From contig JAWAHN010000002.1 of assembly GCA_038889235.1 (NCBI GenBank), positions 230,288 to 294,287 of the forward strand: a stretch of 64,000 nucleotides of DNA, in the 5' to 3' direction. Source of the DNA: Candidatus Jordarchaeales archaeon (GTDB lineage Archaea > Asgardarchaeota > Jordiarchaeia > Jordiarchaeales > Freyrarchaeaceae). Numbering within the stretch: position 1 is the first letter of the stretch; each line of letters opens with the position of its first letter. The notes below the pieces were generated by a model. That model worked only from the letters and a program-made list of their open reading frames with translations, was not told the DNA's origin and ran no database searches. The position numbers and the translations under genes were made by a program. Shown here one piece after another: positions 1-64,000 of the stretch.

Positions 1-2
1 TT

Positions 3-1346
3 TTTCTTCGTTCACGCTTCTTTGTTAAAGGTTCTCTCTTAGCAATGTTATTCGCTGCCTTAGTGCTCCAGCCCATAGGGATAGCTCATGCCTCAGTAAT
101 GGCAAGCTTTCCTGTTACGTTAACTAGTGAAACCAGAATTGATGACAGAATAGACTCATCAATTTTGGGGATGACACAACCGCCAGAAAAAATACCAGTA
201 ATACTGCGCTTCCCTTATCTAGTGAGCGAAGAAGTGCTCTCTAGGTTAAACGTCATCCCGTTCTTCGAAGTCTCAAAGCACAACGGAGCCCCCGCAGTAT
301 ACAATTCACATGTCTGTTTCGTCTACGGAGTGATAAAGACGCAATTTTGCGACTGGCGTGAGGCATCCAGATTCCTCGTGAAAGAGTTCAACCTCAAATA
401 CCTAATCCTAGATAGAGGAATTGACCCCTCACAGCTCCTTAAAGTTCACCCAATAACCTACTCTGTTGATGCTGATGTTCTTCACGCTTTGAATGTGACT
501 GGGCGTGGGGTGACGGTCGCCATAATAGACTCCGGAATAAACGACCTAGACCCAGAAATAGCCGGAAAAACCGAAGGAAGAATAATATACCAAGTAAACC
601 TCATAACAGGAAAAGAAGGAGACCCGCTCGTAACGGGGGATCTGACACCTGCAGACTCTAAGCTTCACGGAACTTTTGTTGCTAGAACCATTGCTGGAGT
701 TAGGGGTATAGCACCACACGCAAACATAATAGACCTAAAGGTCCAAGTTGAGACAGGTGAAATGTGCTACGTGGACAGCCTACGTATAGTTGAGGCTATA
801 GAGTGGTGTATAAGGAACAAGGAGAGGTTTAACATATCCGTGATAAACCTAAGCATGGGCAACAGGGAAGGAGGAAGAGGAATCGTGTGCCGTGCCGTCG
901 AACGTGCCAGCCTGGCGGGGATAATTGTAGTTACTGCAGCAGGCTCATATTCAAACCCATTTGAAAGCTTTACAAACCCTGTCTTCACGCCCGGAGTAAG
1001 TAGCCAAGCAGTAACTGTTGGAGCAACACAGAGTTATGTCCACGACTTTTGGGCCTGCTTTCCAGCGAGCGCTGTGGGAGACTGGGCCAAGCTCAAGCCA
1101 GACCTAGTGGCGCCAGGACCTTATACTAGTGGCTCAACACCCATCGTTGCAGGCATAGCTGCCCTCCTTTTCCAAGCCGCTGAGGAATTAGGTATACCTA
1201 AAAGCGTGAGGAGTATTGCCGTAAAGCACGCCTTATTAAATGGTGCTGCGCGAAACGACTTAGGAATGCCGGGGTTTGACCCGCTATATGGTTACGGTAA
1301 GGTTAATGCTCTTGCATCATACCTTGCCCTAAAGAATTTCTCGTAA
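3..1346 (+). CDS. Secreted subtilisin-like serine protease (S8), 5' end probably outside window
   Basis: Likely exported endopeptidase of the subtilase family. The catalytic triad is visible: Asp in AIIDSG (about residue 162 counted from the ATG at 45), His in KLHGT (about 208) and Ser in TSGSTP (about 362), in the usual D-H-S order. The first 17 residues after that ATG are hydrophobic and end in AHA, a good signal-peptide cleavage site. The frame stays open to the window edge and encodes a basic stretch (RSRFFVK) just ahead, which would be a natural signal-peptide n-region, so the true start is probably upstream. Odd point: the oxyanion-hole Asn normally found in AAGN is replaced (TAAGSYSNP), so activity may be altered. 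Confidence 0.85.
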   Translation, partial: FLRSRFFVKGSLLAMLFAALVLQPIGIAHASVMASFPVTLTSETRIDDRIDSSILGMTQPPEKIPVILRFPYLVSEEVLSRLNVIPFFEVSKHNGAPAVYNSHVCFVYGVIKTQFCDWREASRFLVKEFNLKYLILDRGIDPSQLLKVHPITYSVDADVLHALNVTGRGVTVAIIDSGINDLDPEIAGKTEGRIIYQVNLITGKEGDPLVTGDLTPADSKLHGTFVARTIAGVRGIAPHANIIDLKVQVETGEMCYVDSLRIVEAIEWCIRNKERFNISVINLSMGNREGGRGIVCRAVERASLAGIIVVTAAGSYSNPFESFTNPVFTPGVSSQAVTVGATQSYVHDFWACFPASAVGDWAKLKPDLVAPGPYTSGSTPIVAGIAALLFQAAEELGIPKSVRSIAVKHALLNGAARNDLGMPGFDPLYGYGKVNALASYLALKNFS

Positions 1347-1394
1347 ACTGCACTGAACGTTTTCGTAGTGAGTTTCTTAGTGGGAGGAATAAGT

Positions 1395-2063
1395 TTGGGG
1401 GACGTGAACTTAATTTTTGGAGGCGGTCGATTTGGCTGTGTGGCTGCACGCCACCTCTTACGCCAGTCAAAACCATTCATAGTGGTTGATGAAAACGAAA
1501 GTTGTCTCGCGGCAAAGCACCTTCCACTAAAGAAAATCAGTCCAAGTGAAGTCATTCACACGGAACTTCAAGGAGGCTACTTTTTGAAAGGGAACGAAAA
1601 GCTTGCCCTACACTTAATCGAAAAGCTTGAACCGAGGTTGGTGTTCCCAACGGCTCCAATACATGTAGTTGCATCGCTAGTGGCGGAAAAGTGTGGCATG
1701 TTGGAATGGAGAGAAGCATTGGAATCCCTAGCTTCACGCATTCCTCCATCTGTCATAGTGTCTAAGGAAAAAGCGACTCTTGTAACATCCTATAATAAGG
1801 GTGCTGTTTGCAAGCCTAAGTGCACAGCGCCGGAAGTTTGCCCAGTCACAGGACTTAAAAAGCCTTGCACAATGTACGAGTTGTTGAAGTCAGCTGTCCC
1901 CGAAGGAATAATTCTCAGAAGCTACCAGTTAGAGCCAGGGCTGGGCGCCTTGCGCGGCGATGAACTACTCGAGACTCTGAAAACGTGTGAGCGAAACGAT
2001 AGGGTAATCATAGGGACAGCATGTGAGTGCCATGGCGTAATAACTGCTCTCAGAAAAATTTAG
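1395..2063 (+). CDS. Rossmann-fold protein with C-terminal cysteine cluster, function unknown
   Basis: The protein opens with a beta strand and a GGGRFG nucleotide-binding loop followed by an acidic strand end (VVDE), typical of an NAD(P)-binding Rossmann fold of the TrkA-N/siroheme-synthase kind. In the second half there is a cysteine cluster with spacing C-x3-C-x5-C-x8-C, plus TAC-x-C near the end, which could bind an Fe-S cluster or zinc. I chose the TTG at 1395 because GGGAGG lies 8 bases upstream; a GTG at 1368 is the alternative. I do not recognise the family. It follows the protease gene on the same strand after about 50 bases. Confidence 0.65.
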   Translation: MGDVNLIFGGGRFGCVAARHLLRQSKPFIVVDENESCLAAKHLPLKKISPSEVIHTELQGGYFLKGNEKLALHLIEKLEPRLVFPTAPIHVVASLVAEKCGMLEWREALESLASRIPPSVIVSKEKATLVTSYNKGAVCKPKCTAPEVCPVTGLKKPCTMYELLKSAVPEGIILRSYQLEPGLGALRGDELLETLKTCERNDRVIIGTACECHGVITALRKI

Positions 2064-2142
2064 GAGAATTCCCTCTCAGCCGCACGGTAAGTTAAAAAAT
2101 AGGTCCTTTTCAAATTGTAGTTGTCCTCGGAGGGAGTCCTCT

Positions 2143-2385
2143 ATGGGTCTTTTGTCACTAACACTACTAGCCATACCTTTGCTGGTGCTCTTTGGTCTTT
2201 ACAAGAAGTTTGGCAACCCATTTAACCCTAAAAACGTGGATTGGCGAGTTACCGCCGCCATACTTGCGTCCATAGTGGGCGTGCTTTTGCTCGCCTTCTT
2301 CGGCCACCCTGTAAACCAGCCTAAATGGCTTACCGACCTACTGGAAGCCTACGACTTTCTTAGTAAAATCCAAGGACTCATCTGA
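2143..2385 (+). CDS. Small two-span membrane protein, unknown
   Basis: An 80-residue protein with two clear hydrophobic segments (about residues 2-19 and 35-52) separated by a basic loop with KKFGNPFNPKN. The N-terminus is directly hydrophobic and the C-terminal 25 residues are amphipathic. A good GGAGGGAG ribosome binding site lies about 8 bases before the ATG. No family recognised. It is followed by about 320 bases without a gene, so it seems to be the last gene of this local + strand group. Confidence 0.6.
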   Translation: MGLLSLTLLAIPLLVLFGLYKKFGNPFNPKNVDWRVTAAILASIVGVLLLAFFGHPVNQPKWLTDLLEAYDFLSKIQGLI

Positions 2386-2710
2386 CTTAATTCGCTTTCA
2401 ATCGTCTCGATACGTTCAGTCTCGTGTTCAGCGAAACACTTGCCCGATCTTTTCCTGAAAAATTAGTTGTCTTTCATAAGTAAAGCATGGTGGCGTTCTC
2501 TATGCCTTTAAGCATAGCTCCCCTTCCCGACCAGCGACAAGCTTTTCAGAGAGGCGTGTAAACCCGTCTCACCCCTCCCCCGAGAACGTGCCCTTCGCGG
2601 CTTTCAGATGGTGCCCACAAGCACCGAAATAGACAATGCTCTTTTTCCTCTAACATTCGGGTGAGAGACTTTCCACAAAGTTTTGAACAAAGTGAGAGGG
2701 AGTGTAGGTC
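2386..2710. other. Non-coding stretch with one hairpin
   Basis: No convincing reading frame on either strand. It contains a perfect 6-bp inverted repeat (CTATGC at 2500-2505, GCATAG at 2512-2517, loop CTTTAA) and several C-rich runs. I looked for tRNA, SRP RNA and RNase P RNA signatures and saw none. It may hold the promoter of the downstream galT-like gene. Confidence 0.4.
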
Positions 2711-3730
2711 TTGACTGAGCTGAGACGCGACTACTTAACTGAAAGATGGGTGGTGATTGCTAAGGAGAGGGCCATGCGTCCATCGGACTTAAAAGAAAAG
2801 GTGCAACTTGCTTCGAGCCGAGTGTGCCCTTTCTGCCCGGGAAATGAATACATGACCCTCCCAGCCACGCTCTTATACCTCGAAAAGAATGGTAGACTTG
2901 TTGCCGAGGTTGAACACGGTGATGAAAGGTTGAAGAATTGGCTCGTTCGCGTTATTCCAAACATGTATCCAGCACTTAGACCTAATGTAAACCCTGCTGT
3001 ACACTTCAACGGGCTTTACTTTCGCGCTGTAGGGATAGGTGTGCACGAGGTTGTAATTGAAACACCAGATCACAACCTTAACTTCTGCAACCTAGACGAC
3101 CACCAGCTGAAGCTCGTTTTCAAAGCGTACACCGAAAGGTTCAGAGCCCTCGCTTCTCTTCCCTTCGTGAAGTATGTCAGTCTATTCAGGAACTATGGTG
3201 AGATCGCTGGGGCAAGTCTCTCACACCCACACTCGCAAATAATCGCCCTACCCATAGTTCCCCCAAGAATATCTGAAGAAACCGCGTCGTTTAAGGAGAA
3301 GTGGGATGGCTCATCGTGCATCCTCGATGAAATTCTCGAGCTGGAAGCCAGCTCTGAAAGGTTCATAGAAGAAAATCACGCCGCAGTTGCTTTCTGCCCA
3401 TTCGCCCCAATAACCCCATTCGAGGTTTGGGTCACCCCTAAAAGACACGTAAAAAACATGCTCGACCTTTCTGAAGGAGAAATATTCTCGTTTGCACGCT
3501 TAACGCGGAGAGTTTTGAAAGCTCTTCACGTAATCCTTGGCGACCCACCCTACAACTATGTCTTTCACCAGTCCATTTCGGATGAAGAGTACCACATGCA
3601 CTTGCGCATCCTTCCAAGACTCTCGATTTTTGGAGGGCTCGAGTTGAACACGGGAACCAGCGTAGTTATAAACACAGTGCCACCGGAGGAGGCCGCCTCT
3701 CGTATTAGGGAGTTTCTGGAAAAAATGTAG
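2711..3730 (+). CDS. galT: Galactose-1-phosphate uridylyltransferase family protein
   Basis: HIT-superfamily nucleotidyl transferase that would move a UMP group between UDP-glucose and a sugar 1-phosphate. N-terminal CPFC (Cys39, Cys42) matches the zinc-binding site of GalT, and SHPHSQ (His172, His174, Gln176) is the catalytic HPHxQ motif with the histidine that becomes uridylylated. The second HIT-like half contains CPFAPITPFEVWVTP, as in the family. 339 residues is normal for GalT. Start is TTG with a purine-rich GAGAGGGAG upstream. No other Leloir-pathway gene is adjacent, so the in vivo sugar is uncertain; ADP/UDP-sugar phosphorylases of the same fold are an alternative. Confidence 0.85.
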   Translation: MTELRRDYLTERWVVIAKERAMRPSDLKEKVQLASSRVCPFCPGNEYMTLPATLLYLEKNGRLVAEVEHGDERLKNWLVRVIPNMYPALRPNVNPAVHFNGLYFRAVGIGVHEVVIETPDHNLNFCNLDDHQLKLVFKAYTERFRALASLPFVKYVSLFRNYGEIAGASLSHPHSQIIALPIVPPRISEETASFKEKWDGSSCILDEILELEASSERFIEENHAAVAFCPFAPITPFEVWVTPKRHVKNMLDLSEGEIFSFARLTRRVLKALHVILGDPPYNYVFHQSISDEEYHMHLRILPRLSIFGGLELNTGTSVVINTVPPEEAASRIREFLEKM

Positions 3731-3732
3731 CT

Positions 3733-5466
3733 TTAGTCCTGTAGGAAATTCTTGTCGGGGTCAAAACATCTGAGCATATACAGCTCCTTTACCGATAGCA
3801 AACCCGCTTCCTTCACACGGTCAGAAATCCTTAGGTTCCATCCGGTCTCAGACTTTATCCTCTCTATTACCTCTTCCCTTCCCAGCCCTTTCTGGGGGAA
3901 ATATTCTGTAAGAACGAGCTCCCCACCCACTTTCTCGAGAACACCCATCGTAGTCACAACCATCGTGACCTTTCTCCCGGGGGCAGTTATGTAGGGCACT
4001 TTCTCTACTAGTCTTAACGGTGAGTGTTTTACAAGAACAACAATCTCCTCCGCCGTTGACGCAACGTCATTAGCGCCCCCCGAACCAACCAAGTACATCA
4101 CTCCGGGTATCAACGTTGAATTTATATTACCGTATTTATCCACCTGTCCCGCTCCCAAGACACCCATGCCCTTATTATTCTCCCTCCCCATGATCGCCCC
4201 GAGAACCTGCATGCTTCCGAAAAGCCCTTTACACGTGTGGATGTTCGTCATGTTGAAAACGAACGGGTTTGCTGGGCGTGGCAGGTAGCCGTAGAATCCC
4301 ACCTCTGCAACCAAGTCCACATTGTAACCTCTCTCCCTGAGCATATACGCAGCCATCCAAGCAGCGAGGTTCGCTCCGCCTATCCCAGCCAGCACAACTC
4401 TGTAACCTTTTTCGACGCATTTCTCAGCTATCTTTCTTGCCCCCACAAGTATCATTCTTTCAACGCTTGTCGGCTCCTCGCTCTTAGAAATCAACTTCTC
4501 TTTCGCCCTTAATTCATGTTTCCACGAATCGCTCTTAGCCTTCCCCACAAGGTAGAAAAGTCTTTCAAAACCGAGCTTCTTCAAGTACCCTTCGTGGTCA
4601 ACGCTTAAAATCCACTCTTCAACCCACTTGTGTAGCTTTTCCTCGCTCTCCGTAGCCCTCCTAAAGTCAACTATAAAGTCATAATCCTCAGCGTATCCTC
4701 CCCCGAAGCTCTCTGGTACGTAGAAAGCTGATGGGTGTGCACCAAAAGGAGCCTCCACGACAGCCCTCACCAAATATCCCGGTATGCGAACTAAATGTGC
4801 GTTCCGCATTATAAACTCTCTCTCAACGATCTTCTCGACAGTAACTATGACACCACCTTTGCTCGCGTAAGCTCCCCAGGGAATAACCCCCTCGGCAGAC
4901 GGGGGAAACATGATGGTGTTCCCTTCGCGGTCAGCACACCACCCATGATACACCGAAACGTCCGGTTTGATCCCCCTAACAACCCCAACCGCTCTGCCAG
5001 TAAATGGGTCCTTAACGAACTTGAACCCCTCGTTTTCCTCCATACTTGAACCTGCTATTGATTTAGTTGGCATAAACTCCAAGTCGAGAGCGCCGGCCAT
5101 CAAACTTTGACATATAGTTAGGATAGACCAGTTCTCGAACTTAACACTACCGCTAATGTAGCTCTTTTGAATCACAGGTGATGGTGCTGGAGACGGGTAA
5201 ACGTGTCCCGCGTAAGAAGTTATCACCTCGCTTACTAATCCTCCATAAACTGGAAGCTCAATGTTTATCCCTCCGCCAAGCGTGAGCAGCCTGAAACCCG
5301 GCTTCTTCCCCCAGAAAACCCTGCACAACTCGTAGCAGAAACAGTATGGTAAAGTATTAGTGGCTCCAATATGGATAAGTGAACCGGGCTTAACGAAACT
5401 TTCCACGGCATCCTTAATACTCATCAACTTGTTTTCTCCTTCAAATTCCACTTTAAATAAGTCCAT
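3733..5466 (-). CDS. Fused alpha-beta CoA-transferase (family I, glutaconate-CoA-transferase type)
   Basis: One polypeptide carries what is usually two subunits. The first about 290 residues resemble the alpha subunit (GATNTLPYCF, YHGWCADREGN); the rest resembles the beta subunit, with the ExG catalytic glutamate in VAEVGFYG and the family signature GAGQVDKYGNIN. It would transfer CoA between a carboxylic acid and an acyl-CoA thioester. I chose the ATG at 5466 (TTG directly before it is also possible) since GGGGTG lies about 10 bases upstream; a GTG at 5484 would add six residues. The ADP-forming acyl-CoA synthetase and crotonase genes nearby on the same strand suggest organic-acid metabolism. 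Substrate not assignable. Confidence 0.8.
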   Translation of the reverse strand: MDLFKVEFEGENKLMSIKDAVESFVKPGSLIHIGATNTLPYCFCYELCRVFWGKKPGFRLLTLGGGINIELPVYGGLVSEVITSYAGHVYPSPAPSPVIQKSYISGSVKFENWSILTICQSLMAGALDLEFMPTKSIAGSSMEENEGFKFVKDPFTGRAVGVVRGIKPDVSVYHGWCADREGNTIMFPPSAEGVIPWGAYASKGGVIVTVEKIVEREFIMRNAHLVRIPGYLVRAVVEAPFGAHPSAFYVPESFGGGYAEDYDFIVDFRRATESEEKLHKWVEEWILSVDHEGYLKKLGFERLFYLVGKAKSDSWKHELRAKEKLISKSEEPTSVERMILVGARKIAEKCVEKGYRVVLAGIGGANLAAWMAAYMLRERGYNVDLVAEVGFYGYLPRPANPFVFNMTNIHTCKGLFGSMQVLGAIMGRENNKGMGVLGAGQVDKYGNINSTLIPGVMYLVGSGGANDVASTAEEIVVLVKHSPLRLVEKVPYITAPGRKVTMVVTTMGVLEKVGGELVLTEYFPQKGLGREEVIERIKSETGWNLRISDRVKEAGLLSVKELYMLRCFDPDKNFLQD

Positions 5467-5553
5467 CAAGCGAGAACACCCCACTTTCGAAAATCAAAAA
5501 CTACTTCGTGTTAGAGTCGTTTCGCAAAAAGTCGACTCCAGTCTGAGCGCTAT

Positions 5554-5847
5554 CTAAATTCTAAACTCGCACCTACAGGGCTTTTGATTGCAGCGAGGGC
5601 ACTTCATAGGGTACTTCTTTATAGCGGCTTCCTCGATATCCACGTTCAAGACGTTGGCTAGTGACGCAAGCCAAGCAAAGACGTCAGCGATCTCTTCCTC
5701 AATTTTACCCTTGTCGCCGCTCTTGATAGCTCGTGCTAGCTCGCCTACTTCGCTGACGAGCCAAATAAAATTCTGCGGAACCCCTCTTCTAGAATCATTC
5801 TCAAAGTATAACTCGTACATTAACCTTTGAAACTCTTTGATCTCCAA
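5554..5847 (-). CDS. MazG-like nucleotide pyrophosphohydrolase with C-terminal zinc knuckle
   Basis: All-alpha NTP pyrophosphohydrolase of the MazG/dUTPase-like superfamily, expected to cleave NTPs or dNTPs to NMP and PPi. The metal-binding acidic pattern is present: SEVGELARAI followed by EEEIADVFAW. The last 17 residues add CPRCNQKPCRC, a short zinc-binding tail seen in archaeal members. The TTG start has GGAGGAG six bases upstream. A pyrophosphatase gene follows about 150 bases further along on the same strand, which would fit removal of the PPi product. Confidence 0.82.
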   Translation of the reverse strand: MEIKEFQRLMYELYFENDSRRGVPQNFIWLVSEVGELARAIKSGDKGKIEEEIADVFAWLASLANVLNVDIEEAAIKKYPMKCPRCNQKPCRCEFRI

Positions 5848-5998
5848 GAGATCTCCTCCTGCACCTTTCTCCTAAAGTCCAGAAAGCACACAAAACTTTT
5901 AGTTCTTTATCCTACCAGAGTCACACGGCCACCGACACAAGCTTTACTCTTCCCCTCAGGGAAGGATTTCAGGTGACACTGCTCAATAAAATTGGGTG

Positions 5999-6925
5999 TT
6001 AGAGTGTTTCAAACGCTTTCTGCAGTGGTGGGATCACTTCTTTTTTCCTCGACATGACGCCCTCCAAATATACTGAACCATCCTTAACTTTCTTTCCAAA
6101 TGCTTTCTCAACCATGTCGAGCCTTTCACCTACGGCTAACAGCTCTGTACCTTCCTTTATGATGTCTGTGAGCATCATTAGGACCAGTCCATATTTTCCT
6201 TCGCGCATCTTTTTCTCCATTTCCTCGAGAATCTCTTTCTTCATTTCCAGCGCTTCCTGCAAGTCGAACACTTCAACCTGCCCGACGCCTACCTTCACTC
6301 CTTTGAACTCATAATCTTTAAAGTCTGCCATTAATACTTCCGCAGCGCTTTTACCCTTGAGGCTGGCCTTAGCTTTCTTAACCTCAATCCCAAACTTTTC
6401 TGGGTCCACTTGAACTATCTCAGCAAGCTTTAATGCCATCTCTTTGTCAATCGGAGTACAAGTAGCCGACTTAAATACAACGGTATCAGATAGTATCGCG
6501 GCAAGCAATATTCCCGCTATTTCGCGCGGGATTTTAATCCCTCTCTCAAAGTACTTTTTCGCTATCAACGTAGCTGTCGCTCCAACAGGTTCAACGTGGA
6601 ACAGTATGGGCTCACGGTACCTGAAATCTATCTTATGGTGGTCGAGAACTTCAACTATTTCCGCCTCCTCTATTCCATCAACAGCCTGAGCGAACTCGTT
6701 GTGGTCTACGAGAATAAGCTTCTTCCCTTTCGCGCTCCTCAAAAGAGGCGGGACTTCAACCTTGAAGTACTTTAGAACGTACTCGGTTTCAGGATTTATT
6801 TCGTCAGCCCTAACCGCTTCAGCTTCTATACCTTCAACGTCCCTCTTGAACCTAGCGTAGGCTATCGCCGAGCACACAGAGTCTGTATCTGGAGCCTTAT
6901 GCCCCACAACGTAAATATTCACCAC
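5999..6925 (-). CDS. ppaC: Manganese-dependent inorganic pyrophosphatase (DHH family II)
   Basis: Hydrolyses pyrophosphate to phosphate, pulling biosynthetic reactions forward. The N-terminal DHH domain has GHKAPDTDS, VDHNE and LDHHK, the metal-binding motifs of family II pyrophosphatases; the C-terminal DHHA2 part ends with SRKKEVIPPL, the substrate-binding SRKKQ-like motif. 308 residues is the usual length. Two consecutive GTG codons lie after GGAGGGGT, so the start is uncertain by one codon. Confidence 0.92.
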   Translation of the reverse strand: MVNIYVVGHKAPDTDSVCSAIAYARFKRDVEGIEAEAVRADEINPETEYVLKYFKVEVPPLLRSAKGKKLILVDHNEFAQAVDGIEEAEIVEVLDHHKIDFRYREPILFHVEPVGATATLIAKKYFERGIKIPREIAGILLAAILSDTVVFKSATCTPIDKEMALKLAEIVQVDPEKFGIEVKKAKASLKGKSAAEVLMADFKDYEFKGVKVGVGQVEVFDLQEALEMKKEILEEMEKKMREGKYGLVLMMLTDIIKEGTELLAVGERLDMVEKAFGKKVKDGSVYLEGVMSRKKEVIPPLQKAFETL

Positions 6926-6968
6926 CCGAGACCCCTCCTAACAATCTAAAAAGCACTCGCTTCTACGT

Positions 6969-8420
6969 CTATAAATTAGTTTTCATTCCGTCGACATTGG
7001 ACTTGGAGTAGGCTGAGCTTCGGCCGATTCTTTCCTCAGCCTCACCCTTAAGTCTCAAGGCCTTGATCATCTGCACTGCCTCTTCAACTGTGTGAGCAAC
7101 GGGGATCCCGTTCAACTCAAACCCTTCAACAATCATCTGGTATTTCTGAACCCACGGCACGTAAGCGACGACGGGCTTCCTATACTTTCTGACTATGCTT
7201 GCAGCCCTACGGCCAAGCTGCATGCTGATAGTTGGCGGATAGGGTAACATCAACAGTATGACTGCTTCGACCTTTTCATTTTGCATAAGATACTCTGTCA
7301 CTTTCTCAACGTCGTTGTCAACCAGGCTGCCTGTCAGATCTATGGGGTTCTTTAAGCTAGCTATCGGGGCCGCTGAGGGGTTCAAAAGTCTTCTCATTTC
7401 CTCCTGTTCTTCCTCCGTGAACTCAACGAGTCTCAACCCGTACTTCGCGCACAGATCCGCGCAAAGCACTCCATGACCGCCGGAGATTGTTAGTATCGCT
7501 ACATCCCCTCTTTTTATCGACGGTAGCCTGAATGAAAGCACCTTGCTGAACGTTATTATTTCGTACTCGTTTTCCGCCTCTATTATCCCCCACTGTTTAA
7601 ACGCTGCCGACGCAATGCCTGAGGATGACAACATGGAGCCCGTGTGACTGGCAGTTGCCCGCTTCCCATACTCACTTTTACCCGCCTTAAAAACTATAAC
7701 GGGCTTCTTCTCGAAGCATTCCGCCGCCTTTCTGAGAAATATCGTTCCCTCGCCCTCCCTGAACCCTTCAAGGTACACTGTTATTAGCTTTGTTCTAGGG
7801 TCGTCTTTGAGGTAATCTAGTAAAACGTTTTCATCTACCACCGCCTTGTTTCCAACGCTCACCGCCACCGAAACCCCTATCTTCCTCTCAGCATACTTGC
7901 TGAAGAACTGGTCTACGAGCACTCCTCCAGACTGACTGATGACGGCGACATTTCCAGGTGGGGGCGCGACAAGCCTCTCGCTTGGAAGGAAAAACGTGTC
8001 AACGAAAGGGGGACTGTAAACTCCTACACAGTTTGGCCCTATCACCGCCATATCGTACTTCCTAGCTATTTTGACGAGCTTGTTCTGCCTCTCAACACCT
8101 TCTCCTCCGACCTCAGCGAACCCTCCTGAAACGACCACAGCACCTTTAACACCCACCTCACCGCACTCCTCCAATACATCGTTGACGAGCTCGGCGGGTA
8201 GACATACAACGGCGAGGTCTATGTCCTCTGGCACATCTGCAATTGAAGGGTAAATTTCCTTATCGTCAAGGGTCCCCCCACGAGGGTTGACACCGTAGAC
8301 GCGCACCTCCATTTCGTACAAATTCTTGTAATAGATTACCGTCCCAGGGCTGAGTGGATTGGTCAGCGAGACGCCTATCACACACAGGGTCCTAGGTTGG
8401 AAGACCGCTCTCAGGTCCAA
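6969..8420 (-). CDS. acdA: Acyl-CoA synthetase (ADP-forming), alpha subunit
   Basis: Converts acyl-CoA, ADP and Pi to the acid, CoA and ATP, the archaeal substrate-level phosphorylation step at the end of sugar and amino-acid fermentation. N-terminal CoA-binding domain (GVNPRGG, GPNCVGVYSP), then succinyl-CoA-ligase-like domains with the phosphorylated histidine in SHTGSM and VISQSGG. 483 residues matches stand-alone alpha subunits; the ATP-grasp beta subunit is not in this window. TTG start preceded by GGTGGTG. It is divergent from the DUF72 gene, and both genes use the same GGTGGTGTGCT leader sequence. Confidence 0.88.
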   Translation of the reverse strand: MDLRAVFQPRTLCVIGVSLTNPLSPGTVIYYKNLYEMEVRVYGVNPRGGTLDDKEIYPSIADVPEDIDLAVVCLPAELVNDVLEECGEVGVKGAVVVSGGFAEVGGEGVERQNKLVKIARKYDMAVIGPNCVGVYSPPFVDTFFLPSERLVAPPPGNVAVISQSGGVLVDQFFSKYAERKIGVSVAVSVGNKAVVDENVLLDYLKDDPRTKLITVYLEGFREGEGTIFLRKAAECFEKKPVIVFKAGKSEYGKRATASHTGSMLSSSGIASAAFKQWGIIEAENEYEIITFSKVLSFRLPSIKRGDVAILTISGGHGVLCADLCAKYGLRLVEFTEEEQEEMRRLLNPSAAPIASLKNPIDLTGSLVDNDVEKVTEYLMQNEKVEAVILLMLPYPPTISMQLGRRAASIVRKYRKPVVAYVPWVQKYQMIVEGFELNGIPVAHTVEEAVQMIKALRLKGEAEERIGRSSAYSKSNVDGMKTNL

Positions 8421-8516
8421 ATAAGCACACCACCTGAAATCTAGGAGACCTGAGTACCCAGGAGAACATAAGGTTTAACCCATCTTCTTTTGAATATTGC
8501 CTGGTGGTGTGCTCAT

Positions 8517-9260
8517 ATGCCTACTGAAATCCTTGTAGGGTGTTGCGGTTTTCCTTCGGGAGTAAAACGTTACGTGAAAGAGTTCAAACTAACCGAGGTA
8601 CAGAAGACGTTCTACAAGCCTCCTTCACCCGAAACTCTTAAATCGTGGCGGGCACTGGCGCCGTCAGACTTCGAGTTCACGGTTAAAGCGTGGCAGGTGA
8701 TAACACACCCTCCAACCTCCCCAACCTATAAGAAGGCTGGGTTAAAGTTTGACCCAAAGTCGGAAGTGGGCTTTTTCAAGCCGACGCGCGACGTTTTCGA
8801 AGCTTGGGAGAAAACGCGTGAATCTTGCAGCATTCTGGAGGCAAAGGTCTGCGTTTTTCAGACCCCGCCGAGCTTCAAAGAAAGCCAAGAAAACATAAAC
8901 AATATGAAAGAGTTCTTCTCATCCATAAATTCCAAAGGAATTACACTCGCATGGGAACCCAGAGGGTGGAACGCCGAAACCGTTAGAAGCCTGTGCGTCG
9001 AGCTCGGTTTAATCCATGTCACAGACCCATTCGCCTCCATGCCATCTCTAGAGCGCGAAATATCTTACTTCAGGCTTCATGGTTCGCCTCCGGGGGAAAA
9101 GCTCTACAACTACCGTTACACGAAAGACGACCTTAACCAGCTCGCCGAAAAATTGAAACTTCTGAGGGGACGCGTCTACGTGCTTTTCAACAACATCTGG
9201 ATGCGTGATGATGCCTCAGCGTTCATGGAGGTTCTCAAGGAAAGATTTGGCGTGAACTAG
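8517..9260 (+). CDS. DUF72 family TIM-barrel protein
   Basis: Contains the DUF72 hallmarks: GCCGFPSG near the start, FTVKAWQVITHP, WEPRGW and YFRLHGSP. The family is widespread and predicted to form a TIM barrel but its reaction is unknown. The ATG at 8517 follows GGTGGTG at a good distance; a TTG at 8490 would place the ribosome binding site inside the gene. Divergent from the acdA-like gene. Confidence 0.85.
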   Translation: MPTEILVGCCGFPSGVKRYVKEFKLTEVQKTFYKPPSPETLKSWRALAPSDFEFTVKAWQVITHPPTSPTYKKAGLKFDPKSEVGFFKPTRDVFEAWEKTRESCSILEAKVCVFQTPPSFKESQENINNMKEFFSSINSKGITLAWEPRGWNAETVRSLCVELGLIHVTDPFASMPSLEREISYFRLHGSPPGEKLYNYRYTKDDLNQLAEKLKLLRGRVYVLFNNIWMRDDASAFMEVLKERFGVN

Positions 9261-9351
9261 CGTCGCGCAGCCCGCCACCACGGCACCGACTCTTTGCCTC
9301 AAGGTGGTATGACTCGCCATCCCTCATAGGACAATCTGTCACTCTGCGCTC

Positions 9352-10521
9352 CTAAAAGCTAAAGTCAAGTTTAACTTGCTTTGGCATGCAAGGTGTCATG
9401 CACGAGTCACAGTTTCCGTAGCAGTTCTCAATAGGCGTAAATTTACCATCTTTTCTCTTAACTGGCGGGAAAGAGAATCCTTCACACTTGTCTCCTATCC
9501 AAAGGTCATTCATGCCTTCCATGCAAAGTCCGTAAGTGGTTTTTGCGCCTGACTCTACGATGATATCCCTTATCAGCTTAAGTTTTTCAAACCTGTACCT
9601 CCAGTCTACCACACGGTAACCTGAAATAACGCCGCCTCTGGCGAAAAGCTCCTCATACTTTTCGACGAGCCACCCGGCATCGTTCTCCCTAAACCAGAAG
9701 TAGAGGTACTCTTTGTGGCTCGTTGACGCCACTCTTATCCCCACGAAGCTCCCAACGACATGGTCTACCCCTAGGTCTAAAGCTAGCCACGTTAGCTCCT
9801 TCACCTGCTCAGCACTGTCGGTTAGGAAAGGCAAATGTGGGTCCTCCCTAAGAACGGTGAACACCCCGTAGTCCTTCGCCTTCTCGATGTTTTTCACTCT
9901 TTGCTTAGGAGAAGGCGCATTTGGCTCGATGAAGCGGGAGACTTCCTCATCCAACGTGTTAAGAGAGACTTGTAAAGCGAAAAACGGGTACCCTTCGACC
10001 ACTTCGAGGAGTTTAAGCGGCACAATTCCCTTCGTCACTATATAAAATGGTATCTGCTCGTTGACAAAGAACTCTGCCAGTTTAACGGTTAGCTCCGCCA
10101 GCTCCCTTGTAGCAAGGGGGTCACTCACCGGAGACATATAGACTGGCTTTACGACGCGTGCGCTGCGAACAAACCTCTTAACGCTCTCCAGAATCCCCCT
10201 CCTCGAAAAGAAGATACCGTGAGGTGGGGATGAAGGCATAGCCCTAGCGTAGCAGTAAACACACTCATGGGGGCAGCCGTCTGTAAGGTTAAGCGAATAC
10301 CTGCTTCTCAAACACTTCATGTTCGCAGTCTTCAACGGTTCTCCCTCAAAATTTCTTTCAACACACAGAAACGGAATCTGCCCCTCTCTCCTCCAGTAGT
10401 TCAAAAAACACTCAGAGTGAAGACCAAAACTAACATCGCCGACCTTAACAGGCTTATCCAAAACCCCACCACAGACATAGCACTCATCCGGAACAAAGCG
10501 CCAAACCCAGCTAAGGCGCAT
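9352..10521 (-). CDS. Radical SAM protein, spore-photoproduct-lyase-like architecture
   Basis: CPHECVYC (C-x3-C-x2-C) is the 4Fe-4S cluster motif of radical SAM enzymes, followed by the usual TIM-barrel features (MSPVSDPLA, FYIVTKG, LQVSLNT). An N-terminal treble-clef-like Cys pair (CYVCGG ... HSEC) and a C-terminal cluster (CYGNCDSCMTPC) add further metal sites, so up to three clusters or zinc sites are possible. It resembles the SplB-like Rv2578c group rather than a defined enzyme. ATG start with GGTGAA just upstream. Substrate unknown. Confidence 0.8.
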   Translation of the reverse strand: MRLSWVWRFVPDECYVCGGVLDKPVKVGDVSFGLHSECFLNYWRREGQIPFLCVERNFEGEPLKTANMKCLRSRYSLNLTDGCPHECVYCYARAMPSSPPHGIFFSRRGILESVKRFVRSARVVKPVYMSPVSDPLATRELAELTVKLAEFFVNEQIPFYIVTKGIVPLKLLEVVEGYPFFALQVSLNTLDEEVSRFIEPNAPSPKQRVKNIEKAKDYGVFTVLREDPHLPFLTDSAEQVKELTWLALDLGVDHVVGSFVGIRVASTSHKEYLYFWFRENDAGWLVEKYEELFARGGVISGYRVVDWRYRFEKLKLIRDIIVESGAKTTYGLCMEGMNDLWIGDKCEGFSFPPVKRKDGKFTPIENCYGNCDSCMTPCMPKQVKLDFSF

Positions 10522-10634
10522 ACTTCACCAGGAAACCTCCCTAAAGCTCAACGACATGTACTCTACAACTAAACAAAAGTAAATCGACGCTTTAAATTAA
10601 ACCCTAAGAAGCCCCTTAACCTAAAAGCGGAAAA

Positions 10635-11366
10635 TTAGTAGATGTATGTCTGGAATTCTCCCTCGCTCCTCCCGCACTCCTCTCTTACGTTTTCCTCTAC
10701 TTCCTCCTCGTCCACTTCCACAGGCAAGCCGAGGTAGTTTTTAAGCGTGCTTAGAAGCAACTTAGCCGCTTCAGTGTCAGCTTTTCCTGTCATGGCAGCC
10801 TTACTATCAACCTTCGAAAGAAGAATTACCCCATCAATCCCGTATCTTTCCTTAGCTATCACAGGAACCAAGCCATTCGCTCCCACTATTTCCCCCTTCG
10901 GCATTTTTTCAAGCTTCTCCATGTCAGGCAACTCAAGCCCACTTGTACTGGTGAAATAAATTTTTCTTTCGCCATTCTCACAGTCTGAAAGGTATCCTCC
11001 CAAAGTTACCAGGAATTTAACTTTAAAGTCAGCCATCAGCTTAGCTATTTGCTCGGAGAGAGCGTATATGCCCGGCGCAGTCATCGGCTGGTCGTCTCCC
11101 GTAACGAGAAGCAAGCTTCTCCCATTATCGGGACTATTCCAGATGTAAACCTGAACCTGAGGAGGCCTTACGACGCCATCCTCTACTATAACCATCGGCG
11201 GCATGTCCGTGAACTCCATTTCGATTATCTTCTCAGCGTTTAGCTTCTTGACCAGCTTTTTAACAACTACAGCTCCGACCTCTGTTATGTCTGGAAGAGC
11301 ATGGACGCATATAGCTCCCTCAACCTTTCGCTTCGGGTTAACTTCCTTCACGGTTATTTCATACAT
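10635..11366 (-). CDS. PAC2-family proteasome assembly chaperone
   Basis: PAC2-like proteins in archaea assist or bind the 20S proteasome. Features are an N-terminal beta-rich domain with VHALPDITEVGAVVVKKLV, the VTGDDQP segment, GGYLSDCENG, and the family-typical region IVGANGLVPVIAKERYGIDGVILL. The C-terminus is acidic and ends in TYIY, a hydrophobic-aromatic tail of the type that could dock into proteasome pockets (inference). 243 residues is standard. No proteasome subunit is in the window. Confidence 0.85.
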   Translation of the reverse strand: MYEITVKEVNPKRKVEGAICVHALPDITEVGAVVVKKLVKKLNAEKIIEMEFTDMPPMVIVEDGVVRPPQVQVYIWNSPDNGRSLLLVTGDDQPMTAPGIYALSEQIAKLMADFKVKFLVTLGGYLSDCENGERKIYFTSTSGLELPDMEKLEKMPKGEIVGANGLVPVIAKERYGIDGVILLSKVDSKAAMTGKADTEAAKLLLSTLKNYLGLPVEVDEEEVEENVREECGRSEGEFQTYIY

Positions 11367-11572
11367 GACTCCTCACCGTTCCAGTGGAAATAGACCCAAA
11401 CTACCAAAATAACTTTTTAATATTTTCATTATTTAAGCCCACCTATTACCAGAGTATTATAAGTTTCGCTTGAATTTAGAGTCAACACGAGCGGAGCATG
11501 TAATCCAACCTATTTAAAAAATGACACTTTCAGTAATAGTAGCCAGAAAATACTAACAGAACTGGGGGTTAA

Positions 11573-12100
11573 TTACTGGACCACAACGTTCTCCGCAACT
11601 TTAAACTTCTTTATAGCCTCTCTAGCGGCAAGCTCGAACGCTGCCCCCACGTTCACATTGTTTTTTGCGCTCGTCTCAACGTGATGGGCAACCCCATACT
11701 TCTCCATAAAATCTGCCACATCTTCAACAGAAACCCTTCTTTCCAGGTCACATTTTGATCCAACTAAGATAACCGGTATATCCCCCGCGTTATTCCTCGT
11801 CAGTAAGAGCCATTCCTTCAGATTTAAGAAGGACTCAATCCTGGAAACATCGTATACGAGTAGGGCGACATGTGCTCCCTTACAGAAGTCGGGAAGAATT
11901 TCCCTGAACCGCTCCTCCCCACCAAAATCCCATATCATGAGGGTAACGTTTTCTCCATCGATTTCAAGCGTTTTCTTATCGAAAGCCACGCCTATAGTCA
12001 TCTTCGTATCAGTATAATTCCCGTCGCAATACCTTCTCACGAGACTGGTTTTTCCAACTCCTCCATCTCCCTCCACAAGAACTTTAACTATAACCGCCAC
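11573..12100 (-). CDS. Small Ras/Rab-like GTPase
   Basis: A 175-residue single-domain GTPase. G1 is GDGGVGKT (11-18), switch I contains Thr35 (TIG), G3 is WDFGGEERF (Asp58), G4 is SKCD (115-118, with Ser in place of the usual Asn) and G5 is ETSAK (142-146). The order and the ETSAK motif are those of Rab/Ras proteins. There is no C-terminal prenylation cysteine. It stands alone with its own promoter region containing a perfect inverted repeat. Eukaryote-like GTPases of this kind are abundant in Asgard archaea but also occur elsewhere. Confidence 0.85.
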   Translation of the reverse strand: MAVIVKVLVEGDGGVGKTSLVRRYCDGNYTDTKMTIGVAFDKKTLEIDGENVTLMIWDFGGEERFREILPDFCKGAHVALLVYDVSRIESFLNLKEWLLLTRNNAGDIPVILVGSKCDLERRVSVEDVADFMEKYGVAHHVETSAKNNVNVGAAFELAAREAIKKFKVAENVVVQ

Positions 12101-12136
12101 AATACCACCTCAAAGACAGCGACCCTACTACCGACA

Positions 12137-12162
12137 ATCACGGCGTGATGCATTATATGATA
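12137..12162 (-). promoter_or_regulatory. TATA-like element and inverted repeat upstream of the small GTPase gene
   Basis: ATCAC-GGC-GTGAT (12137-12149) is a perfect 5+5 inverted repeat between the minus-strand TATA-like run (ATATAAT, around 12152-12160) and the GTPase start at 12100. A repeat placed next to the TATA box is the usual position of an archaeal repressor operator. The regulator is not known. Confidence 0.4.
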
Positions 12163-12356
12163 TAGTCACTGACTCATTTAAAAATTTTTGTTTAAGGCAC
12201 TATAAGAATGAATTTTTTCGCAATATAAATCAAACTTACCGCAAAAATGAGCTTAAAACAAGGTGTTAATCGAAATATTCTTAACAAAAATAGATTCAAA
12301 AGGAAACTCTAAAACATTTATGGAAGAAGTCCCTTATTTTAGGAGCGGTGGTCTAA

Positions 12357-12503
12357 TTGAGTGAATGTCCAAGATGTAAATCAAACAGCGTGAAGCTTGG
12401 AAGCAATGTTATAATACAGATTGGAAAGACGCGCTCGAAGAAAGTTGATGTACTAGAATGTACGAAGTGCGGTTTAGTCTTCTACGAATCCTCAAAGGAG
12501 TGA
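12357..12503 (+). CDS. Mini zinc-ribbon protein (48 aa)
   Basis: A short gene with two CxxC knuckles: ECPRCKS at the N-terminus and ECTKCGLVFY near the C-terminus, separated by 28 residues with a basic middle (KTRSKK). This is a complete single zinc ribbon similar to those of archaeal transcription or translation proteins. The TTG start has GGTGGTC four bases upstream and a T10 run follows the stop. Function unknown. Confidence 0.7.
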   Translation: MSECPRCKSNSVKLGSNVIIQIGKTRSKKVDVLECTKCGLVFYESSKE

Positions 12504-12531
12504 AACTATCAAAGCAGCTTAACTTTCGCTC

Positions 12532-12549
12532 TTTTTTTTTTAAAAAAAA
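12532..12549. terminator. Bidirectional T-run terminator
   Basis: Ten T followed by eight A sit between the convergent zinc-ribbon (+) and crotonase (-) genes, giving a poly-U 3' end on both strands, the usual archaeal termination signal. Confidence 0.6.
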
Positions 12550-12580
12550 GGAAATATAGTTTGGTGGTTTGAAGGCTTGA

Positions 12581-13360
12581 CTATTCTCCCTTGAACTGTG
12601 GTTGTCTCTTTTCTAGGAATGCCCGCATGCCTTCCTTCTGGTCTTGTGTTGCAAAGCAGAGGCTGAAAGCTGAATTCTCTGTTTCGATTCCGGCGTCTAA
12701 GCTACACTCTAACCCCTTCCTTATTACTTTCTTGGCTAGCTTTACAGCTATTGGCGGCTTGTTGGCCAGTTTATCAGCAAGCTCTTTAACTGCTTCTTCC
12801 AATTTATCTTCTGGAACGACTTTGTTGACGAGACCTATCTGTAAAGCTTCTTGGGCGCTGATTCTATCCCCTGTGAGTATCAACTCCATTGCTTTAGCTG
12901 CCCCGACAAGTTTTGGTAGGCGTAGACATCCTCCCCACCCTGGAATTATGCCCAAGTTTATTTCTGGCTGTCCAAGCCAGGCTTTTTCACTTGCTATTCT
13001 TATGTCGCATGCTAGTGCCAGTTCACACCCTCCTCCCAGAGCGTAGCCGTTTATCGCGGCAATGACTGGTATGTCTAGTTCTTCCAGCATTCTAAACACC
13101 TTGTGTCCTCGCAGCGACGCCTCTTTAGCTTGGAGAGGTGTAGCTTCCACCATAGCCCCAACGTCTGCTCCAGCTGAGAAAGCCTTACCCGACCCTGTTA
13201 TCACGAGCACCCTTATGTCCCTGTCAGACTTAACCTCCTCTATTGCCTTTCCCAGCTCCTCTATTAGTTCGGGGTTCAATGCGTTAAGCTTGTCAGGTCT
13301 GTTCAAAATTATCCTCGCAATTCTCCCTTCCTTCCTAAGTATGATGTTTTTGTAGCTCAT
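12581..13360 (-). CDS. Enoyl-CoA hydratase/isomerase (crotonase) family
   Basis: 259 residues with all crotonase landmarks: NRPDKLNALN, the oxyanion-hole segment AFSAGADV, and AINGYALGGGCELA carrying the first catalytic Glu, then QPEINLGIIPGWGG with the second Glu. Both catalytic glutamates point to a true hydratase (crotonyl-CoA or 3-hydroxypropionyl/butyryl type) rather than an isomerase. I chose the ATG at 13360 since AGGTGAGG lies just upstream; an ATG at 13381 adds seven residues. It may work with the CoA-transferase and acyl-CoA synthetase in this window. Confidence 0.9.
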   Translation of the reverse strand: MSYKNIILRKEGRIARIILNRPDKLNALNPELIEELGKAIEEVKSDRDIRVLVITGSGKAFSAGADVGAMVEATPLQAKEASLRGHKVFRMLEELDIPVIAAINGYALGGGCELALACDIRIASEKAWLGQPEINLGIIPGWGGCLRLPKLVGAAKAMELILTGDRISAQEALQIGLVNKVVPEDKLEEAVKELADKLANKPPIAVKLAKKVIRKGLECSLDAGIETENSAFSLCFATQDQKEGMRAFLEKRQPQFKGE

Positions 13361-13539
13361 TCGCCTCACCTTTTCCTTCATCCTACAGTGGCACTTACCG
13401 AAGAGAATCCTTCTCCTTATAAAATGTTATGCCCAAACTGCTTTTAGAAAAGTCGAGTACAGTAATTCTTCAATGTTTTGGGATGATTCTAAGAAAAGTC
13501 TTTTGAATTTCACGTCCTTCCTTTTATTTTGGTGATTCT

Positions 13540-14142
13540 TTGCCATCCTTGGATGATAGGCGAAGCGAGGTTGCAAGGGAAGCGGCGCGCCTCCTCTACT
13601 TTCGGTTGGCGTCGGAGTATTACGAGGCGAAACGCCAAGCTGCCAGGAATCTTGGAGTGCGCGTGCTTCCAGCAAACAAGGAAGTTGCAATAGAGCTTGA
13701 CAAGCTTGCAAGCCTTTTGGAAGGAGAGCAGAGAATTGAAAGGTTGAAAGAGCTGAGAAAGGAAGCGTTGGAGGTCATGGTGATGCTTGAGCGCTTCAAC
13801 CCGGTTCTCATAGGTTCAGTGTGGAGGGGGACTGCAAGGGTTGGAAGTGATATAGACATCAGGGTTTTCGCAGAAGACCCCCAGGAAGTTGTTGAAGAGC
13901 TGGTTCGTAGGGGAGTAGATGTGAAGGTGAAACTTCTAGGAAAAGACAAGTCAAAAAAGTATGTTCACATATATTTCAAGACCAAGAGGGGAAATGACGT
14001 TGAGGTTGTTGTCCGCCCAATGGAAGAAAGAAGTCTGAGGGAGACGTGCGACATATTTGGAGACGTGATTAAAGGGTTAACTATAAACGAGCTGAAGAAG
14101 GTTCTTGAAGAAGACCCGGCTAAGAAATTCGTCCCCGAGTAA
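13540..14142 (+). CDS. Nucleotidyltransferase-fold protein
   Basis: The pol-beta superfamily motif GSVWRGTARVGSDIDI (GSx10DxD) starts near residue 91, followed by a third acidic residue in DVEVVVRP. The N-terminal 80 residues are helical and basic. This arrangement resembles stand-alone archaeal nucleotidyltransferases whose substrate (nucleic acid, antibiotic or protein) is unknown. TTG start eight bases after GGTGATT. The downstream GlmU-like gene is separated by about 30 bases, suggesting co-transcription. Confidence 0.75.
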   Translation: MPSLDDRRSEVAREAARLLYFRLASEYYEAKRQAARNLGVRVLPANKEVAIELDKLASLLEGEQRIERLKELRKEALEVMVMLERFNPVLIGSVWRGTARVGSDIDIRVFAEDPQEVVEELVRRGVDVKVKLLGKDKSKKYVHIYFKTKRGNDVEVVVRPMEERSLRETCDIFGDVIKGLTINELKKVLEEDPAKKFVPE

Positions 14143-14175
14143 CTCGGGTATCGCTGCATGTGGCTGGTGGTTTAA

Positions 14176-15453
14176 TTGAAAGCTGTCGTCCTCGCCGCCG
14201 GTGAAGGGACAAGAATGTTCCCGCTAACTTACGCGTGCCCTAAGCCACTCCTCCCCGTCTCCGGAAAACCAGCTTTAAAACACATTCTTGAAGGGTTGAA
14301 AGAGAGCGGGGTAAGCGAAGTGCTAGTGGTGGTGGGTAGACGCCAAATAGACCTTGTGAGGGAAGCGTTAAGTGACATTAAACTAAAACTAGAGTATGTG
14401 GTCCAGGAAGAGCCTAAGGGGACCGCTCACGCGGCAAGCCTTGCTGAAACTTTTGTTGGGGGAGAAGACTTCCTGCTTATAAACGGCGACGTTCTTGTAC
14501 CAAAAAACTTCTACAAGAAAGTGTTGGAAGTTTTCCGCGACAGTGGGGGAAACGTGGTCTCATTAGCGAGGGTGGAAAATGTATCCAACTATGGTTTAGT
14601 TGAAGTCGAGCGGGGGCGTGTGGTTCGCATCGTGGAGAAGCCAGAAAGGGGGGAAGGGGGTCTGGTGAACGCCGGGATTTACGCTTTTACCAACGAGGTC
14701 TTCGAAGAACTTAAAAGGACGCCTGTCTCGAAGCGGGGGGAGTACGAGCTAACTGATACTATACAGCGTATGATAGACCGAGGCTTGCCCGTTGTGCCGT
14801 GCGAAGTCGAAGGGTGGTGGGTGGATTTAGGTTACCCTTGGGATCTCCTACGTGCAAACGAACTAGTAATGGAAAATAGTAGAGGGGAACTTGTAGTCCA
14901 TGAGGGGGCTAGAGTAGAGGGCGGGGCAACCATACACCCGCCAGTGCATGTTGGAGATGGAAGTGTTATCAAGGCGGGTGCCTACATTGAGGGGCCAGTC
15001 TATATAGGGCGGAACAGCGTCATAGGGCCGAACTGTTACATCAGGCCGTACACCTTTATAGGAGATCGTTGTCACATAGGTAACGCTTGCGAGGTTAAAA
15101 ACTCAATAATAATGGATGGCACGAACATAGCCCACCTCTCATACGTTGGGGACAGCATAGTTGGGAGAAACGTGAACTTGGGAGCTGGAACTATAACGGC
15201 AAACCTTCGTTTCGATGAAAAAACTGTCAAGTCGACAGTTAAAGGAAAAAGAGTTGATACGGGGAGAAGAAAGATGGGCGCTGTCATAGGAGATAACGTA
15301 AAAACAGGGGTGGGAGCGATGTTCATGCCGGGCGTCATAGTGGGGCCAGATTCCATCATAGGGCCAGGAGTGGTAGTAGCGGAGAATATTCCGCAAGGTG
15401 TCACGGTCCTAGTGAAGCAGGAGCTCCAAGTGGTGCGGAGAAACTTCCAGTAA
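14176..15453 (+). CDS. Bifunctional sugar-1-phosphate nucleotidylyltransferase/acetyltransferase (GlmU-like)
   Basis: N-terminal nucleotidyltransferase domain with LAAGEGTRMFPLT, KPLLPVSGKP, NGDVL and EKP motifs; C-terminal left-handed beta-helix from about residue 250 with hexapeptide repeats (VGDGSVI, IGRNSVIGPN, GRNVNLGAGT). The family makes UDP-GlcNAc (acetylation then uridylylation of GlcN-1-P), or activates related sugars such as dTDP-glucose, for glycoconjugates. 425 residues fits archaeal members. TTG start behind GGTGGT. Confidence 0.88.
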   Translation: MKAVVLAAGEGTRMFPLTYACPKPLLPVSGKPALKHILEGLKESGVSEVLVVVGRRQIDLVREALSDIKLKLEYVVQEEPKGTAHAASLAETFVGGEDFLLINGDVLVPKNFYKKVLEVFRDSGGNVVSLARVENVSNYGLVEVERGRVVRIVEKPERGEGGLVNAGIYAFTNEVFEELKRTPVSKRGEYELTDTIQRMIDRGLPVVPCEVEGWWVDLGYPWDLLRANELVMENSRGELVVHEGARVEGGATIHPPVHVGDGSVIKAGAYIEGPVYIGRNSVIGPNCYIRPYTFIGDRCHIGNACEVKNSIIMDGTNIAHLSYVGDSIVGRNVNLGAGTITANLRFDEKTVKSTVKGKRVDTGRRKMGAVIGDNVKTGVGAMFMPGVIVGPDSIIGPGVVVAENIPQGVTVLVKQELQVVRRNFQ

Positions 15454-15646
15454 CACGAACTTCATCAACCCCACGGAGGGCTTGCAGCCGGTGTAAAAAA
15501 AAGCGGTTAAGCTGGAAATATTGCGATCCCTCTCCAGGAGGAGGGTTTACTTCTTGCGGTGTAATTCATACATCTTGAATTATAAACGAAATCCTTTAAT
15601 TTTGGTTAAGAACTAAGATATTTAGACAAGTAGTGAAGGTGTTTGT

Positions 15647-15946
15647 GTGATGATAAGTTCGAAAGTTTTCCAAAGAACGTTGCAAGAGCTCCAAAAACAT
15701 CCGGGAGTTAAAGGGGTTATAGTCACAAGTAGCGAGGGACTCCCAATAAGTACAACACTTGACCCACAAAAAACTGAAACGATTTCAGCACTCGTAACAT
15801 CACTGGTGGGAAAAGCTAGGAGTGTTGTGAAAGAAATGGGCGAAGGCACTTTGAAATTTCTCACTTTAGACGCAGGCAAGAGTGAAATTCAGATAGCTCC
15901 AGAGCAAGAGTTCGTGTTGATAGTTCTCAGAGAGAAACCAGAATAG
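15647..15946 (+). CDS. Roadblock/LC7 protein 1
   Basis: A 99-residue single Roadblock/LC7 (MglB-like) domain: N-terminal helix, [14 protein letters not shown] strand pair, central helix ([20 protein letters not shown]), and a final strand pair. Such proteins dimerise and act as regulators or platforms for small GTPases. It is the first gene of a cluster with a second Roadblock protein, an MglA-like GTPase and a third Roadblock protein. GTG and ATG codons are adjacent behind GAAGGTG. Confidence 0.85.
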
Positions 15947-16020
15947 TGGTTAATGCGAAAATCAAATATATGTAACGTTCTCTTAAAGTGTAGTTGAAAC
16001 TCCCCGGGGGAACAACTGCC

Positions 16021-16488
16021 ATGACGGTAGATGTGAAAGCGTTCGAGCGCATATTAGCTGATGTGATTAAAGCGGAAAGTGGTATAAAGAAAGTGATTCT
16101 TGTCGACCGCACTGGTCTCACGATAGCTTACACGTCGAGGTTCAGTTATTTCAAAGTAGATGTTGAAGGGATAGGTGCGATAGCGTCTGCAGTGTATTGT
16201 GCCAGTGAAGAGCAAGGAAAAAGCCTTGAGCTCGGCGAGCTCCAGATAGTAACTTCGGAATTTGAGCAAGGAAAGATATTCGCCTCCAGCTGCGGGAAAG
16301 GGATACTCTGTGTCATAACGGACGAAACAGTAAACATTGGGATGGTTCGCCTATTAATGAAGAAAGCATCAGAACAGCTCAAAGCGATCCTAGACGAATT
16401 CCTGGCAGAAAAGCCCGTGATGCCGTTAACTGAAGGAGAAGAAGAGGAAGAATTGAAAGCTGCTTTCGGAGAACTAGAAAAAGTCTAA
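16021..16488 (+). CDS. Roadblock/LC7 protein 2 with acidic tail
   Basis: Roadblock/LC7 fold: N-terminal helix, KKVILVDRTGLTIAY, helix with IGAIASAVYCASEEQG, then the beta-rich half ending in IGMVRLLMKKASEQL, a helix typical of MglB-like proteins. The tail (residues 140-155) is strongly acidic. ATG chosen because GGGGGAA lies about 12 bases upstream; a TTG at 15994 is less likely. Expected to pair with the neighbouring GTPase. Confidence 0.82.
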   Translation: MTVDVKAFERILADVIKAESGIKKVILVDRTGLTIAYTSRFSYFKVDVEGIGAIASAVYCASEEQGKSLELGELQIVTSEFEQGKIFASSCGKGILCVITDETVNIGMVRLLMKKASEQLKAILDEFLAEKPVMPLTEGEEEEELKAAFGELEKV

Positions 16489-16628
16489 ATAATGGTCCTA
16501 CAGTGATGAAAATATTCTTAAAAAGGAAAGGTGTTGCATGATCAAAAACAGGTATACAAAAGAAAACCTGCAAGTAATTTATCAAAAATGTTAAAAGATC
16601 CACTATTAAAGTAGAAAGGAATGAAAAT

Positions 16629-16638
16629 GCCGTACGGC
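16629..16638. promoter_or_regulatory. Perfect 10-bp palindrome ahead of the MglA-like gene
   Basis: GCCGTACGGC is fully self-complementary, lies about 20 bases after an A/T-rich TATA-like run (CTATTAAAG) and 36 bases before the GTPase start. It could be an operator or a short mRNA hairpin; not tested. Confidence 0.3.
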
Positions 16639-16673
16639 GCCACTACAATACAAACTAATTAAAGGTGTAAAAA

Positions 16674-17237
16674 ATGCGGCGCGACGCCCAAGGGCGGTTG
16701 AGGTTTAAAATAGTTTTGTGGGGGCCCTCTCTTTCAGGGAAAACAACTTGCTTGCGCTGGATATACGAAGAACTGACGGGGCTCAACAAAGGTGGTTTTA
16801 CTTCTGTGGAAGACCCCACGGGGCGAACACTGTACTTTGACTACACTCCGATTTCAGCAACTGGAAAAGTGATTTTTGACGTCTTTACCACAGCAGGTCA
16901 AAAGAGGCACCGCCACCAGAGAAAAATAGTTCTCCAGGGAGCTGATGGTGTGATGTTTGTTGCTGACTCCTCTCGGAGCCAACTTCAGAACAACATTGAA
17001 AGTTTGGAAGAGTTAAAAGGCCTCTTGGGCGACAAGCTAGGCAAAGAGATACCAATGCTGGTCCTGCTCAACAAAAGAGATCTACCCGACGCGATGCCAA
17101 GACAGGAGCTTATATCTGCTTTGAAGGTTGAAGGCTTCCCAGTTTACGAGTCCATTGCTATAAGAGGTTTGGGTGTTAAGAGGGCTTTCCAGGCAATAGC
17201 TAGGGAGGTCCTTTTAAAACACATGTACAAGGTTTAG
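16674..17237 (+). CDS. MglA-like small GTPase
   Basis: 187 residues. G1 is GPSLSGKT (17-24), G4 is NKRD (133-136). G3 reads TTAGQ (72-76), with Thr instead of the Asp of DxxG; this replacement is characteristic of the MglA group (TVPGQ/TTPGQ), and there is no NKxD change. MglA proteins are controlled by Roadblock-fold MglB dimers, and three Roadblock genes surround this one, so a GTPase-GAP/scaffold module is likely (inference). The C-terminus is a short basic helix without lipidation motif. Confidence 0.85.
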   Translation: MRRDAQGRLRFKIVLWGPSLSGKTTCLRWIYEELTGLNKGGFTSVEDPTGRTLYFDYTPISATGKVIFDVFTTAGQKRHRHQRKIVLQGADGVMFVADSSRSQLQNNIESLEELKGLLGDKLGKEIPMLVLLNKRDLPDAMPRQELISALKVEGFPVYESIAIRGLGVKRAFQAIAREVLLKHMYKV

Positions 17238-17324
17238 TTGAACTCGCTTAAACTGCAGAACATTTAAAAATGTTTTATAACTCTCCACTTTATGTATTCG
17301 TTGAAGGATGGTGAGTGGGCTGGC

Positions 17325-17696
17325 ATGTTGCTGGGGAAAAGTGAGGAAATCGAAAATGTTTTGAGGAAGCTTCTGGAGGAGGTCCCGCAAATAGAAGGAG
17401 CGGCCGTCGTCAGCGTTGAGGGCTTACCTATAGCTTCAAGTTTGCCTCCCGAGATTGATGATGTGAGGCTCGCAGCTATAACCGCTGCCATACTCAGCTT
17501 AGGTGAGAGAGCTGTTCAGGAGTTCGAGAAGGGTTTTGTTGACGAGGTATACGTTAGAGGGAGTGAGGGTTACATACTCGTTATGGGCGCTGGGCCAAAC
17601 GCTGTATTGACGGTGAGCGCTTCGAAGGATGCGAACCTTGGTGTGGTCCGCCTTTACATGAAACGGGCTGCTGAAAAACTAGCAGAGTTAATCTAA
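17325..17696 (+). CDS. Roadblock/LC7 protein 3
   Basis: Third Roadblock/LC7 domain of the cluster: helix IENVLRKLLEEVPQIEG, strand pair AAVVSVEGLPIAS, helix with AAITAAILSLGERA, strands YVRGSEGYILVMG and AVLTVSAS, and final helix LGVVRLYMKRAAEKL. ATG at 17325 follows GGTGAG by ten bases; an in-frame ATG at 17292 would add eleven residues. Acts probably with the preceding MglA-like GTPase. Confidence 0.83.
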   Translation: MLLGKSEEIENVLRKLLEEVPQIEGAAVVSVEGLPIASSLPPEIDDVRLAAITAAILSLGERAVQEFEKGFVDEVYVRGSEGYILVMGAGPNAVLTVSASKDANLGVVRLYMKRAAEKLAELI

Positions 17697-17708
17697 GCGC
17701 GTTTAGAC

Positions 17709-18251
17709 CTAGCAATTAGAGTAAAGCGTCCTGTTTATCCTCGGTATCATGGCCATGATGACCGATATCTCGGTTAGTCTCCTCCTGTTTATCACACCAT
17801 GAGTTAGATACCCTATTGCTCCTTGCTTCCTCCCTAGGTTCTCAATCCCTGTTATTCGGCTCATAACCTCCCCAACCTCCATTTTCTCTCCAAGTACCAT
17901 GGCAACCACACGGGGAGGGTACTCAAACCCCGGCCCGCAACCTATAGTTATCCATCCGTCCTTGTCAATTATCGCGCAGTACTGGAAATCCATGTAACCC
18001 GTCATCGTTGCCGGGACCTTTACGAGTCCCGCCTCTATACCGACTCCTAAGTCTGCACCAGTTCGAGTGAGTGCCTCACGTGCCCTGTTAATTGCCCCTT
18101 TAATTGTTTCTTCAGCCCCCACCGGCTGTCTGGAGACTCCGGGGTCGACTTTAACGGAGACCACCTTAACGTGCCCAATCAGTTTATGCATTACACGCTT
18201 CACGGCCTCTACTTTAACTGGGTTCTCAGAGCCTACGGCCACGATGACCAT
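17709..18251 (-). CDS. Inosine/xanthosine triphosphatase (DUF84/YjjX family)
   Basis: House-cleaning NTPase that hydrolyses ITP/XTP and thereby keeps deaminated purines out of nucleic acids. Recognised by VGSENPVKVEAVKR at the N-terminus, SRQPVGAEETIKGAINRA, GVGIEAGL and ENLGRKQGAIGYLTHG. 180 residues is the typical size. Convergent with Roadblock protein 3. Confidence 0.88.
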   Translation of the reverse strand: MVIVAVGSENPVKVEAVKRVMHKLIGHVKVVSVKVDPGVSRQPVGAEETIKGAINRAREALTRTGADLGVGIEAGLVKVPATMTGYMDFQYCAIIDKDGWITIGCGPGFEYPPRVVAMVLGEKMEVGEVMSRITGIENLGRKQGAIGYLTHGVINRRRLTEISVIMAMIPRINRTLYSNC

Positions 18252-18402
18252 GCGCTTCGACCTTCTGCTCCTGCTTGAGGTCTCTTAAATCGAAGAAAGA
18301 TTTAACCCTTTAGTGGTAAAGAGCTCATGTCTAGTGATGCCAGAACCTGGAGTATTAAAAAGATTTTGCGTAAAAGCTCTAAAAAAGACAAAGGTGTTTA
18401 CC

Positions 18403-19458
18403 TTGCACGAACAACGTCTCAAGAGTTTAAGGAACGTGATGAACGATCTCGATGCCTTTCTCACAACTAGCAGCGCTAATATATGGTACTTGACAGGCTT
18501 CTTCCCCGGCTTTCCCTCCCTCCTCTTTGTTCCTAAGGATGGTGAAGTTGCGCTTTTAGTGTCCAAGGCTGATGCCGCCCCAGCCGAGGAGAAGTGCCGC
18601 TTCAGGATCGAAGTTACCGGTAGCGAAGGCTTCACCGGGAAACTCAAAGAGTTCATCAAACCCGAGTTTAAGAAGGTAGGTGTCGAAGAAAGTCTTGAAG
18701 CAGGCACACTTTCACGTCTAATGAAAGAATTTCCTACTATTTCATTCGAACTTTTTAATGGCTTGCGCAGTATTAGGAGTGTTAAGTCTCCAAGTGAAAT
18801 CAAAGAAATTCAGAAGTCCGTAAAGATAGCCGAAGCGGGGATGAAGGCGGCTATTGAATCGGTAAATGTAGGGGTGCGAGAGTGCGATGTAGCTGCAGAG
18901 GCAGAATATGAGATGAGAAGGCTGGGGGCAGAAGCTTTCCCCTTCGACACGATAGTCGCCTCTGGGAAGAAGGCCGCACTCCCACATGCAACCACTAGCA
19001 CTAAGAAAATAGAGCGCGGGGACGTTGTAGTCATAGATCTTGGGGCAAAATATAGGTACTACTGCTCGGATATCACAAGGACAGCCATAGTAGGAAGAAA
19101 CGATAAAATGGAGAAAGTGTTAAGGTCAGTTATAAGGTCTCAGGAAGCCGCTCTCAGTATGGTTAAACCGGAAGTGGCCTGTAACGAGCTGGATTCCGCG
19201 GCGAGGAAAGTTCTAGAAGCTGACGGCTACGACAAGTATTTCCCCCACAGTCTAGGGCATGGCATAGGGCTGGATGTCCACGAGCTCCCTTCATTAAACC
19301 CGACAAGCAGGGATAAATTGAAAGAGAATATGGTCTTTACCGTGGAACCGGGCGTCTATATATACGGGACCGGAGGGGTGCGCGTAGAAGATATCGTAGT
19401 AGTTGAGAAAAAAAGAGGAAAAACCCTTACGAGGATTCCTAAGGAAATCTTCATCTGA
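18403..19458 (+). CDS. pepQ: M24 family metallopeptidase (Xaa-Pro dipeptidase/aminopeptidase P type)
   Basis: Creatinase N-terminal domain followed by a pita-bread M24 domain. Metal ligands are visible: VIDLGAKYRYYCSDITRT (two Asp), HSLGHGIG (His), FTVEPGVYI (Glu) and GGVRVEDIVVV (Glu). It removes N-terminal residues before proline or splits Xaa-Pro dipeptides. I chose the TTG at 18403 because AAAGGTG is six bases upstream and the resulting 351 residues match the family; a GTG at 18313 would add a 30-residue basic extension. Confidence 0.88.
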   Translation: MHEQRLKSLRNVMNDLDAFLTTSSANIWYLTGFFPGFPSLLFVPKDGEVALLVSKADAAPAEEKCRFRIEVTGSEGFTGKLKEFIKPEFKKVGVEESLEAGTLSRLMKEFPTISFELFNGLRSIRSVKSPSEIKEIQKSVKIAEAGMKAAIESVNVGVRECDVAAEAEYEMRRLGAEAFPFDTIVASGKKAALPHATTSTKKIERGDVVVIDLGAKYRYYCSDITRTAIVGRNDKMEKVLRSVIRSQEAALSMVKPEVACNELDSAARKVLEADGYDKYFPHSLGHGIGLDVHELPSLNPTSRDKLKENMVFTVEPGVYIYGTGGVRVEDIVVVEKKRGKTLTRIPKEIFI

Positions 19459-20226
19459 GTTCCACCATAACGTGAACTCGTAAGCTCTACTTTCTAATAA
19501 AGTCTCTTATCCTCAAGCTTAAATCCATCTAAACCCCTCAATTCTATTTGCTTGCAACCGTGAACCTTCAACCACCCTCCTTGAACTTCTGCTTGAAAGT
19601 CTGATTATTGCTATCGGTGAATACTATTCGTGCCCAGGCTACTCTCACACGCCAGCAGCCAAGAAGTTATGATACAGAGGACATGTTTTTGTTTATTAGC
19701 ACAAAATTACCGTGCAACTTTACAGGCAACTGCCCTTTTAGCGTAACGGCGCTTAATTAGGAATTAAGGAGCTCTCAACGAAGTTTTTCCAACCTTTCCT
19801 GCTCAGCATTGTTCTACTAAAAATAGTTTCATACGCGTAATTATAACTGTAAAGATTTACTTGAAATAACTATTTTCGCGTTTTTAATCCCAAGACGTCT
19901 CTTTTTTGATGGAGACGAGCAACCTATCCTGGGAATAACTCCTGTAATCTGGTGCTACTCCGTCTTCCCCCTCCTTAAGGCCGGCTCCGCATGCGGCTAA
20001 ATTTCCTTTTCCTAACTCAAGAACAGCTTCACTAACTTTCTTGGAAATCGAAACTAGAACACAAACTTGCCCTTCAGCTTTTCAGTAAAAATTTCCCTCT
20101 CTACTAAGGCGGGAAACTATGAGCTGGAGGGAAACATTAATAAAGCCTTTACATATGATTGGATAACCAATGCTTGATTTAGACCTATGTAATTTCAGAG
20201 CTTTAAAAATGTAAAGGTGAAAATTA
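19459..20226. other. 768-bp intergenic region without recognisable gene
   Basis: No convincing reading frame, tRNA or repeat. One inverted repeat is present (CGTCTC at 19896-19901 and GAGACG at 19912-19917, 10-base T-rich loop). The last 100 bases are A/T-rich and probably contain the promoter of the following gene. The size is unusual for this otherwise compact window, so an unrecognised non-coding RNA is possible. Confidence 0.4.
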
Positions 20227-21411
20227 ATGGTCGAAGTCTATATATGTGACACGACACTTAGAGACGGAAGACAAATGCCTGGAGTGTACTTCACTCTCTA
20301 CGAGTGCATTGAAATAGCTAGGATGCTCGACGAGATCGGAGTCGAACAGATAGAAGTGTTCTCGCCGTCATACTTGATCAAAGACTACTACTTGATCAGG
20401 GAGCTCAATAAGTACGGCTTAACAGACAAGCTCCTGGTCTGGCACAGAGGACTAAAGAAGGATCTGGAAAAATCCATTGGAACAAAGCTAGACTTCAAGG
20501 CAGTTGCTCTCTCAATAGCCACAGAAAAAGAGCACAGAGAGAAAAAGTTGCGCATGACAAAGGAACAAATTATAGAAACGATGTGTGAAGCGGTAACATA
20601 CGCCAAGGAACACGGTCTCTACGTATCGGTTAACGCGGAGAAAAGTGTCGGAACAGAGCTGGACTACTTGGTGGAGTTTGCTAACAAAGTTGCAGAAGCG
20701 GGTGCTGACAGAATAAGGTTCTGTGACACGTTAGGCGAGCTAACTCCACATGAAACCTATGAAATAATCTCCCAACTGGTCAAAATGGTCAAAATACCCA
20801 TAGAGTTCCATGGACACGACGACCTAGGACTGGCTGTAGGAAACGCCCTTGAAGCTCTCAGAGCTGGAGCCAAGTGGATTGACACCAGTGTGTGCCGCTT
20901 AGGTGAAAGAGGAGGTTTCGCCTCGCTCGAAGCAATAATCTACAACCTCTATAAGCACTTCAACGTAACAAAGTACAAAATCAACATGCTCGCCAAAATA
21001 GCGTCCTTTGTCGAGAAAGCCTCAGGGATAAACCTACCGCCAAACACTCCTATAGTTGGAAGAAACATAAGCCGCCACGAAAGTGGAATACACGCCCACG
21101 GCGTTCTCAGAGATATCTCACTCTACGAGAGAGTTAGAGCCGAGGAAGTCGGCCTATCCCAGTACGGGAATCTAAAGGAAAGGATAGTTATAGGAGAAAC
21201 TAGTGGAAGAGAAAGCATACTCTTCGTACTGAACAACGCAGGGATAAACATAGATAAGGATGACCCCATACTAGGCAAGCTAATCCGTAAGATACAGGAG
21301 CAATACCTGTTCGGAAGAAAGACCAACGTCTCACATGAAGAAGTAATTGAACTCTACAGACTGATATCAAACAACAAGATATCAGCGCCAATGATCGAAG
21401 AAATGATATAA
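20227..21411 (+). CDS. Homocitrate synthase/2-isopropylmalate synthase family enzyme
   Basis: Condenses acetyl-CoA with a 2-oxoacid. DTTLRDG at the N-terminus provides the divalent-metal Asp and catalytic Arg; HGHDDLGLAVGN carries the metal-binding histidines; the segment RLGERGGFASLE is typical of the family. 394 residues without the C-terminal leucine-regulatory domain is closer to homocitrate synthase (NifV/AksA) than to LeuA. Substrate assignment from sequence alone is uncertain. AAAGGTG precedes the ATG. Confidence 0.82.
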   Translation: MVEVYICDTTLRDGRQMPGVYFTLYECIEIARMLDEIGVEQIEVFSPSYLIKDYYLIRELNKYGLTDKLLVWHRGLKKDLEKSIGTKLDFKAVALSIATEKEHREKKLRMTKEQIIETMCEAVTYAKEHGLYVSVNAEKSVGTELDYLVEFANKVAEAGADRIRFCDTLGELTPHETYEIISQLVKMVKIPIEFHGHDDLGLAVGNALEALRAGAKWIDTSVCRLGERGGFASLEAIIYNLYKHFNVTKYKINMLAKIASFVEKASGINLPPNTPIVGRNISRHESGIHAHGVLRDISLYERVRAEEVGLSQYGNLKERIVIGETSGRESILFVLNNAGINIDKDDPILGKLIRKIQEQYLFGRKTNVSHEEVIELYRLISNNKISAPMIEEMI

Positions 21412-21429
21412 CATAAAAATCCTCTTTTT

Positions 21430-21666
21430 TCACTCAACTATTTTACGCAGTATAATATGTGTATAAAAGTTTGTGTTTAGTTCTATTTTTCGTGTAACTT
21501 CCCAATATGCTGGGTGCTTTATTTTTAAGGAATACTTGCCTTTGGGTAACTCTATGGAAAACTTTCCTTCCTCGTTTGTCATGACGATTCTACCTCCAAT
21601 CTCTACTGGACACATGGGTATTGGTTTCTGATTTTCGTCAGTTATCTTCCCCTCGAGAACCGGAAT
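21430..21666 (-). CDS. Small carboxypeptidase-regulatory-like beta-sandwich protein, apparent ATT start
   Basis: The readable domain has the carboxypeptidase-regulatory pattern: LEGKITDENQKPIP, a variable strand, TNEEGKFSIELPKGKYSL, then hydrophobic strands. The first canonical codon (ATG at 21615) would cut away the first strand; the frame is open back to a stop near 21694 and contains no ATG, GTG or TTG there, but an ATT at 21666 sits directly after a GGGTGGGGTGGT ribosome-binding-like run. So either a rare ATT start is used or this is a broken remnant of a larger gene. Confidence 0.5.
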   Translation of the reverse strand: MPVLEGKITDENQKPIPMCPVEIGGRIVMTNEEGKFSIELPKGKYSLKIKHPAYWEVTRKIELNTNFYTHIILRKIVE

Positions 21667-21826
21667 TTTACCACCCCACCCAGCTAAAGTTTCTCAATAT
21701 AATACTTCAACTTTTTTTGATAAAAACTTTATTAATAATGAAGAAAAAGAGAAAAAATTATTGGTTACTGTCTTCACAAAGTTGATAGTAAGAGAAAACC
21801 TTCCACTTGCATGTGACGGTGTTATT

Positions 21827-22936
21827 ATGGAGCGCAGCGGTGTCGCCGAACTTGTTCTCCACGACGGTACTGCACCACGGTGGCTGTTCGAGCGTATGGT
21901 TAAGCTTGCGAAGCCCATAGTGTCAATCATAGTACTAGAGTATGGCGAAGAAGAGTTCCTGAGAAGAATAGCTGACCCCTTCTGGTTTCAGGCATTGTCG
22001 TGCGTGCTTGGTTTTGACTGGCACAGTTCTGGTACAACTACAGTTACATGCTCTGCTTTAAAGTCAGCGTTGGATCCTAAGGAGCACGGGCTGATTGCTA
22101 CTGGAGGCAAGGGAGCGGCTTCGCTCAAGACACCCGAAGAGATAACACGCGCGGGCGAAGTTTTCGGCTTCTCTGAAGGTGAAGTCGAAAGACTTGTTTA
22201 TTCAAGCAGAATGGCCGCCAAGGTCGACAATGTGGCTATTCAAAGCGGCTACACCCTCTACCACCATGTAATGTTCATTTCTGAAAGTGGTAAGTGGGCG
22301 GTTGTCCAGCAAGGAATGAACCCCACATTCAAATCCGCTAGGCGGTATCACTGGCTCTCCGAGAAGGTTGCATCATTCGTAAATGAACCACACTCTGGCA
22401 TAATCGGCGACATGGTGCATGAGCGTGTCCTGAATATGACCGCCAAAGAGAGCGAAGAGTGCAGGAAGATCTCTCTCGACCTTGTCAAAGACAATCCTTT
22501 GCACCTCAAAAGCTACTTTTCAGCGGGAGACACGCAGAGAAGCCTTTCTGAATGGATTCCTAAAATAAACGTGCCAAAACGGCTTAACATGCGTGTCAGC
22601 GTCAATTGGGAGGCCCTAAGAAAGGCTTATGAAGCGCAGCCAGAAAACTACGAACAACTCCTTGCAATAAGGGGGATTGGTCCTGGAACTGTAAGAGCTT
22701 TAGCCTTAGTATCTGAACTAGTGTTTGGTGCCCCGCCAAGCTGGAAGGATCCCGTAAAATACTCTTTCGCTTTTGGCGGAAAGGACGGGGTTCCCTACCC
22801 AGTTGACAAAAAACGCATGGATGATGTGACCTCTTTCCTTGAAAGGGTAGTAGAGGAGGCGAAGATCGACGTAAAAGAAAAAGTGGAACTTCTAAAGAAA
22901 CTGAGAACACTTAGCGGCAGATATTTACGACTCTAG
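21827..22936 (+). CDS. DUF763 family protein
   Basis: Begins MERSGVAELVLHDG and APRWLFERMVKL, the conserved opening of DUF763, and contains FGFDWHSSG-like and YHHVMFIS segments plus a helix-hairpin-helix-like LLAIRGIGPGTVRALAL near residue 280, suggesting contact with nucleic acid. The family is conserved in archaea and thermophilic bacteria; no reaction is known. The ATG at 21827 matches the family start and follows GGTGTT. The 3' end overlaps the convergent gene by 12 bases. Confidence 0.85.
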   Translation: MERSGVAELVLHDGTAPRWLFERMVKLAKPIVSIIVLEYGEEEFLRRIADPFWFQALSCVLGFDWHSSGTTTVTCSALKSALDPKEHGLIATGGKGAASLKTPEEITRAGEVFGFSEGEVERLVYSSRMAAKVDNVAIQSGYTLYHHVMFISESGKWAVVQQGMNPTFKSARRYHWLSEKVASFVNEPHSGIIGDMVHERVLNMTAKESEECRKISLDLVKDNPLHLKSYFSAGDTQRSLSEWIPKINVPKRLNMRVSVNWEALRKAYEAQPENYEQLLAIRGIGPGTVRALALVSELVFGAPPSWKDPVKYSFAFGGKDGVPYPVDKKRMDDVTSFLERVVEEAKIDVKEKVELLKKLRTLSGRYLRL

Positions 22937-23782
22937 TCGCTCAACCTCCTTAGCCACCACGTCCACTAGTAATGAAAACTCTTCAGCAATCTCCTCATAG
23001 CTGCTTATCTTGTTTGAGGGAAGTGGAGGAAGTTTTATCACAGTGTTCTTTTTAAGATAAGGTTCTATGTTGACCGCCCTTATGCTGCCAGACGGAACCC
23101 CCTGCTTGACACACGTATTCACGCCCGTCCTGAAGCTTTTCGCATCAAATAAGACTGCTACCCCGGGGGCTACACCGATCGTAACATCGAAGGTTATCGA
23201 TGGAATAGGGCAAACCATATCTTTATGCCCCTCGACTATGACGTGGTCGTATTTCTCCTTCACGAAACTATAGCAACTCTCGATAGCACTCGGAGTCATC
23301 GAATCTCGTGTCCTCCTAAATTGTTCTTCGCTACTAAATCCGACGATTTTGGCGGCATACCCTTTCAACTTAGCAATGAATTCTGGGTCAAGAGTTTTTG
23401 AAGCCAGTAGAGTGTTAACGTTCAAAATGTTAAATACTTTCTTGCTCTTAGAAATGGTGTACCTCTCAATGACCACCTTCGAGCAAACACTCTCCTCGGA
23501 GATCTTAAGCAACTCCAACCTGTCAACCGGGTTAGTTACTTCGTATGGCAAATCGTCTAACATCGCAGCTTTATGAAGCTTTACGATGTCACCGCAAAAA
23601 AGGCGTCCCTCACTCTTACACATAAGATAAACGTCGTAGTCATACCACAAGTCGTGCTCCGAGAAAGCCTTGAAAACCCCTAAGTCAACCCCCCGCTTAA
23701 CCAACCCTCTAGCTATAGCAGAGGAGACTACAGTTTTACCTGCATCTCCACCCACAAGCCCAAAGACGAAAATCGATACCAT
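22925..23782 (-). CDS. BioD/CobQ-like P-loop NTPase, unknown role
   Basis: Walker A motif GLVGGDAGKTVVSSAIARGL at the N-terminus is of the dethiobiotin-synthetase/ParA-like class; further on VIVEGHKDMVC resembles the substrate or Walker B region. Five cysteines are scattered through the first 185 residues. 285 residues, no membrane segment. It is not near biotin or cobalamin genes, so I do not assign a substrate. ATG behind GGGTGGAT. Confidence 0.6.
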   Translation of the reverse strand: MVSIFVFGLVGGDAGKTVVSSAIARGLVKRGVDLGVFKAFSEHDLWYDYDVYLMCKSEGRLFCGDIVKLHKAAMLDDLPYEVTNPVDRLELLKISEESVCSKVVIERYTISKSKKVFNILNVNTLLASKTLDPEFIAKLKGYAAKIVGFSSEEQFRRTRDSMTPSAIESCYSFVKEKYDHVIVEGHKDMVCPIPSITFDVTIGVAPGVAVLFDAKSFRTGVNTCVKQGVPSGSIRAVNIEPYLKKNTVIKLPPLPSNKISSYEEIAEEFSLLVDVVAKEVERLES

Positions 23783-23883
23783 AAATCCACCCGTAAACGC
23801 AACATCCAGCTCCTATATAAAAGTAGATACAAAGAGAAAGTATTAACTTTAACTTCATAATTTGCCATAGTTTTTCAGACAGA

Positions 23884-24885
23884 TTACCTCGTCCCATATA
23901 TGTAATCTGCGAGCCTAACTATCCTCTTCAATATATTCGGGTGTGTACTGAAGATTTCTGCAATTCTACTCCCCAACCCTATGGCTTTCTTTGCTCTCTC
24001 TTTCAGTAACAGAAGTTCATAAGAGTCTAATCTCCCATCCCTGTTAATATCCGCCTCCATTAGCAAGCGTAGCTCTTTCGAAACAGCATAAGATGGACTT
24101 ACTGCGAGGAATGCCTTAATGTATTCAAGTTTCTTAACTTCCTCTCCTAGCATTTCTTTCCTTGCAACATTGTAGCGTGCTAGCTTGTAGAGGGCAGTAG
24201 CCATCACTTCCGGTCGACCAGTGAGTTCAACGCTCCTAGCGTCAGCATAGTACTCTCTGATCCTACTAAGGTACAGCAGGATGAGCTCCGTTACGTAGTA
24301 CATGACCAGCGCGCCAAGCCCTATAAGCAAGGCGGCAGGTCCTCTTTCTCTATTACTATAACCGAAGAAGATCGTTGAAAGATAAATGTAGTAGCACATC
24401 AGAGGTATAACACTCAGCATGGTCATGATCAGCATATCCCTATGCTTTATGTGCCCTATTTCATGCCCTATAACGGCTTCCAGCTCGTCTTCACTGAGCA
24501 TCTCCAACAAGGGCCGCGTAACACAGACACGCGCACCGCGCATAGTCCTCCCATAGGCAAATGCGTTTGGAACACTAATATCCGAAATCCCCACGCGTGG
24601 CATGGGAACGCCTGCTCGAGCTGCAACTCTCGCCACGATATTATATAATCGCGGGTTTTCATGTGGACTGATATATCTTACTTTCATTACAAAGTCGACT
24701 GTTCTAGGACCTAGTATGTATTGTATCGCCATGACCATTACTGCAACTGCTAAGTAGAGCAACGGGATCTCTATACCAACAAGGTACATGAGTACTGCTA
24801 TCAATGCGTTAATAAGTGCAAACATTAACGTGACAACTAACAGCATACGTAGCTTGAGCCCCAACGTCCTCAAAAAGACCACCAT
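23884..24885 (-). CDS. htpX: HtpX-like membrane zinc metalloprotease with EF-hand loop
   Basis: M48 protease for membrane-protein quality control. Two N-terminal transmembrane segments (about 14-58), the zinc site HEIGH (141-145), two further hydrophobic segments (151-175, 183-206) and the third ligand Glu in EYYAD (211). Unusual feature: residues 279-290 read DINRDGRLDSYE, a complete 12-residue EF-hand calcium-binding loop, located between the catalytic domain and the conserved STHPNILKRI tail. That loop is not a normal part of HtpX and may add calcium control. Confidence 0.88.
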   Translation of the reverse strand: MVVFLRTLGLKLRMLLVVTLMFALINALIAVLMYLVGIEIPLLYLAVAVMVMAIQYILGPRTVDFVMKVRYISPHENPRLYNIVARVAARAGVPMPRVGISDISVPNAFAYGRTMRGARVCVTRPLLEMLSEDELEAVIGHEIGHIKHRDMLIMTMLSVIPLMCYYIYLSTIFFGYSNRERGPAALLIGLGALVMYYVTELILLYLSRIREYYADARSVELTGRPEVMATALYKLARYNVARKEMLGEEVKKLEYIKAFLAVSPSYAVSKELRLLMEADINRDGRLDSYELLLLKERAKKAIGLGSRIAEIFSTHPNILKRIVRLADYIYGTR

Positions 24886-25393
24886 GTAATTACTCCAATC
24901 AAATTCTTTTTATTCTTTTCTCTTTTATTGCATAAAAAAGGCTTTTTTTCCGTTACTTAATGTTTTACTTATTTTTTGGTTAAATGGTTTCATTTCCTGG
25001 TTGATTTTGGATAAGTGAGGCGCAAAATGCTTCAACAGCCTGGCAGCAGGCTAAAACCTAGATTGAAAGCCATTAAGTGAACAGCAGTGTTACGTTGGCA
25101 TTTACTTGTTGGTTTTTTCATAGACACTTTAAGTCAACTGTGCCCCTCTAAAGACACATTTTTCGATTTACATTGTAGCAAGCCTTTACCAGTCTGGGCA
25201 GCATCTATGTGGCTTCAGAGCCATCTAAAAACCCGCCAGACACGCTTTAAAACACTTGTGTAAGCCCACAAAACCTAGCTTCCCGCATGGTTTGCTCAAA
25301 ATGTTTTTTAAGTTAAGATATCCATTATTAATGGAGAGGATCTAGGAAGAATTTTTGAAGTGAATGTTGGTTTAAGAAAGGGCGGTAAGAGAG
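24886..25393. other. 508-bp divergent intergenic region
   Basis: Lies between the divergent htpX and amidohydrolase genes. A/T-rich near both ends, as expected for two promoters. No tRNA, repeat or credible reading frame seen. Confidence 0.4.
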
Positions 25394-26908
25394 ATGCTAG
25401 AATTCGTTGAGAAGGGCTCTGGTCTTTCACATAAGATTTATGTTGTCGATGCACATCACCATCTAGGTGCCGATAGAGATGGTCAGAGTAACCGTAACCC
25501 AGCTGCTCCAGGAGGCACATTCGACTTTTGCGTTAGACTGAGTAGCCACGTCGCAAAGATGCTTGCAGACGGAAAAGTTGACCTTAAATTTCAACCACAC
25601 GGCTTCCTAAAAGAGCTCTTGGAAAGCGAGGAAAAGTGGAGGGATACGCTTAACGGAACTTGGGTGATAGATAAAACCGTTGTTTTTCCTTTCAACGACG
25701 AGTTTAAATGGAAGGAGGGGGATGAGGGAAAAGCAACTTACTGGAGATCGAATGACAACATTTACAGGTGGGTTTCACGAGCCCCTTACTCGTTGAAGCT
25801 GATAGGTTACCTGCGCCTAGTCCCTCATGAAGGTGAGCTAGCCATAAGAGAACTTCACAGGGCGGTCAAACAACTTGGTTTAAGGGGCGTAAAGCTACAT
25901 CCACGTTCCGATGGCTGGAGTAACGAAATAGACTCCGAGCCTGTTGAAAACCTCCTCGTCGAGGCGGCCAAACTGGGGGTTCCCGTGATATTCGACACTC
26001 GTGGATTCAACCAAGTGGTAGACATAGCATCGGTAACTGTTAAAGCGAGAGCCAGGCTTGCAAGAATTGACAAACGCTTAACAAGACAACTTAAAATAAT
26101 AATCGCCCATATAGGGTTCCACTTAGGTTACGATGAACTTTACACCGTGTTAAGCCATCCAAACATTTACGGTGAGGTTTCAGGCATACAGAGCTCGGGG
26201 GTGCAAAAGCTATTCGAAGACGCCCCCTTAAAACTGGGGGAGAATCTGGAACCATATTACTCGTGGTCCGAGAAAATAATTTTTGGAACAGATTTCCCAT
26301 ACTTCGACGTTTATCACGCTGCGCAGTTCATCTCTTACGTGCTAAGCGATGACTTCCCCGGAACAATACACGATGCGCAGCGAATACTGGGTGTTAACAT
26401 TCTGCGCCTAATCCCTCCAAGAATGGTCAATGTCCCCCGTGAGTTGAAGTCGGTCCACGTTGACAGCTCCATTTTTCCTTTAACCCGAAAAGTGCTCGCC
26501 TCAAAAATCACAAAATTGTTCAGTGAAAAAAAGATAGACATCTCCTCTTTCGATGAATTCCTCAGTCTTCCTCCAAAAGCATCAGTTAAAGATGGCTGCC
26601 TCCTATTACTGAAAAACCATGGAAATAACGGTAAAGATGTTTTCCTTGCGCTCCTTCCACTTATAAATTTCGGAGTAGTAACGCTCTTTGAAAGCGAGTT
26701 GCCCGACACCAAGCAGCTAACTAGTAGGGAATTGGGTTATGACGAGTTTTCATCAAGACGTCAATTTTACGAAAAATTATGGCCTGTTACTGTCGAGAAA
26801 GACTCTGCTGAACTTGAGAGAAAGCTAGATGAGCTACTTAACACTTTTTTAGAAAGTGTAAGAGGTGATGCATCAGTTAAGTTAAATATGGGTTCTTCTT
26901 CTGAATAG
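25394..26908 (+). CDS. Amidohydrolase-2-like metal-dependent hydrolase with extra C-terminal domain
   Basis: TIM-barrel amidohydrolase with intact-looking metal ligands: DAHHHLG (19-25), GVKLHP (His169), HIGFH (239, 243) and FGTDFPY (Asp300). Members hydrolyse or decarboxylate small substrates. Residues about 350-504 form an additional domain that I do not recognise. The vWA gene starts 28 bases later, so the two are probably one operon. A fused, ligand-less relative of this pair lies at 39126-41672. Substrate unknown. Confidence 0.75.
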   Translation: MLEFVEKGSGLSHKIYVVDAHHHLGADRDGQSNRNPAAPGGTFDFCVRLSSHVAKMLADGKVDLKFQPHGFLKELLESEEKWRDTLNGTWVIDKTVVFPFNDEFKWKEGDEGKATYWRSNDNIYRWVSRAPYSLKLIGYLRLVPHEGELAIRELHRAVKQLGLRGVKLHPRSDGWSNEIDSEPVENLLVEAAKLGVPVIFDTRGFNQVVDIASVTVKARARLARIDKRLTRQLKIIIAHIGFHLGYDELYTVLSHPNIYGEVSGIQSSGVQKLFEDAPLKLGENLEPYYSWSEKIIFGTDFPYFDVYHAAQFISYVLSDDFPGTIHDAQRILGVNILRLIPPRMVNVPRELKSVHVDSSIFPLTRKVLASKITKLFSEKKIDISSFDEFLSLPPKASVKDGCLLLLKNHGNNGKDVFLALLPLINFGVVTLFESELPDTKQLTSRELGYDEFSSRRQFYEKLWPVTVEKDSAELERKLDELLNTFLESVRGDASVKLNMGSSSE

Positions 26909-26936
26909 TGGATTAATGAAAAAGGGAGGGGCTGTT

Positions 26937-28406
26937 ATGCCCGACGCGAACCAGGGTGATGAAAAAAATAGGACGAATGAAGAGTCTGCCAAACCCCTAA
27001 AAGCAGTCAAAAAAGTTGTGAAGAAGAAAGAAGGAGAAGTCGAGGTCAAGGCAGAAGGGGAACGCAAAGAGGAAGAAGTCCTCAGTAAAATGTTTAAAGA
27101 GGTGGAGGAGACCAAAAAGGAGAAAATCCCGAAGAAAACTTTCAAAGTATCGGTCAAAGAAGGGTTATCTGGTTACATATCCATCAGCGATGTGGACGCT
27201 AAGGAGCTCGGCATACATGAAGGCGCAATAATTGAGTTCGAAGACCCGCTTTCTGGATCCGGAGGCGTCGCTCTCGCGCACTTGGATAAAACTGTCTCTG
27301 CGGGGGTTGCAGTAATTGAACCAGCCCTCAGCGAGGCATGTGGTTTAGATGAGGGGTTCGAAATAGACATAAAGAGGTTTGAAGGTACTCCACAAAAGTT
27401 AACTAAGATCTCCTTTGGTATTGAGCCCTTGGAAGGTGAGGCTGAGGAAGCTATAAAGCGCGTGACAGAATCCAAGGAAGAATTTCAGAAGTGGCTTGAC
27501 GGTCGAGTTATATTCAAGGATTGGGTTCTTAAGAATCCGAAGCTTAAAATTAACGTTTATATTGTTTCTACAGAGCCTCCCCTTACCGGGAGGCAGGTTG
27601 GAATAATAAACTTCGCTGAAATTAAAGAGTATGAGGTTAAACCGTGGAGGGCAGCTGTCCCCTTCAACGCCATACTACTTATAGACGTTTCAAGAAGCAT
27701 GCTAACTGAAGATATGAAAGTTGCTAACATTGCGCCAGCGATTGAAGCTATAAAGACTATTGGCGGTGAGGAGATACCGGAACTTAAGGAATTTCTCGGA
27801 CAATTCCAGGAAGGAAAATCCGTTAAGAGAGTTGCTGGCGCAGTGTTCGCCGCCTTACTTTACCTAGTAGAAAAAGTAGGTAGAGGGTATGGAGAAAAAG
27901 TAGCTGTAATAACTTACTCGGAGGACGCCGAACCAATAACATTCCTAATGACGGGAGGAGTAAAGCTACCATACTTCCATCCAGGAAGGAGTAAAATAGC
28001 AGGCGTATCGCAGCTCAGTAGGCTGATAATCGATAGGCTTAACAGGGTTTCCAGCCAACACACGAACATGTCGCAAGCCTTGATGAAAGCTCTAGAGTTA
28101 ATTGAGATGTGGGATAAAGAAAGCGAGGAGAAAAAGCTGCCAACAATGGTCGTGCTTCTTAGCGACGGATTTCCCGATGTGTGGGGAGAAGAAGGACCTC
28201 CCGTCCAAGTTGTTCACGACCACTTCTCTAAGAGGAACGATGTCGTAATATACACAGTTGGTATAGGCGGGGAAGTTCAGGAGAGGATAATGGAAGCTAT
28301 AGCTTCGAAAGGCCGCGGGGTCTACTACAAGGCAGAAGACTTAGGAGAACTATTAAACTGGTACCAGAAACTTGCACGAGACCTAGTCATTAGGCTTGAA
28401 GCTTAG
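26937..28406 (+). CDS. Cdc48N-like double-psi barrel plus von Willebrand A domain protein
   Basis: 489 residues. 1-65 is a charged Lys/Glu linker. 68-150 resembles the Cdc48/VAT N-terminal double-psi beta barrel (GYISISDVDAKELGIHEGAIIEF). 243-480 is a vWA domain with a full MIDAS: DVSRS (250-254), Thr376 in QHTNMS and Asp410 in LLSDG. It should bind a partner protein through Mg. The ATG at 26937 follows GGGAGGGG; an upstream ATG at 26916 is weaker. Likely functions with the adjacent amidohydrolase. Confidence 0.75.
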   Translation: MPDANQGDEKNRTNEESAKPLKAVKKVVKKKEGEVEVKAEGERKEEEVLSKMFKEVEETKKEKIPKKTFKVSVKEGLSGYISISDVDAKELGIHEGAIIEFEDPLSGSGGVALAHLDKTVSAGVAVIEPALSEACGLDEGFEIDIKRFEGTPQKLTKISFGIEPLEGEAEEAIKRVTESKEEFQKWLDGRVIFKDWVLKNPKLKINVYIVSTEPPLTGRQVGIINFAEIKEYEVKPWRAAVPFNAILLIDVSRSMLTEDMKVANIAPAIEAIKTIGGEEIPELKEFLGQFQEGKSVKRVAGAVFAALLYLVEKVGRGYGEKVAVITYSEDAEPITFLMTGGVKLPYFHPGRSKIAGVSQLSRLIIDRLNRVSSQHTNMSQALMKALELIEMWDKESEEKKLPTMVVLLSDGFPDVWGEEGPPVQVVHDHFSKRNDVVIYTVGIGGEVQERIMEAIASKGRGVYYKAEDLGELLNWYQKLARDLVIRLEA

Positions 28407-28459
28407 CCCCCACTCCCTTCAACTAGTAACACCGACCGCACCGAGTAAAAGGGCTGTCT

Positions 28460-31400
28460 CTACTTCGGTGTGAATGTAACTGTTATCAGGGCGTTTTGAA
28501 CGAGTTTGCGTGGGATCTCCCTGAGTTCCCCCCTCACTTTTTCGAAGAAAATCATTCCCAAGTAGTATGATTCGGTGTTTTCCGGTCTTGGAACTTTCCA
28601 CACCAATGGTTCTCCTGTTATTTTTTCTATTTTCCCTTTGGTAAGCGTTAACTCAGCTGTTTTCCGCATAATAACCTTCTTGGTTTTCTTTTCGAATATG
28701 GCGAAAACAGCTCTTACTTGCAGCGGGTAATCCGTGAAGCTCTGAACAGCCGGTGAAATTTTGTACTCTAGCTCTTTTTCTATCTGTACGAACTCTGAGA
28801 GGGGTGGTGTGCTCAAGTATGCCACCCTCAATACAGGTCTTACAGCTTCAACTTTCACGTACCTTTCACTAACCCATCCTAATTCCTCTCCTTTTCTAAC
28901 TTCAAACCTAAGTTTACACTCTTTTCCCGTCGCAAAGAGGGGAGCCTTCACAGGTATCTTAACGAGAACTCTTTCTTTCGCTCCCATCTTCACCGGTATA
29001 GTTTCCTGCAAAACAACGGCACCGTCAACGGATTCCATATATACTAGGTCAAATGTCAACGGACTGTTCACATTGTTTTCAAGCTGGATTATTATATCTT
29101 GAAGAGTTCCCGGCGCCATAATTCCCGGTATTTCATGCAAAAAGACATTTACCGCCTCTTTCAGACCTATCACATTGACTTCCGCACAGTCCTCAATTAT
29201 GCTTCGCCCCTCTTTTATCAAAATAGCCTTCACAGTAAACTTTCCAACATGATTAGGAGCGGTTATGGGGGGTATGTCTATCACGGAGTCCAATATGGGT
29301 TCCTTCAAGGGTATCACTGCTTCTTTTACCTCCCCCGCCTGAGACACCGTCTTTACTACGAGGTCACACGGCACTAGTGTTCTGCTAAGCCCTCTTATCT
29401 CAACTTTCCCTGTGAACGGCGACCCTAACGCGACAGTTCCAGGCATCGATGTAAGCTTCAGAAATGTTTCTTGCCCCCTAACCACTCTGAATTTTATAGG
29501 CGTCTCAATAAGGTTTATGAGTTCTCCATTGTGGAAGACTTCCGCAGTGAAGTACATTGTGTCCTCGTTCTTGCCACTTTCCAGAACATCATCTGTAATA
29601 ACCCACTTAATTGGTATGTTCGTTGATACCCCCGGTTTAACCGACAAATCGAGGATTTTCTTCTCTGCCCCAGTGGTCATGGATTTAACCTTTACTATAA
29701 TGTTGACCGGGGTTGGCGAAAGCAACTCACTCGCGTCAACCATTACCTTGCTCTCCAGAGTCTCTCCCACATTGTAAGTTTGCTTAGGAATGCGTCCAAA
29801 CTCTACTGAAACCATTGCTCCCTGGAAGAAAACCCTGAAGTCCCTAGACCACGCTTCCGATACAACTCTTCCACTCGAATCTATTAATTGCGCTCTTATA
29901 GAACATCTTGGGCTAATCCACGAGCTGTAGAGCCACGGCTTCAAAGTGAGCGGCTCTATTTCAACCCAGCTCCCCTCAGCCTGCCCCTCCAATACTGCTT
30001 TCGCCCAATCGAGCTTCGCCGTCTCTTCCGACATCGCAACAAAGAGAACTTGGTCTCGTGCCCTTATAGGTTTAAGGTACACCCCCCACGGTTTGATGTC
30101 ACTCGTCACGTAGTCAAGCTCACGGCCACTGTCCTTATCCACTACCGACACTTTGAGAGTTAGATACACGTCCTGCGGCGTGGTGTTTTCAACAGCAACT
30201 ATGAATGGTATTTCGGTCTCACCAGTCACTATTACTCCGTCGACCTGCGCTATCAAGTCTGCTTTACAGTTAACCCTGTAAACAGGTATCGCCAGCTTCT
30301 CAACAGCAACCGTCTCAGACGAGACAGCCAGTTCGGCGCTAAGCGTGTACTGTGAGATCCCCACTTCCGTCTCAAACTCCATTTCGCCGTACCTTCTTTC
30401 TCCGGGTTCTAGAGCGTCTAGGACAAACTCCTCCACAAGCACTTCTTCACCCTTCTGGTTCACTACAACGCACCTCAAAGTGAGGTCTCTTAACACCTCA
30501 TTTCCCTTGTTTTCAACGAACACTTTGCAAGTCACAGTCTGGCCCTCAAACACCATGGGTGTCTCAAGGACCGTTTCAAGCGAGACTGGCACCGTAACAA
30601 ACTCTTGTAGGTTCGGGGTCCCCATCAGCGGGTCGCTCCATATGTTGTTGCTCGTTTGATCAGCAATTATCTGCAGCTCCCTTGCCAAGCTCTCGATGTC
30701 CTCCCCCAGTTCAAAGAACTTTTCAAGCTGGTAGTCTGCGGTAGTCATCGGAGCAATCACATTTCCTGTCAAGTCGCCGTAAACACTGATCAAAAGTGGG
30801 TTCAGATACTCCGACTTCAAAAGCCCCAGCTCATCAAGCTCCTCCCTCAAGAAGAGGAACATGTTCTTTACAGCGTCCACTAATCGTTTCACAGGCTCTC
30901 TACCGCCAGACTTAAGGTCGAAGAAGTACGAGCGCGCAAAGTCAGGGTACCTTTTAACGAATGCGTCTAGATCCCTTGGCTTGTAGAAAGCCCCCGTAAG
31001 CCCCCACCTTATCGCCGATCTCCTGTTTTTCACTAGCGTTTCCGAATCTACATCTGGTATCTCTTCCCCAGCATCGAGGAGCCTCTTAGCCTTGAGGGCT
31101 ATTGCTTGAAGGAGAGCGGCTATGGCAACCTTTCTTATTACACTTATTTGGCAGTCAAAAAATCTGATTTCAACAGTGCCGTACTTTGTGAATGGGTACA
31201 TGTCGCACATCCTGGCAGGTGTACGTCCAATAGTTTTTTCGAAAAACTCTTCGTCGAGAGATTTAAGGTATGGAATGTAGTGTTGCGGGTCATCTGGCCC
31301 AAGCTGTCGAACATTAAGCTGAAGCCTTATGCTTCTAACACAGCCTGGGGCTTGAAGTTTTCCGTCTTTCAGCGTGACGATATCTGTTGGCCGCCCATTC

Positions 31401-32002
31401 ACAAAGGGAGAATTAACCGAGAGCGCTATCAGGTGGGGTATGAATGCGCGAATAAGGTTATAAACGGCAAGCCGCAACTTCGGGTCGGGGACGCCTATGT
31501 GGTGGTGGTCTCCGAAGCTTAGCCCTTGCTGATATTCCATCAACGGGTTTAGACCAGTCATTATGAGTTTAACTCCCGCAGGTAGGGAGTCGTGTGAAAG
31601 TTTAATCAGCGTGTGAAGCCACCAGGCAAGTTCTTCTAAGCTTTCACAGGGAGGTGTGGCTACTTCCAAAATCCACGTTATGGTTCCTATGTGGGGGTCG
31701 CGTCCCAGCACTTCTACATCCACTTTCTTTCCGTCGGGGAGAGTGTACGTTAAAATCAGGGTTTCTCCTCTTCTTTCAACAGGTGAGACCCTAATGTTAG
31801 ACGTCTTCTTACCTATTCTCCTAACTAACTCATCCTGTGGCTCCTTGAGAATCGCTTTGAGTTTGTCTGCAACATCGTGAACGATTTTCCCCATTATACT
31901 AACCATTTTCTCTCCGTCAATCCAGCGTCCCTTCAAGTTCACTATTTGAATCTCTGACTCTATGCCATGTGTGAACGGCAATTTCAAACTTGGTAAACTC
32001 AC
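28460..32002 (-). CDS. Giant fusion: GCS2-like carboxylate-amine ligase plus tandem beta-sandwich domains
   Basis: 1180 residues. The first about 450 match the glutamate-cysteine-ligase family 2 pattern: GIESEI (Glu15, Glu17), GDHHHIGVP (166-172), and GTVEIRFFD (275-283), residues that bind Mg-ATP and the carboxylate in that superfamily. From about 465 to the end the protein consists of repeated 100-150-residue all-beta segments with CARDB/Ig-like wording (VFVENKGNEVL, FIVAVENTT, IIIQLENNVNSP). No signal peptide or membrane segment. I know no such fusion. Third gene of a minus-strand operon; only six bases separate it from the previous stop. Confidence 0.65.
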   Translation of the reverse strand: MSLPSLKLPFTHGIESEIQIVNLKGRWIDGEKMVSIMGKIVHDVADKLKAILKEPQDELVRRIGKKTSNIRVSPVERRGETLILTYTLPDGKKVDVEVLGRDPHIGTITWILEVATPPCESLEELAWWLHTLIKLSHDSLPAGVKLIMTGLNPLMEYQQGLSFGDHHHIGVPDPKLRLAVYNLIRAFIPHLIALSVNSPFVNGRPTDIVTLKDGKLQAPGCVRSIRLQLNVRQLGPDDPQHYIPYLKSLDEEFFEKTIGRTPARMCDMYPFTKYGTVEIRFFDCQISVIRKVAIAALLQAIALKAKRLLDAGEEIPDVDSETLVKNRRSAIRWGLTGAFYKPRDLDAFVKRYPDFARSYFFDLKSGGREPVKRLVDAVKNMFLFLREELDELGLLKSEYLNPLLISVYGDLTGNVIAPMTTADYQLEKFFELGEDIESLARELQIIADQTSNNIWSDPLMGTPNLQEFVTVPVSLETVLETPMVFEGQTVTCKVFVENKGNEVLRDLTLRCVVVNQKGEEVLVEEFVLDALEPGERRYGEMEFETEVGISQYTLSAELAVSSETVAVEKLAIPVYRVNCKADLIAQVDGVIVTGETEIPFIVAVENTTPQDVYLTLKVSVVDKDSGRELDYVTSDIKPWGVYLKPIRARDQVLFVAMSEETAKLDWAKAVLEGQAEGSWVEIEPLTLKPWLYSSWISPRCSIRAQLIDSSGRVVSEAWSRDFRVFFQGAMVSVEFGRIPKQTYNVGETLESKVMVDASELLSPTPVNIIVKVKSMTTGAEKKILDLSVKPGVSTNIPIKWVITDDVLESGKNEDTMYFTAEVFHNGELINLIETPIKFRVVRGQETFLKLTSMPGTVALGSPFTGKVEIRGLSRTLVPCDLVVKTVSQAGEVKEAVIPLKEPILDSVIDIPPITAPNHVGKFTVKAILIKEGRSIIEDCAEVNVIGLKEAVNVFLHEIPGIMAPGTLQDIIIQLENNVNSPLTFDLVYMESVDGAVVLQETIPVKMGAKERVLVKIPVKAPLFATGKECKLRFEVRKGEELGWVSERYVKVEAVRPVLRVAYLSTPPLSEFVQIEKELEYKISPAVQSFTDYPLQVRAVFAIFEKKTKKVIMRKTAELTLTKGKIEKITGEPLVWKVPRPENTESYYLGMIFFEKVRGELREIPRKLVQNALITVTFTPK

Positions 32003-32008
32003 TTACGG

Positions 32009-32725
32009 TCACCTGCCCTCCAGATCTTTCACCAAAGCAACCAGGTTTTCAATCACTCTACTTATCATCTTCTCAGGAATGCTTAAATCCAGAAATGAAA
32101 ACGACTCCTTACTTTTCACGAAAACATGAATGCAGCACGCTATGGGGCCACCCCCAAATGTTTCACTGTCATACGCCACCTTAACACCGAAGTCCACCAA
32201 CCTGCTGATAATGTTGTGCCTATCAATCGTTGTAAAGTCGTTCACAAAGACTACATCTTCCATCACTGGCATTTTGAATGAACGCATAAGCGCAATTACA
32301 GTGTTTGCGTCTCTCTCTCCAGATAAAACTAGAGAAATTATCTTTGCTACTTTTTCACAGGGCTCTAAATCCTCACCTGACCCTGGTATCAAAAAGTAGT
32401 AAAAAGATTTTCCATCTTTTTTCACGTTTTCAAAGACCCTTTTTATACAGTCCGAAGAAAGCTTGTCTTCTTGTGTTGATATAAGCATTAATCGAATAGT
32501 TTCTTCTCCTTCTTCCGGAATCGAGAGCACTCCTTCTTTTACTAATCTCCCAATCTTATTTGTCAACACTTTTTCGATTGATAAGTGGAGAAGCGAGTAG
32601 AGCTGCGAGTACTCCGCTGCCAGTTCAACAGACAGAGAAACAAGTTGTTCTACCTCATTCAGGGATGAGAGAAGCAAGTCTACAGTTCGGCCAACTTTCT
32701 CATAAACACTGGCGGCTCTCTCCAT
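32009..32725 (-). CDS. Unknown protein, middle gene of the ligase operon
   Basis: 238 residues, not recognised. The first about 90 residues are helical (VGRTVDLLLSSLNEVEQLVSLSVELAAEYSQ shortened here); the rest alternates strands and helices, with FYYFLIPGSGEDLEP and ETFGGGPIACCIHVFVK as conspicuous segments. Start ATG at 32725 follows AAGGTAGGCGG that overlaps the previous stop; a TTG at 32755 would overlap the upstream gene by 20 bases. Translationally linked with its neighbours. Confidence 0.5.
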   Translation of the reverse strand: MERAASVYEKVGRTVDLLLSSLNEVEQLVSLSVELAAEYSQLYSLLHLSIEKVLTNKIGRLVKEGVLSIPEEGEETIRLMLISTQEDKLSSDCIKRVFENVKKDGKSFYYFLIPGSGEDLEPCEKVAKIISLVLSGERDANTVIALMRSFKMPVMEDVVFVNDFTTIDRHNIISRLVDFGVKVAYDSETFGGGPIACCIHVFVKSKESFSFLDLSIPEKMISRVIENLVALVKDLEGR

Positions 32726-32735
32726 GAACTTCCGC

Positions 32736-33893
32736 CTACCTTGAAAGTTCTTCAATAGTCCTTAAAAGGTCGGCTTTATGTCTCCTCAACTCTTGCAGTC
32801 TTTCTGAGAATTCAACCATGAGCTCCCTTATTCTCGATATGGCTTCATCTATCAATTTCAGTTTTTCGTCAAGCATGTAGGTCAAGTTTTGCACGTTACT
32901 GGTTGCAAGAGAAGACATTTTGCCCTCAATAGCGCTCACCCTTCTCTCAATACTGTCCAGCCTATCATTAACTTCACGTACCACCTTCTTAACTTCCAAG
33001 ATATCCTGCTGTGAAATCCTTCCTACTTCAACCTCACCCTTCTCAACAACCACCTCACCCCCTCCAACTCTAGTAACCTCCCTGCCTGCTTGAGTTACCA
33101 CTTCTTTTTCTTTCAGCCCAACTATTCCGCTCGCATAGCAGTCGTAAATCTCAGCCAAAGTTTCCGCCATCTCTCTGCTATAGGATTCGCTCGCCAAACC
33201 CGAAATTATGCACGAAATTTCGTCAGAATACTTTAAACACCACGCTCCTCTCCCGCTTTTCTGATCTAGGAAGGAAAAAACAGAAAAAGCGAAGAACGGG
33301 CTTTCGAAAAGATTTTGCACGGTTTTAACTATCAAGTTCAAATCCTTAGGTAGCTGAGTGCCAGCCTCAATGTAATCACGCACCCACCCGTATTCGACTT
33401 CCCCCCTCTCTAGAAGACTCCTAACCCAGTTGCTCACTCCTCCTTCCGCCAGTATTTTAGTTCCACTAAGCTCATAAGGTCTCTCGCTAAAACCAAGCAA
33501 CGAGAAAACGTTCGCCATCACCATTTTCATCTCTTTCTCACGTGTCTTGAAAACGCAAAGCCACTTTTCTCTTCCATACCCGACAGCACACACCTTGCTA
33601 CCGTAATACTCTACAATGACGATAGCGGTTAAATCTCCCCGAACGAGCGGGGAAAGAAAAACGTCGCTAGAAAACGCCCTCAATAATCTTTGCGTGGCCT
33701 CCCTCACCTCTGGGCTTAAAATATCACCTTTAAAAAAAGTGAAAAAACGCACCGCGTCGCCATTGCTTTTAAGCACCTCAACTGCTTCCTCTATATCTGA
33801 GAGATTAATGAAAAGGTACCCGCTCACCCCGACTGAACTGGAAGGAGCATACCATTTTTCGAGCCACTGCCTAAGCACTTCTCCTCTCCTCAA
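32736..33893 (-). CDS. Unknown protein with long C-terminal coiled coil, first gene of ligase operon
   Basis: 385 residues. The N-terminal about 250 residues are a mixed alpha/beta globular part with several aromatic strands (VRFFTFFKGD, AFSVFSFLD) and no recognised motif. A basic/acidic Val-Glu-rich linker (about 255-290) leads into a heptad-rich coiled coil (about 295-385, VREVNDRLDSIERRVSAIEGKM). This suggests an oligomeric scaffold. Same operon as the GCS2-like fusion. Confidence 0.55.
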   Translation of the reverse strand: MRRGEVLRQWLEKWYAPSSSVGVSGYLFINLSDIEEAVEVLKSNGDAVRFFTFFKGDILSPEVREATQRLLRAFSSDVFLSPLVRGDLTAIVIVEYYGSKVCAVGYGREKWLCVFKTREKEMKMVMANVFSLLGFSERPYELSGTKILAEGGVSNWVRSLLERGEVEYGWVRDYIEAGTQLPKDLNLIVKTVQNLFESPFFAFSVFSFLDQKSGRGAWCLKYSDEISCIISGLASESYSREMAETLAEIYDCYASGIVGLKEKEVVTQAGREVTRVGGGEVVVEKGEVEVGRISQQDILEVKKVVREVNDRLDSIERRVSAIEGKMSSLATSNVQNLTYMLDEKLKLIDEAISRIRELMVEFSERLQELRRHKADLLRTIEELSR

Positions 33894-34030
33894 TTAAGAA
33901 CCCCCAAAACAAAACACATGCATGCAGCCAGTACACATCCAAATACTATTACATATTTTGCCACTTCCAGTGCTTAAATATTCTTTCTTAAACAAAAAAA
34001 GTGAGATCTATAGTTGTGCTGTTCCCTTTT

Positions 34031-34237
34031 CTATCCACCTGAAGGTGCTTTTTTGGCTTTTTCCTCTACGTGTTTTTCCAAAACGCTGGCCGCTTCCTGT
34101 ATCATTTTAGCGCGTTCCTCTTTAGTCTTCTCCAACGCTTCCCGCTCCTCTTTCCTTCTCTCTTCGTGAAGTTTCTTCAGCATTTCTTTAGTCTTCTTCA
34201 CTTCCTCAGGGGAGGGTGGAACCTCTTCTTCGCTCAC
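34031..34237 (-). CDS. Small highly charged helical protein
   Basis: 68 residues, almost entirely Lys, Arg and Glu in one predicted long helix (KKLHEERRKEEREALEKTKEE), ending in a short KKAPSGG tail. GTG at 34237 is preferred: GAGGGG lies five bases upstream and a minus-strand TATA-like run (ATTATATTTTA, about 34266-34276) would place the transcript start after the ATG at 34258. No membrane segment or enzyme motif. It may be an accessory of the adjacent coiled-coil/ligase operon. Confidence 0.5.
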   Translation of the reverse strand: MSEEEVPPSPEEVKKTKEMLKKLHEERRKEEREALEKTKEERAKMIQEAASVLEKHVEEKAKKAPSGG

Positions 34238-34463
34238 AAAGCTCCCCTCACATCTCATCTGCTGTAAAATATAATTTCTTCAAAGGAATTTATTTATTTT
34301 TTGGGATAAGTTGCTGCAAAAAAGCAAAAACTTAAGTATATTTGCCAAAAACTGAGAAGTCCTCAAATCACATCGCGCAATTTTTTGTAAACAGGTATCC
34401 CGTGAGACAAGCAAGCCATAAACCCCTGCTATTACCTTAGAAGTCTTTCGTCGATACGTAATG

Positions 34464-34471
34464 TTTAAAAA
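34464..34471 (+). promoter_or_regulatory. TATA box of the tRNA-Cys gene
   Basis: TTTAAAAA lies 29-36 bases upstream of the first tRNA base, the standard archaeal box A distance for a transcript starting a few bases before the tRNA. Confidence 0.55.
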
Positions 34472-34515
34472 CTCCTTTTTCGTCTAATTGGGCTAGAGAG
34501 CCGGGGTGGCCGAGA

Positions 34516-34546
34516 ACACTTTCTCCCATTTTAGAGAGTGTCGGAA
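34516..34546 (+). other. tRNA-Cys intron 1 (31 nt, D-loop)
   Basis: Central helix CCGA (34510-34513) with TCGG (34541-34544); 5' bulge GA|A and 3' bulge AA|A, each cut after the second base; inner helix CACTTTCT (34517-34524) with AGAGAGTG (34533-34540). Inserted about position 16/17. Confidence 0.75.
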
Positions 34547-34554
34547 ACGGTGAG

Positions 34555-34575
34555 TCCCTTTTCTGGGGGCATTAA
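34555..34575 (+). other. tRNA-Cys intron 2 (21 nt, D-stem 3' side)
   Basis: Central helix GGTG (34549-34552) with CATT (34570-34573, two G-U pairs); 5' bulge AG|T, 3' bulge AA|G; inner helix CCC (34556-34558) with GGG (34567-34569). Outer helix is weak. Removal restores the D-stem strand GGC ahead of A26. Confidence 0.65.
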
Positions 34576-34589
34576 GCAGCGGACTGCAG

Positions 34590-34602
34590 TGTTCACGCAG
34601 TC
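34590..34602 (+). other. tRNA-Cys intron 3 (13 nt, canonical 37/38)
   Basis: Central helix CTGC (34584-34587, includes most of the anticodon) with GCAG (34597-34600); 5' bulge AG|T and 3' bulge TC|A; outer helix is the anticodon stem itself. Confidence 0.85.
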
Positions 34603-34624
34603 ATCCGCCACACCGGGGTTCAAA

Positions 34625-34642
34625 ACCTTCAAAAGGTGAAAA
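34625..34642 (+). other. tRNA-Cys intron 4 (18 nt, T-loop 59/60)
   Basis: Central helix TTCA (34619-34622) with TGAA (34637-34640); 5' bulge AA|A and 3' bulge AA|T; inner helix CCTT/AAGG; outer helix is the T-stem. Removal gives a normal TTCAAAT loop. Confidence 0.85.
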
Positions 34643-34691
34643 TCCCTGCCCCGGCTCCAACTCATTTTCCGGCTATGTGAGATGGTGTTTT

Positions 34692-35315
34692 ATGCCTGTC
34701 TCTCTAACTCCAAGTGTTGTCAAGAAAATTTCTTTGGCAGTTGACGCACTCTTAACTATCTGGTCTATTATTCGTTCCTCCTCTCCGAGCTATACACTGA
34801 AAGATGAGGAAGAAAAAGAGTTCGTTGAAAAGTTGTCATTGGCCTACCAACTACTTTCAGATCTGGCTTCCACTATGGGTGTTAAACAGCAACGTGAGAG
34901 CGGACTCGACGAAGTATTTTCAAAGTTGAAGCCGGACGAAACACTCATCCTCGTCGTTTCGCCGTCTTTCATGAGGCAACTCGTGAAGGCTGGTGTTCCG
35001 AGAGAAAAGGTAGTTGCTGTGGGGGGGCCGCTAACTAGCGAAGACGTCAAATTACTAAACCCTAACATCTCTGAAGAATCCGTGGCAAAAATTGAAGAGC
35101 GTCTAAAGTCTTTTTGGAGGGAGCTTGAAAGAAAAGCTAAGGGTATACGTACAGTGCTCCTGGTTCTAGAGAAGGGTGGTAAGGTTGACGAGATGATAGC
35201 CAGTCGCTCAAACTTGTTATCTGAAAAATTAGGAGTTGAAGTCAAGCCAATTTACCTGAGTGGTTTTGAAGATCAGTTCATAAGTGCTCTACCACAATTC
35301 TTTAGAAAGGAGTGA
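34692..35315 (+). CDS. Candidate SepCysE-like partner of SepCysS
   Basis: 207 residues. N-terminal about 65 residues are helical (VVKKISLAVDALLTIWSII), then an alpha/beta part with LILVVSPSFMRQL, KVVAVGGPLTSED and IRTVLLVLEKGGKVDEM. It lies 32 bases after the tRNA-Cys gene and its stop is five bases before the SepCysS start, so it is almost certainly in the same operon. In methanogens the SepRS-SepCysS complex is assembled by SepCysE, a protein of about this size with a helical N-terminal binding domain; I assign this only by context and shape. ATG chosen behind GATGGTG. Confidence 0.5.
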   Translation: MPVSLTPSVVKKISLAVDALLTIWSIIRSSSPSYTLKDEEEKEFVEKLSLAYQLLSDLASTMGVKQQRESGLDEVFSKLKPDETLILVVSPSFMRQLVKAGVPREKVVAVGGPLTSEDVKLLNPNISEESVAKIEERLKSFWRELERKAKGIRTVLLVLEKGGKVDEMIASRSNLLSEKLGVEVKPIYLSGFEDQFISALPQFFRKE

Positions 35316-35320
35316 GCTGT

Positions 35321-36523
35321 ATGCCCCTTAGTCCCGACCGGCTTTTAAAGTACTACAACCTCACGAGAAACACCGAAATAGAAGCCATAAACCTCCACCC
35401 GATTCAAAGCGGAGGAAGAGCGGGGAACTATCCTGGGGTTGTTAAAGCAGTATTGAACTTCATAGACGGGTATAGCACGTGCGACTACTGTATTAAAGGT
35501 AGACTTAATGAAATCGAAACCCCTCCCCTACGCGACTTCCACAGCGACCTAGCAGAGTTCGTAGAAATGGACGAAGTACGCCTCCTACCCGGGTGCAGAC
35601 AGGCTCAATTTGCCACTTTCCACAGTCTAGCGAAACCCGGCGACTACATAGTTATTGACTCCTTAGCACACTATTCAACATACCTCTCCGCCGAGAGAGC
35701 TGGCCTAAAAATAGTCGAGGTCCCCAACACAGGCTTCCCTTATTTCGAAGTACCACCCGAACTCTACGCTGAAAAAATAGAAGAAGTCAAAAGGGAGACT
35801 GGAAAACCACCAGCCTTAGTCTTCCTCACTCACGTTGACTACTCTTATGGTAATCTCGCTGACGCCAAAAAGGTTGCAAGGATATCTCACGAGTATGATG
35901 TACCTTTCGTCCTAAACTGCGCATACACGGTAGGCAGAATGCCTGTCTCCGGACGGGAGCTGGAAGCCGACGTTATAACTGCCTCGCTGCATAAATCTTT
36001 TGCATCACCAGCTCCGTCTGGGCTCATCGCAGCTAAGGAAGAATATGCAAAACAAATATTCAGGAGATCTACGGTGAAAGGGGAGTGGAGTGGAAGGACG
36101 TTTCCCAACAAAGAAGTGGAGCTCCTAGGATGCACTCTTCCAGGATGCGTCGCTATAGGTGTAATGGCTGCATTTCCATATGTGGTTGAAAGAGTAAAAC
36201 ATTGGGATGAAGAAGTGAAGAAAGCTCGTTACTTCTCAAGCCAGTTAACGAGGATAGAAGGTGTCATCCAGCTCGGGCAGACCCCACACAACCACGACCT
36301 CCTTCACTTCGAAAGCTCCTCATTCTTCGAGATCGCTAAAAACCATCCTAGAAAAGGCTTCTTCCTCTATGACGAGTTGAAATCCCGAGGAATTGTAGGT
36401 GTTCAACCAGGGCTTTCGAAATCTTGGAAGTTATCAACTTATGGCCAAAGCTGGGAGAACGTTAAAAGGGCAGCCCAAGCATTTCTTGAAATAGCTGAAA
36501 AATACGGCATCCCTGTCTCGTGA
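35321..36523 (+). CDS. pscS: Sep-tRNA:Cys-tRNA synthase (SepCysS)
   Basis: PLP enzyme that turns O-phosphoseryl-tRNA(Cys) into cysteinyl-tRNA(Cys) using a sulphur donor. Family marks: opening with LNLHPIQ-type INLHPIQSGGRA, the essential pair CDYC (Cys54, Cys57), PLP lysine in SLHKSFASPAPSG (Lys225), and GCTLPGC (Cys271, Cys276) corresponding to the third catalytic cysteine. 400 residues is normal. ATG at 35321 has AAGGAGTGAG upstream. The partner SepRS is not in this window; presence implies the tRNA-dependent cysteine route. Confidence 0.92.
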   Translation: MPLSPDRLLKYYNLTRNTEIEAINLHPIQSGGRAGNYPGVVKAVLNFIDGYSTCDYCIKGRLNEIETPPLRDFHSDLAEFVEMDEVRLLPGCRQAQFATFHSLAKPGDYIVIDSLAHYSTYLSAERAGLKIVEVPNTGFPYFEVPPELYAEKIEEVKRETGKPPALVFLTHVDYSYGNLADAKKVARISHEYDVPFVLNCAYTVGRMPVSGRELEADVITASLHKSFASPAPSGLIAAKEEYAKQIFRRSTVKGEWSGRTFPNKEVELLGCTLPGCVAIGVMAAFPYVVERVKHWDEEVKKARYFSSQLTRIEGVIQLGQTPHNHDLLHFESSSFFEIAKNHPRKGFFLYDELKSRGIVGVQPGLSKSWKLSTYGQSWENVKRAAQAFLEIAEKYGIPVS

Positions 36524-36659
36524 ATTTCAGCCCAAGTTGGTCATGGTGTTTCAGAAAAATTTAAATCACATGTCTCAATATTTCACTTTTGACAGATCTT
36601 CCCAAAAACCTAAAGGTGAGGGAAGAAGTTAAAAGAAAAAAGGGAGTTGATTTAGCTCA

Positions 36660-36917
36660 ATGTTCTGTCCTAAAGATGGAGCCCTGATGACTCCTAAAAA
36701 GAAAGACGGTAAGACAGTTCTAGTTTGTAAAAAGTGTGGTTATGAGGCGCCGGTTTCTGATGATAAAAAGTACAAGCTGGTTGTAAAAATACCACATACG
36801 ACGAAAGATAAAATTGCGGTCGTTGAAAAAGAGATTAACCTTTCCTTCAAACAAGACGAGGAAGAGAGGGAAGAGCTCAAGAAGCAAGTGCTCGAGTTCC
36901 TCGCCGAAGAAAGTTGA
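36660..36917 (+). CDS. RPB9/TFS-type N-terminal zinc ribbon protein, lacking the C-terminal ribbon
   Basis: Starts MFCPKDGALM with a second knuckle VCKKCGYE, exactly the N-terminal zinc ribbon of archaeal TFS (TFIIS/RPC11-like cleavage factor). Normal TFS is about 105-110 residues and has a second ribbon carrying the catalytic DE dipeptide; here the 85-residue protein ends in a Lys/Glu-rich helix instead. It may bind RNA polymerase as an Rpb9-like or inhibitory factor without cleavage activity (inference). Confidence 0.72.
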   Translation: MFCPKDGALMTPKKKDGKTVLVCKKCGYEAPVSDDKKYKLVVKIPHTTKDKIAVVEKEINLSFKQDEEEREELKKQVLEFLAEES

Positions 36918-37034
36918 AAACCATCTTAACATCTTTTTGTTAGACTCTAAACTTTATTTTTAGATCACATCTTTCGTAACTATAGCGTTTTCCCCTAGTT
37001 TGCTCTCCTTACCTTAAATAGGAGGGTTGCGTTA

Positions 37035-37694
37035 GTGTCAGACTCGCTGAGGGAACATTTGCTCAGGGAAGTGGAACGCTGTATAGTGATGCTCAACGGC
37101 GGAGAGCTTGAAACGCTCATTAATAAATGTCTGGAGCGTGGTTTATCTGCTCTTGAAATACTAGATGCTATGGCGAGGGGTATGGAGGAAGTGGGGAGGA
37201 AATATGAAGCACAGGAATATTTTTTAAGTGAGCTTATTTTTAGTGGAGAAATTTTCAAGAAAGGAATGAAGTTGCTTGAACCGTATTTGAAAGGCGAATC
37301 GGTTGGAGAAACGAGAGGCGTCGTGGTCGTCGGTACGGTGATGAACGACCTGCACGATATAGGAAAAAACATTTTCATTACACTCCTGCTCGCCGCTGGG
37401 TTTAAAGTAGTCGACTTAGGAGTAGACGTTCCCCCGGAAAAGTTTGTTGAAGCAGTTAAGGAAAACGACGCCAGCATAGTCGGCATATCCGCCCTTCTGA
37501 CAAGCACCGCACCCGGAATACGCGAAGTCGTCAAACTGCTCGAAAAGGAGGGGTTAAGGGAAAAAGTCAAGGTAATAGTGGGTGGCGCCGCCCTAACGCA
37601 CGAAATGGCCAAGGAACTAGGAGCGGACGCTTACGCCGAGACAGCAGTTAAAGGAGTCGAAATATGTAAAAAATGGGCAGCAGGTAGTGTTTAG
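37035..37694 (+). CDS. Corrinoid (B12-binding) protein of methyltransferase systems
   Basis: Two domains: a helical cap (1-90) and a Rossmann-like cobalamin-binding domain with the base-off motif DLHDIG (D105-x-H107-x-x-G110), VGISALLTST and VIVGGAALT. Such MtaC/MtbC/MtgB-type proteins shuttle methyl groups between a substrate-specific methyltransferase and a second carrier. No methyltransferase or reactivase gene is adjacent, so the substrate is unknown. GTG start behind AGGAGGGT. Confidence 0.87.
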   Translation: MSDSLREHLLREVERCIVMLNGGELETLINKCLERGLSALEILDAMARGMEEVGRKYEAQEYFLSELIFSGEIFKKGMKLLEPYLKGESVGETRGVVVVGTVMNDLHDIGKNIFITLLLAAGFKVVDLGVDVPPEKFVEAVKENDASIVGISALLTSTAPGIREVVKLLEKEGLREKVKVIVGGAALTHEMAKELGADAYAETAVKGVEICKKWAAGSV

Positions 37695-37698
37695 TCCA

Positions 37699-38634
37699 TT
37701 ACCCTTCTCTCTTTTCCGGGTTCGTTAACTTAAACACTCCTCCTACCTGCCTTAGTATCTCAAATGCTTCGGTAGGTATAATGTACTTTTTCGAGTCCTT
37801 ATCGCTTATCTTAGTGAGAGTTTCAAGGTACTGGAGTGCCATTGTTTTTTCATCTATCCTCCTAGCTGTCTCCATAATTCTTTCCAAAGATTGGGCATAC
37901 CCTTCAGCTCTGAGAATGGTGGCCTGCTTTCTACCCTCCGCCCTTAGACTCAAAGCTTTCCTTTTAGCCTCTGCTCTTGTGATCATCGCCTGCTTTTCAC
38001 CCTCAGCGATAAGGATAGCAGACTCCCTTTTCCCATCAGCTTCGGTGACCATAGCTCTTCTGACCCGCTCAGCCTCCATTTGCCGTATCATTGCATCCAG
38101 CACGGATGCAGGAGGCAGTATCTCCCTGATCTCAACCCCAGTGATTTTGACTCCCCATCTGACAGTAATTTCGTCAAGTTTTTCCTGGAGAATCGTGTTT
38201 ATGCGCTCCCTTTCAGCAAGAACTTGGTCAAGATATATGTCGCCTATGACGGCCCTCAAAGTGGTCTGAGCAACCCCTATGGCGGCAAACCTCCAGTTTT
38301 CAACTTTAATAACCGAGTCTATCGGAGAAACAACTTTGTAGTATATTAAGACGTCTACATCGACTGGAGCATTATCCTTTGTTATACACCTTTGGTATGG
38401 CACGTCAAAGTAATCCTCTCGCAAATCCACTTTTATCATTTTGTCAATGAAGGGAATCAAGAATATTATTCCCGGCCCCTTCTCTTTCGGAAGCACTCTC
38501 CCCAGCCTGAATACTACACCTCTCTCATACTCTCGTAAAACCCTCAACCCGCTCAAGAGAATCATTAATACTATGAATGCGAAAACCAAGAAGGCAACAA
38601 TAATAGATGTCGCATCTGCCTGAAGTGGAAACAT
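37699..38634 (-). CDS. Stomatin/prohibitin (SPFH) family membrane protein
   Basis: N-terminal transmembrane segment (about 8-30), SPFH domain (REYERGVVFRLGR, GPGIIFLIPFID, TTLRAVIGDIYLDQVLAERE), then a coiled coil with repeated AEG/EA(K/E) patterns and a short C-terminal globular tail. Slipin-like archaeal proteins form membrane oligomers and are often partnered with NfeD proteases; no NfeD gene is next to it here. Convergent with the corrinoid gene. Confidence 0.88.
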   Translation of the reverse strand: MFPLQADATSIIVAFLVFAFIVLMILLSGLRVLREYERGVVFRLGRVLPKEKGPGIIFLIPFIDKMIKVDLREDYFDVPYQRCITKDNAPVDVDVLIYYKVVSPIDSVIKVENWRFAAIGVAQTTLRAVIGDIYLDQVLAERERINTILQEKLDEITVRWGVKITGVEIREILPPASVLDAMIRQMEAERVRRAMVTEADGKRESAILIAEGEKQAMITRAEAKRKALSLRAEGRKQATILRAEGYAQSLERIMETARRIDEKTMALQYLETLTKISDKDSKKYIIPTEAFEILRQVGGVFKLTNPEKREG

Positions 38635-39125
38635 TCAGTACCCCCTCCGGATAGAAGGGGGTCTTAAGCAGATAAAAATTTTATGGAAAGGCTTGCTTCC
38701 TCCACTACAAAGCATTTCTCACATCACACTTTTAAACGCGCCATTATCACTTTTACGTTAGTCAAGCCCCTAAAACTAGTGTTTCAAATTAGGGACCACT
38801 TTACTTCAGTTTAATTTATAAGGTTCTGAACCACTTCTTCGTTTTTAGTACCACAGGCTGTTGAAGCCAAAAAAGTGACAACATGAACCAAATGACTTTT
38901 CAATAGCCCTCGTCTATTGCTAAGAAATAATGGCGCCGTTTTCGTCTTCATTTTCTTAACTTTTCAACCTTTCTAGGAGTTTTCACCAAACCAGCTTTAC
39001 ATCCTTAAGATATTAAAAAAGTTATTAAACACCTGGAAAATTTTATATGTCTTGATGAACTCCCGCCTACCTCCGGGTCTATGATGTCTCATCGACCTCG
39101 ATTACACTAACCGAGGGAGGTAAGT
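38635..39125 (+). promoter_or_regulatory. Intergenic region with promoter and SD-overlapping hairpin ahead of the 848-aa gene
   Basis: 491 bases without a gene. TTTTATATG (39041-39049) is a good TATA box; the transcript would start near 39070, leaving a leader of about 55 bases. That leader contains CCTCG (39096-39100) and CGAGG (39112-39116) with an 11-base loop; the 3' arm overlaps the GAGGGAGGT ribosome binding site, so folding could hide it. Nothing else recognised. Confidence 0.45.
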
Positions 39126-41672
39126 TTGCTCGTTATCGACTTTGATGGGCGCAAAGACGAAATCTATGTTATAGATGCAGACGTCCAAGTTGGGGTGAGC
39201 TCCGATAAAGTTAGCAAAAGTTACAACTTAGACGAGTTGCAAGTTTTTGTAAAGAAGCTTGAAGGAGAGCTTCTCCTTAAAAGCGCGCTCCTCAAAAACA
39301 AGACAGTCAAATTTAACCCAACAATTCCCCTCGGTTTGAAGGAAATTCATCCAAAAGTTTTTAGTGGATTCGTTGACGAGTTTTTCGTCTCCCCGTTCGT
39401 TACAAGAATATCCTTTAGTGGTGGAGAAGTGGAGTTTCTGTCCCAGGAAATTTCCCGGAACAACGTATTAATGCTCAAGTGGCTTCAAAGCTTCAACGCG
39501 TTTAATTCGCTTCCTTTCAGGTATGTTCTTCCATCCGAAGTCCCGGACATAGCGTACATTGTCTCAGAAGGTTATAGAGGTGTGCGAACTAAGTTTGACA
39601 ACATTTCGTGGATCACAACCTTGTACTCCGACCTCTCTTACTTCAAGATGCCGTTAATCGTCGAAGTATTCAAAAGGCATGAGTTAGATTTGTTGGAAAA
39701 GTTTGTCGAGCAGAACGAGAGCAGCGGCCGTCTAGAAAACCCGATAATCGTCATCCCATACTTAAAGGAACAAGTAAAGTTCAACCTCTATGGCTTCATG
39801 GGTGTAAAAAATGTTTTTCTTTGCACCTCCCCTCTGCAAATAACTACATTGAAACAATTAATTTACAATCTTAGCGAGATTGACAGCGAGTGGTTTAAAC
39901 ACATAATCTTCGGGTCTGGTTTCCCCTATTCCAGCATTCGGGATGTTGTGAACAGTGTTGTCCTCCTCCTCGATGAAGACCTTCCCGGCGGTCTGAGAGC
40001 ATTTAAGTGGATTATGGGGCTTAATGCACTATCCTTCCTTCCTCCGAAAGCACGCCGTGAAGGCGATATAGAAACAGGTGAGATTTGTGTTGTTGCCGAG
40101 GGTGACGTGGCCAAAACGCTTGTTTCCTCCCTCAAAAGAGTGATACTTCATGCCGTAAACAGGAACTCTTTGCATTTGGACAGCTGCGACTGCCTAGCAG
40201 TTTTGGATCGCGAGTGCGTGGACTTGAATAAATGCTTTTTCACCTTTTCATCTATTAAAGAAAAGAAGTTTGGCAGTATACTCTTTCTACTAGAAGAGAA
40301 CGGCGAAACTGCTACTATACTCCTAGTACGACAGGAAGTTGCCAGAAGGTCAAGAAGCAGGTTCTTAAGCGACTTTCTTGAACAACCAGAAATACAGGCG
40401 GCTATTCTAAATGCATCTAAACTTACATCCAATACCGACGTAGAAAACTGGTTGAAATGGTTAATTGAGCACTATAAGGAAAGAGGCATAGTAAACTATG
40501 AAGACATAAACGTATTTACAGTTCATACATTCGACTTAAAGGACAGGGTCGCCTTAATGAACGAAGAAGACATGCGTTTCCTCAACCTGAAAGAAGGTGA
40601 CTTGATAGTATCAAGAACAACCCTAACCGGAGACTGGTACATAGTCCCTGTAAAAGTAGGAGAGAATGTTCCAGGAGGCTCATTATGGGTTGACGAGAAA
40701 GTAATAAACACTTGGTATGTTTTCGAAGGAGATACCGTTAGAGTTGAAAAATTTGAGGGCGTCATACACCCCCTCAAGGAAGTAGTCCTAGTTTCCGATG
40801 AAGCAGGCAAAATAGCTGAAATCAAAGAAAGTGTTGAGAGTATACTAGACGGCATTATTGTAGGGCAAAACTCTCGCATCGTTCTCCTAACAGAGAACGA
40901 CATGCCCCACGTTGTGACGGTTGCAAAATTTGACCCAGCACATCTAACTGCAGGACTAGTTAAGAGGGGAGAAACGAGAATAAGTCTCCTTCCTAAGAGT
41001 GCCTTTACTCCTTACAACCTCATCTTAATAATAGACTTCACGGAAACCATGGGTAAATGCGCTCCTGTAGCAGTGGACCCCGCCGTAATTGATGAAATAA
41101 AACACCTAACCCCCATAAGCGCCGAGGGGCTTCCTGGAGAAGCCAATTGTGCTCTAGCTGCCTCCCTCGCGCTTTCCTACCTCTTAACAAAAATAGTTAA
41201 AGTTAGCAATTTGAGCAAGGTGTTCCTGCTCACTTGCTCGGACGAAGTAAGCAAGTTCTCTCTGCTTGAGGGGCGAAAAGTTTCCTCATACCTCGAGATA
41301 ACTCCTCAAAAGCAGAACGTCGCGCTAAAAATACTCATTTCGCATATTTTTGATAAGTGCAAACACGGGTGTAAGGGTAATGTCAAGCTTTCTGAGGCAG
41401 CAAACGAGATAAAAAATCTGATAGAAAGTGTAAAGGACGGGAATACTTTCCTCGTTCTCTTCGTAATTCCAGGCGAAAGACTCGAAGAAGCATTAAAAGC
41501 AACCGAGCACCTTAAAGGAGATAATAGAGTTAAGGTTGTTTTCATAAGCATAGAGTCCGTGGGATCAGCTCAAGAAGTGAAAGACAGTATATGCATACGC
41601 GAGGTAAAACCTGAAACGCTTAACGAAGCAATTAAACATTTACTCAGCACAACATTCCTTCACAAGTCGTAA
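39126..41672 (+). CDS. Fused, degenerate amidohydrolase-Cdc48N-vWA protein
   Basis: 848 residues. By eye, residues 1-310 align with the amidohydrolase at 25394 (YVIDADVQVG for YVVDAHHHLG, GYRGVRTKF for GLRGVKLHP, IIFGSGFPY for IIFGTDFPY), 311-455 with its unknown C-terminal domain, about 465-545 with the double-psi barrel of the 26937 gene, and 630-845 with its vWA domain (IIDFTETMG in place of LIDVSRSML). All amidohydrolase metal ligands and the MIDAS serines are replaced, so it is probably catalytically inactive and structural or regulatory. TTG start behind GGAGGT. Confidence 0.7.
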   Translation: MLVIDFDGRKDEIYVIDADVQVGVSSDKVSKSYNLDELQVFVKKLEGELLLKSALLKNKTVKFNPTIPLGLKEIHPKVFSGFVDEFFVSPFVTRISFSGGEVEFLSQEISRNNVLMLKWLQSFNAFNSLPFRYVLPSEVPDIAYIVSEGYRGVRTKFDNISWITTLYSDLSYFKMPLIVEVFKRHELDLLEKFVEQNESSGRLENPIIVIPYLKEQVKFNLYGFMGVKNVFLCTSPLQITTLKQLIYNLSEIDSEWFKHIIFGSGFPYSSIRDVVNSVVLLLDEDLPGGLRAFKWIMGLNALSFLPPKARREGDIETGEICVVAEGDVAKTLVSSLKRVILHAVNRNSLHLDSCDCLAVLDRECVDLNKCFFTFSSIKEKKFGSILFLLEENGETATILLVRQEVARRSRSRFLSDFLEQPEIQAAILNASKLTSNTDVENWLKWLIEHYKERGIVNYEDINVFTVHTFDLKDRVALMNEEDMRFLNLKEGDLIVSRTTLTGDWYIVPVKVGENVPGGSLWVDEKVINTWYVFEGDTVRVEKFEGVIHPLKEVVLVSDEAGKIAEIKESVESILDGIIVGQNSRIVLLTENDMPHVVTVAKFDPAHLTAGLVKRGETRISLLPKSAFTPYNLILIIDFTETMGKCAPVAVDPAVIDEIKHLTPISAEGLPGEANCALAASLALSYLLTKIVKVSNLSKVFLLTCSDEVSKFSLLEGRKVSSYLEITPQKQNVALKILISHIFDKCKHGCKGNVKLSEAANEIKNLIESVKDGNTFLVLFVIPGERLEEALKATEHLKGDNRVKVVFISIESVGSAQEVKDSICIREVKPETLNEAIKHLLSTTFLHKS

Positions 41673-41744
41673 TTTAAGAAAAAATTTATTGAAGCATCCC
41701 TACACATACTTATTGTGTGACTTCGACTTTGGAGGACACTTGAA

Positions 41745-42779
41745 ATGTCAAGCGATGTAGAGCTAGAGTTCGAGCCGTGGAGCAGGAGGTCCATTATCGC
41801 CGGCACCTCTTATGCTGTCCAAATTGGCAAAATAGGTGGAGAATGGGCGGTTTGCATATTTAGAGGGAAAGAAGTCATAGCTGTCAAGAAAACCGGAACC
41901 CTAGATATAAACGTGTTAACTTCAATTATCTATAGCAGTCTCGCGACTCCTCCATCTCACTATGCCATTATGAAAGCCCTAAGCAACATAATCACAGAAG
42001 CTAAAGTCAGACAGACACCTTTAGCTCCGCCGTCAACGCAAAAACAAGTTCCACAACCACTCCCCTCACAAGAGGCTGTACCACGAGAAGAGGAAATTTT
42101 GTCCAAAGAACTCCCAGTACCCACAGTTAAAGTCGAGGAAGAAGTGCGAGAAAAACCTCTCGAAATAATTGTCCAGGAACCCCAAAAAGTTAGCGAAGCT
42201 GCGGTTGAACAGGTAACCACTTACCCAATGCTATCCAAAGAGTCTGAAATTACGATAGAGAAGAAGGAAGTAGTTGAGGAAAAGAAAGTATCTACAATAG
42301 AAGACATTTCCTTTCCAGAAAAATGGGAGAAAACTGTTTCAAGTCTTATGTTGCTTTGGAGCATAGCGGTATCATTTATTACGGAGAAAGCGAAGAAAAA
42401 AGCCGACGAACTCTGGAGCCACTACCGCTCTTTGATACGGGAGTCGTGGAGTAAAGTTAAAGAAACCGACTTCAAGAAACTCATGAACCTACTTATCTCC
42501 CAGTGTCGCTTCATGGGAGCTAACGTTGTTAAAATTGAAAAATTCACTGAAAGCTACCTAGAGTCAGACATAGAGTGTTTAGCGTCAATCTTCAAGGAAA
42601 GATATAGAAACATTCTGAATCTTCCACCAGAGTTCCCATGCATCATATGCCAGATGAGAGGAGAAGAAATCGGAAAGCTTCACGGTTTAAAAATAGAGAT
42701 TGTGGTGAAAGACAACGGGTGTAAAATAAAAGCTCAAGCTCCATCTGTAAGAGAAACCAGCGAGCTTATCGTGATATAA
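41745..42779 (+). CDS. Unknown protein with Pro/Glu-rich linker, partner of the fused gene
   Basis: 344 residues. 1-90: compact alpha/beta part (SYAVQIGKIGGEWAVCIFRGKEVIAVKK). 95-195: Pro-, Gln-, Val- and Glu-rich low-complexity linker. 196-344: helical then alpha/beta domain with CQFMG-like SQCRFMGANVV and a CIICQM motif. No family recognised. It follows the 848-aa gene by 72 bases with its own GGAGGA site and is probably co-transcribed, so it may be another component of that system. Confidence 0.55.
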   Translation: MSSDVELEFEPWSRRSIIAGTSYAVQIGKIGGEWAVCIFRGKEVIAVKKTGTLDINVLTSIIYSSLATPPSHYAIMKALSNIITEAKVRQTPLAPPSTQKQVPQPLPSQEAVPREEEILSKELPVPTVKVEEEVREKPLEIIVQEPQKVSEAAVEQVTTYPMLSKESEITIEKKEVVEEKKVSTIEDISFPEKWEKTVSSLMLLWSIAVSFITEKAKKKADELWSHYRSLIRESWSKVKETDFKKLMNLLISQCRFMGANVVKIEKFTESYLESDIECLASIFKERYRNILNLPPEFPCIICQMRGEEIGKLHGLKIEIVVKDNGCKIKAQAPSVRETSELIVI

Positions 42780-42847
42780 TCTATCTCTTCTTTGTCTCAT
42801 TAGATATCAACGTGTTCCCGCGGGGAGTTCACCCCTTTTTTATTCTA

Positions 42848-44038
42848 TCAACTACTTTCGAGGACGAATTCTTCAATTTTGTTGAAAGCTTCCTCTAGAA
42901 TTTCTATGGGCGGCAGAAATACTATTCTCACGTGGTTTTTCCCCTGTTCTCCGAAGCCGGAGCCATGCACTATGAGCACACCCTTACTCCTAAGAAGTCC
43001 CTCCACAAACTTTTCATCACTGCCCCACTCATCAACATCAATTTTCGGGAATATGTAAAATGCCCCCCGGGGCATCTCACATCGAACATTTGGAATCTCG
43101 CTCAAGCGTTTAAACGAATAATCTCTTCTTTCCCTCAACTTCGAAACCATTTCTTTAATGTGTTCTTTAGAGCCGTTAAGCGCTGCAACCCCGGCAATCT
43201 GCGCCGGAATGTTTACTGAAAGTCTCATTCGCGCCATCTTCATGACGCCTTCCTTAACTTCGCTCAACAAGTTTTCTGGATCGTAAAAGTAGACATAACC
43301 CAACCTCCAACCAGTAATCAGGTAAGTTTTTGAGAGGCCGTTAAGCCCTATCACCGGAACGTCGTTTGAAAGAGACGCTGTGCTCCTGAACCCTCCATCG
43401 TAAACTATTAAGTCATATATTTCATCGGAAATCACTGGAATTTCGTACTCACCAGCAATATCCAACACTCCTTTCACTATCTTATCTGAATAAACAGCGC
43501 CTGAAGGATTGTTAGGATTAATCAAGACTATAGCTTTCACTTTTTCTCCCATCTTCTTCCTTATGTCATCAATGTCAGGTATCCAGCCGTCATCTTCAAT
43601 ACACCTATACTTTTTCACACTAATCCCGTTAAGGAAGGCATAAGAAATGTACGGGGGATACGAGGGATCAGGAACTAAAATCTCATCTCCAATATCGGCT
43701 ATCGACGGTAGGACAAGCTGAATTCCCTCAGAAACCCCAGCCGTAACGAGGACGTCGTCGGGCATCAGCCCTCTTACCCCATTAACCTCCCGCTCCTTCT
43801 TGCATATAGCTTCCCTAAGTTCTAGGATCCCCTCAGAAGGAGCATAGTAAGTGTATCCTTTCATCGCAGCGCTAGCAAACGCCTCCCTTATGTGAAGGGG
43901 TGTTTCAAAGTAGAGGGCCGGGTCACCTATATTCAAATATATTATCTTTTTTCCTTCCCTTTCTAGCTGTTTAGCGTGATTTACAAGGTCCCTTATCGCA
44001 TAGTTTATCATCGTAACTCTCTTACTGCCTATGAACAA
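42848..44038 (-). CDS. Aminotransferase class I/II (alanine/aspartate type)
   Basis: Fold-type I PLP aminotransferase: NIGDPALYFETP, INPNNPSGAVY, ISDEIYDLIVYD, PLP lysine in NGLSKTYLITGWRLGY, and the C-terminal arginine region NHVRIVFL. The wording is closest to archaeal alanine or broad-specificity aminotransferases. 396 residues. TTG start with GGAGGAG upstream. Next to an AsnB-like gene in the same orientation, which may point to amino-acid metabolism. Confidence 0.88.
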   Translation of the reverse strand: MFIGSKRVTMINYAIRDLVNHAKQLEREGKKIIYLNIGDPALYFETPLHIREAFASAAMKGYTYYAPSEGILELREAICKKEREVNGVRGLMPDDVLVTAGVSEGIQLVLPSIADIGDEILVPDPSYPPYISYAFLNGISVKKYRCIEDDGWIPDIDDIRKKMGEKVKAIVLINPNNPSGAVYSDKIVKGVLDIAGEYEIPVISDEIYDLIVYDGGFRSTASLSNDVPVIGLNGLSKTYLITGWRLGYVYFYDPENLLSEVKEGVMKMARMRLSVNIPAQIAGVAALNGSKEHIKEMVSKLRERRDYSFKRLSEIPNVRCEMPRGAFYIFPKIDVDEWGSDEKFVEGLLRSKGVLIVHGSGFGEQGKNHVRIVFLPPIEILEEAFNKIEEFVLESS

Positions 44039-44064
44039 GCGTGCTCCTCCGTTTTTTAATTCAA

Positions 44065-45510
44065 CTAAGATTGAGCGGTGACTTTTAGCTTTATCGCTTC
44101 TAGGAAGTATTCCAGCTCCCCCCTAAATCCTTTTCCCTTAGCTTCCCTTTTAGTGAATCCCTTTCTGCGTGCAATCTTTCTTAGAGCCTTGTCAACCCCT
44201 GACCCATATTGCAAAGCTATCTTTTTTCTTTCAATGGCAGATCTCGGAACATTGAAGCGCTCAGCTACCCTCCTTAAAATATACTTTCTGATGCACCCCT
44301 CTCTGGTTTTGGCAATCTTGTACTGGGGCGGTATTCTAACAGCATATTCTACTAGGTCTACGTCGAGAAAGGGACGGCGTAGAGAGATACCGACGCTTCC
44401 CGCTACCTCCTCTTCCCTAGCTAGATCCCTCTCGGGGAGCATATTAAGATAGTAAATAAGCGTGGAGTGTAGTGCCTCGTAGTCTCCCTCATTCAAAGCG
44501 GAAACGAACCTTGAATACCCACCGAAAAGCTCGTCGGCTCCGGTGCCGTTTATCGCATACTCGCACCCATCTCTGCGAGCAGCACTTAAAGCAAGAAATA
44601 TGGGTATTGACAGTTCCACGTTTAAAGTATTCCTCCCAAAGGCTTTAACAACAATTGGAAGAACATCAAGTAACTCTTCCTCAGATATGTACTTCACTTT
44701 CACCTCCAAACCGATTTCCTCACCTGTAGAAACAGCGTTCTCAACGTCCTTACTTCCTTCGAAGCCCGAACAATATAACCTGCACTTAACCCCACTTTCG
44801 CGTAAAACAGAGGCTATTATTGTGCTGTCAAGCCCTCCAGAGAAAAGGACACATATCTTTCCACTGCTTCTCTCCAAAACAGCCTTCCTGAGTGCAAGCG
44901 AAACACCTTCTACAGCCTCCTCAAAACTCAAGCTCTTTTCATAACTTTCCGGGATACGATACCACGTCTCAATATTCCTTATCTTTCCTTCAGACGCGAA
45001 CACCATTGATCCGGCGGGAACCAGTCTAGGTTCAACACCCACCGCTTCAACGACTCTCTTCCTGTTTGAGAAAACAACAAAGCCTTCTCCTAAACCGTAA
45101 TATAGCGTCCTGCGCCCAAGCCCGTCGCTAACCGCTACTACGCGCCCCTCCCTAAATAAAAGAGTTGCCACTTCTGCCTTGGCCCTTCTCATCAAATCCG
45201 TAATATATCCGTTTTCCACTGCCTTGAGAATATCTCTGGCAAAGTACTCCAACCCCTCAGCTCCATAAACTTCACCAGTAACCACAGCAGCTTCGCCCTC
45301 TACACCGAAGTGGGAACAATCACCTCCCCTAACACTAACTCCAACACAATCTCCAACCAAGCTTCGACGAACGCTACTTCCTTCATCAGCAGGAGTACAA
45401 CCCTCCTCGGAGAAGATGTAAACCCCACTAGTCCCACCCTGGCGTAACTCAGCTACTATTTTCGCTATAGGCGCTTCTTTTGTCGAAGAAACTCCAAAAA
45501 TCACGCTCAA
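44065..45510 (-). CDS. Asparagine synthase (AsnB-like) lacking the N-terminal catalytic cysteine
   Basis: Two domains as in AsnB: N-terminal Ntn-like glutaminase part (to about 190) and C-terminal ATP-pyrophosphatase synthetase with LFSGGLDST and NGTGADELFGGY. AsnB normally starts Met-Cys-Gly, and that cysteine performs glutamine hydrolysis. Here the protein starts MSVIFGVSS from a TTG preceded by GGTGGG and no cysteine is near the terminus, so it cannot use glutamine in the usual way; ammonia use or another amidation is likely (inference). Confidence 0.82.
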   Translation of the reverse strand: MSVIFGVSSTKEAPIAKIVAELRQGGTSGVYIFSEEGCTPADEGSSVRRSLVGDCVGVSVRGGDCSHFGVEGEAAVVTGEVYGAEGLEYFARDILKAVENGYITDLMRRAKAEVATLLFREGRVVAVSDGLGRRTLYYGLGEGFVVFSNRKRVVEAVGVEPRLVPAGSMVFASEGKIRNIETWYRIPESYEKSLSFEEAVEGVSLALRKAVLERSSGKICVLFSGGLDSTIIASVLRESGVKCRLYCSGFEGSKDVENAVSTGEEIGLEVKVKYISEEELLDVLPIVVKAFGRNTLNVELSIPIFLALSAARRDGCEYAINGTGADELFGGYSRFVSALNEGDYEALHSTLIYYLNMLPERDLAREEEVAGSVGISLRRPFLDVDLVEYAVRIPPQYKIAKTREGCIRKYILRRVAERFNVPRSAIERKKIALQYGSGVDKALRKIARRKGFTKREAKGKGFRGELEYFLEAIKLKVTAQS

Positions 45511-45607
45511 CTTGTCCCACCACTGCTGCCCATTGCAACCAAGAAACTTTTTAGCTTCTTTTAATCTTGTTTGTGACGCTGTTCGCTCTTCCGGTGGGGC
45601 TCGACGA

Positions 45608-46888
45608 ATGCTGAAGGAACTGAAGGATCTGCACGGGTTATACCAGCCAACTTACAAGCAAAACATATTCTCGGTCATACCCACAGCAATAAAAATCCTG
45701 GGCATAGAAACAGGTAAACCCACCCTTTCAAGCAAGACTGTTAAAAGAAGTTTTGAGGAAGCATCTTGCTTCGACGTAGAAAAAGTCGTGTGCGTGCTAG
45801 TTGACTCTGTTAGTGTTAGGCAGCTAAGCTTATTTGAAAAACTAGAAAAAGTCTGGGGCAAACTTGGCGAACTCACCTTATCCTCCGTTTTCCCGACAGT
45901 AACCTCTTCAGCAATAGTCTCGGTCCACTCCGGCTTACCACCTGAGAGACACGGCATAGTAGGACACAAAATATGGTTCCAGCAGCTCGGAACAATTGTG
46001 GACACACTTAAGATGGCATCAGTTAAAGCTCCTTCCACAGACAGGCTTGTGAAGAGCGGAATAGATGCCCGCGTCTTGCTACTGGAAGATGGCCTGTACG
46101 GCTCTCTCAACAACACCGACGTTTTACACGTGGAATTAATGCCTTCAAGCATAGCTAGAACCGGATTATCCCACGTCCTCGGGGTCGAGGACGTAACGGT
46201 GGAATTCGAAAATCCGGTAGACGCATTTTCAACCTTACACTCAATTCTGGAAAAGTACGCCGAGAGAAAGGCGTTAATAAACGTCTACTTCGACCTTACA
46301 GATGTTATAAGTCACAAGTATGGGCCGACCAGCGAGGAATACAGGCTTGCCGCTCGCCACATAGAAGAAGTCTTCACCCACTTCTTAGGTCACTTGAAGA
46401 AGGACGACGAGGTTGCCTTCTTCTTCTTCAGCGACCATGGACAGGAAGAAGTGGTTGAAGATAAAACTGTTAAAATATCAGAGGAGGAGGCGGGTCCTCT
46501 ACTTCAGCATCTTAGGATGCCTCCGGGAAGATCGGGCCGCGTGGTGCACTTTTACGTCAAGGAGGGAGGTGAGGATGGTGTTGTGAAGTGGATTGAAGAA
46601 AAAGTTGGAGAAAAGGGCTTTCTAGTCGATTTTGAGAGAGCATGTAAGTTCTTTAACCTTAAACCGAAAAGCAGGTTTAAGAAGGAGGTCAAATCGAGGA
46701 TGGGCGACTACATACTGGTCATGAATGCTGGTGCGGAGCTGAAATTCCAAAAGAAAGAGGAAAAGGTTAAGATAATCGAGGAAAAATGGATGGGCTCACA
46801 TGGGTCGGCAACGCTAAACGAGCTATTGGTTCCGTTAATCGCTGCGAGAGCTGACGTTTTTAAAGAACTTCTGGGGTTGAAGAAATGA
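45608..46888 (+). CDS. Alkaline-phosphatase-superfamily phosphodiesterase/nucleotide pyrophosphatase
   Basis: 426 residues of the type I phosphodiesterase family. The nucleophile region is FPTVTSSAIVSVHSG followed by LPPERHGIVGH, then FDLTDVISHKYG and FFFSDHGQ with metal-binding Asp/His, and a late GSHGS. It may hydrolyse a phosphodiester or sugar-nucleotide. ATG at 45608 has GGTGGGG upstream. The next gene (glycosyltransferase) overlaps its stop by four bases, so both act in one operon, perhaps in glycolipid or glycan metabolism. Confidence 0.8.
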   Translation: MLKELKDLHGLYQPTYKQNIFSVIPTAIKILGIETGKPTLSSKTVKRSFEEASCFDVEKVVCVLVDSVSVRQLSLFEKLEKVWGKLGELTLSSVFPTVTSSAIVSVHSGLPPERHGIVGHKIWFQQLGTIVDTLKMASVKAPSTDRLVKSGIDARVLLLEDGLYGSLNNTDVLHVELMPSSIARTGLSHVLGVEDVTVEFENPVDAFSTLHSILEKYAERKALINVYFDLTDVISHKYGPTSEEYRLAARHIEEVFTHFLGHLKKDDEVAFFFFSDHGQEEVVEDKTVKISEEEAGPLLQHLRMPPGRSGRVVHFYVKEGGEDGVVKWIEEKVGEKGFLVDFERACKFFNLKPKSRFKKEVKSRMGDYILVMNAGAELKFQKKEEKVKIIEEKWMGSHGSATLNELLVPLIAARADVFKELLGLKK

Positions 46889-47592
46889 CGAAGGATTTTT
46901 CCGTGATCATTCCAACATACAACGAGGAAAAATATCTTCAACGCTGCTTGAAATCTGTTTTGTCCCAAACGGTTCCTCGAGAAAGCTACGAGATAATAGT
47001 GGTTGACGGCTATAGCGAAGACGGAACAATTAGGCTGGCGGAAAAGGCTGCAGACAAAGTAATCCTAGCAGAAAGAAAAGGGGCTGGAAACGCCAGAAAT
47101 CTAGGAGCCAGTGTAGCCAAGGGTAAAATACTCGTTTTCCTCGACGCAGATACCGTCATCACGCCGAACTTCATGGAAAGGGTTCGTGAGTGTTTCGCCG
47201 ACAGAAGGGTGGTGGGAGGCACTTGTGACATATACCCCCTAGAAGCAGACCCACCTGCGGTTGCCCTCTACAGCCTGATAAATGTGCTCTACAAGTTTCT
47301 TTACAAGGTTGGTTTCCCGCACGCCCAGACTAAGTGCTGCTTCTATCTTCGTGAAGTCTTCATTAAAGTGGGAGGCTTTAATGAGAGGTTAATGGTTGCA
47401 GAAGATCAAGAACTCGCGTGGCGCATGTCAAAGAAAGGGAGGATGGTTTACGTTAAAGGGGTTGCCGCCTACTCCTCCATGCGGCGGGAGAAGAAGAAGG
47501 GATATATCGCAACCGTTATCGATTGGATTAAAAACTACCTGATGGTGGCTACTTTGGGGTACTCCCAGAAGTTTTGGGAGCCTGTAAGGTAA
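46885..47592 (+). CDS. Family 2 glycosyltransferase
   Basis: GT-A fold: FSVIIPTYNEEKYLQRCL, VVDGYSEDGT, FLDADTVI (DxD metal site) and EDQELAWRM. Inverting transfer of a sugar from a nucleotide sugar to lipid or glycan acceptor. 235 residues, with only a weak hydrophobic stretch (VALYSLINVLYKFLYKV) that may touch the membrane. ATG overlaps the stop of the phosphodiesterase gene. Confidence 0.85.
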   Translation: MTKDFSVIIPTYNEEKYLQRCLKSVLSQTVPRESYEIIVVDGYSEDGTIRLAEKAADKVILAERKGAGNARNLGASVAKGKILVFLDADTVITPNFMERVRECFADRRVVGGTCDIYPLEADPPAVALYSLINVLYKFLYKVGFPHAQTKCCFYLREVFIKVGGFNERLMVAEDQELAWRMSKKGRMVYVKGVAAYSSMRREKKKGYIATVIDWIKNYLMVATLGYSQKFWEPVR

Positions 47593-47613
47593 GTGGCAGG
47601 AGGTGTTCCGAGT

Positions 47614-48210
47614 TTGAGCATCATAGACATGCACGTCCACACAGAGTTTTCACCGTGTTCGAAGCTGAAGCTGGTTGAGGCCTTAGAGAAAGCATCACAC
47701 ATAGGAGTCGGCCTAGTTATAACTGATCACGACACAATTAAAGGTGCTCTAAAAGCGAAGTCCCTCTCCTGGAAGTACGAAGTGGCTGTCTTCATCGGTT
47801 GCGAGATTTCCACTAAGGACGGACAAATACTAGCATACGGAATAGAAGAAGAGATCCCGCCCCGTCTCCCTGCAGAGCAAACCATAGAACTCATCCGCGA
47901 GCAAGGTGGGGCCTCCGTCGCTCCACACCCGTTCTGCAGCGCTAGGGAAAGCCTGTTCGAAAAAACATACACCCTCCCATTAGACGGGATTGAAGTGTTA
48001 AACTTAGCCGAAGGCGGTATTAGTGAAGAGGCGAGAACAGTTGCCCTAAATAGGGGTTTAGCTCAGACAGGTGGGAGCGACGCACACACGTTAAGCTTGG
48101 TCGGAGAAGCAGGTACAAAGTTTCCCTACCAGCCAGAATCAGAGGACGACCTAGTGGAGTTATTAAGAAAGAAGAAGTGTACTCCCGTGAAACTCACTCG
48201 CCGCTCTTGA
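47614..48210 (+). CDS. PHP-domain metal-dependent phosphoesterase
   Basis: PHP motifs in order: DMHVHTEFS, ITDHDTIKG, GCEIST, VAPHPFC and GGSDAHT, which provide the trinuclear metal site. Family members hydrolyse small phosphoesters or nucleotides. TTG at 47614 follows GGAGGTG at the correct distance. Third gene of the phosphodiesterase-glycosyltransferase operon. Confidence 0.87.
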   Translation: MSIIDMHVHTEFSPCSKLKLVEALEKASHIGVGLVITDHDTIKGALKAKSLSWKYEVAVFIGCEISTKDGQILAYGIEEEIPPRLPAEQTIELIREQGGASVAPHPFCSARESLFEKTYTLPLDGIEVLNLAEGGISEEARTVALNRGLAQTGGSDAHTLSLVGEAGTKFPYQPESEDDLVELLRKKKCTPVKLTRRS

Positions 48211-48274
48211 ACCTCTCACCCCCATTTAGAAGCCTATGCGGTAATCAGTGCAAAGTGGATGGCGAAGCTGAACG

Positions 48275-48367
48275 TTACCCATTAAAAATTCCTAAAATAT
48301 TGCTAGCAAGAACATTAGCTACCCGGATCATGTCTTCATTGCACTTTACGACTAGAAATTCACCCAT
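48275..48367 (-). CDS. Possible 30-residue ORF downstream of 48386 gene
   Basis: An ATG-initiated frame of 30 codons with coding-like composition (opens MGEFLVVKC, then an amphipathic stretch ending GIFNG). No ribosome binding site is visible and no homologue is known to me. It may be a small protein, a remnant, or chance. Confidence 0.2.
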   Translation of the reverse strand: MGEFLVVKCNEDMIRVANVLASNILGIFNG

Positions 48368-48385
48368 CTTAATGGTTGGCGTCAA

Positions 48386-48913
48386 CTACTCGTCACTTTT
48401 CCTCTTGTTAAGCTTTCTACCCCACTTATCCAGTCTAGGCCACGAACGCCAACCCGTCTTAGCAATTTTCAACCTTTCCTCAGGGTCTTCGTAAATCCAT
48501 TTTAAGAGCTTAACAAACCTTTCCTTTCCTGCCTCCAAACCTAGAATTTCGCGCGGAACGCCTAAACTTACCAGATAATCGACGTACGCTTTCTCGACCA
48601 AGACTTGTAATGCCCCCTCAATCTTAACAGTTTCAACCTCAAACCTCTCTGCGAGCCTCCTCCTCGCAAGCTTAAAAATATCCCCTCTACAGATCTTAAT
48701 AACTTCTCCCTCAACAACTCCTACTCGTTCAAAACACCGTAAAACAGCGTTAACAGCTTCTTCTAAATACCTCTTTTCTTTGAATAAGGGATTTTGGAAA
48801 AAGTGAACGGGGATCACATCCCAAACAAAGCAATTCTTCCTAACCTCTAGGACACCGACGACAACTCCTCCGACAGGATCGCCCACCCCGGCGTCGTCAA
48901 CCATCACTACCAT
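48386..48913 (-). CDS. Unknown archaeal protein with RNase-H-like opening motif
   Basis: 175 residues. It opens with VVMVDDAGVGDPVGGVVVGV, which resembles the DEAGRG-type opening of RNase HII-like folds (first strand, acidic residue, Gly-rich turn), and then KRYLEEAVNAVLRCFERVG and KICRGDIFKLARRRL. The end is basic (GWRSWPRLDKWGRKLNKRK). ATG at 48913 follows GGTGGG. A nuclease-like or nucleic-acid role is only a suggestion. Confidence 0.55.
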   Translation of the reverse strand: MVVMVDDAGVGDPVGGVVVGVLEVRKNCFVWDVIPVHFFQNPLFKEKRYLEEAVNAVLRCFERVGVVEGEVIKICRGDIFKLARRRLAERFEVETVKIEGALQVLVEKAYVDYLVSLGVPREILGLEAGKERFVKLLKWIYEDPEERLKIAKTGWRSWPRLDKWGRKLNKRKSDE

Positions 48914-48971
48914 TAAAAAGCCCACCGTTACAATTTGAAACAGTGTTTCTCGTATTTTACTGGTACGGAAA

Positions 48972-48979
48972 CTTTTAAA
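48972..48979 (+). promoter_or_regulatory. TATA box of the GAPDH gene
   Basis: CTTTTAAA lies about 60 bases before the GTG start, leaving room for a short leader with the GGAGGGG ribosome binding site. Confidence 0.45.
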
Positions 48980-48997
48980 GAATGACGTTCCAAATGA

Positions 48998-50044
<1,047 letters not shown>

Positions 50045-50145
50045 CCTAAAAAGATTCCGGAAGACTTAATTTTCAAAAAATGTTCAAAACCAAACTCTTT
50101 TATCACTCCTCCTCCACTTTTCTTTTAGTAGGGGGTCAAGATAAA

Positions 50146-50637
50146 ATGAGCTTCCTACTCAGTCCAAGAGGGATCTTGAGCTTCATTATTGGCTTATTCT
50201 TCATGTTTGGAGTAGTGTACTTCGTAGCTCTCGGACACACTCTGGTGGACCTAAAAACAGTCCTCCTAGGCTTCCAGATCAGCCCATGGCTCGGGTGGAA
50301 TATACTTTCCCCCACAATCAAGGCATCATTAGCGGACTACCTGATTAGACCTTACACGTTAGCTACAGCGACGCCTCCCGCTCAAACATACGTTCCAATA
50401 GCTGCTTTAGCTCTTGGAGGCTTCGTGATGGGTCTCATAAGAAAGCACCCGCTCAACGCGGCTATCATAGGGTTCACATTAGCTATAGTAGTAATCATTG
50501 CATATGTTGTCTCCCTCATCTCTAACCCATACAACATAATACCTAGCATCCTAGGATTGTCACTAAACGACATACTCCTCGTCTTCGTAATACCCTCTGC
50601 CACGGGATTCATTGGAAGTCTACTCACCGCCATCTAA
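50146..50637 (+). CDS. Four-span integral membrane protein, unknown
   Basis: 163 residues with about four hydrophobic segments (10-30, 84-100, 108-130, 143-160) and an extracytoplasmic-looking loop rich in Pro/Thr (TLATATPPAQTYVP). ATG at 50146 follows GGGGGTCAAG. No motif recognised. Confidence 0.6.
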   Translation: MSFLLSPRGILSFIIGLFFMFGVVYFVALGHTLVDLKTVLLGFQISPWLGWNILSPTIKASLADYLIRPYTLATATPPAQTYVPIAALALGGFVMGLIRKHPLNAAIIGFTLAIVVIIAYVVSLISNPYNIIPSILGLSLNDILLVFVIPSATGFIGSLLTAI

Positions 50638-50776
50638 GAGAAGAAACTCTATTTCCCCCTCATTTTTTATGTTTAGCAAAACTTCACTTTCTTTTTTCAT
50701 AACTCTCGATCAAGCGAAAAGTGAAGGCAAGGTTTATGCCGTCGCAATGTCTGGTGCCATCCTTTCGTTATGAGAA

Positions 50777-50804
50777 CTAAAAATTAGTTCAATGCTAATT
50801 TTAG
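50777..50804. repeat. Inverted repeat in 255-bp intergenic gap
   Basis: CTAAAAATTAG (50777-50787) and CTAATTTTAG (50795-50804) form a ten-pair A/T-rich hairpin with one unpaired A. Could be a terminator-like structure or an operator; no T-run follows. Confidence 0.35.
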
Positions 50805-50892
50805 CTTCCTCAGCTGCGCTTAAAACCATGACCTTTTTAAGGAAGAACTATCCCTCATTTGTTCAAAACCATGAACGGGGAGGTTAGGAGTT

Positions 50893-51762
50893 GTGACGCT
50901 GAAGGACTTACTTGTTCTCGCGATAGTCTACCTTTACGTGTTTGCAGTGATAGGTGTCAGTGAAGGGTTGAGGAGGTGGAAGGGGTTAAGCTCGGAGTTC
51001 ACGAGGAAAATGATACACTTCTTCGCTGGCGACGCCATAGTGTTCTGTCCCTTCTTCGATACCCCACAATTGATTCCGCTGGTCCCGCTAACACTAGGTC
51101 TCCTTATCTTCTTCACAACTCCAAGAAGCCCCTTTAAAAGTCTTAGGACAATGTTTGAAGTTATGGCTAGGGAAGAAGACTATGCTTCGGGGCACATTTA
51201 CGGCCCGTTCTACTACATTGTCTCCGTTGGAATAGTAGTAGCAGTTTTCGTCTTGCCCTTCGCCGCAGCATACTGGCCGCTCTTCACTTTAGGTGCTTTT
51301 GCTCTCTTCTCAATGTTCTACGGTGACGGACTGGCGGCAATAGTCGGCTCCAAGTGGGGGAGGCACAAGTATACGGTCAGGGGGAATACAAGAAGCGTCG
51401 AAGGCTCACTTACAGTATTCTTGATGTCAGTGGTTTCGGCAATTATAACCTTCACGTATTATTCGTACTTTGGTTTCTGGCCTAGTCTAGGAATGCTACA
51501 CAACAAGCTTTTGTTAGTCGCACTACTAGGTACGCCACTCGCCATCATGCCAGTCTTCATGTTTCAGTTAATGCCCCTGCACGCTGGCTTGATAGTGTTA
51601 GCGCTTGTAGGGTCCATCCTGGCTACACTCATAGAAGCACTCTCCCCCCGTGGACTAGACAATCTCACGCTCCCCTTACTGCTAACCTCCACTCTCATCT
51701 TACTAGCGTACATCTTGACGCCGTGGTACTTCGCCACCATCCAAATGCTACCAACCATCTAG
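50893..51762 (+). CDS. Phosphatidate cytidylyltransferase/dolichol-kinase-like membrane protein
   Basis: 289 residues with about eight hydrophobic segments. RKMIHFFAGD near residue 40 and FYGDGLAAIVGSKWGRHKYTVRGNTRSVEGSLT (positions about 140-175) correspond to the CTP-dependent polyprenol/phytol kinase pattern. It may phosphorylate dolichol or geranylgeraniol for lipid or glycan synthesis. The stop overlaps the convergent gene by four bases. GTG start. Confidence 0.78.
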   Translation: MTLKDLLVLAIVYLYVFAVIGVSEGLRRWKGLSSEFTRKMIHFFAGDAIVFCPFFDTPQLIPLVPLTLGLLIFFTTPRSPFKSLRTMFEVMAREEDYASGHIYGPFYYIVSVGIVVAVFVLPFAAAYWPLFTLGAFALFSMFYGDGLAAIVGSKWGRHKYTVRGNTRSVEGSLTVFLMSVVSAIITFTYYSYFGFWPSLGMLHNKLLLVALLGTPLAIMPVFMFQLMPLHAGLIVLALVGSILATLIEALSPRGLDNLTLPLLLTSTLILLAYILTPWYFATIQMLPTI

Positions 51763-52727
51763 GAGAAGTAAAACTCGTAATCCCTATCTCTCTCATCAAC
51801 CCTGGGCTGCGTGATCCCAAGTCTCTCCTTTAACTCCCTATTTTCTCTTTTAAGGCTTTCAACTTGGTTTCTGAGCTCAAGCATAGTGTCCTCTATAGTT
51901 TTAACTGTACGCTCTATAGCTTTACTTCTCCACTCGTCTCTCTCCCTCACCAACTCCTGCAGTCTCTCCTCATACCTCTTGCGCGTCGCTTTAAGCGCCT
52001 CCAGGAGCCTCTCAACCCTCTGTTTCAAAGCGTTGTTCTCCTCCAAGAGACTTTGATAGGCTGAAGACTCCGTCCCGCACCTCAACTTCTCGACTTGTCT
52101 CTTCAACTCCTCATTTTCTTTCCTTAACTCCTCAAGCTCCCTCAACAGGCTGGTCTGCCCCTCCTCAATCGACTCCACAAAGAAATTCCTGCCTCCCTTC
52201 ACCCTTTCAAGCTCTTCCCTCAACCTCCTGTTCTCATTCTCTAGGTTCTTCACCTTCTCCTTTAGCTCTAATATCTTGACTATCGGCAGTGGGTCACCTT
52301 CTTTTCGTTCTATTTGCTCGTCTCCACTTCTCCCTCTGCCACTACTTGAAAGAAACTCCACAAGCCTTCCTACAGAATCAGCTACTCGGCTAAGCTCTCC
52401 CCTGCTCACGTGTAGCGCTTTAGCAGCACTCAACTCACTCGACGACAGAATGTTATAGTACTCTGTAACGTCACTAAGCGCTTCATCACTAAGCTTCTTG
52501 AGCACATCAGACGGTAACCCTTTGGCTTCTGCCTCACCACAAGCTTTCTTAATAGCGTTCAGCAACTTTTCCGTCTTAACTACTGCAAGCCTCCTGTGCT
52601 CAACAGCCCCCAGCTCGCCACTAAACGCCCGGTCTATGTTCGCCTCTTTAATAAGCCACTCAAGAGTCTCCTTAATCTCATAAACGTAATACTCGAGTTT
52701 TTCTCCACGCCCAGCACCTTCCATCAT
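51759..52727 (-). CDS. Coiled-coil protein linked to pyrK
   Basis: About 322 residues. The N-terminal 130 residues are helical; from about 150 to the end there are long heptad-repeat coiled coils (ELKEKVKNLENENRRLREEL, ELRKENEELKRQVEKL, LRNQVESLKRENRELKERL). No catalytic motif. ATG at 52727 directly follows the pyrK stop; a GTG at 52757 with GGAGGG upstream is an alternative. The tie to pyrimidine genes may be only positional. Confidence 0.6.
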   Translation of the reverse strand: MMEGAGRGEKLEYYVYEIKETLEWLIKEANIDRAFSGELGAVEHRRLAVVKTEKLLNAIKKACGEAEAKGLPSDVLKKLSDEALSDVTEYYNILSSSELSAAKALHVSRGELSRVADSVGRLVEFLSSSGRGRSGDEQIERKEGDPLPIVKILELKEKVKNLENENRRLREELERVKGGRNFFVESIEEGQTSLLRELEELRKENEELKRQVEKLRCGTESSAYQSLLEENNALKQRVERLLEALKATRKRYEERLQELVRERDEWRSKAIERTVKTIEDTMLELRNQVESLKRENRELKERLGITQPRVDERDRDYEFYFS

Positions 52728-52728
52728 C

Positions 52729-53502
52729 TCACTTTCCAATTCTCTCTCTACACCCACAAGCATCCCTCCTGAAAATCCCAAACTCGTCCAAAACCGTTCT
52801 GAGCATCTTTTCATCAAACACGGGTCCATCCCTACAGACAAGGTATTGCCCTATGCCACATGAGCCGCAGAGCCCAATGCCACACTTAACATACCTCTCC
52901 AAAGCAACCTGTACTCCAACTCCACACTCTTCAGCGGCCCTGAAAACCCTTAATAACATGCCTTCAGGGCCGCAAGCATAAACCTGGTCGTACCCCTCCT
53001 CCCTTATCGCTTTTTCAGCAAAGTCGCCCGCCATACCCTTAAGCCCAGCACTTCCATCTTCAGTTAAAACGGTAACTTTGGACGCAAGCCTAGCCACTTT
53101 ACTGACGAAAACAAGCTCCTCCTTGGTTTTAGCTCCAATCACAACATGTGTCTCGACACTATTTCTCGAGGCATCCTCCACGAGAGGAAAGAGAGGCGCC
53201 ACTCCAACACCGCCGCCAACCACCAAGATTTTCTCCCCTTTTAACTCAAACCCCCTCCCCAAAGGCCCCCTAACTCCGAGTAGGTCGCCCCTCCTCAACT
53301 TGAAAAGCGCCCCAGTTGCCTCCCCAACCTTTCTAAAAGTTATCCCCAGCGGGCTTCTACTCGAAATACTCATCGGCACTTCGTCGACTCCGGGAATCCA
53401 CACCATGAGGAACTGCCCCGGCGCTGCCATCAGCATCTCTTCATCGAGAAGGATAGTTTTAACTGTTGGTGTTTCGGTGATGACTCCCTCAACACGTCTC
53501 AC
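52729..53502 (-). CDS. pyrK: Dihydroorotate dehydrogenase electron-transfer subunit
   Basis: Ferredoxin-reductase-like protein with FAD domain, NAD-binding loop VVGGGVGVAPLFPL, and the 2Fe-2S cluster ligands C-x4-C-x2-C-x7-C (CGIGLCGSCGIGQYLVC). With PyrD1B it passes electrons from dihydroorotate to NAD. GTG at 53502 gives a family-like start; the longer frame overlaps pyrD heavily. Directly downstream of pyrD. Confidence 0.87.
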   Translation of the reverse strand: MRRVEGVITETPTVKTILLDEEMLMAAPGQFLMVWIPGVDEVPMSISSRSPLGITFRKVGEATGALFKLRRGDLLGVRGPLGRGFELKGEKILVVGGGVGVAPLFPLVEDASRNSVETHVVIGAKTKEELVFVSKVARLASKVTVLTEDGSAGLKGMAGDFAEKAIREEGYDQVYACGPEGMLLRVFRAAEECGVGVQVALERYVKCGIGLCGSCGIGQYLVCRDGPVFDEKMLRTVLDEFGIFRRDACGCRERIGK

Positions 53503-53518
53503 CCTAGGCCTCTGAACT

Positions 53519-54421
53519 TTACACGTGGGCAGCTCCAACAGCCTCCTTAATATCTTTAAAACCCTTCCTTTCGAGATAGCTTTTAATCCCGTCAACCAGC
53601 TCCCTGAAAACGCTAAAACCCTTCACCAGTGCAGTTGCCACCTGGATCGCTGACGCGCCAGCTAGAATGTGCTCTACGGCGTCTTCCCAGCTGAGTATCC
53701 CACCCACTCCTATAATAGGTATTTTTAAAGCTTCATAAAGCTCGTAGACACACCTTACCGCTATCGGCTTTATGGCAGCCCCTGACAAGCCTCCAAACCT
53801 GTTTGAAAGTACTGGGCGGCAAGCCTCTATGTCTATAACCATCGCTCTAACAGTGTTTATCGCGGTCACAGCGTCCGCCCCAGCCTCCTCAGCAACCTTT
53901 CCAACCTCAACTATGCTTGTGACATTCGAGCTAAGCTTAACGAACACAGGTATTCCAACTTTCCTTTTCACGGCCTTCACTATCCGCGCGACGAGTTTAG
54001 GACTCCTCTCCAGAACACCAACCTCTGTGTGGGGACAAGAAACATTGATTTCCACGGCGTCCGCTCCAGCTTCCTCAGCTTTCCCGGCGATGGAAGCGCA
54101 CTCTTTGGGGCTCTCCCCGAAAACGCTGACCACGACAGGAACCCCGCCTTTCTTGGCAAATTTTATCTCCTCGACGAACTCGTCTATCCCCGGGTTAGGC
54201 AAGCCCATGCAGTTCAAGTAACTTCCCGGCATCACTTCAACTATAGTCGGGTTAGGGTATCCCTCTCTCTTCTTAGATCCAACAGACTTTGTTACGACGG
54301 CCCCAGCTCCAGCTTCCGCCGCCCTCACCAAAAGCTTCCCAGTAGTTCCAATGACTCCAGAAGCGAGCATAACCGGGTTCCTCATCTTCAACCCGCTCAG
54401 CTCCACTTCAAGTTTCACCAT
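53519..54421 (-). CDS. pyrD: Dihydroorotate dehydrogenase, class 1B
   Basis: FMN TIM-barrel that oxidises dihydroorotate to orotate. KSVGSKKREGYPNPT, GSYLNCMGLPNPG, NVSCPH (catalytic Cys of class 1) and GVGGILSWEDAVEHILAGA are all present. 300 residues. pyrK overlaps downstream and pyrE lies 3.5 kb away on the other strand. Confidence 0.93.
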   Translation of the reverse strand: MVKLEVELSGLKMRNPVMLASGVIGTTGKLLVRAAEAGAGAVVTKSVGSKKREGYPNPTIVEVMPGSYLNCMGLPNPGIDEFVEEIKFAKKGGVPVVVSVFGESPKECASIAGKAEEAGADAVEINVSCPHTEVGVLERSPKLVARIVKAVKRKVGIPVFVKLSSNVTSIVEVGKVAEEAGADAVTAINTVRAMVIDIEACRPVLSNRFGGLSGAAIKPIAVRCVYELYEALKIPIIGVGGILSWEDAVEHILAGASAIQVATALVKGFSVFRELVDGIKSYLERKGFKDIKEAVGAAHV

Positions 54422-54598
54422 GCTTACTCCTCATCCAGATTATGTTCGCCGTGTAGAGCAAAGGTTCAACTGGAAGTTTATAAACTTCGTATTTTGAAAG
54501 TATTTTCACGGCGGGGTGCTCGAAGAACAATTCGCTTAAGGCTGAGGGAACCATTTAAAAGTCTCGAACTTGGATTTAAGGTTAGAGGGGTTTTAACC

Positions 54599-55798
54599 TT
54601 GAATGTTTACCTTGTTAGTTGCATTTCGGGCGTTTTTGCGCTGGACGAGTCCGGGAATATATTGAGCTTTTCGCTCACACCAGCTAGAGACGAAGAAGTA
54701 GCAGAGCGTCTATATGCACTGCAGAAAGGCGAGCTGACTCCCGAACTGAAAGAAGTAGTTGAATCACTGGGTCAAGGGAACACGTATATAGTGGAGGACA
54801 GGCAAATCGGTGAAGCTCTAAAAAACAGCTTCAATGTCGAAGTGAAGGTTGAAAAGGGGAATGGCGTAGCACGCCTTTTCAGGTCCCGCATTCGCGAGTA
54901 CCTCGAAAAGGTTGGATTTACTCCGTCGGAAGAAGAGATTAAAGAGTTGACGAAACGCGCATCGTTAATATTGGCTCGTAGGAAAGTCAAGGAAGTCGGT
55001 AGCCGGAGGGATGAGCACCTAATACAGGCAGTGTACTGCCTTGACGATATAGAGGAAGTCTTAAATCTATTCTCTATAAGAATCAGAGAATGGTACAGTC
55101 TAAACTTTCCAGAGCTTACCCGATTACTACAGTCTCACTTGTCATATGTACGAATAGTGGGCGAGCTTGGACCTAAAGAGGAAATAACGAGGGAGGATCT
55201 CTCAGAAAAACTAAACTTCCCGCCGGAAATCGTGGAAAACGTGATGGATGAAGTTTCTAGGTCTATGGGGGCTCCTATCTTAGAGGACGACTTCAAACCC
55301 TTAAGAGAGCTTGCCTCGATAACCCTAAACTTATTCGAGTTCAGGGACCTACTGAGAAACTACATTGCGAGCCTGATGCAGGAGATTGCACCCAACCTCA
55401 CGGCTATCGTGGGACCCCTAGTAGGTGCCCGCTTAATATACCTCGCAGGTGGACTCGAAAAGCTAGCCCGCCTACCAGCGTCCAAGATACAAGTGCTAGG
55501 TGCGGAAAAAGCACTCTTCCGCAGCTTAACTATAGGTACACCGCCGCCTAAACACGGCGTCTTGTTCAGACATCCTGAAGTGAGCGGTTCTCCATGGTGG
55601 CAGAGGGGGAAGGTAGCGCGGGTTTTGGCGAACAAGGTTGCCATCGCTGCCCGTGCCGACGTATACACCGGAAACTACATAGGCGATGAGTTACAAAAAG
55701 ATTTAGAGAGAAAAATTGAAGAGATAAGGAGGAAGTTTGCTGCCCCTCCAGTCGAGAAACCTAAAACTCGCCCTAAGCCCGTGAAGAAGAGGAGGTAG
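54599..55798 (+). CDS. nop5: Nop5/Nop56-related box C/D RNP core protein
   Basis: Core of the archaeal box C/D small RNP that guides 2'-O-methylation. N-terminal fibrillarin-binding domain, central coiled coil and Nop domain (APNLTAIVGPLVGARLI, GGLEKLARLPASKIQVLGAEKALFR, PKHGVLFRHPEV) and Lys/Arg-rich tail (KPKTRPKPVKKRR). TTG at 54599 matches family start and follows GAGGGG; a longer open frame upstream is antisense to pyrD and not real. TATA-like ATTTAAAAG at 54553. Confidence 0.93.
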   Translation: MNVYLVSCISGVFALDESGNILSFSLTPARDEEVAERLYALQKGELTPELKEVVESLGQGNTYIVEDRQIGEALKNSFNVEVKVEKGNGVARLFRSRIREYLEKVGFTPSEEEIKELTKRASLILARRKVKEVGSRRDEHLIQAVYCLDDIEEVLNLFSIRIREWYSLNFPELTRLLQSHLSYVRIVGELGPKEEITREDLSEKLNFPPEIVENVMDEVSRSMGAPILEDDFKPLRELASITLNLFEFRDLLRNYIASLMQEIAPNLTAIVGPLVGARLIYLAGGLEKLARLPASKIQVLGAEKALFRSLTIGTPPPKHGVLFRHPEVSGSPWWQRGKVARVLANKVAIAARADVYTGNYIGDELQKDLERKIEEIRRKFAAPPVEKPKTRPKPVKKRR

Positions 55799-55799
55799 A

Positions 55800-56498
55800 A
55801 TGTCTGAAAGGAAGCCACCTGTGGTAAAACCACACGACTATGAAGGAGTGTATTTAGTTATTTCTAAGGGTAAGAAGCGGCTTGCCACCAAGAACATATC
55901 CCCAGGGTTTAAGGTTTACGGAGAAGACTTGATCGAGTACAAGGGGGAAGAATACCGCATTTGGGATCCAAACAGGAGTAAGCTTGCAGCCGCCATACTG
56001 AAAGACCTCGAAATGCTACCAATAAGGCCGGGTGGCAGAGTCCTGTATCTTGGGGCTGCGACGGGAACTACGCCAAGCCACGTTGCCGACATAGTTGGGA
56101 GGAAGGGTGTAATTTTCTGCGTTGAATTTGCACCTCGAGCGATGAGAGAACTCGTAATTGTGTGTGAAAAGAAGGGTAACATGGTTCCTGTGATGGCTGA
56201 CGCTCGTTACCCTGAAAAATACTCCATGATTGTTGGCGAGGTTGAAACGATATACTGTGACGTGGCGCAACCTGAACAAGCGAAGCTCCTAGCAGACAAC
56301 GCCGATATGTTTCTTAAAAGGGGGGGATGGATACTCCTAGCCATAAAAGCTAGGAGCATAGACGTAACCAAGAAGCCGTCGGAAGTCTACAAGAAGGAAA
56401 TAGCGGTTTTAGAGGATAGAGGGTTCACGGTCAGACAAACGATCAGTTTAGAACCCTTCGACCGTGCTCACTCCATGGTTTTGGCAAAATACTCGTAA
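55800..56498 (+). CDS. flpA: Fibrillarin, rRNA/tRNA 2'-O-methyltransferase
   Basis: SAM methyltransferase of the box C/D RNP. VLYLGAATGTTPSHVADIVG is the SAM loop, VEFAPRAMRELV the fibrillarin segment, ADARYPE and YCDVAQPEQA the catalytic and RNA-facing parts. It starts two bases after the nop5 stop, the classic archaeal pair. 232 residues. Confidence 0.95.
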   Translation: MSERKPPVVKPHDYEGVYLVISKGKKRLATKNISPGFKVYGEDLIEYKGEEYRIWDPNRSKLAAAILKDLEMLPIRPGGRVLYLGAATGTTPSHVADIVGRKGVIFCVEFAPRAMRELVIVCEKKGNMVPVMADARYPEKYSMIVGEVETIYCDVAQPEQAKLLADNADMFLKRGGWILLAIKARSIDVTKKPSEVYKKEIAVLEDRGFTVRQTISLEPFDRAHSMVLAKYS

Positions 56499-56517
56499 GC
56501 CGGGGAGAGTGTCTAGC

Positions 56518-56964
56518 TTGTCGTTTGAACGTTTCATCAGAGCCCTCTGGAAGTCCGAGATACAAAAACTCAACGATCACTTACCCAAGGAGTACAAAAC
56601 GCTCGCCCAGCTACTTAAGGAAGACAATCCCTCCGTCTCAACCGTCTGCGGGGATAAAATATTCCTGAAAAAGGCGGATCTAGAATACGTGGCTCGCATA
56701 GTCCCAGAAAAGTACCACGACAAAATACACCTCCCGCTTACCTTCATCAGAAGGATCGACATGGGAGAAGGCGTCTACAGTATAGGTGGAGGATTACTCG
56801 AAAGGCTCTTAGTATCCTCTCTCTTAAAGGACAAACCCGTTTTCACGGAAAACGAAGATGAAGCGCCAGAATACGTTTACAGGCTCCAACTTTGGTACCT
56901 AAAGAGGAAAATCAGGAGCCTAGTTGTCATAGGCTTCTTTCTACCTAAAGTGGAAGGAATTTAA
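56518..56964 (+). CDS. DUF61/UPF0216 family protein
   Basis: 148 residues with DHLPKEYKTLAQLLKEDNPSV and LPLTFIRRIDMGEG(V/L)Y, patterns of the archaeal DUF61 family. Its function is unknown. TTG at 56518 has GGGGAGAG upstream, and it lies 20 bases after fibrillarin, suggesting co-transcription with the C/D RNP genes. Confidence 0.75.
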   Translation: MSFERFIRALWKSEIQKLNDHLPKEYKTLAQLLKEDNPSVSTVCGDKIFLKKADLEYVARIVPEKYHDKIHLPLTFIRRIDMGEGVYSIGGGLLERLLVSSLLKDKPVFTENEDEAPEYVYRLQLWYLKRKIRSLVVIGFFLPKVEGI

Positions 56965-56969
56965 GGTTT

Positions 56970-57809
56970 TCATTTTCCAAACCTTCTCTCCCTCATTTGG
57001 TAGTCCCTAATCGCTCGCAGCAAGTCAATTTTCCTCACCTCAGGCCAATAAGCGCTGCAAAAGTAGAGCTCGGAATAAGCCGACTGCCATAGTAGGAAAC
57101 CAGATAGTCTCTCCTCTCCCGAAGTCCTTATAATGAGGTCCGGGTCGGGTACCCCTGCAGTGTACAAGTGCTCCTCAATAATTTTTTCGTTTATGTCTTC
57201 CACGCGTAGCTCACCGTTGGCAACCTTCTGGGCTATTTTCCTAACAGCGTCAACTATCTCTGCTCGTCCTCCATAACCTATGGCGACGTTAAGGAGGTAT
57301 TTATTGTAATCCTTCGTGGCTTCCTCAGCCCTTCTAATCGCTTCTCTAACCCTCTCGGGAAGCAGCTCAATCCTACCTATGGCTTTAACCCGAACTTTAT
57401 ACTTGTGAATCTCCTCGCTTTCAGCTATCTCATGGAACTTTTCCTCGGCGAGCTTCATTATTTTTTCAACTTCCTCTCTTGGACGGTTAAAGTTCTCAGT
57501 TGAGAAGGCGTATAATGTAACAATCTTTATCCCAAGCTCCCAACACCACTCCAAAAATTCCCTAACCTTTTCCGCTCCGTAAAAGTGCCCAACCCAGCTT
57601 TCTAGCCCGAGGGAACGAGCATATCTCCTGTTGCCGTCAAGTATTACAGCTAAGTGTGTCGGCCTCTCCCCACTCATAACCTGCTTCATTAACGCTTTTT
57701 CATAGACATAATACACCGCTTCAAGCATCTTAGCGATTATCGGGATCCTCACTAAAGGCACGTTACGCCAATAGTGAACGAGAAATCTCGGAGTCTTAGA
57801 TTTGACCAC
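56970..57809 (-). CDS. uppS: cis-Prenyltransferase (undecaprenyl/dolichyl diphosphate synthase)
   Basis: Makes long cis-polyprenyl diphosphates, precursors of the archaeal dolichol sugar carrier. HLAVILDGNRRYARSLG contains the catalytic Asp; TLYAFSTENFNRP, GYGGRAEIVDA and PDPDLIIRTSGEERLSGFLLWQSAYSE are the other conserved blocks. 279 residues, GTG start. Confidence 0.93.
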   Translation of the reverse strand: MVKSKTPRFLVHYWRNVPLVRIPIIAKMLEAVYYVYEKALMKQVMSGERPTHLAVILDGNRRYARSLGLESWVGHFYGAEKVREFLEWCWELGIKIVTLYAFSTENFNRPREEVEKIMKLAEEKFHEIAESEEIHKYKVRVKAIGRIELLPERVREAIRRAEEATKDYNKYLLNVAIGYGGRAEIVDAVRKIAQKVANGELRVEDINEKIIEEHLYTAGVPDPDLIIRTSGEERLSGFLLWQSAYSELYFCSAYWPEVRKIDLLRAIRDYQMRERRFGK

Positions 57810-57963
57810 TTAAAAACCCCCAGAATCGTTAAGCATTTTAAGATAAGATAAATTATCCCCTAGTTAAAAACGTTCTCATATATACGTTTATACCATTGTC
57901 TCATGTAAGCATGCAAAACTTATCTTTAAATCCAACTTTTTAGAAGCTTAATTGGTGGTCTCC

Positions 57964-58608
57964 TTGAACAACTTTGATTCATGGAATTTGGAGAAGGCTC
58001 GCTTGGCTGAACAAGCATGTCTACTTCTCTTCCAAATATCCGCTGTGAGGTTCGGCTCATTCAAACTGACGTCCGGTAAAACCTCCCCGTTCTACATAGA
58101 CCTAAGGGTGGTCCCGTCATACCCTAATGTGTTCGAAAAAATAACTGACATGTACGTAGAACTAATTAGAAACGAGATTGATGCATTCAACAGGATTGCC
58201 GGTGTGCCAACAGCAGGACTCCCCATAGCGACACTAGTGAGCTACAAGCTCAAAGCCCCACTGTTATACGTTAGAAAGGAGGCGAAGGGACATGGTACCC
58301 AACGCATGGTGGAAGGAATACTCAACGAGGGGGAGCGCGTCCTACTAGTTGACGACATCGCAACCACGGGGTTAAGCCTTCTAAATGCAGCCCAAGCAAT
58401 AAGGTCCCAGGGGGGAAAAGTAGAACACGCCGTAGTTCTCGTGGATAGGGAACAGGGAGGTGTCAGCATACTCTCAAGCAACGGAATCCAGTTACACTCC
58501 ATAGTTAGGGCGTCTCAGCTCTTTGAGGTACTCCACGGAAAGGGTCTGATAACATTTAAAGATTATCAGCGAGCCATAAAATATTTAAAAAGCGAGCAAC
58601 AGTATTGA
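57964..58608 (+). CDS. pyrE: Orotate phosphoribosyltransferase
   Basis: Transfers ribose 5-phosphate from PRPP to orotate. FGSFKLTSGKTSPFYIDLR, VRKEAKGHGT and the PRPP loop VLLVDDIATTGLSLL are clear. 214 residues. TTG at 57964 after GGTGGTC; TATA-like CTTTAAAT about 35 bases upstream. Two other pyrimidine genes are 3.5 kb away on the opposite strand. Confidence 0.93.
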   Translation: MNNFDSWNLEKARLAEQACLLLFQISAVRFGSFKLTSGKTSPFYIDLRVVPSYPNVFEKITDMYVELIRNEIDAFNRIAGVPTAGLPIATLVSYKLKAPLLYVRKEAKGHGTQRMVEGILNEGERVLLVDDIATTGLSLLNAAQAIRSQGGKVEHAVVLVDREQGGVSILSSNGIQLHSIVRASQLFEVLHGKGLITFKDYQRAIKYLKSEQQY

Positions 58609-58678
58609 TCCCAAATCATAAATCAAACAATTAATCTTGTACCTAATTATAAATTACCGTCAAAAGTTTGAGAGAATC

Positions 58679-58687
58679 TTTATATTA
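58679..58687 (+). promoter_or_regulatory. TATA box of the longin/wHTH gene, nearly leaderless transcript
   Basis: TTTATATTA is centred 32 bases before the ATG at 58715 and no ribosome binding site is visible, so the transcript should start only a few bases upstream of the start codon. Confidence 0.5.
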
Positions 58688-58714
58688 CCCGTTCTTCAAA
58701 GATTAGAATTAGTG

Positions 58715-59827
58715 ATGCCTGAAAGAAACTCGGAGAGTGTAAAGTTGCCCCTCGGAATGATCGTAGTTCGATGGGATAACCGGCTCGGAGCAGTACTAGA
58801 AGCCAAATACCCCCCTCAGCTCAGAGTGACAGAAGACCAGATAATGAAAATTTACACTGCTCATGCGATGTCCATCGGTGAAGCTCCTGCAGGCTTCCTC
58901 TCACTCAGAGTAGGTGATTTAAACGTCGCATCTTATTATGGTGGATGGGACATAAACTACTACGTTGCCCTCATTTTAACACCTGAAGAAGATGCTGACA
59001 GTTATGAGGACGGATTGACTGAAATCGCATCTTATATCTTCTCGAAACTTGAGGACGAGGCGTATAAAGAAGAGCTCGAAGAGCTCTTCAACAAGCTAGT
59101 GCGCTTCCCCTCATTAACAGAAGAACAAAAAATGGCTGTGGCTCTCTCCGATCCTATTAGAAGGGCTCTCTTCGAAAAAATGACTGAAGAAGGCAGCTCC
59201 ACGCTCTCAGACCTTGAAACATGGTTAAAGTACAAGTTCGAACTTAAATCGGTAGAACTCTTCTCCCTTCTCACCCCTCTGGTCAAAAATGGTCTCATAT
59301 CCTTACGGTGGGTTGAAGGACTTCCAAGTCAGTGTGCCTTCTTGGTTAGAGACGTTTTCGTCGCTAGAGTTCCAGCTCGTGCAATAGTTAAGAAGGCCCA
59401 GTCTAATGAGTGGGGCGCCGAAGCCTCATCGGAATACTTGGACGAGGTCAAAGACTTCTTTAGAAACTATGCTCTTACACCGCAGGACGCAGAAAATGTA
59501 ATAAAAGTTCTTGCAGACCCAGACGTCTACGACGTCCTTGTATTACTCAGAGAGGACGTCTGCACGTTTGACAAAATAGTGGAACGTCTCGGAAAGAAGA
59601 AGACAGAAGTTGCCAGAGCGGTGAAACAACTGAAAGACTTGAACTTTATAACCGAGATAAAAATAGGTGGCGAAAAACACCTAGCGTTAAAATCAGACGC
59701 TAGAATAATAACGTTCTTCCCAGAATACATGGTCGACCAAATAGCTCTCCAATACAAGGATCAAATAAAACCACCCAGAATGCTGTTGTGGCATCTTAAA
59801 GCATTACGAGACAGCTACTTTATGTAA
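58715..59827 (+). CDS. Longin-like domain plus winged-helix protein
   Basis: 370 residues. 10-115 look like a longin/Roadblock-type fold (LGMIVVRWDNRLGAVLEAKYP, FLSLRVGDLNVASYYGGWDINYYVALILTP). 135-215 and 265-350 read as two winged-helix domains (SDPIRRALFEKM..., VYDVLVLLREDVCTFDKIVERLGKKKTEVARAVKQL). Such a fusion could couple GTPase or membrane signalling to DNA. It is 29 bases before the longin-Arf gene, so they are probably an operon. Confidence 0.65.
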   Translation: MPERNSESVKLPLGMIVVRWDNRLGAVLEAKYPPQLRVTEDQIMKIYTAHAMSIGEAPAGFLSLRVGDLNVASYYGGWDINYYVALILTPEEDADSYEDGLTEIASYIFSKLEDEAYKEELEELFNKLVRFPSLTEEQKMAVALSDPIRRALFEKMTEEGSSTLSDLETWLKYKFELKSVELFSLLTPLVKNGLISLRWVEGLPSQCAFLVRDVFVARVPARAIVKKAQSNEWGAEASSEYLDEVKDFFRNYALTPQDAENVIKVLADPDVYDVLVLLREDVCTFDKIVERLGKKKTEVARAVKQLKDLNFITEIKIGGEKHLALKSDARIITFFPEYMVDQIALQYKDQIKPPRMLLWHLKALRDSYFM

Positions 59828-59856
59828 TAAAAAAACATTATTTTAGGAGATCTTCA

Positions 59857-60711
59857 ATGATAAGGAATATTGAAATCTTTGATGCAAACGGGCGGTTAAT
59901 GTTCAAAAAGAAGTACGGAACAAGTAACATAGCCGACGATATATTCGACGACTTCATGGCGCACTTTGCAAAGATGATTTCCAAGGTGAACTTAGACGGT
60001 GGAGTTGAATTCATGAACTTGAAGAGGACGCGTCTTTACTACAGCAACTTTGACAAGACAGTTTTCATTTTTGAAGCAGATAAAAACGACGACATTAACG
60101 AGATGAAGACGAAGATGAAAAACATAATGCAAAACTTCATAGCAGACTATGGAGAGGCTATTCAAAACTGGGATGGTGACCCATCGGTTTTCTCGTCGTT
60201 TAACGAAAAAGTGGATGAGCTAACAACGACTCTTCTAAAACTTTCACTAATAGGTTTCAGCGGCGTGGGCAAAACGACAATACTTAAACTCATCAGAGAA
60301 GAAGAGCTTCCAAAGGAGCACATACCAACCATAGGCGTTGGCATAAAAGGCGTCAAAGGAGCCATGATAGGTAATACGCAGCTCGTCTGCTGGGATCTTG
60401 CAGGACAAGAGAGGTTCAAGATGACATGGGACAAATTTATCAAAGCGTCATCACTAATAGTAATAGTAACAGACTCAACACTGGAGAACGTTGTGAAGTC
60501 GCGCTTTTTCGTGAGATTAGTAAAGGAAGAAGAACCCGAAGCGAACATGGTTGCGCTAGCCAATAAACAAGACCTTCCAAACGCACTCCCCCCTGAAAAA
60601 GTGGAAGAAATATTAGGAGTGAAAACATACGGATTTGTAGCTATAGATCCTATGAACAAATCAAAGTTTTTTGAAATAGTTCGAAACGTTGTTATGGGCG
60701 TAGTAAGTTAA
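59857..60711 (+). CDS. Longin-like domain fused to an Arf-like GTPase
   Basis: 284 residues. 1-110: longin/AP-small-subunit-like domain (IRNIEIFDANGRLMFKKKYG). 130-284: GTPase with G1 GFSGVGKT (133-140), switch I Thr158 (PTIGV), G3 WDLAGQERF (Asp180) and G4 NKQDLPNALP (236-245), the NKQDLP and WDLAGQE wording is Arf/Sar-like. Eukaryotic SR-alpha has a similar longin-GTPase order, but the GTPase there is of another type. ATG behind AGGAGATC. Confidence 0.82.
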   Translation: MIRNIEIFDANGRLMFKKKYGTSNIADDIFDDFMAHFAKMISKVNLDGGVEFMNLKRTRLYYSNFDKTVFIFEADKNDDINEMKTKMKNIMQNFIADYGEAIQNWDGDPSVFSSFNEKVDELTTTLLKLSLIGFSGVGKTTILKLIREEELPKEHIPTIGVGIKGVKGAMIGNTQLVCWDLAGQERFKMTWDKFIKASSLIVIVTDSTLENVVKSRFFVRLVKEEEPEANMVALANKQDLPNALPPEKVEEILGVKTYGFVAIDPMNKSKFFEIVRNVVMGVVS

Positions 60712-60724
60712 AGGAGGAAGAAAA

Positions 60725-61045
60725 ATGGGGTTAGTGGAAAAAGTAAAAGTCCTTTTTAAGAGGCTGATTGGCGCGCCACCGACAATACCTAAACCCCCAA
60801 TAACTCCAAAAGAAGCTGAAGAAATATCCAACCTCAAGAAGGTGCTTGAAGAGCTCAAAGCAAAAAAGGAAGAAATCAATTTACAGCTTAAAAAACTAGA
60901 CGCTGACTTTTTCCTAGGAAAAATTGACGCTAAAAAAAGAGACCAAACATACATAAGGCTGATGCAAGAAACAATGAAAATAAACAGAGAAATCGCTACT
61001 ATACGCCAACGCATAATAAGTCTAGGAGGAGCGATAGAAATATAG
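60725..61045 (+). CDS. Short coiled-coil protein of the longin-Arf operon
   Basis: 106 residues. An amphipathic N-terminal helix (GLVEKVKVLFKRLIG) could touch the membrane, followed by PPTIPKPPITP and two antiparallel helices (ISNLKKVLEELKAKKEEI ... YIRLMQETMKINREIATIRQRI). GGAGGAAG precedes the ATG. Possibly the effector or membrane anchor of the Arf-like GTPase (inference). Confidence 0.6.
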   Translation: MGLVEKVKVLFKRLIGAPPTIPKPPITPKEAEEISNLKKVLEELKAKKEEINLQLKKLDADFFLGKIDAKKRDQTYIRLMQETMKINREIATIRQRIISLGGAIEI

Positions 61046-61080
61046 ATACTCCACCCGAGAGCATCTATATTTCTATTACC

Positions 61081-61635
61081 TCACCCTCTTATAATTCCTT
61101 TTTCGGCAAGGATCTCCATTATTTTGTCCACAGCGATGAAAATGTCCTCCTCGCGCTTTGCTCCTGTTATGACAGCTTTTCCTGAGCCAAAAAGCAGTAT
61201 GACTACTTTGGGGTCCTTCACCCTCCAGATTAGTCCTGGAAACTGCTCTGGCTCATAAAGTGTGTTCTCGAGGAGGAATGCTGCCTCCTCCAGGTTCAGC
61301 TCGACGCCCAAGTTTGCTGAAGCCACTATGTTTTGTACTTGGATTATCGGTTCATTTTTGATGTCTATTCCTATCTCTTTCAGGTGCTCGATGATTTTTT
61401 TGACAGCTTTTACAGCGTCCTTCTCAGACTTGCTTCCTGTGCAAACCATTTTCCCCGAATTGAATATCAATGTCGCTGTTTTCGGCTGTTCAAGCCTAAG
61501 GACTAGCCCGGGGAACTGATCCGGGTCAAACTCTGTGTTAGGTAGTTTTTCAGCTATCAAGTTCAAGTCAAGTCTTTGGTTTAGCGTTACCGATGCTACA
61601 ACATTTTCTATGTGAATCGATTTTGCCTTCGGCAT
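61081..61635 (-). CDS. tbp: TATA-binding protein
   Basis: 184 residues made of two imperfect repeats, each with a stirrup-forming FPGL(V/I)-R segment ([26 protein letters not shown]) and the G(S/A)GK phrases ([22 protein letters not shown]). Binds TATA boxes with TFB to start transcription. Convergent with the Arf operon. Confidence 0.95.
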
Positions 61636-61733
61636 CCTCCCCGCCTCTCTTTATACAAAGTTGTCTGCTAGTTGTCAATATATAAAGGTTTAGTCCCTTT
61701 TATTTTAATGCCCAATTTCGCTTATCATCAGGC

Positions 61734-62936
61734 TTAATGCGTTATTAATCTCTCTATAACCTCTATATCCGGTTTTACCTGTATGGGTTTCTCGCACGTT
61801 TTGAGGGGAGTATCTGGGTCTTTTAACCCGTGCCCGGTCGTCACGCACACTATTTTCTCGTCTTTGTCAACGAGCCCCACGTTTAACGCTTTTATTAACC
61901 CAGCTATGGAAGCTGCTGAAGCCGGCTCAACGAATATGCCTTCCGTCCTGGCAAGCAGCTTTTGCGCCTGCAGTATTTCTTCATCTGTCACCACTTCGGC
62001 CGCTCCCTTAGTGTCGTAAATTGCTCTCAGCGCTTTTTCCCAGTTAACCGGCTTTCCAATCCTTATTGCTGTCGCTACCGTTTCCGGATTTTCAATGAAG
62101 GTAGCTTCCTTTCTTCCTTCCTTGTAAGCGCGCGCTATGGGAGCTGCCCCCTCCGCTTGGATCCCTATAAGTCTGGGCATTTGCTCTATGAGCCCAAGCT
62201 GCTTCCACTCCACGAACCCTTTGTGTATAGCGCTTATGTTACCCGCATTCCCAACAGGAAGTATTACAACGTCAGGTGTCTCCCCAAGCTGCTCCACAAT
62301 CTCGTAAGCTATGGTCTTCTGTCCCTCCAAACGGTAAGGGTTCAGACTGTTCAACAAGTAAAGTCCAAGGCGCCTGCTGCTCTGCTCTACTAAACTTAAA
62401 GCCTGGTCAAAGTTGCCTTCAACAGCTAAGACCAGCGCGCCATACATTATTGCTTGTGCAAGCTTTCCTAGCGCTATCTTACCTGAAGGGATCATCACAA
62501 CGCACTTCAACCCGGCCTTAGCAGCATAGGCTGCAAGCGACGCCGAAGTATTCCCGGTGGAGGCGCACGCGACAACTTTGCTGCCTAGCTCCTTAGCAAG
62601 TGAAACTCCAACGGTCATCCCTCGGTCTTTGAAGCTCCCCGTAGGGTTTTCGCCTTCATTTTTAACCCAGAGCTTTCTCGCTCCCACTTTTTCAGAGAGT
62701 CTGTTGCATTTGTAAAGACTGGTTCCACCTTCGTTAAGCGAGACTTTTTCCCTTACTTTGGGGAGGAAGTCTTCATACCTCCAAACGGAGAGCGGCTTCT
62801 TCCACTTCTCCGGGTTAGGCTCTTCAAACTGGTATTTCACATCGAGAAGCGCGCCGCAGCGGTCACACGTGTATATCACAGTGTCCCACGGGAATATCTT
62901 GTGGCACCTTATACATTCGAGCCACATTTTCTCCAT
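61734..62936 (-). CDS. thrC: Threonine synthase
   Basis: PLP enzyme making threonine from O-phosphohomoserine. N-terminal zinc ribbon (CIRCHKI, CDRCGALL), PLP lysine in TGSFKDRGMTVGVS, phosphate loop PVGNAGNISA and CASTGNTSASLAAYAAKAG. 400 residues. Its start lies 28 bases inside the hom reading frame, so the two are translationally coupled. Confidence 0.93.
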   Translation of the reverse strand: MEKMWLECIRCHKIFPWDTVIYTCDRCGALLDVKYQFEEPNPEKWKKPLSVWRYEDFLPKVREKVSLNEGGTSLYKCNRLSEKVGARKLWVKNEGENPTGSFKDRGMTVGVSLAKELGSKVVACASTGNTSASLAAYAAKAGLKCVVMIPSGKIALGKLAQAIMYGALVLAVEGNFDQALSLVEQSSRRLGLYLLNSLNPYRLEGQKTIAYEIVEQLGETPDVVILPVGNAGNISAIHKGFVEWKQLGLIEQMPRLIGIQAEGAAPIARAYKEGRKEATFIENPETVATAIRIGKPVNWEKALRAIYDTKGAAEVVTDEEILQAQKLLARTEGIFVEPASAASIAGLIKALNVGLVDKDEKIVCVTTGHGLKDPDTPLKTCEKPIQVKPDIEVIERLITH

Positions 62937-63940
62937 AACTCTCCCTCCATTTTTCCTCTTCTTTCAGCTATTGCTATTATGTCTGACATTATGGCGCTTG
63001 CCGTTTCTTTTGGCCCAGCCCCCTTACCTATCAGTGTTAGGGGTCCGGAAAGTTCGGTGTTAAGTGTTATTACGTTGAATGTTCCTCCAACGGCTAGAGG
63101 CGAGTTCTTGGGGACGAGTCTGGGGGCGACTTCCATCTTGTTTTCGTCTAGGTATGCCACGTGTTTTACTAGGTAGCCGTCTTCTTCTGCTAGTTCTATC
63201 ATTTCGGGCGTCACTCTGCTTATTCCCTCTATTTCGACGTCTGAAAGGTGCTTGTCCATTTTCATGATGCCATTCGCTAGTATGACGAGCTTGCAGGCTG
63301 CGTCGATCCCCTCGATGTCATAAGTCGGATCTGCCTCGGCATAACCCATCTCTTGTGCCTCTTTTAGCGCGTCATCAAAGGAAACCTTATCCTCGCTCAT
63401 CCTAGAAAGAATGTAGTTCGTTGTGCCGTTAAGTATCCCTTCAATGCTTATTATTTTATCGTGCTTCAGCGACTCTCTAGCAACCGTGAATACCGGTATA
63501 GCTGCACCGACGGTAGCCTCGTACATAAGGAGACGCCCCTTTCTCTCCGCTAGGGAGAGCAATGCCCTCATTGAAACGACTAGGGGGCCCTTGTTGGACG
63601 TAACGACGTCCTTGCCCTCTTCCAACGCCTTCTTTATGAAGCTTAATCCCGGCTCCCCATCCTTCACGTTCGTCGGCGTCATCTCTACCACTATGTCGCA
63701 TGGTAGCTCTGCGATGTAATCTAGTGGGTTTGCGTTCGGGACCCAACTCTCGTGTTTTTCTCCTTTCTCAATGACCTCGCCTAGTTTGAGCCCATTGTGG
63801 TCTATGAAACCCCCCTTACTTCTAAATATGCCTGTTACGTTGATGTCTAGCCCTATTTTTTTCAATCTGTCTCTCTTTTCATGTAAAATGCGCGCTAATG
63901 CCCGACCGACATTCCCGAAACCTATCAGGATGAGGTTCAA
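62909..63940 (-). CDS. hom: Homoserine dehydrogenase
   Basis: Reduces aspartate semialdehyde to homoserine. Rossmann loop IGFGNVGRALARIL, NKGPLVV with the catalytic lysine region, GAAIPVFTVARESL, EGILNGTTNYILSRM, and AEADPTYDIEGIDAA(C/K)K are typical. 343 residues, no C-terminal ACT domain. TTG start after GGAGCTGA. Overlaps thrC by 28 bases. Together they lead to threonine. Confidence 0.93.
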   Translation of the reverse strand: MNLILIGFGNVGRALARILHEKRDRLKKIGLDINVTGIFRSKGGFIDHNGLKLGEVIEKGEKHESWVPNANPLDYIAELPCDIVVEMTPTNVKDGEPGLSFIKKALEEGKDVVTSNKGPLVVSMRALLSLAERKGRLLMYEATVGAAIPVFTVARESLKHDKIISIEGILNGTTNYILSRMSEDKVSFDDALKEAQEMGYAEADPTYDIEGIDAACKLVILANGIMKMDKHLSDVEIEGISRVTPEMIELAEEDGYLVKHVAYLDENKMEVAPRLVPKNSPLAVGGTFNVITLNTELSGPLTLIGKGAGPKETASAIMSDIIAIAERRGKMEGELWRKCGSNV

Positions 63941-63944
63941 GCTT

Positions 63945-64000
63945 TCAGCTCCATGCGATGAAGAGGTCTTTTTCGTTAGCTACTTTTTTAAGAACTTTAA
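63945..64000 (-). CDS. C-terminal end of a gene continuing beyond the window
   Basis: The minus-strand frame ends VLKKVANEKDLFIAWS-stop, four bases before the hom start, so it is the preceding gene of the hom-thrC operon. The fragment is too short to name; an ACT-domain protein is common at this place in archaea but not shown here. Confidence 0.5.
   Translation of the reverse strand, partial: KVLKKVANEKDLFIAWS

Follow-up and report, generated by a model that had tools for sequence, protein, structure and literature searches.

A tRNA-Cys gene predicted to carry four introns in an Asgard archaeon of the class Jordarchaeia

Archaeal tRNA genes have been described with a maximum of three introns per gene (PMC4033280, PMC4390854, PMC8450103, PMC3293823). 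The multi-intron tRNAs of Thermoproteales, for instance tRNA-Glu(UUC) of Pyrobaculum calidifontis and tRNA-Pro(UGG) of P. islandicum, stay within this number (PMC4390854), and relaxed BHB motifs as well as large numbers of tRNA introns have been associated with (alpha-beta)2 EndA and its specific loop (PMC6379350, PMC4033280). In 2024, introns were reported in 92-95% of the tRNA genes of Freyarchaeia, a group equated with Jordarchaeia, and several introns per gene in over half of them (PMC11291895). The main text of that report, which covers Freyarchaeia and Atabeyarchaeia, the same lineages as our host or neighbouring Asgard ones, gives neither a per-gene maximum nor a tRNA-Cys case, and four-intron genes may already be in its supplementary table; apart from what that table may list, no relevant report on an archaeal tRNA with four introns was found in the literature. 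Here we describe a tRNA-Cys gene with four introns in a stretch of 64,000 nucleotides from a Jordarchaeia genome (hereafter the window). An earlier note on this DNA had given up to three introns as the known number, with Thermoproteales as their bearers; three is indeed the maximum in the papers cited above. The present host is an Asgard archaeon. Since Freyarchaeia are, by the account of 2024, already rich in multi-intron tRNA genes, a multi-intron tRNA is expected here, and the fourth intron would be the new step.

The gene, a tRNA-Cys(GCA) of 160 bases with an encoded CCA, lies on the forward strand at 34500-34659, the very position given by the earlier note. Its two ends pair perfectly over the 7 bp of the acceptor stem, behind which comes TCCA, that is, the U73 discriminator and CCA (34656-34659, +), and the anticodon GCA lies at 34586-34588 (+). 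Neither ARAGORN nor Rfam found a tRNA in the unspliced window, a silence that is expected for multi-intron genes; the four introns also explain why no tRNA-Cys is reported by the standard tools that were used. After removal of the four inserts proposed in the note, ARAGORN accepted the resulting 77-nt form (GCCGGGGTGGCCGAGAACGGTGAGGCAGCGGACTGCAGATCCGCCACACCGGGGTTCAAATCCCTGCCCCGGCTCCA) as a tRNA-Cys(GCA) with no intron, all four arms, U73 and CCA. A custom search started from nothing more than the acceptor ends and general rules for tRNAs and BHBs, and built the tRNA from 5' to 3' with jumps allowed only over BHB-motif inserts; its top solution consisted of exactly the same four inserts. Solutions with three or fewer introns were returned in none of four species, even under the relaxed rules of the grammar used. 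Solutions with five introns split intron 1 at weak sites, are not conserved, and were rejected.

A shuffle control, in which the four inserts were shuffled 2,000 times with the exons kept fixed, gave a maximum score of 75 against 83 for the real gene (0/2,000 shuffles matched it), and in each shuffle two or more of the four splice sites failed the BHB test. The claim of a 4-bp central helix between two 3-nt bulges at each motif stands for this species in the register of the earlier note, with 4/4 pairs at all four introns, but in some sister species the helices of introns 1 and 2 have 3/4 pairs, as does that of intron 1 in the register preferred below; neither of these two introns has a proper outer helix. 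As far as sequence can tell, it is confirmed that 34500-34659 is a real tRNA-Cys(GCA) gene with four BHB introns, presumably removed by splicing.

The four-intron gene was present in all four genomes examined of the genus (four of the eight in the order), namely that of the host and those of three sister species, which are draft MAGs (G001-G003). For G003 the relaxed script returned no four-intron solution, with intron 1 and inner helices below its thresholds, and the four inserts were assigned by alignment. Among the four species the mature tRNA-Cys differs at one or two positions and the exons are 97-99% identical, while the introns are 52-60% identical and of unequal length. Compensatory changes were found in the intron helices, from A-T to G-C at 34516-34541, from T-A to C-G at 34551-34571 and from C-G to T-A at 34558-34567. 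Near-constant exons together with intron changes that keep the pairs are the pattern of real introns selected for structure only. A promoter-like, TATA-like box (CGTAATGTTTAAAA, 34457-34470, +) is conserved as well, and in all four species (CGTAAYRTTTAAAA) it precedes the tRNA-Cys by about 30 bases. That standard tRNA finders miss the gene would also be consistent with a decaying pseudogene whose acceptor and T arms were kept by chance or because decay is recent, but this explanation is barely credible in view of the near-identical exons in four species, the conserved promoter box, the conserved linkage to SepCysE and SepCysS and the lack of any other detected tRNA-Cys.

Intron 1 interrupts the D-loop (Sprinzl 15/16), and its bounds, which are uncertain by about one base, are better set at 34515-34547 (+) than at 34516-34546, as had been proposed. 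The earlier register uses the pair 34513-34541, which is A-T in the window and A.C in the three sisters; the pair 34516-34541, on the other hand, is A-T in the window and G-C in all three. Because the first fails in the sisters and the second co-varies, the 5' bulge is read as A34513, G34514 and A34515, with the cut after G34514. If the 3' cut is set behind A34547, the D-loop becomes AGCGGYG, and the orthologue of a second Jordarchaeia family, whose D arm has no introns, likewise has a 7-nt D-loop, AGCGGCG; on account of this match to an intron-free D arm, 34515-34547 and a mature tRNA of about 75 nt are preferred. Of the earlier description, the four inserts (all recovered in the top solution), the arms, U73 and CCA hold, while the bounds of intron 1 move by about one base on either side and the mature length of 77 bases is reduced. 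Retaining 34516-34546, with nine bases in the D-loop and 77 in the whole tRNA, would be a variant of the same explanation with the same mechanism; it offers a perfect 4-bp central helix (CCGA/TCGG) in this species alone and scores 83 against 81, but A34513 would face C34541 in three sisters, where 34516-34541 is kept by a double change, and its D-loop would be AGAACGGUG, whereas the alternative, with AGCGGUG, has the D-loop form (AGCGGYG) of the orthologue without D-arm intron. We therefore regard this variant as unlikely, though worth keeping in mind. With the preferred 5' cut, it is possible that the 3' cut falls after A34546 instead of A34547. The count of four introns is unaffected by the choice of boundary.

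Intron 2 (34555-34575, +) lies in the 3' strand of the D stem (23/24) as a relaxed BHB, with a central helix GGTG/CATT of 4/4 pairs, two of them G-U. The earlier note had judged it the least certain of the four for its weak outer helix, an assessment that we share, as no outer helix was found; yet its position is conserved and shows compensatory change, the pair 34551-34571 being T-A in the window, T-G in G001 and G002 and C-G in G003. Introns 3 and 4 are seated on the anticodon and T stems with ordinary BHB geometry. The former occupies the canonical position 37/38 (34590-34602, +), with the central helix CTGC/GCAG in the host, G001 and G003 and CTGC/GTAG in G002; the latter lies in the T-loop at 59/60 (34625-34642, +), with the central helix TTCA/TGAA (TGGA in G002), the inner helix CCTT/AAGG and the T stem as outer helix. 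Intron 2, with its two G-U pairs and no outer helix, has the weakest motif of the gene, and it would be the most likely candidate if only three or fewer inserts were spliced and the fourth were retained as an enlarged D arm. Such retention is, however, very improbable, since the grammar used allows no valid tRNA with fewer than four introns in any of the four species, the length and sequence of intron 2 vary between constant flanks, the pair 34551-34571 co-varies, and the sister-family orthologue has an unbroken D arm (AGCGGCG-AGGC).

This orthologue, the tRNA-Cys of the second Jordarchaeia family (L062 3-149; L063 2046-2191), resembles that of the window in lying upstream of SepCysS and in sharing the 59/60 intron, but it has three introns, two of them elsewhere (32/33 in the anticodon loop, and the variable region), and its D arm is uninterrupted. 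Other Asgard or archaeal tRNA-Cys genes examined, at outgroup loci covered by a strict scan, have no intron or one. The simplest history is a stepwise gain of introns, with 59/60 as the oldest and the D-arm introns as newer; it is also possible that some introns were instead lost in the second Jordarchaeia family.

In the part of the host genome that was surveyed, many tRNAs are interrupted by one, two or three introns, and Cys alone has a convincing four. Three introns are apparent in Ala(GGC), Leu(CAG), Leu(TAG), Pro(GGG) and Ser(GGA), those of Pro and Ser having been settled by hand. The script had given four or five introns for Ser(GGA) at L011 and Pro(GGG) at L022, which resolved by hand to three each, and for the Tyr gene at L007, which has two or three, its fourth being unconvincing. 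In the tRNA-Pro(GGG) (L022 1398-1563; G000:C1, near 772966), which falls below the cut-off of the tRNA covariance model, the three introns lie in the D-loop, in the D stem and at 42/43; in the tRNA-Ser(GGA) (L011 from 1502; G000:C1:648534) there are probably three, in the D-loop, at 37/38 and inside the variable arm. A tRNA-Arg on the minus strand of L147 (G000:C1, near 487222) carries a T-loop intron similar to intron 4 of tRNA-Cys (84% over 31 bases, T arm plus intron), and it is possible that this intron was copied between tRNAs.

The earlier note had suggested looking for a splicing endonuclease of heterotetrameric or epsilon2 type, and an (alpha-beta)2-type EndA with two subunit genes is encoded in the genome (alpha at L058 1192-1782, beta at L059 1474-2061 on the minus strand), each subunit having the N and C domains. 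EndA alpha aligned best with 3p1z, which we take to be the EndA of A. pernix; the alignment takes in the loop segment GQPLGIRKPK as well as the catalytic His. In place of this His, chain 3ajv has Ala, and EndA beta is without His there. The EndA alpha loop GQPLGIRKPKTPQF aligns without gaps with GQPLDVEKPRGADF of A. pernix, K51 standing opposite K44, the residue that is presumably required for non-canonical introns in the A. pernix loop. The enzyme of this genome is predicted to be of (alpha-beta)2 type with a crenarchaeal-type loop, one subunit being catalytic and the other structural.

The placement of tRNA-Cys beside SepCysS is known in other archaea (PMC5424206), and it is the same at loci of Bathyarchaeota (L086) and Methanomethyliaceae (L072), but in these the tRNA-Cys has no introns. 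In the window, a SepCysE homologue (DUF2100; 34692-35315, +; PF09873, E 4e-19, over the cut-off) begins 32 bp downstream of the tRNA-Cys and is followed by SepCysS, the Sep-tRNA:Cys-tRNA synthase (35312-36523, +; TIGR02539, 493 bits, above the cut-off); the order tRNA-Cys, SepCysE, SepCysS is the same in G001-G003. The genome also encodes SepRS (TIGR00470, over the cut-off), and nothing in it passes the cut-off for CysRS. No second tRNA-Cys was detected by similarity in this genome, which is 95% complete and in which a heavily interrupted copy could escape such a search. Cysteine decoding in the host most likely depends on this tRNA-Cys gene and on tRNA-dependent cysteine synthesis. The SepCysS of the window shares 86-87% identity with its counterparts in the Jordarchaeia MAGs LHC_1308, JNZ_1113 and QC4, and 70% with the ones in RPF2, QZM_A3 and Ca. 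J. madagascariense; together with the taxonomy of Jordarchaeia, these identities place the host in this class of Asgard archaea and not in Thermoproteales.

Other genes of the window deserve mention. The only match of a protein of 1180 aa (28460-32002, -) is a short one to GCS2 (glutamate-cysteine ligase) at residues 158-206, and its long C-terminal portion matches nothing in Pfam; an 848-aa protein (39126-41672) has no Pfam match, and amidohydrolase and VWA-domain proteins (25394-28406) lie in the neighbourhood. The product of 59857-60711 is an Arf/Ras-like small GTPase, eukaryote-like and of Asgard type, whose N-terminus is extended by about 125 residues.

Taken as a whole, we hypothesize, with a probability of roughly 0.93, that the tRNA-Cys(GCA) gene described here is functional and single-copy, that its four BHB-type introns are cut by (alpha-beta)2 EndA, and that it feeds the SepRS-SepCysE-SepCysS pathway; its transcription, cleavage, ligation and charging are deduced from the DNA. 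The transcript would carry four separate introns at about 15/16, 23/24, 37/38 and 59/60, each of which the heterotetrameric EndA would excise, tRNA ligation would join the five exons, and the mature tRNA-Cys would enter the cysteine pathway, the last two genes of which lie directly downstream. Introns 1 and 2 of the D arm are separated by 7-8 exon bases, and the same bases are needed for both motifs. According to the authors of tRNAscan-SE, among crowded introns one is removed before the BHB of the other can form (PMC8450103); as introns 1 and 2 share these bases, their full BHBs probably exclude each other, and an ordered removal of the two is likely.

We are somewhat inclined to go further and see in it the first four-intron tRNA gene to be described, a state that a whole Asgard genus has fixed in its sole tRNA-Cys, with an obligatory order of removal in the D arm. 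If this is true, the published maximum per tRNA gene, as given in the literature accessible to us, would rise from three introns to four, and this among the closest archaeal relatives of eukaryotes, and the four sister species together with their three-intron relative would form a series for testing intron gain and the order of removal. In these organisms, each cysteine codon would rely on eight cuts by EndA and four ligations.

Follow-up and report, generated by a model that had tools for sequence, protein, structure and literature searches.

In the transsulfursome of Methanocaldococcus jannaschii (SepRS-SepCysE-SepCysS; structures 3wkr, 5x6b and 5x6c; PMC5688128), the N-helix of SepCysE binds SepRS, whose loops ILDEF, FNGE and ALVSN grip it, residues 35–101 bind SepCysS and residues 111–213 bind tRNA. 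SepCysE without the N-helix has been reported in Sec-using Asgard archaea, where SepRS was suggested to be detached (PMC8762117). The locus described here shares with the M. jannaschii system the N- and C-terminal domains (NTD and CTD) of SepCysE, the active-site features of SepCysS and the presence of SepRS, but its SepCysE lacks both the N-helix and linker 1; like the published Asgard protein, it is helix-less and comes from an apparently Sec-using host. The main text of Mukai et al. (2017, PMC5424206) describes a SepCysE-SepCysS operon in AK8/W8A-19 archaea, which like the present host have SepRS, encode Sec and carry selenophosphate synthetase (SPS) in two fragments; unlike the cluster reported here, that main text mentions no leading tRNA-Cys and no introns. 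According to the same main text, an operon of Bathyarchaeota BA2 (tRNA-Cys-SepCysSn-SepCysS-SepRS) likewise begins with tRNA-Cys, followed by an adaptor piece and SepCysS, but in place of a whole adaptor it has just the N-terminal peptide SepCysSn, and it contains SepRS, whereas our host has a SepCysE homologue and encodes SepRS elsewhere. The pathway, the SepCysE-SepCysS operon and the helix-less Asgard SepCysE are thus all known (PMC5424206, main text; PMC8762117), and the linkage that the preliminary description singled out as striking is new only in part, the operon having been published already, probably from the host's own lineage. In the literature we found no earlier description of a four-intron tRNA-Cys heading such a cluster, of the linkage across two families, or of CysRS coexistence in this order, and a search for Freyarchaeia with SepCysS returned nothing.

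The window, the whole 64-kb stretch of DNA that was analysed (C2:230288-294287), belongs to a 2.14 Mb, 95% complete genome of an Asgard archaeon from a hot spring, a member of the Jordarchaeum group. Its features at the locus are:

34464..34470 (+), TATA-like box TTTAAAA, 36 nt 5' of the tRNA start
34500..34659 (+), tRNA-Cys(GCA) precursor with encoded CCA, discriminator U73 and four putative introns
34515..34546 (+), putative intron 1, D-loop at about 15/16, 32 nt, relaxed HBh' motif, boundary ±1 nt
34555..34575 (+), putative intron 2, D-arm at about 22/23, 21 nt, relaxed HBh' motif
34590..34602 (+), putative intron 3, canonical position 37/38, 13 nt, full bulge-helix-bulge (BHB)
34625..34642 (+), putative intron 4, T-loop at 59/60, 18 nt, full BHB
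34692..35315 (+), SepCysE homologue (DUF2100, PF09873), 207 aa, helical NTD and Toprim-like CTD, no N-helix
35321..36523 (+), SepCysS, 400 aa, TIGR02539 match, PLP lysine and conserved cysteines

SepCysS is 86–87% identical to its counterparts in same-genus MAGs named Candidatus Jordarchaeum or Jordarchaeia and 69–70% identical to those of a sister family (Freyarchaeota/Jordarchaeia); these named relatives come from a pattern scan with 13 hits, which is no survey of all archaea. On this comparison the host is assigned to Jordarchaeia (Asgard), which we regard as identical with Freyarchaeia. Both names appear in records of the sister family.

The three genes lie head to tail. The spacings given in the preliminary description are exact, with 32 bases between the tRNA end and the ATG at 34692 and 5 bases between SepCysE and the SepCysS ATG at 35321; translation of SepCysE from the GTG at 34677 instead would lengthen the protein by five residues. 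Gene order was compared in eight genomes of the order, four of the host's genus (host included) and four of the sister family, and the order tRNA-SepCysE-SepCysS is kept in seven of them; the eighth contig begins too late to tell. In the three congeners, tRNA-Cys is followed after 27–31 nt by SepCysE and this after 2–5 nt by SepCysS, while in three sister-family genomes 174–194 nt separate the tRNA from SepCysE, whose frame overlaps that of SepCysS. The same order in three other species of the genus argues that the arrangement is not due to chance. A TATA-like box sits 34 nt before the tRNA in the three congeners also, and no TATA-like match was found in the tRNA-SepCysE gap of any of the four genus members, which points to one transcript. 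Together with the short gaps, this suggests that tRNA-Cys, SepCysE and SepCysS are co-transcribed.

The adjacency might instead be historical: tRNA and enzymes would share a mobile or inherited cassette and not be functionally coupled. Compact tRNA-Cys-SepCysSn-SepCysS-SepRS cassettes are said in the main text of PMC5424206 to spread by transfer, and other Asgard families (f19, f20) carry SepCysE and SepCysS, adjacent in the host, on separate contigs. We consider this explanation unlikely, as the order has been kept across two families despite diverged intron sequences and spacing. One further Asgard bin (G159) also has SepCysE adjoining SepCysS, but the contig is short, resembles those of the sister family and may have been binned wrongly.

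The 207-aa protein, proposed earlier as the SepCysE scaffold from its size and helical N-terminus, matched the family profile (PF09873/DUF2100) with 69.7 bits against a cut-off of 23 (E = 4e-19), as did all 26 Asgard relatives (26/26); among control genomes, M. jannaschii alone matched in the DUF2100 search. A profile of the 26 Asgard members in turn recovered MJ1481, the SepCysE of known structure (E = 1.4e-14). In the AlphaFold model (pLDDT 90.4), two helices form the N-terminal part and the CTD shows the strand-helix order published for SepCysE; the sole significant PDB match of the model by Foldseek was M. jannaschii SepCysE (5x6b_F, E = 2.7e-5); model and match agree in the architecture of helical NTD and Toprim-like CTD. 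The TM-score to 5x6b is modest (0.45–0.51), as expected when two domains are flexibly joined. On helices 4 and 6, the Lys-rich patches for tRNA binding are thinner than those of MJ1481, though not devoid of basic residues. By profile and predicted fold, 34692-35315 is a SepCysE homologue, conserved throughout the order.

The predicted helical N-terminus corresponds to the SepCysS-binding domain, and the separate SepRS-binding N-helix that a methanogen scaffold would carry is missing. The Asgard profile aligns only from residue 48 of MJ1481, in which the N-helix precedes the NTD (residues 35–101), and the helix is missing in all 26 Asgard sequences. By sequence, the protein is of the DUF2100, helix-less Asgard type and not a methanogen-type SepRS bridge. 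Because the N-helix is missing, we regard the protein as a tRNA-delivery arm rather than a fixed SepRS bridge, probably carrying tRNA to SepCysS without bridging SepRS and SepCysS. A complete transsulfursome, in which SepCysE would still bridge the two enzymes by a different surface or with the help of an additional partner, would fit the presence of genes for SepRS, SepCysS and SepCysE and the conservation of the adaptor in the whole order. It is, in our judgement, quite improbable: only 32 nt separate the tRNA from the start codon, too few to encode an N-helix, and ILDEF, FNGE and ALVSN, the SepRS loops gripping the helix in M. jannaschii, align here to ETKLG, a gap and VLEEG, although the alignment is weak in this region.

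The identification of 35321-36523 as SepCysS holds. It matched TIGR02539 with 493 bits (cut-off 365), and the PLP lysine, the conserved cysteines and the Gly-Phe of the U73 gate are kept, in the motifs ASLHKSFA, CDYC, LGC and RKGFF that align to the M. jannaschii enzyme; gate arginine 345 is replaced by lysine.

No tRNA was reported in the window by ARAGORN or Rfam, because the gene is interrupted by four putative BHB introns. After their removal, a tRNA of 75–76 nt with GCA anticodon, U73 and all parts of the cloverleaf is obtained, which ARAGORN calls tRNA-Cys (GCA) in all four genus members; the same precursor lies 5' of SepCysE in these four species. The tRNA-Cys identity proposed in the preliminary description therefore stands; the multiple putative introns are absent from that description. 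With this call and the profile matches, the grouping of tRNA-Cys, a SepCysE-family protein and SepCysS in one cluster is confirmed. Among the four species, 73 of 76 exon positions do not vary, against 35 of 84 in the introns. The central helices of the two introns with full BHB motifs are CUGC/GCAG (intron 3, kept as a G-U in one species, G072) and UUCA/UGAA (intron 4, whose removal leaves the T-loop UUCAAAU). Intron 1 has a conserved 3-bp central helix, CCG/CGG. The boundaries of introns 1 and 2 rest on relaxed motifs with little covariation; such HBh' motifs are known at non-canonical intron sites (PMC4090602). The insert in the D-region was also considered as a single intron, or as two with other boundaries. 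We preferred the CGGYGAG/GC boundaries, since removal of intron 2 then restores the D-stem GCC/GGC in 4/4 species, the D-arm resembles that of the sister family, which seems uninterrupted, and the central helix of intron 2 stays paired at 3/4 positions in all species.

Canonical and non-canonical BHB introns likewise occur in one gene in Freyarchaeia and Atabeyarchaeia (passages of PMC11291895) and in Thermoproteales (PMC4090602); the largest number that we found in the latter, a review, was three introns per tRNA gene, compared with four putative ones here. The host genome has two different tRNA_int_endo genes (tRNA splicing endonuclease subunits), and two-subunit splicing endonucleases have been linked to unusual introns (reviewed in PMC4090602). 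That 34500-34659 is a pseudogene with an intact copy elsewhere, which would suit the invisibility of the unspliced gene to ARAGORN and Rfam, is scarcely credible given exons far more conserved than introns, full BHB motifs at two sites, a spliced form called as tRNA-Cys, a search of the genome with the Cys anticodon-arm pattern in which this gene was the sole match, and intron-bearing tRNA genes amounting to 92–95% of the total in Freyarchaeia/Atabeyarchaeia (passages of PMC11291895). Sister-family tRNA-Cys genes also carry several insertions, in the anticodon arm, the T-loop and apparently the variable region (L019 3-153, L020 519-668, and L023 upstream of SepCysE). RF00005 gave only 20 tRNA matches in the host genome, and other tRNA genes of this genome have insertions at unusual positions (L070 1501-1610; L073; L074; L076).

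SepRS is encoded in the host genome (525 bits), as anticipated, preceded by Taw1/TYW1-like and translin (TRAX) genes and followed by riboflavin kinase and FAD-synthase-like genes, a neighbourhood near the 'most complete', ancestral SepRS operon of PMC8762117. Neither result that would have overturned the preliminary description was obtained, the fold being similar to SepCysE and SepRS being encoded. No CysRS was found in the 95% complete assembly (nothing above 41 bits), which does not prove its absence, about 5% of the genome being missing. The expectation that CysRS would be lacking was borne out to this extent in the host and fails as a rule for the lineage: full-length CysRS is present in five of the eight genomes of the order, one of the same genus (G074) and all four of the sister family, in each case beside SepRS, which argues that both cysteine routes coexist in the order.

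SepSecS is also encoded in the host (498 bits). SPS is found in two overlapping frames (L106 1438-2539), the first with an in-frame TGA in the motif HG*ACKLPQ. SepSecS and the TGA within the active-site motif of the split SPS show that the host uses Sec, and Sec recoding has been reported in Jordarchaeia (PMC9723677). The split SPS also suggests that the host lineage is the AK8/W8A-19 lineage. A convincing tRNA-Sec was not found in the host genome; a weak RF01852 match at C2:40794 was rejected, as by inspection it reads as tRNA-Leu(UAA).

Other genes in the window include a 1180-aa protein (28460-32002, −) that matches glutamate-cysteine ligase family 2 (GCS2) close to its N-terminus and continues in a long tail to which no Pfam family matched, and a short TFS-like zinc-ribbon protein (36660-36917, +) that at 42.7 bits falls under the transcription factor S cut-off. 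A corrinoid protein related to dimethylamine MtbC (37035-37694, +) fits the non-methanogenic methylotrophy reported for the host lineage.

We think it likely that the three genes are transcribed together and serve the second step of tRNA-dependent cysteine synthesis, with an adaptor unanchored to SepRS. One promoter 5' of the tRNA would probably drive all three genes; tRNA end-processing would release the tRNA, and a two-subunit splicing endonuclease would remove its four introns. SepRS, encoded elsewhere, would charge tRNA-Cys with phosphoserine, and SepCysE, as the delivery arm of SepCysS, would probably bring Sep-tRNA-Cys to this enzyme. Such an arm would also give tRNA-Cys preference over Sep-tRNA-Sec, the intermediate that a Sec-using cell makes in parallel. 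We propose, tentatively, that Jordarchaeia use a 'half transsulfursome' in which the unanchored SepCysE would serve solely as the tRNA-grasping arm of SepCysS and, expressed on the same transcript as the four-intron tRNA-Cys, may sort Sep-tRNA-Cys from Sep-tRNA-Sec.

The locus brings together, in one conserved Asgard cluster, the tRNA on which cysteine is made, the adaptor and the enzyme, and the tRNA-Cys gene at its head is one that standard tools missed wholly. A natural adaptor without the SepRS anchor makes the role of SepCysE, as bridge, tRNA handler or Sec/Cys sorter, open to experimental test.
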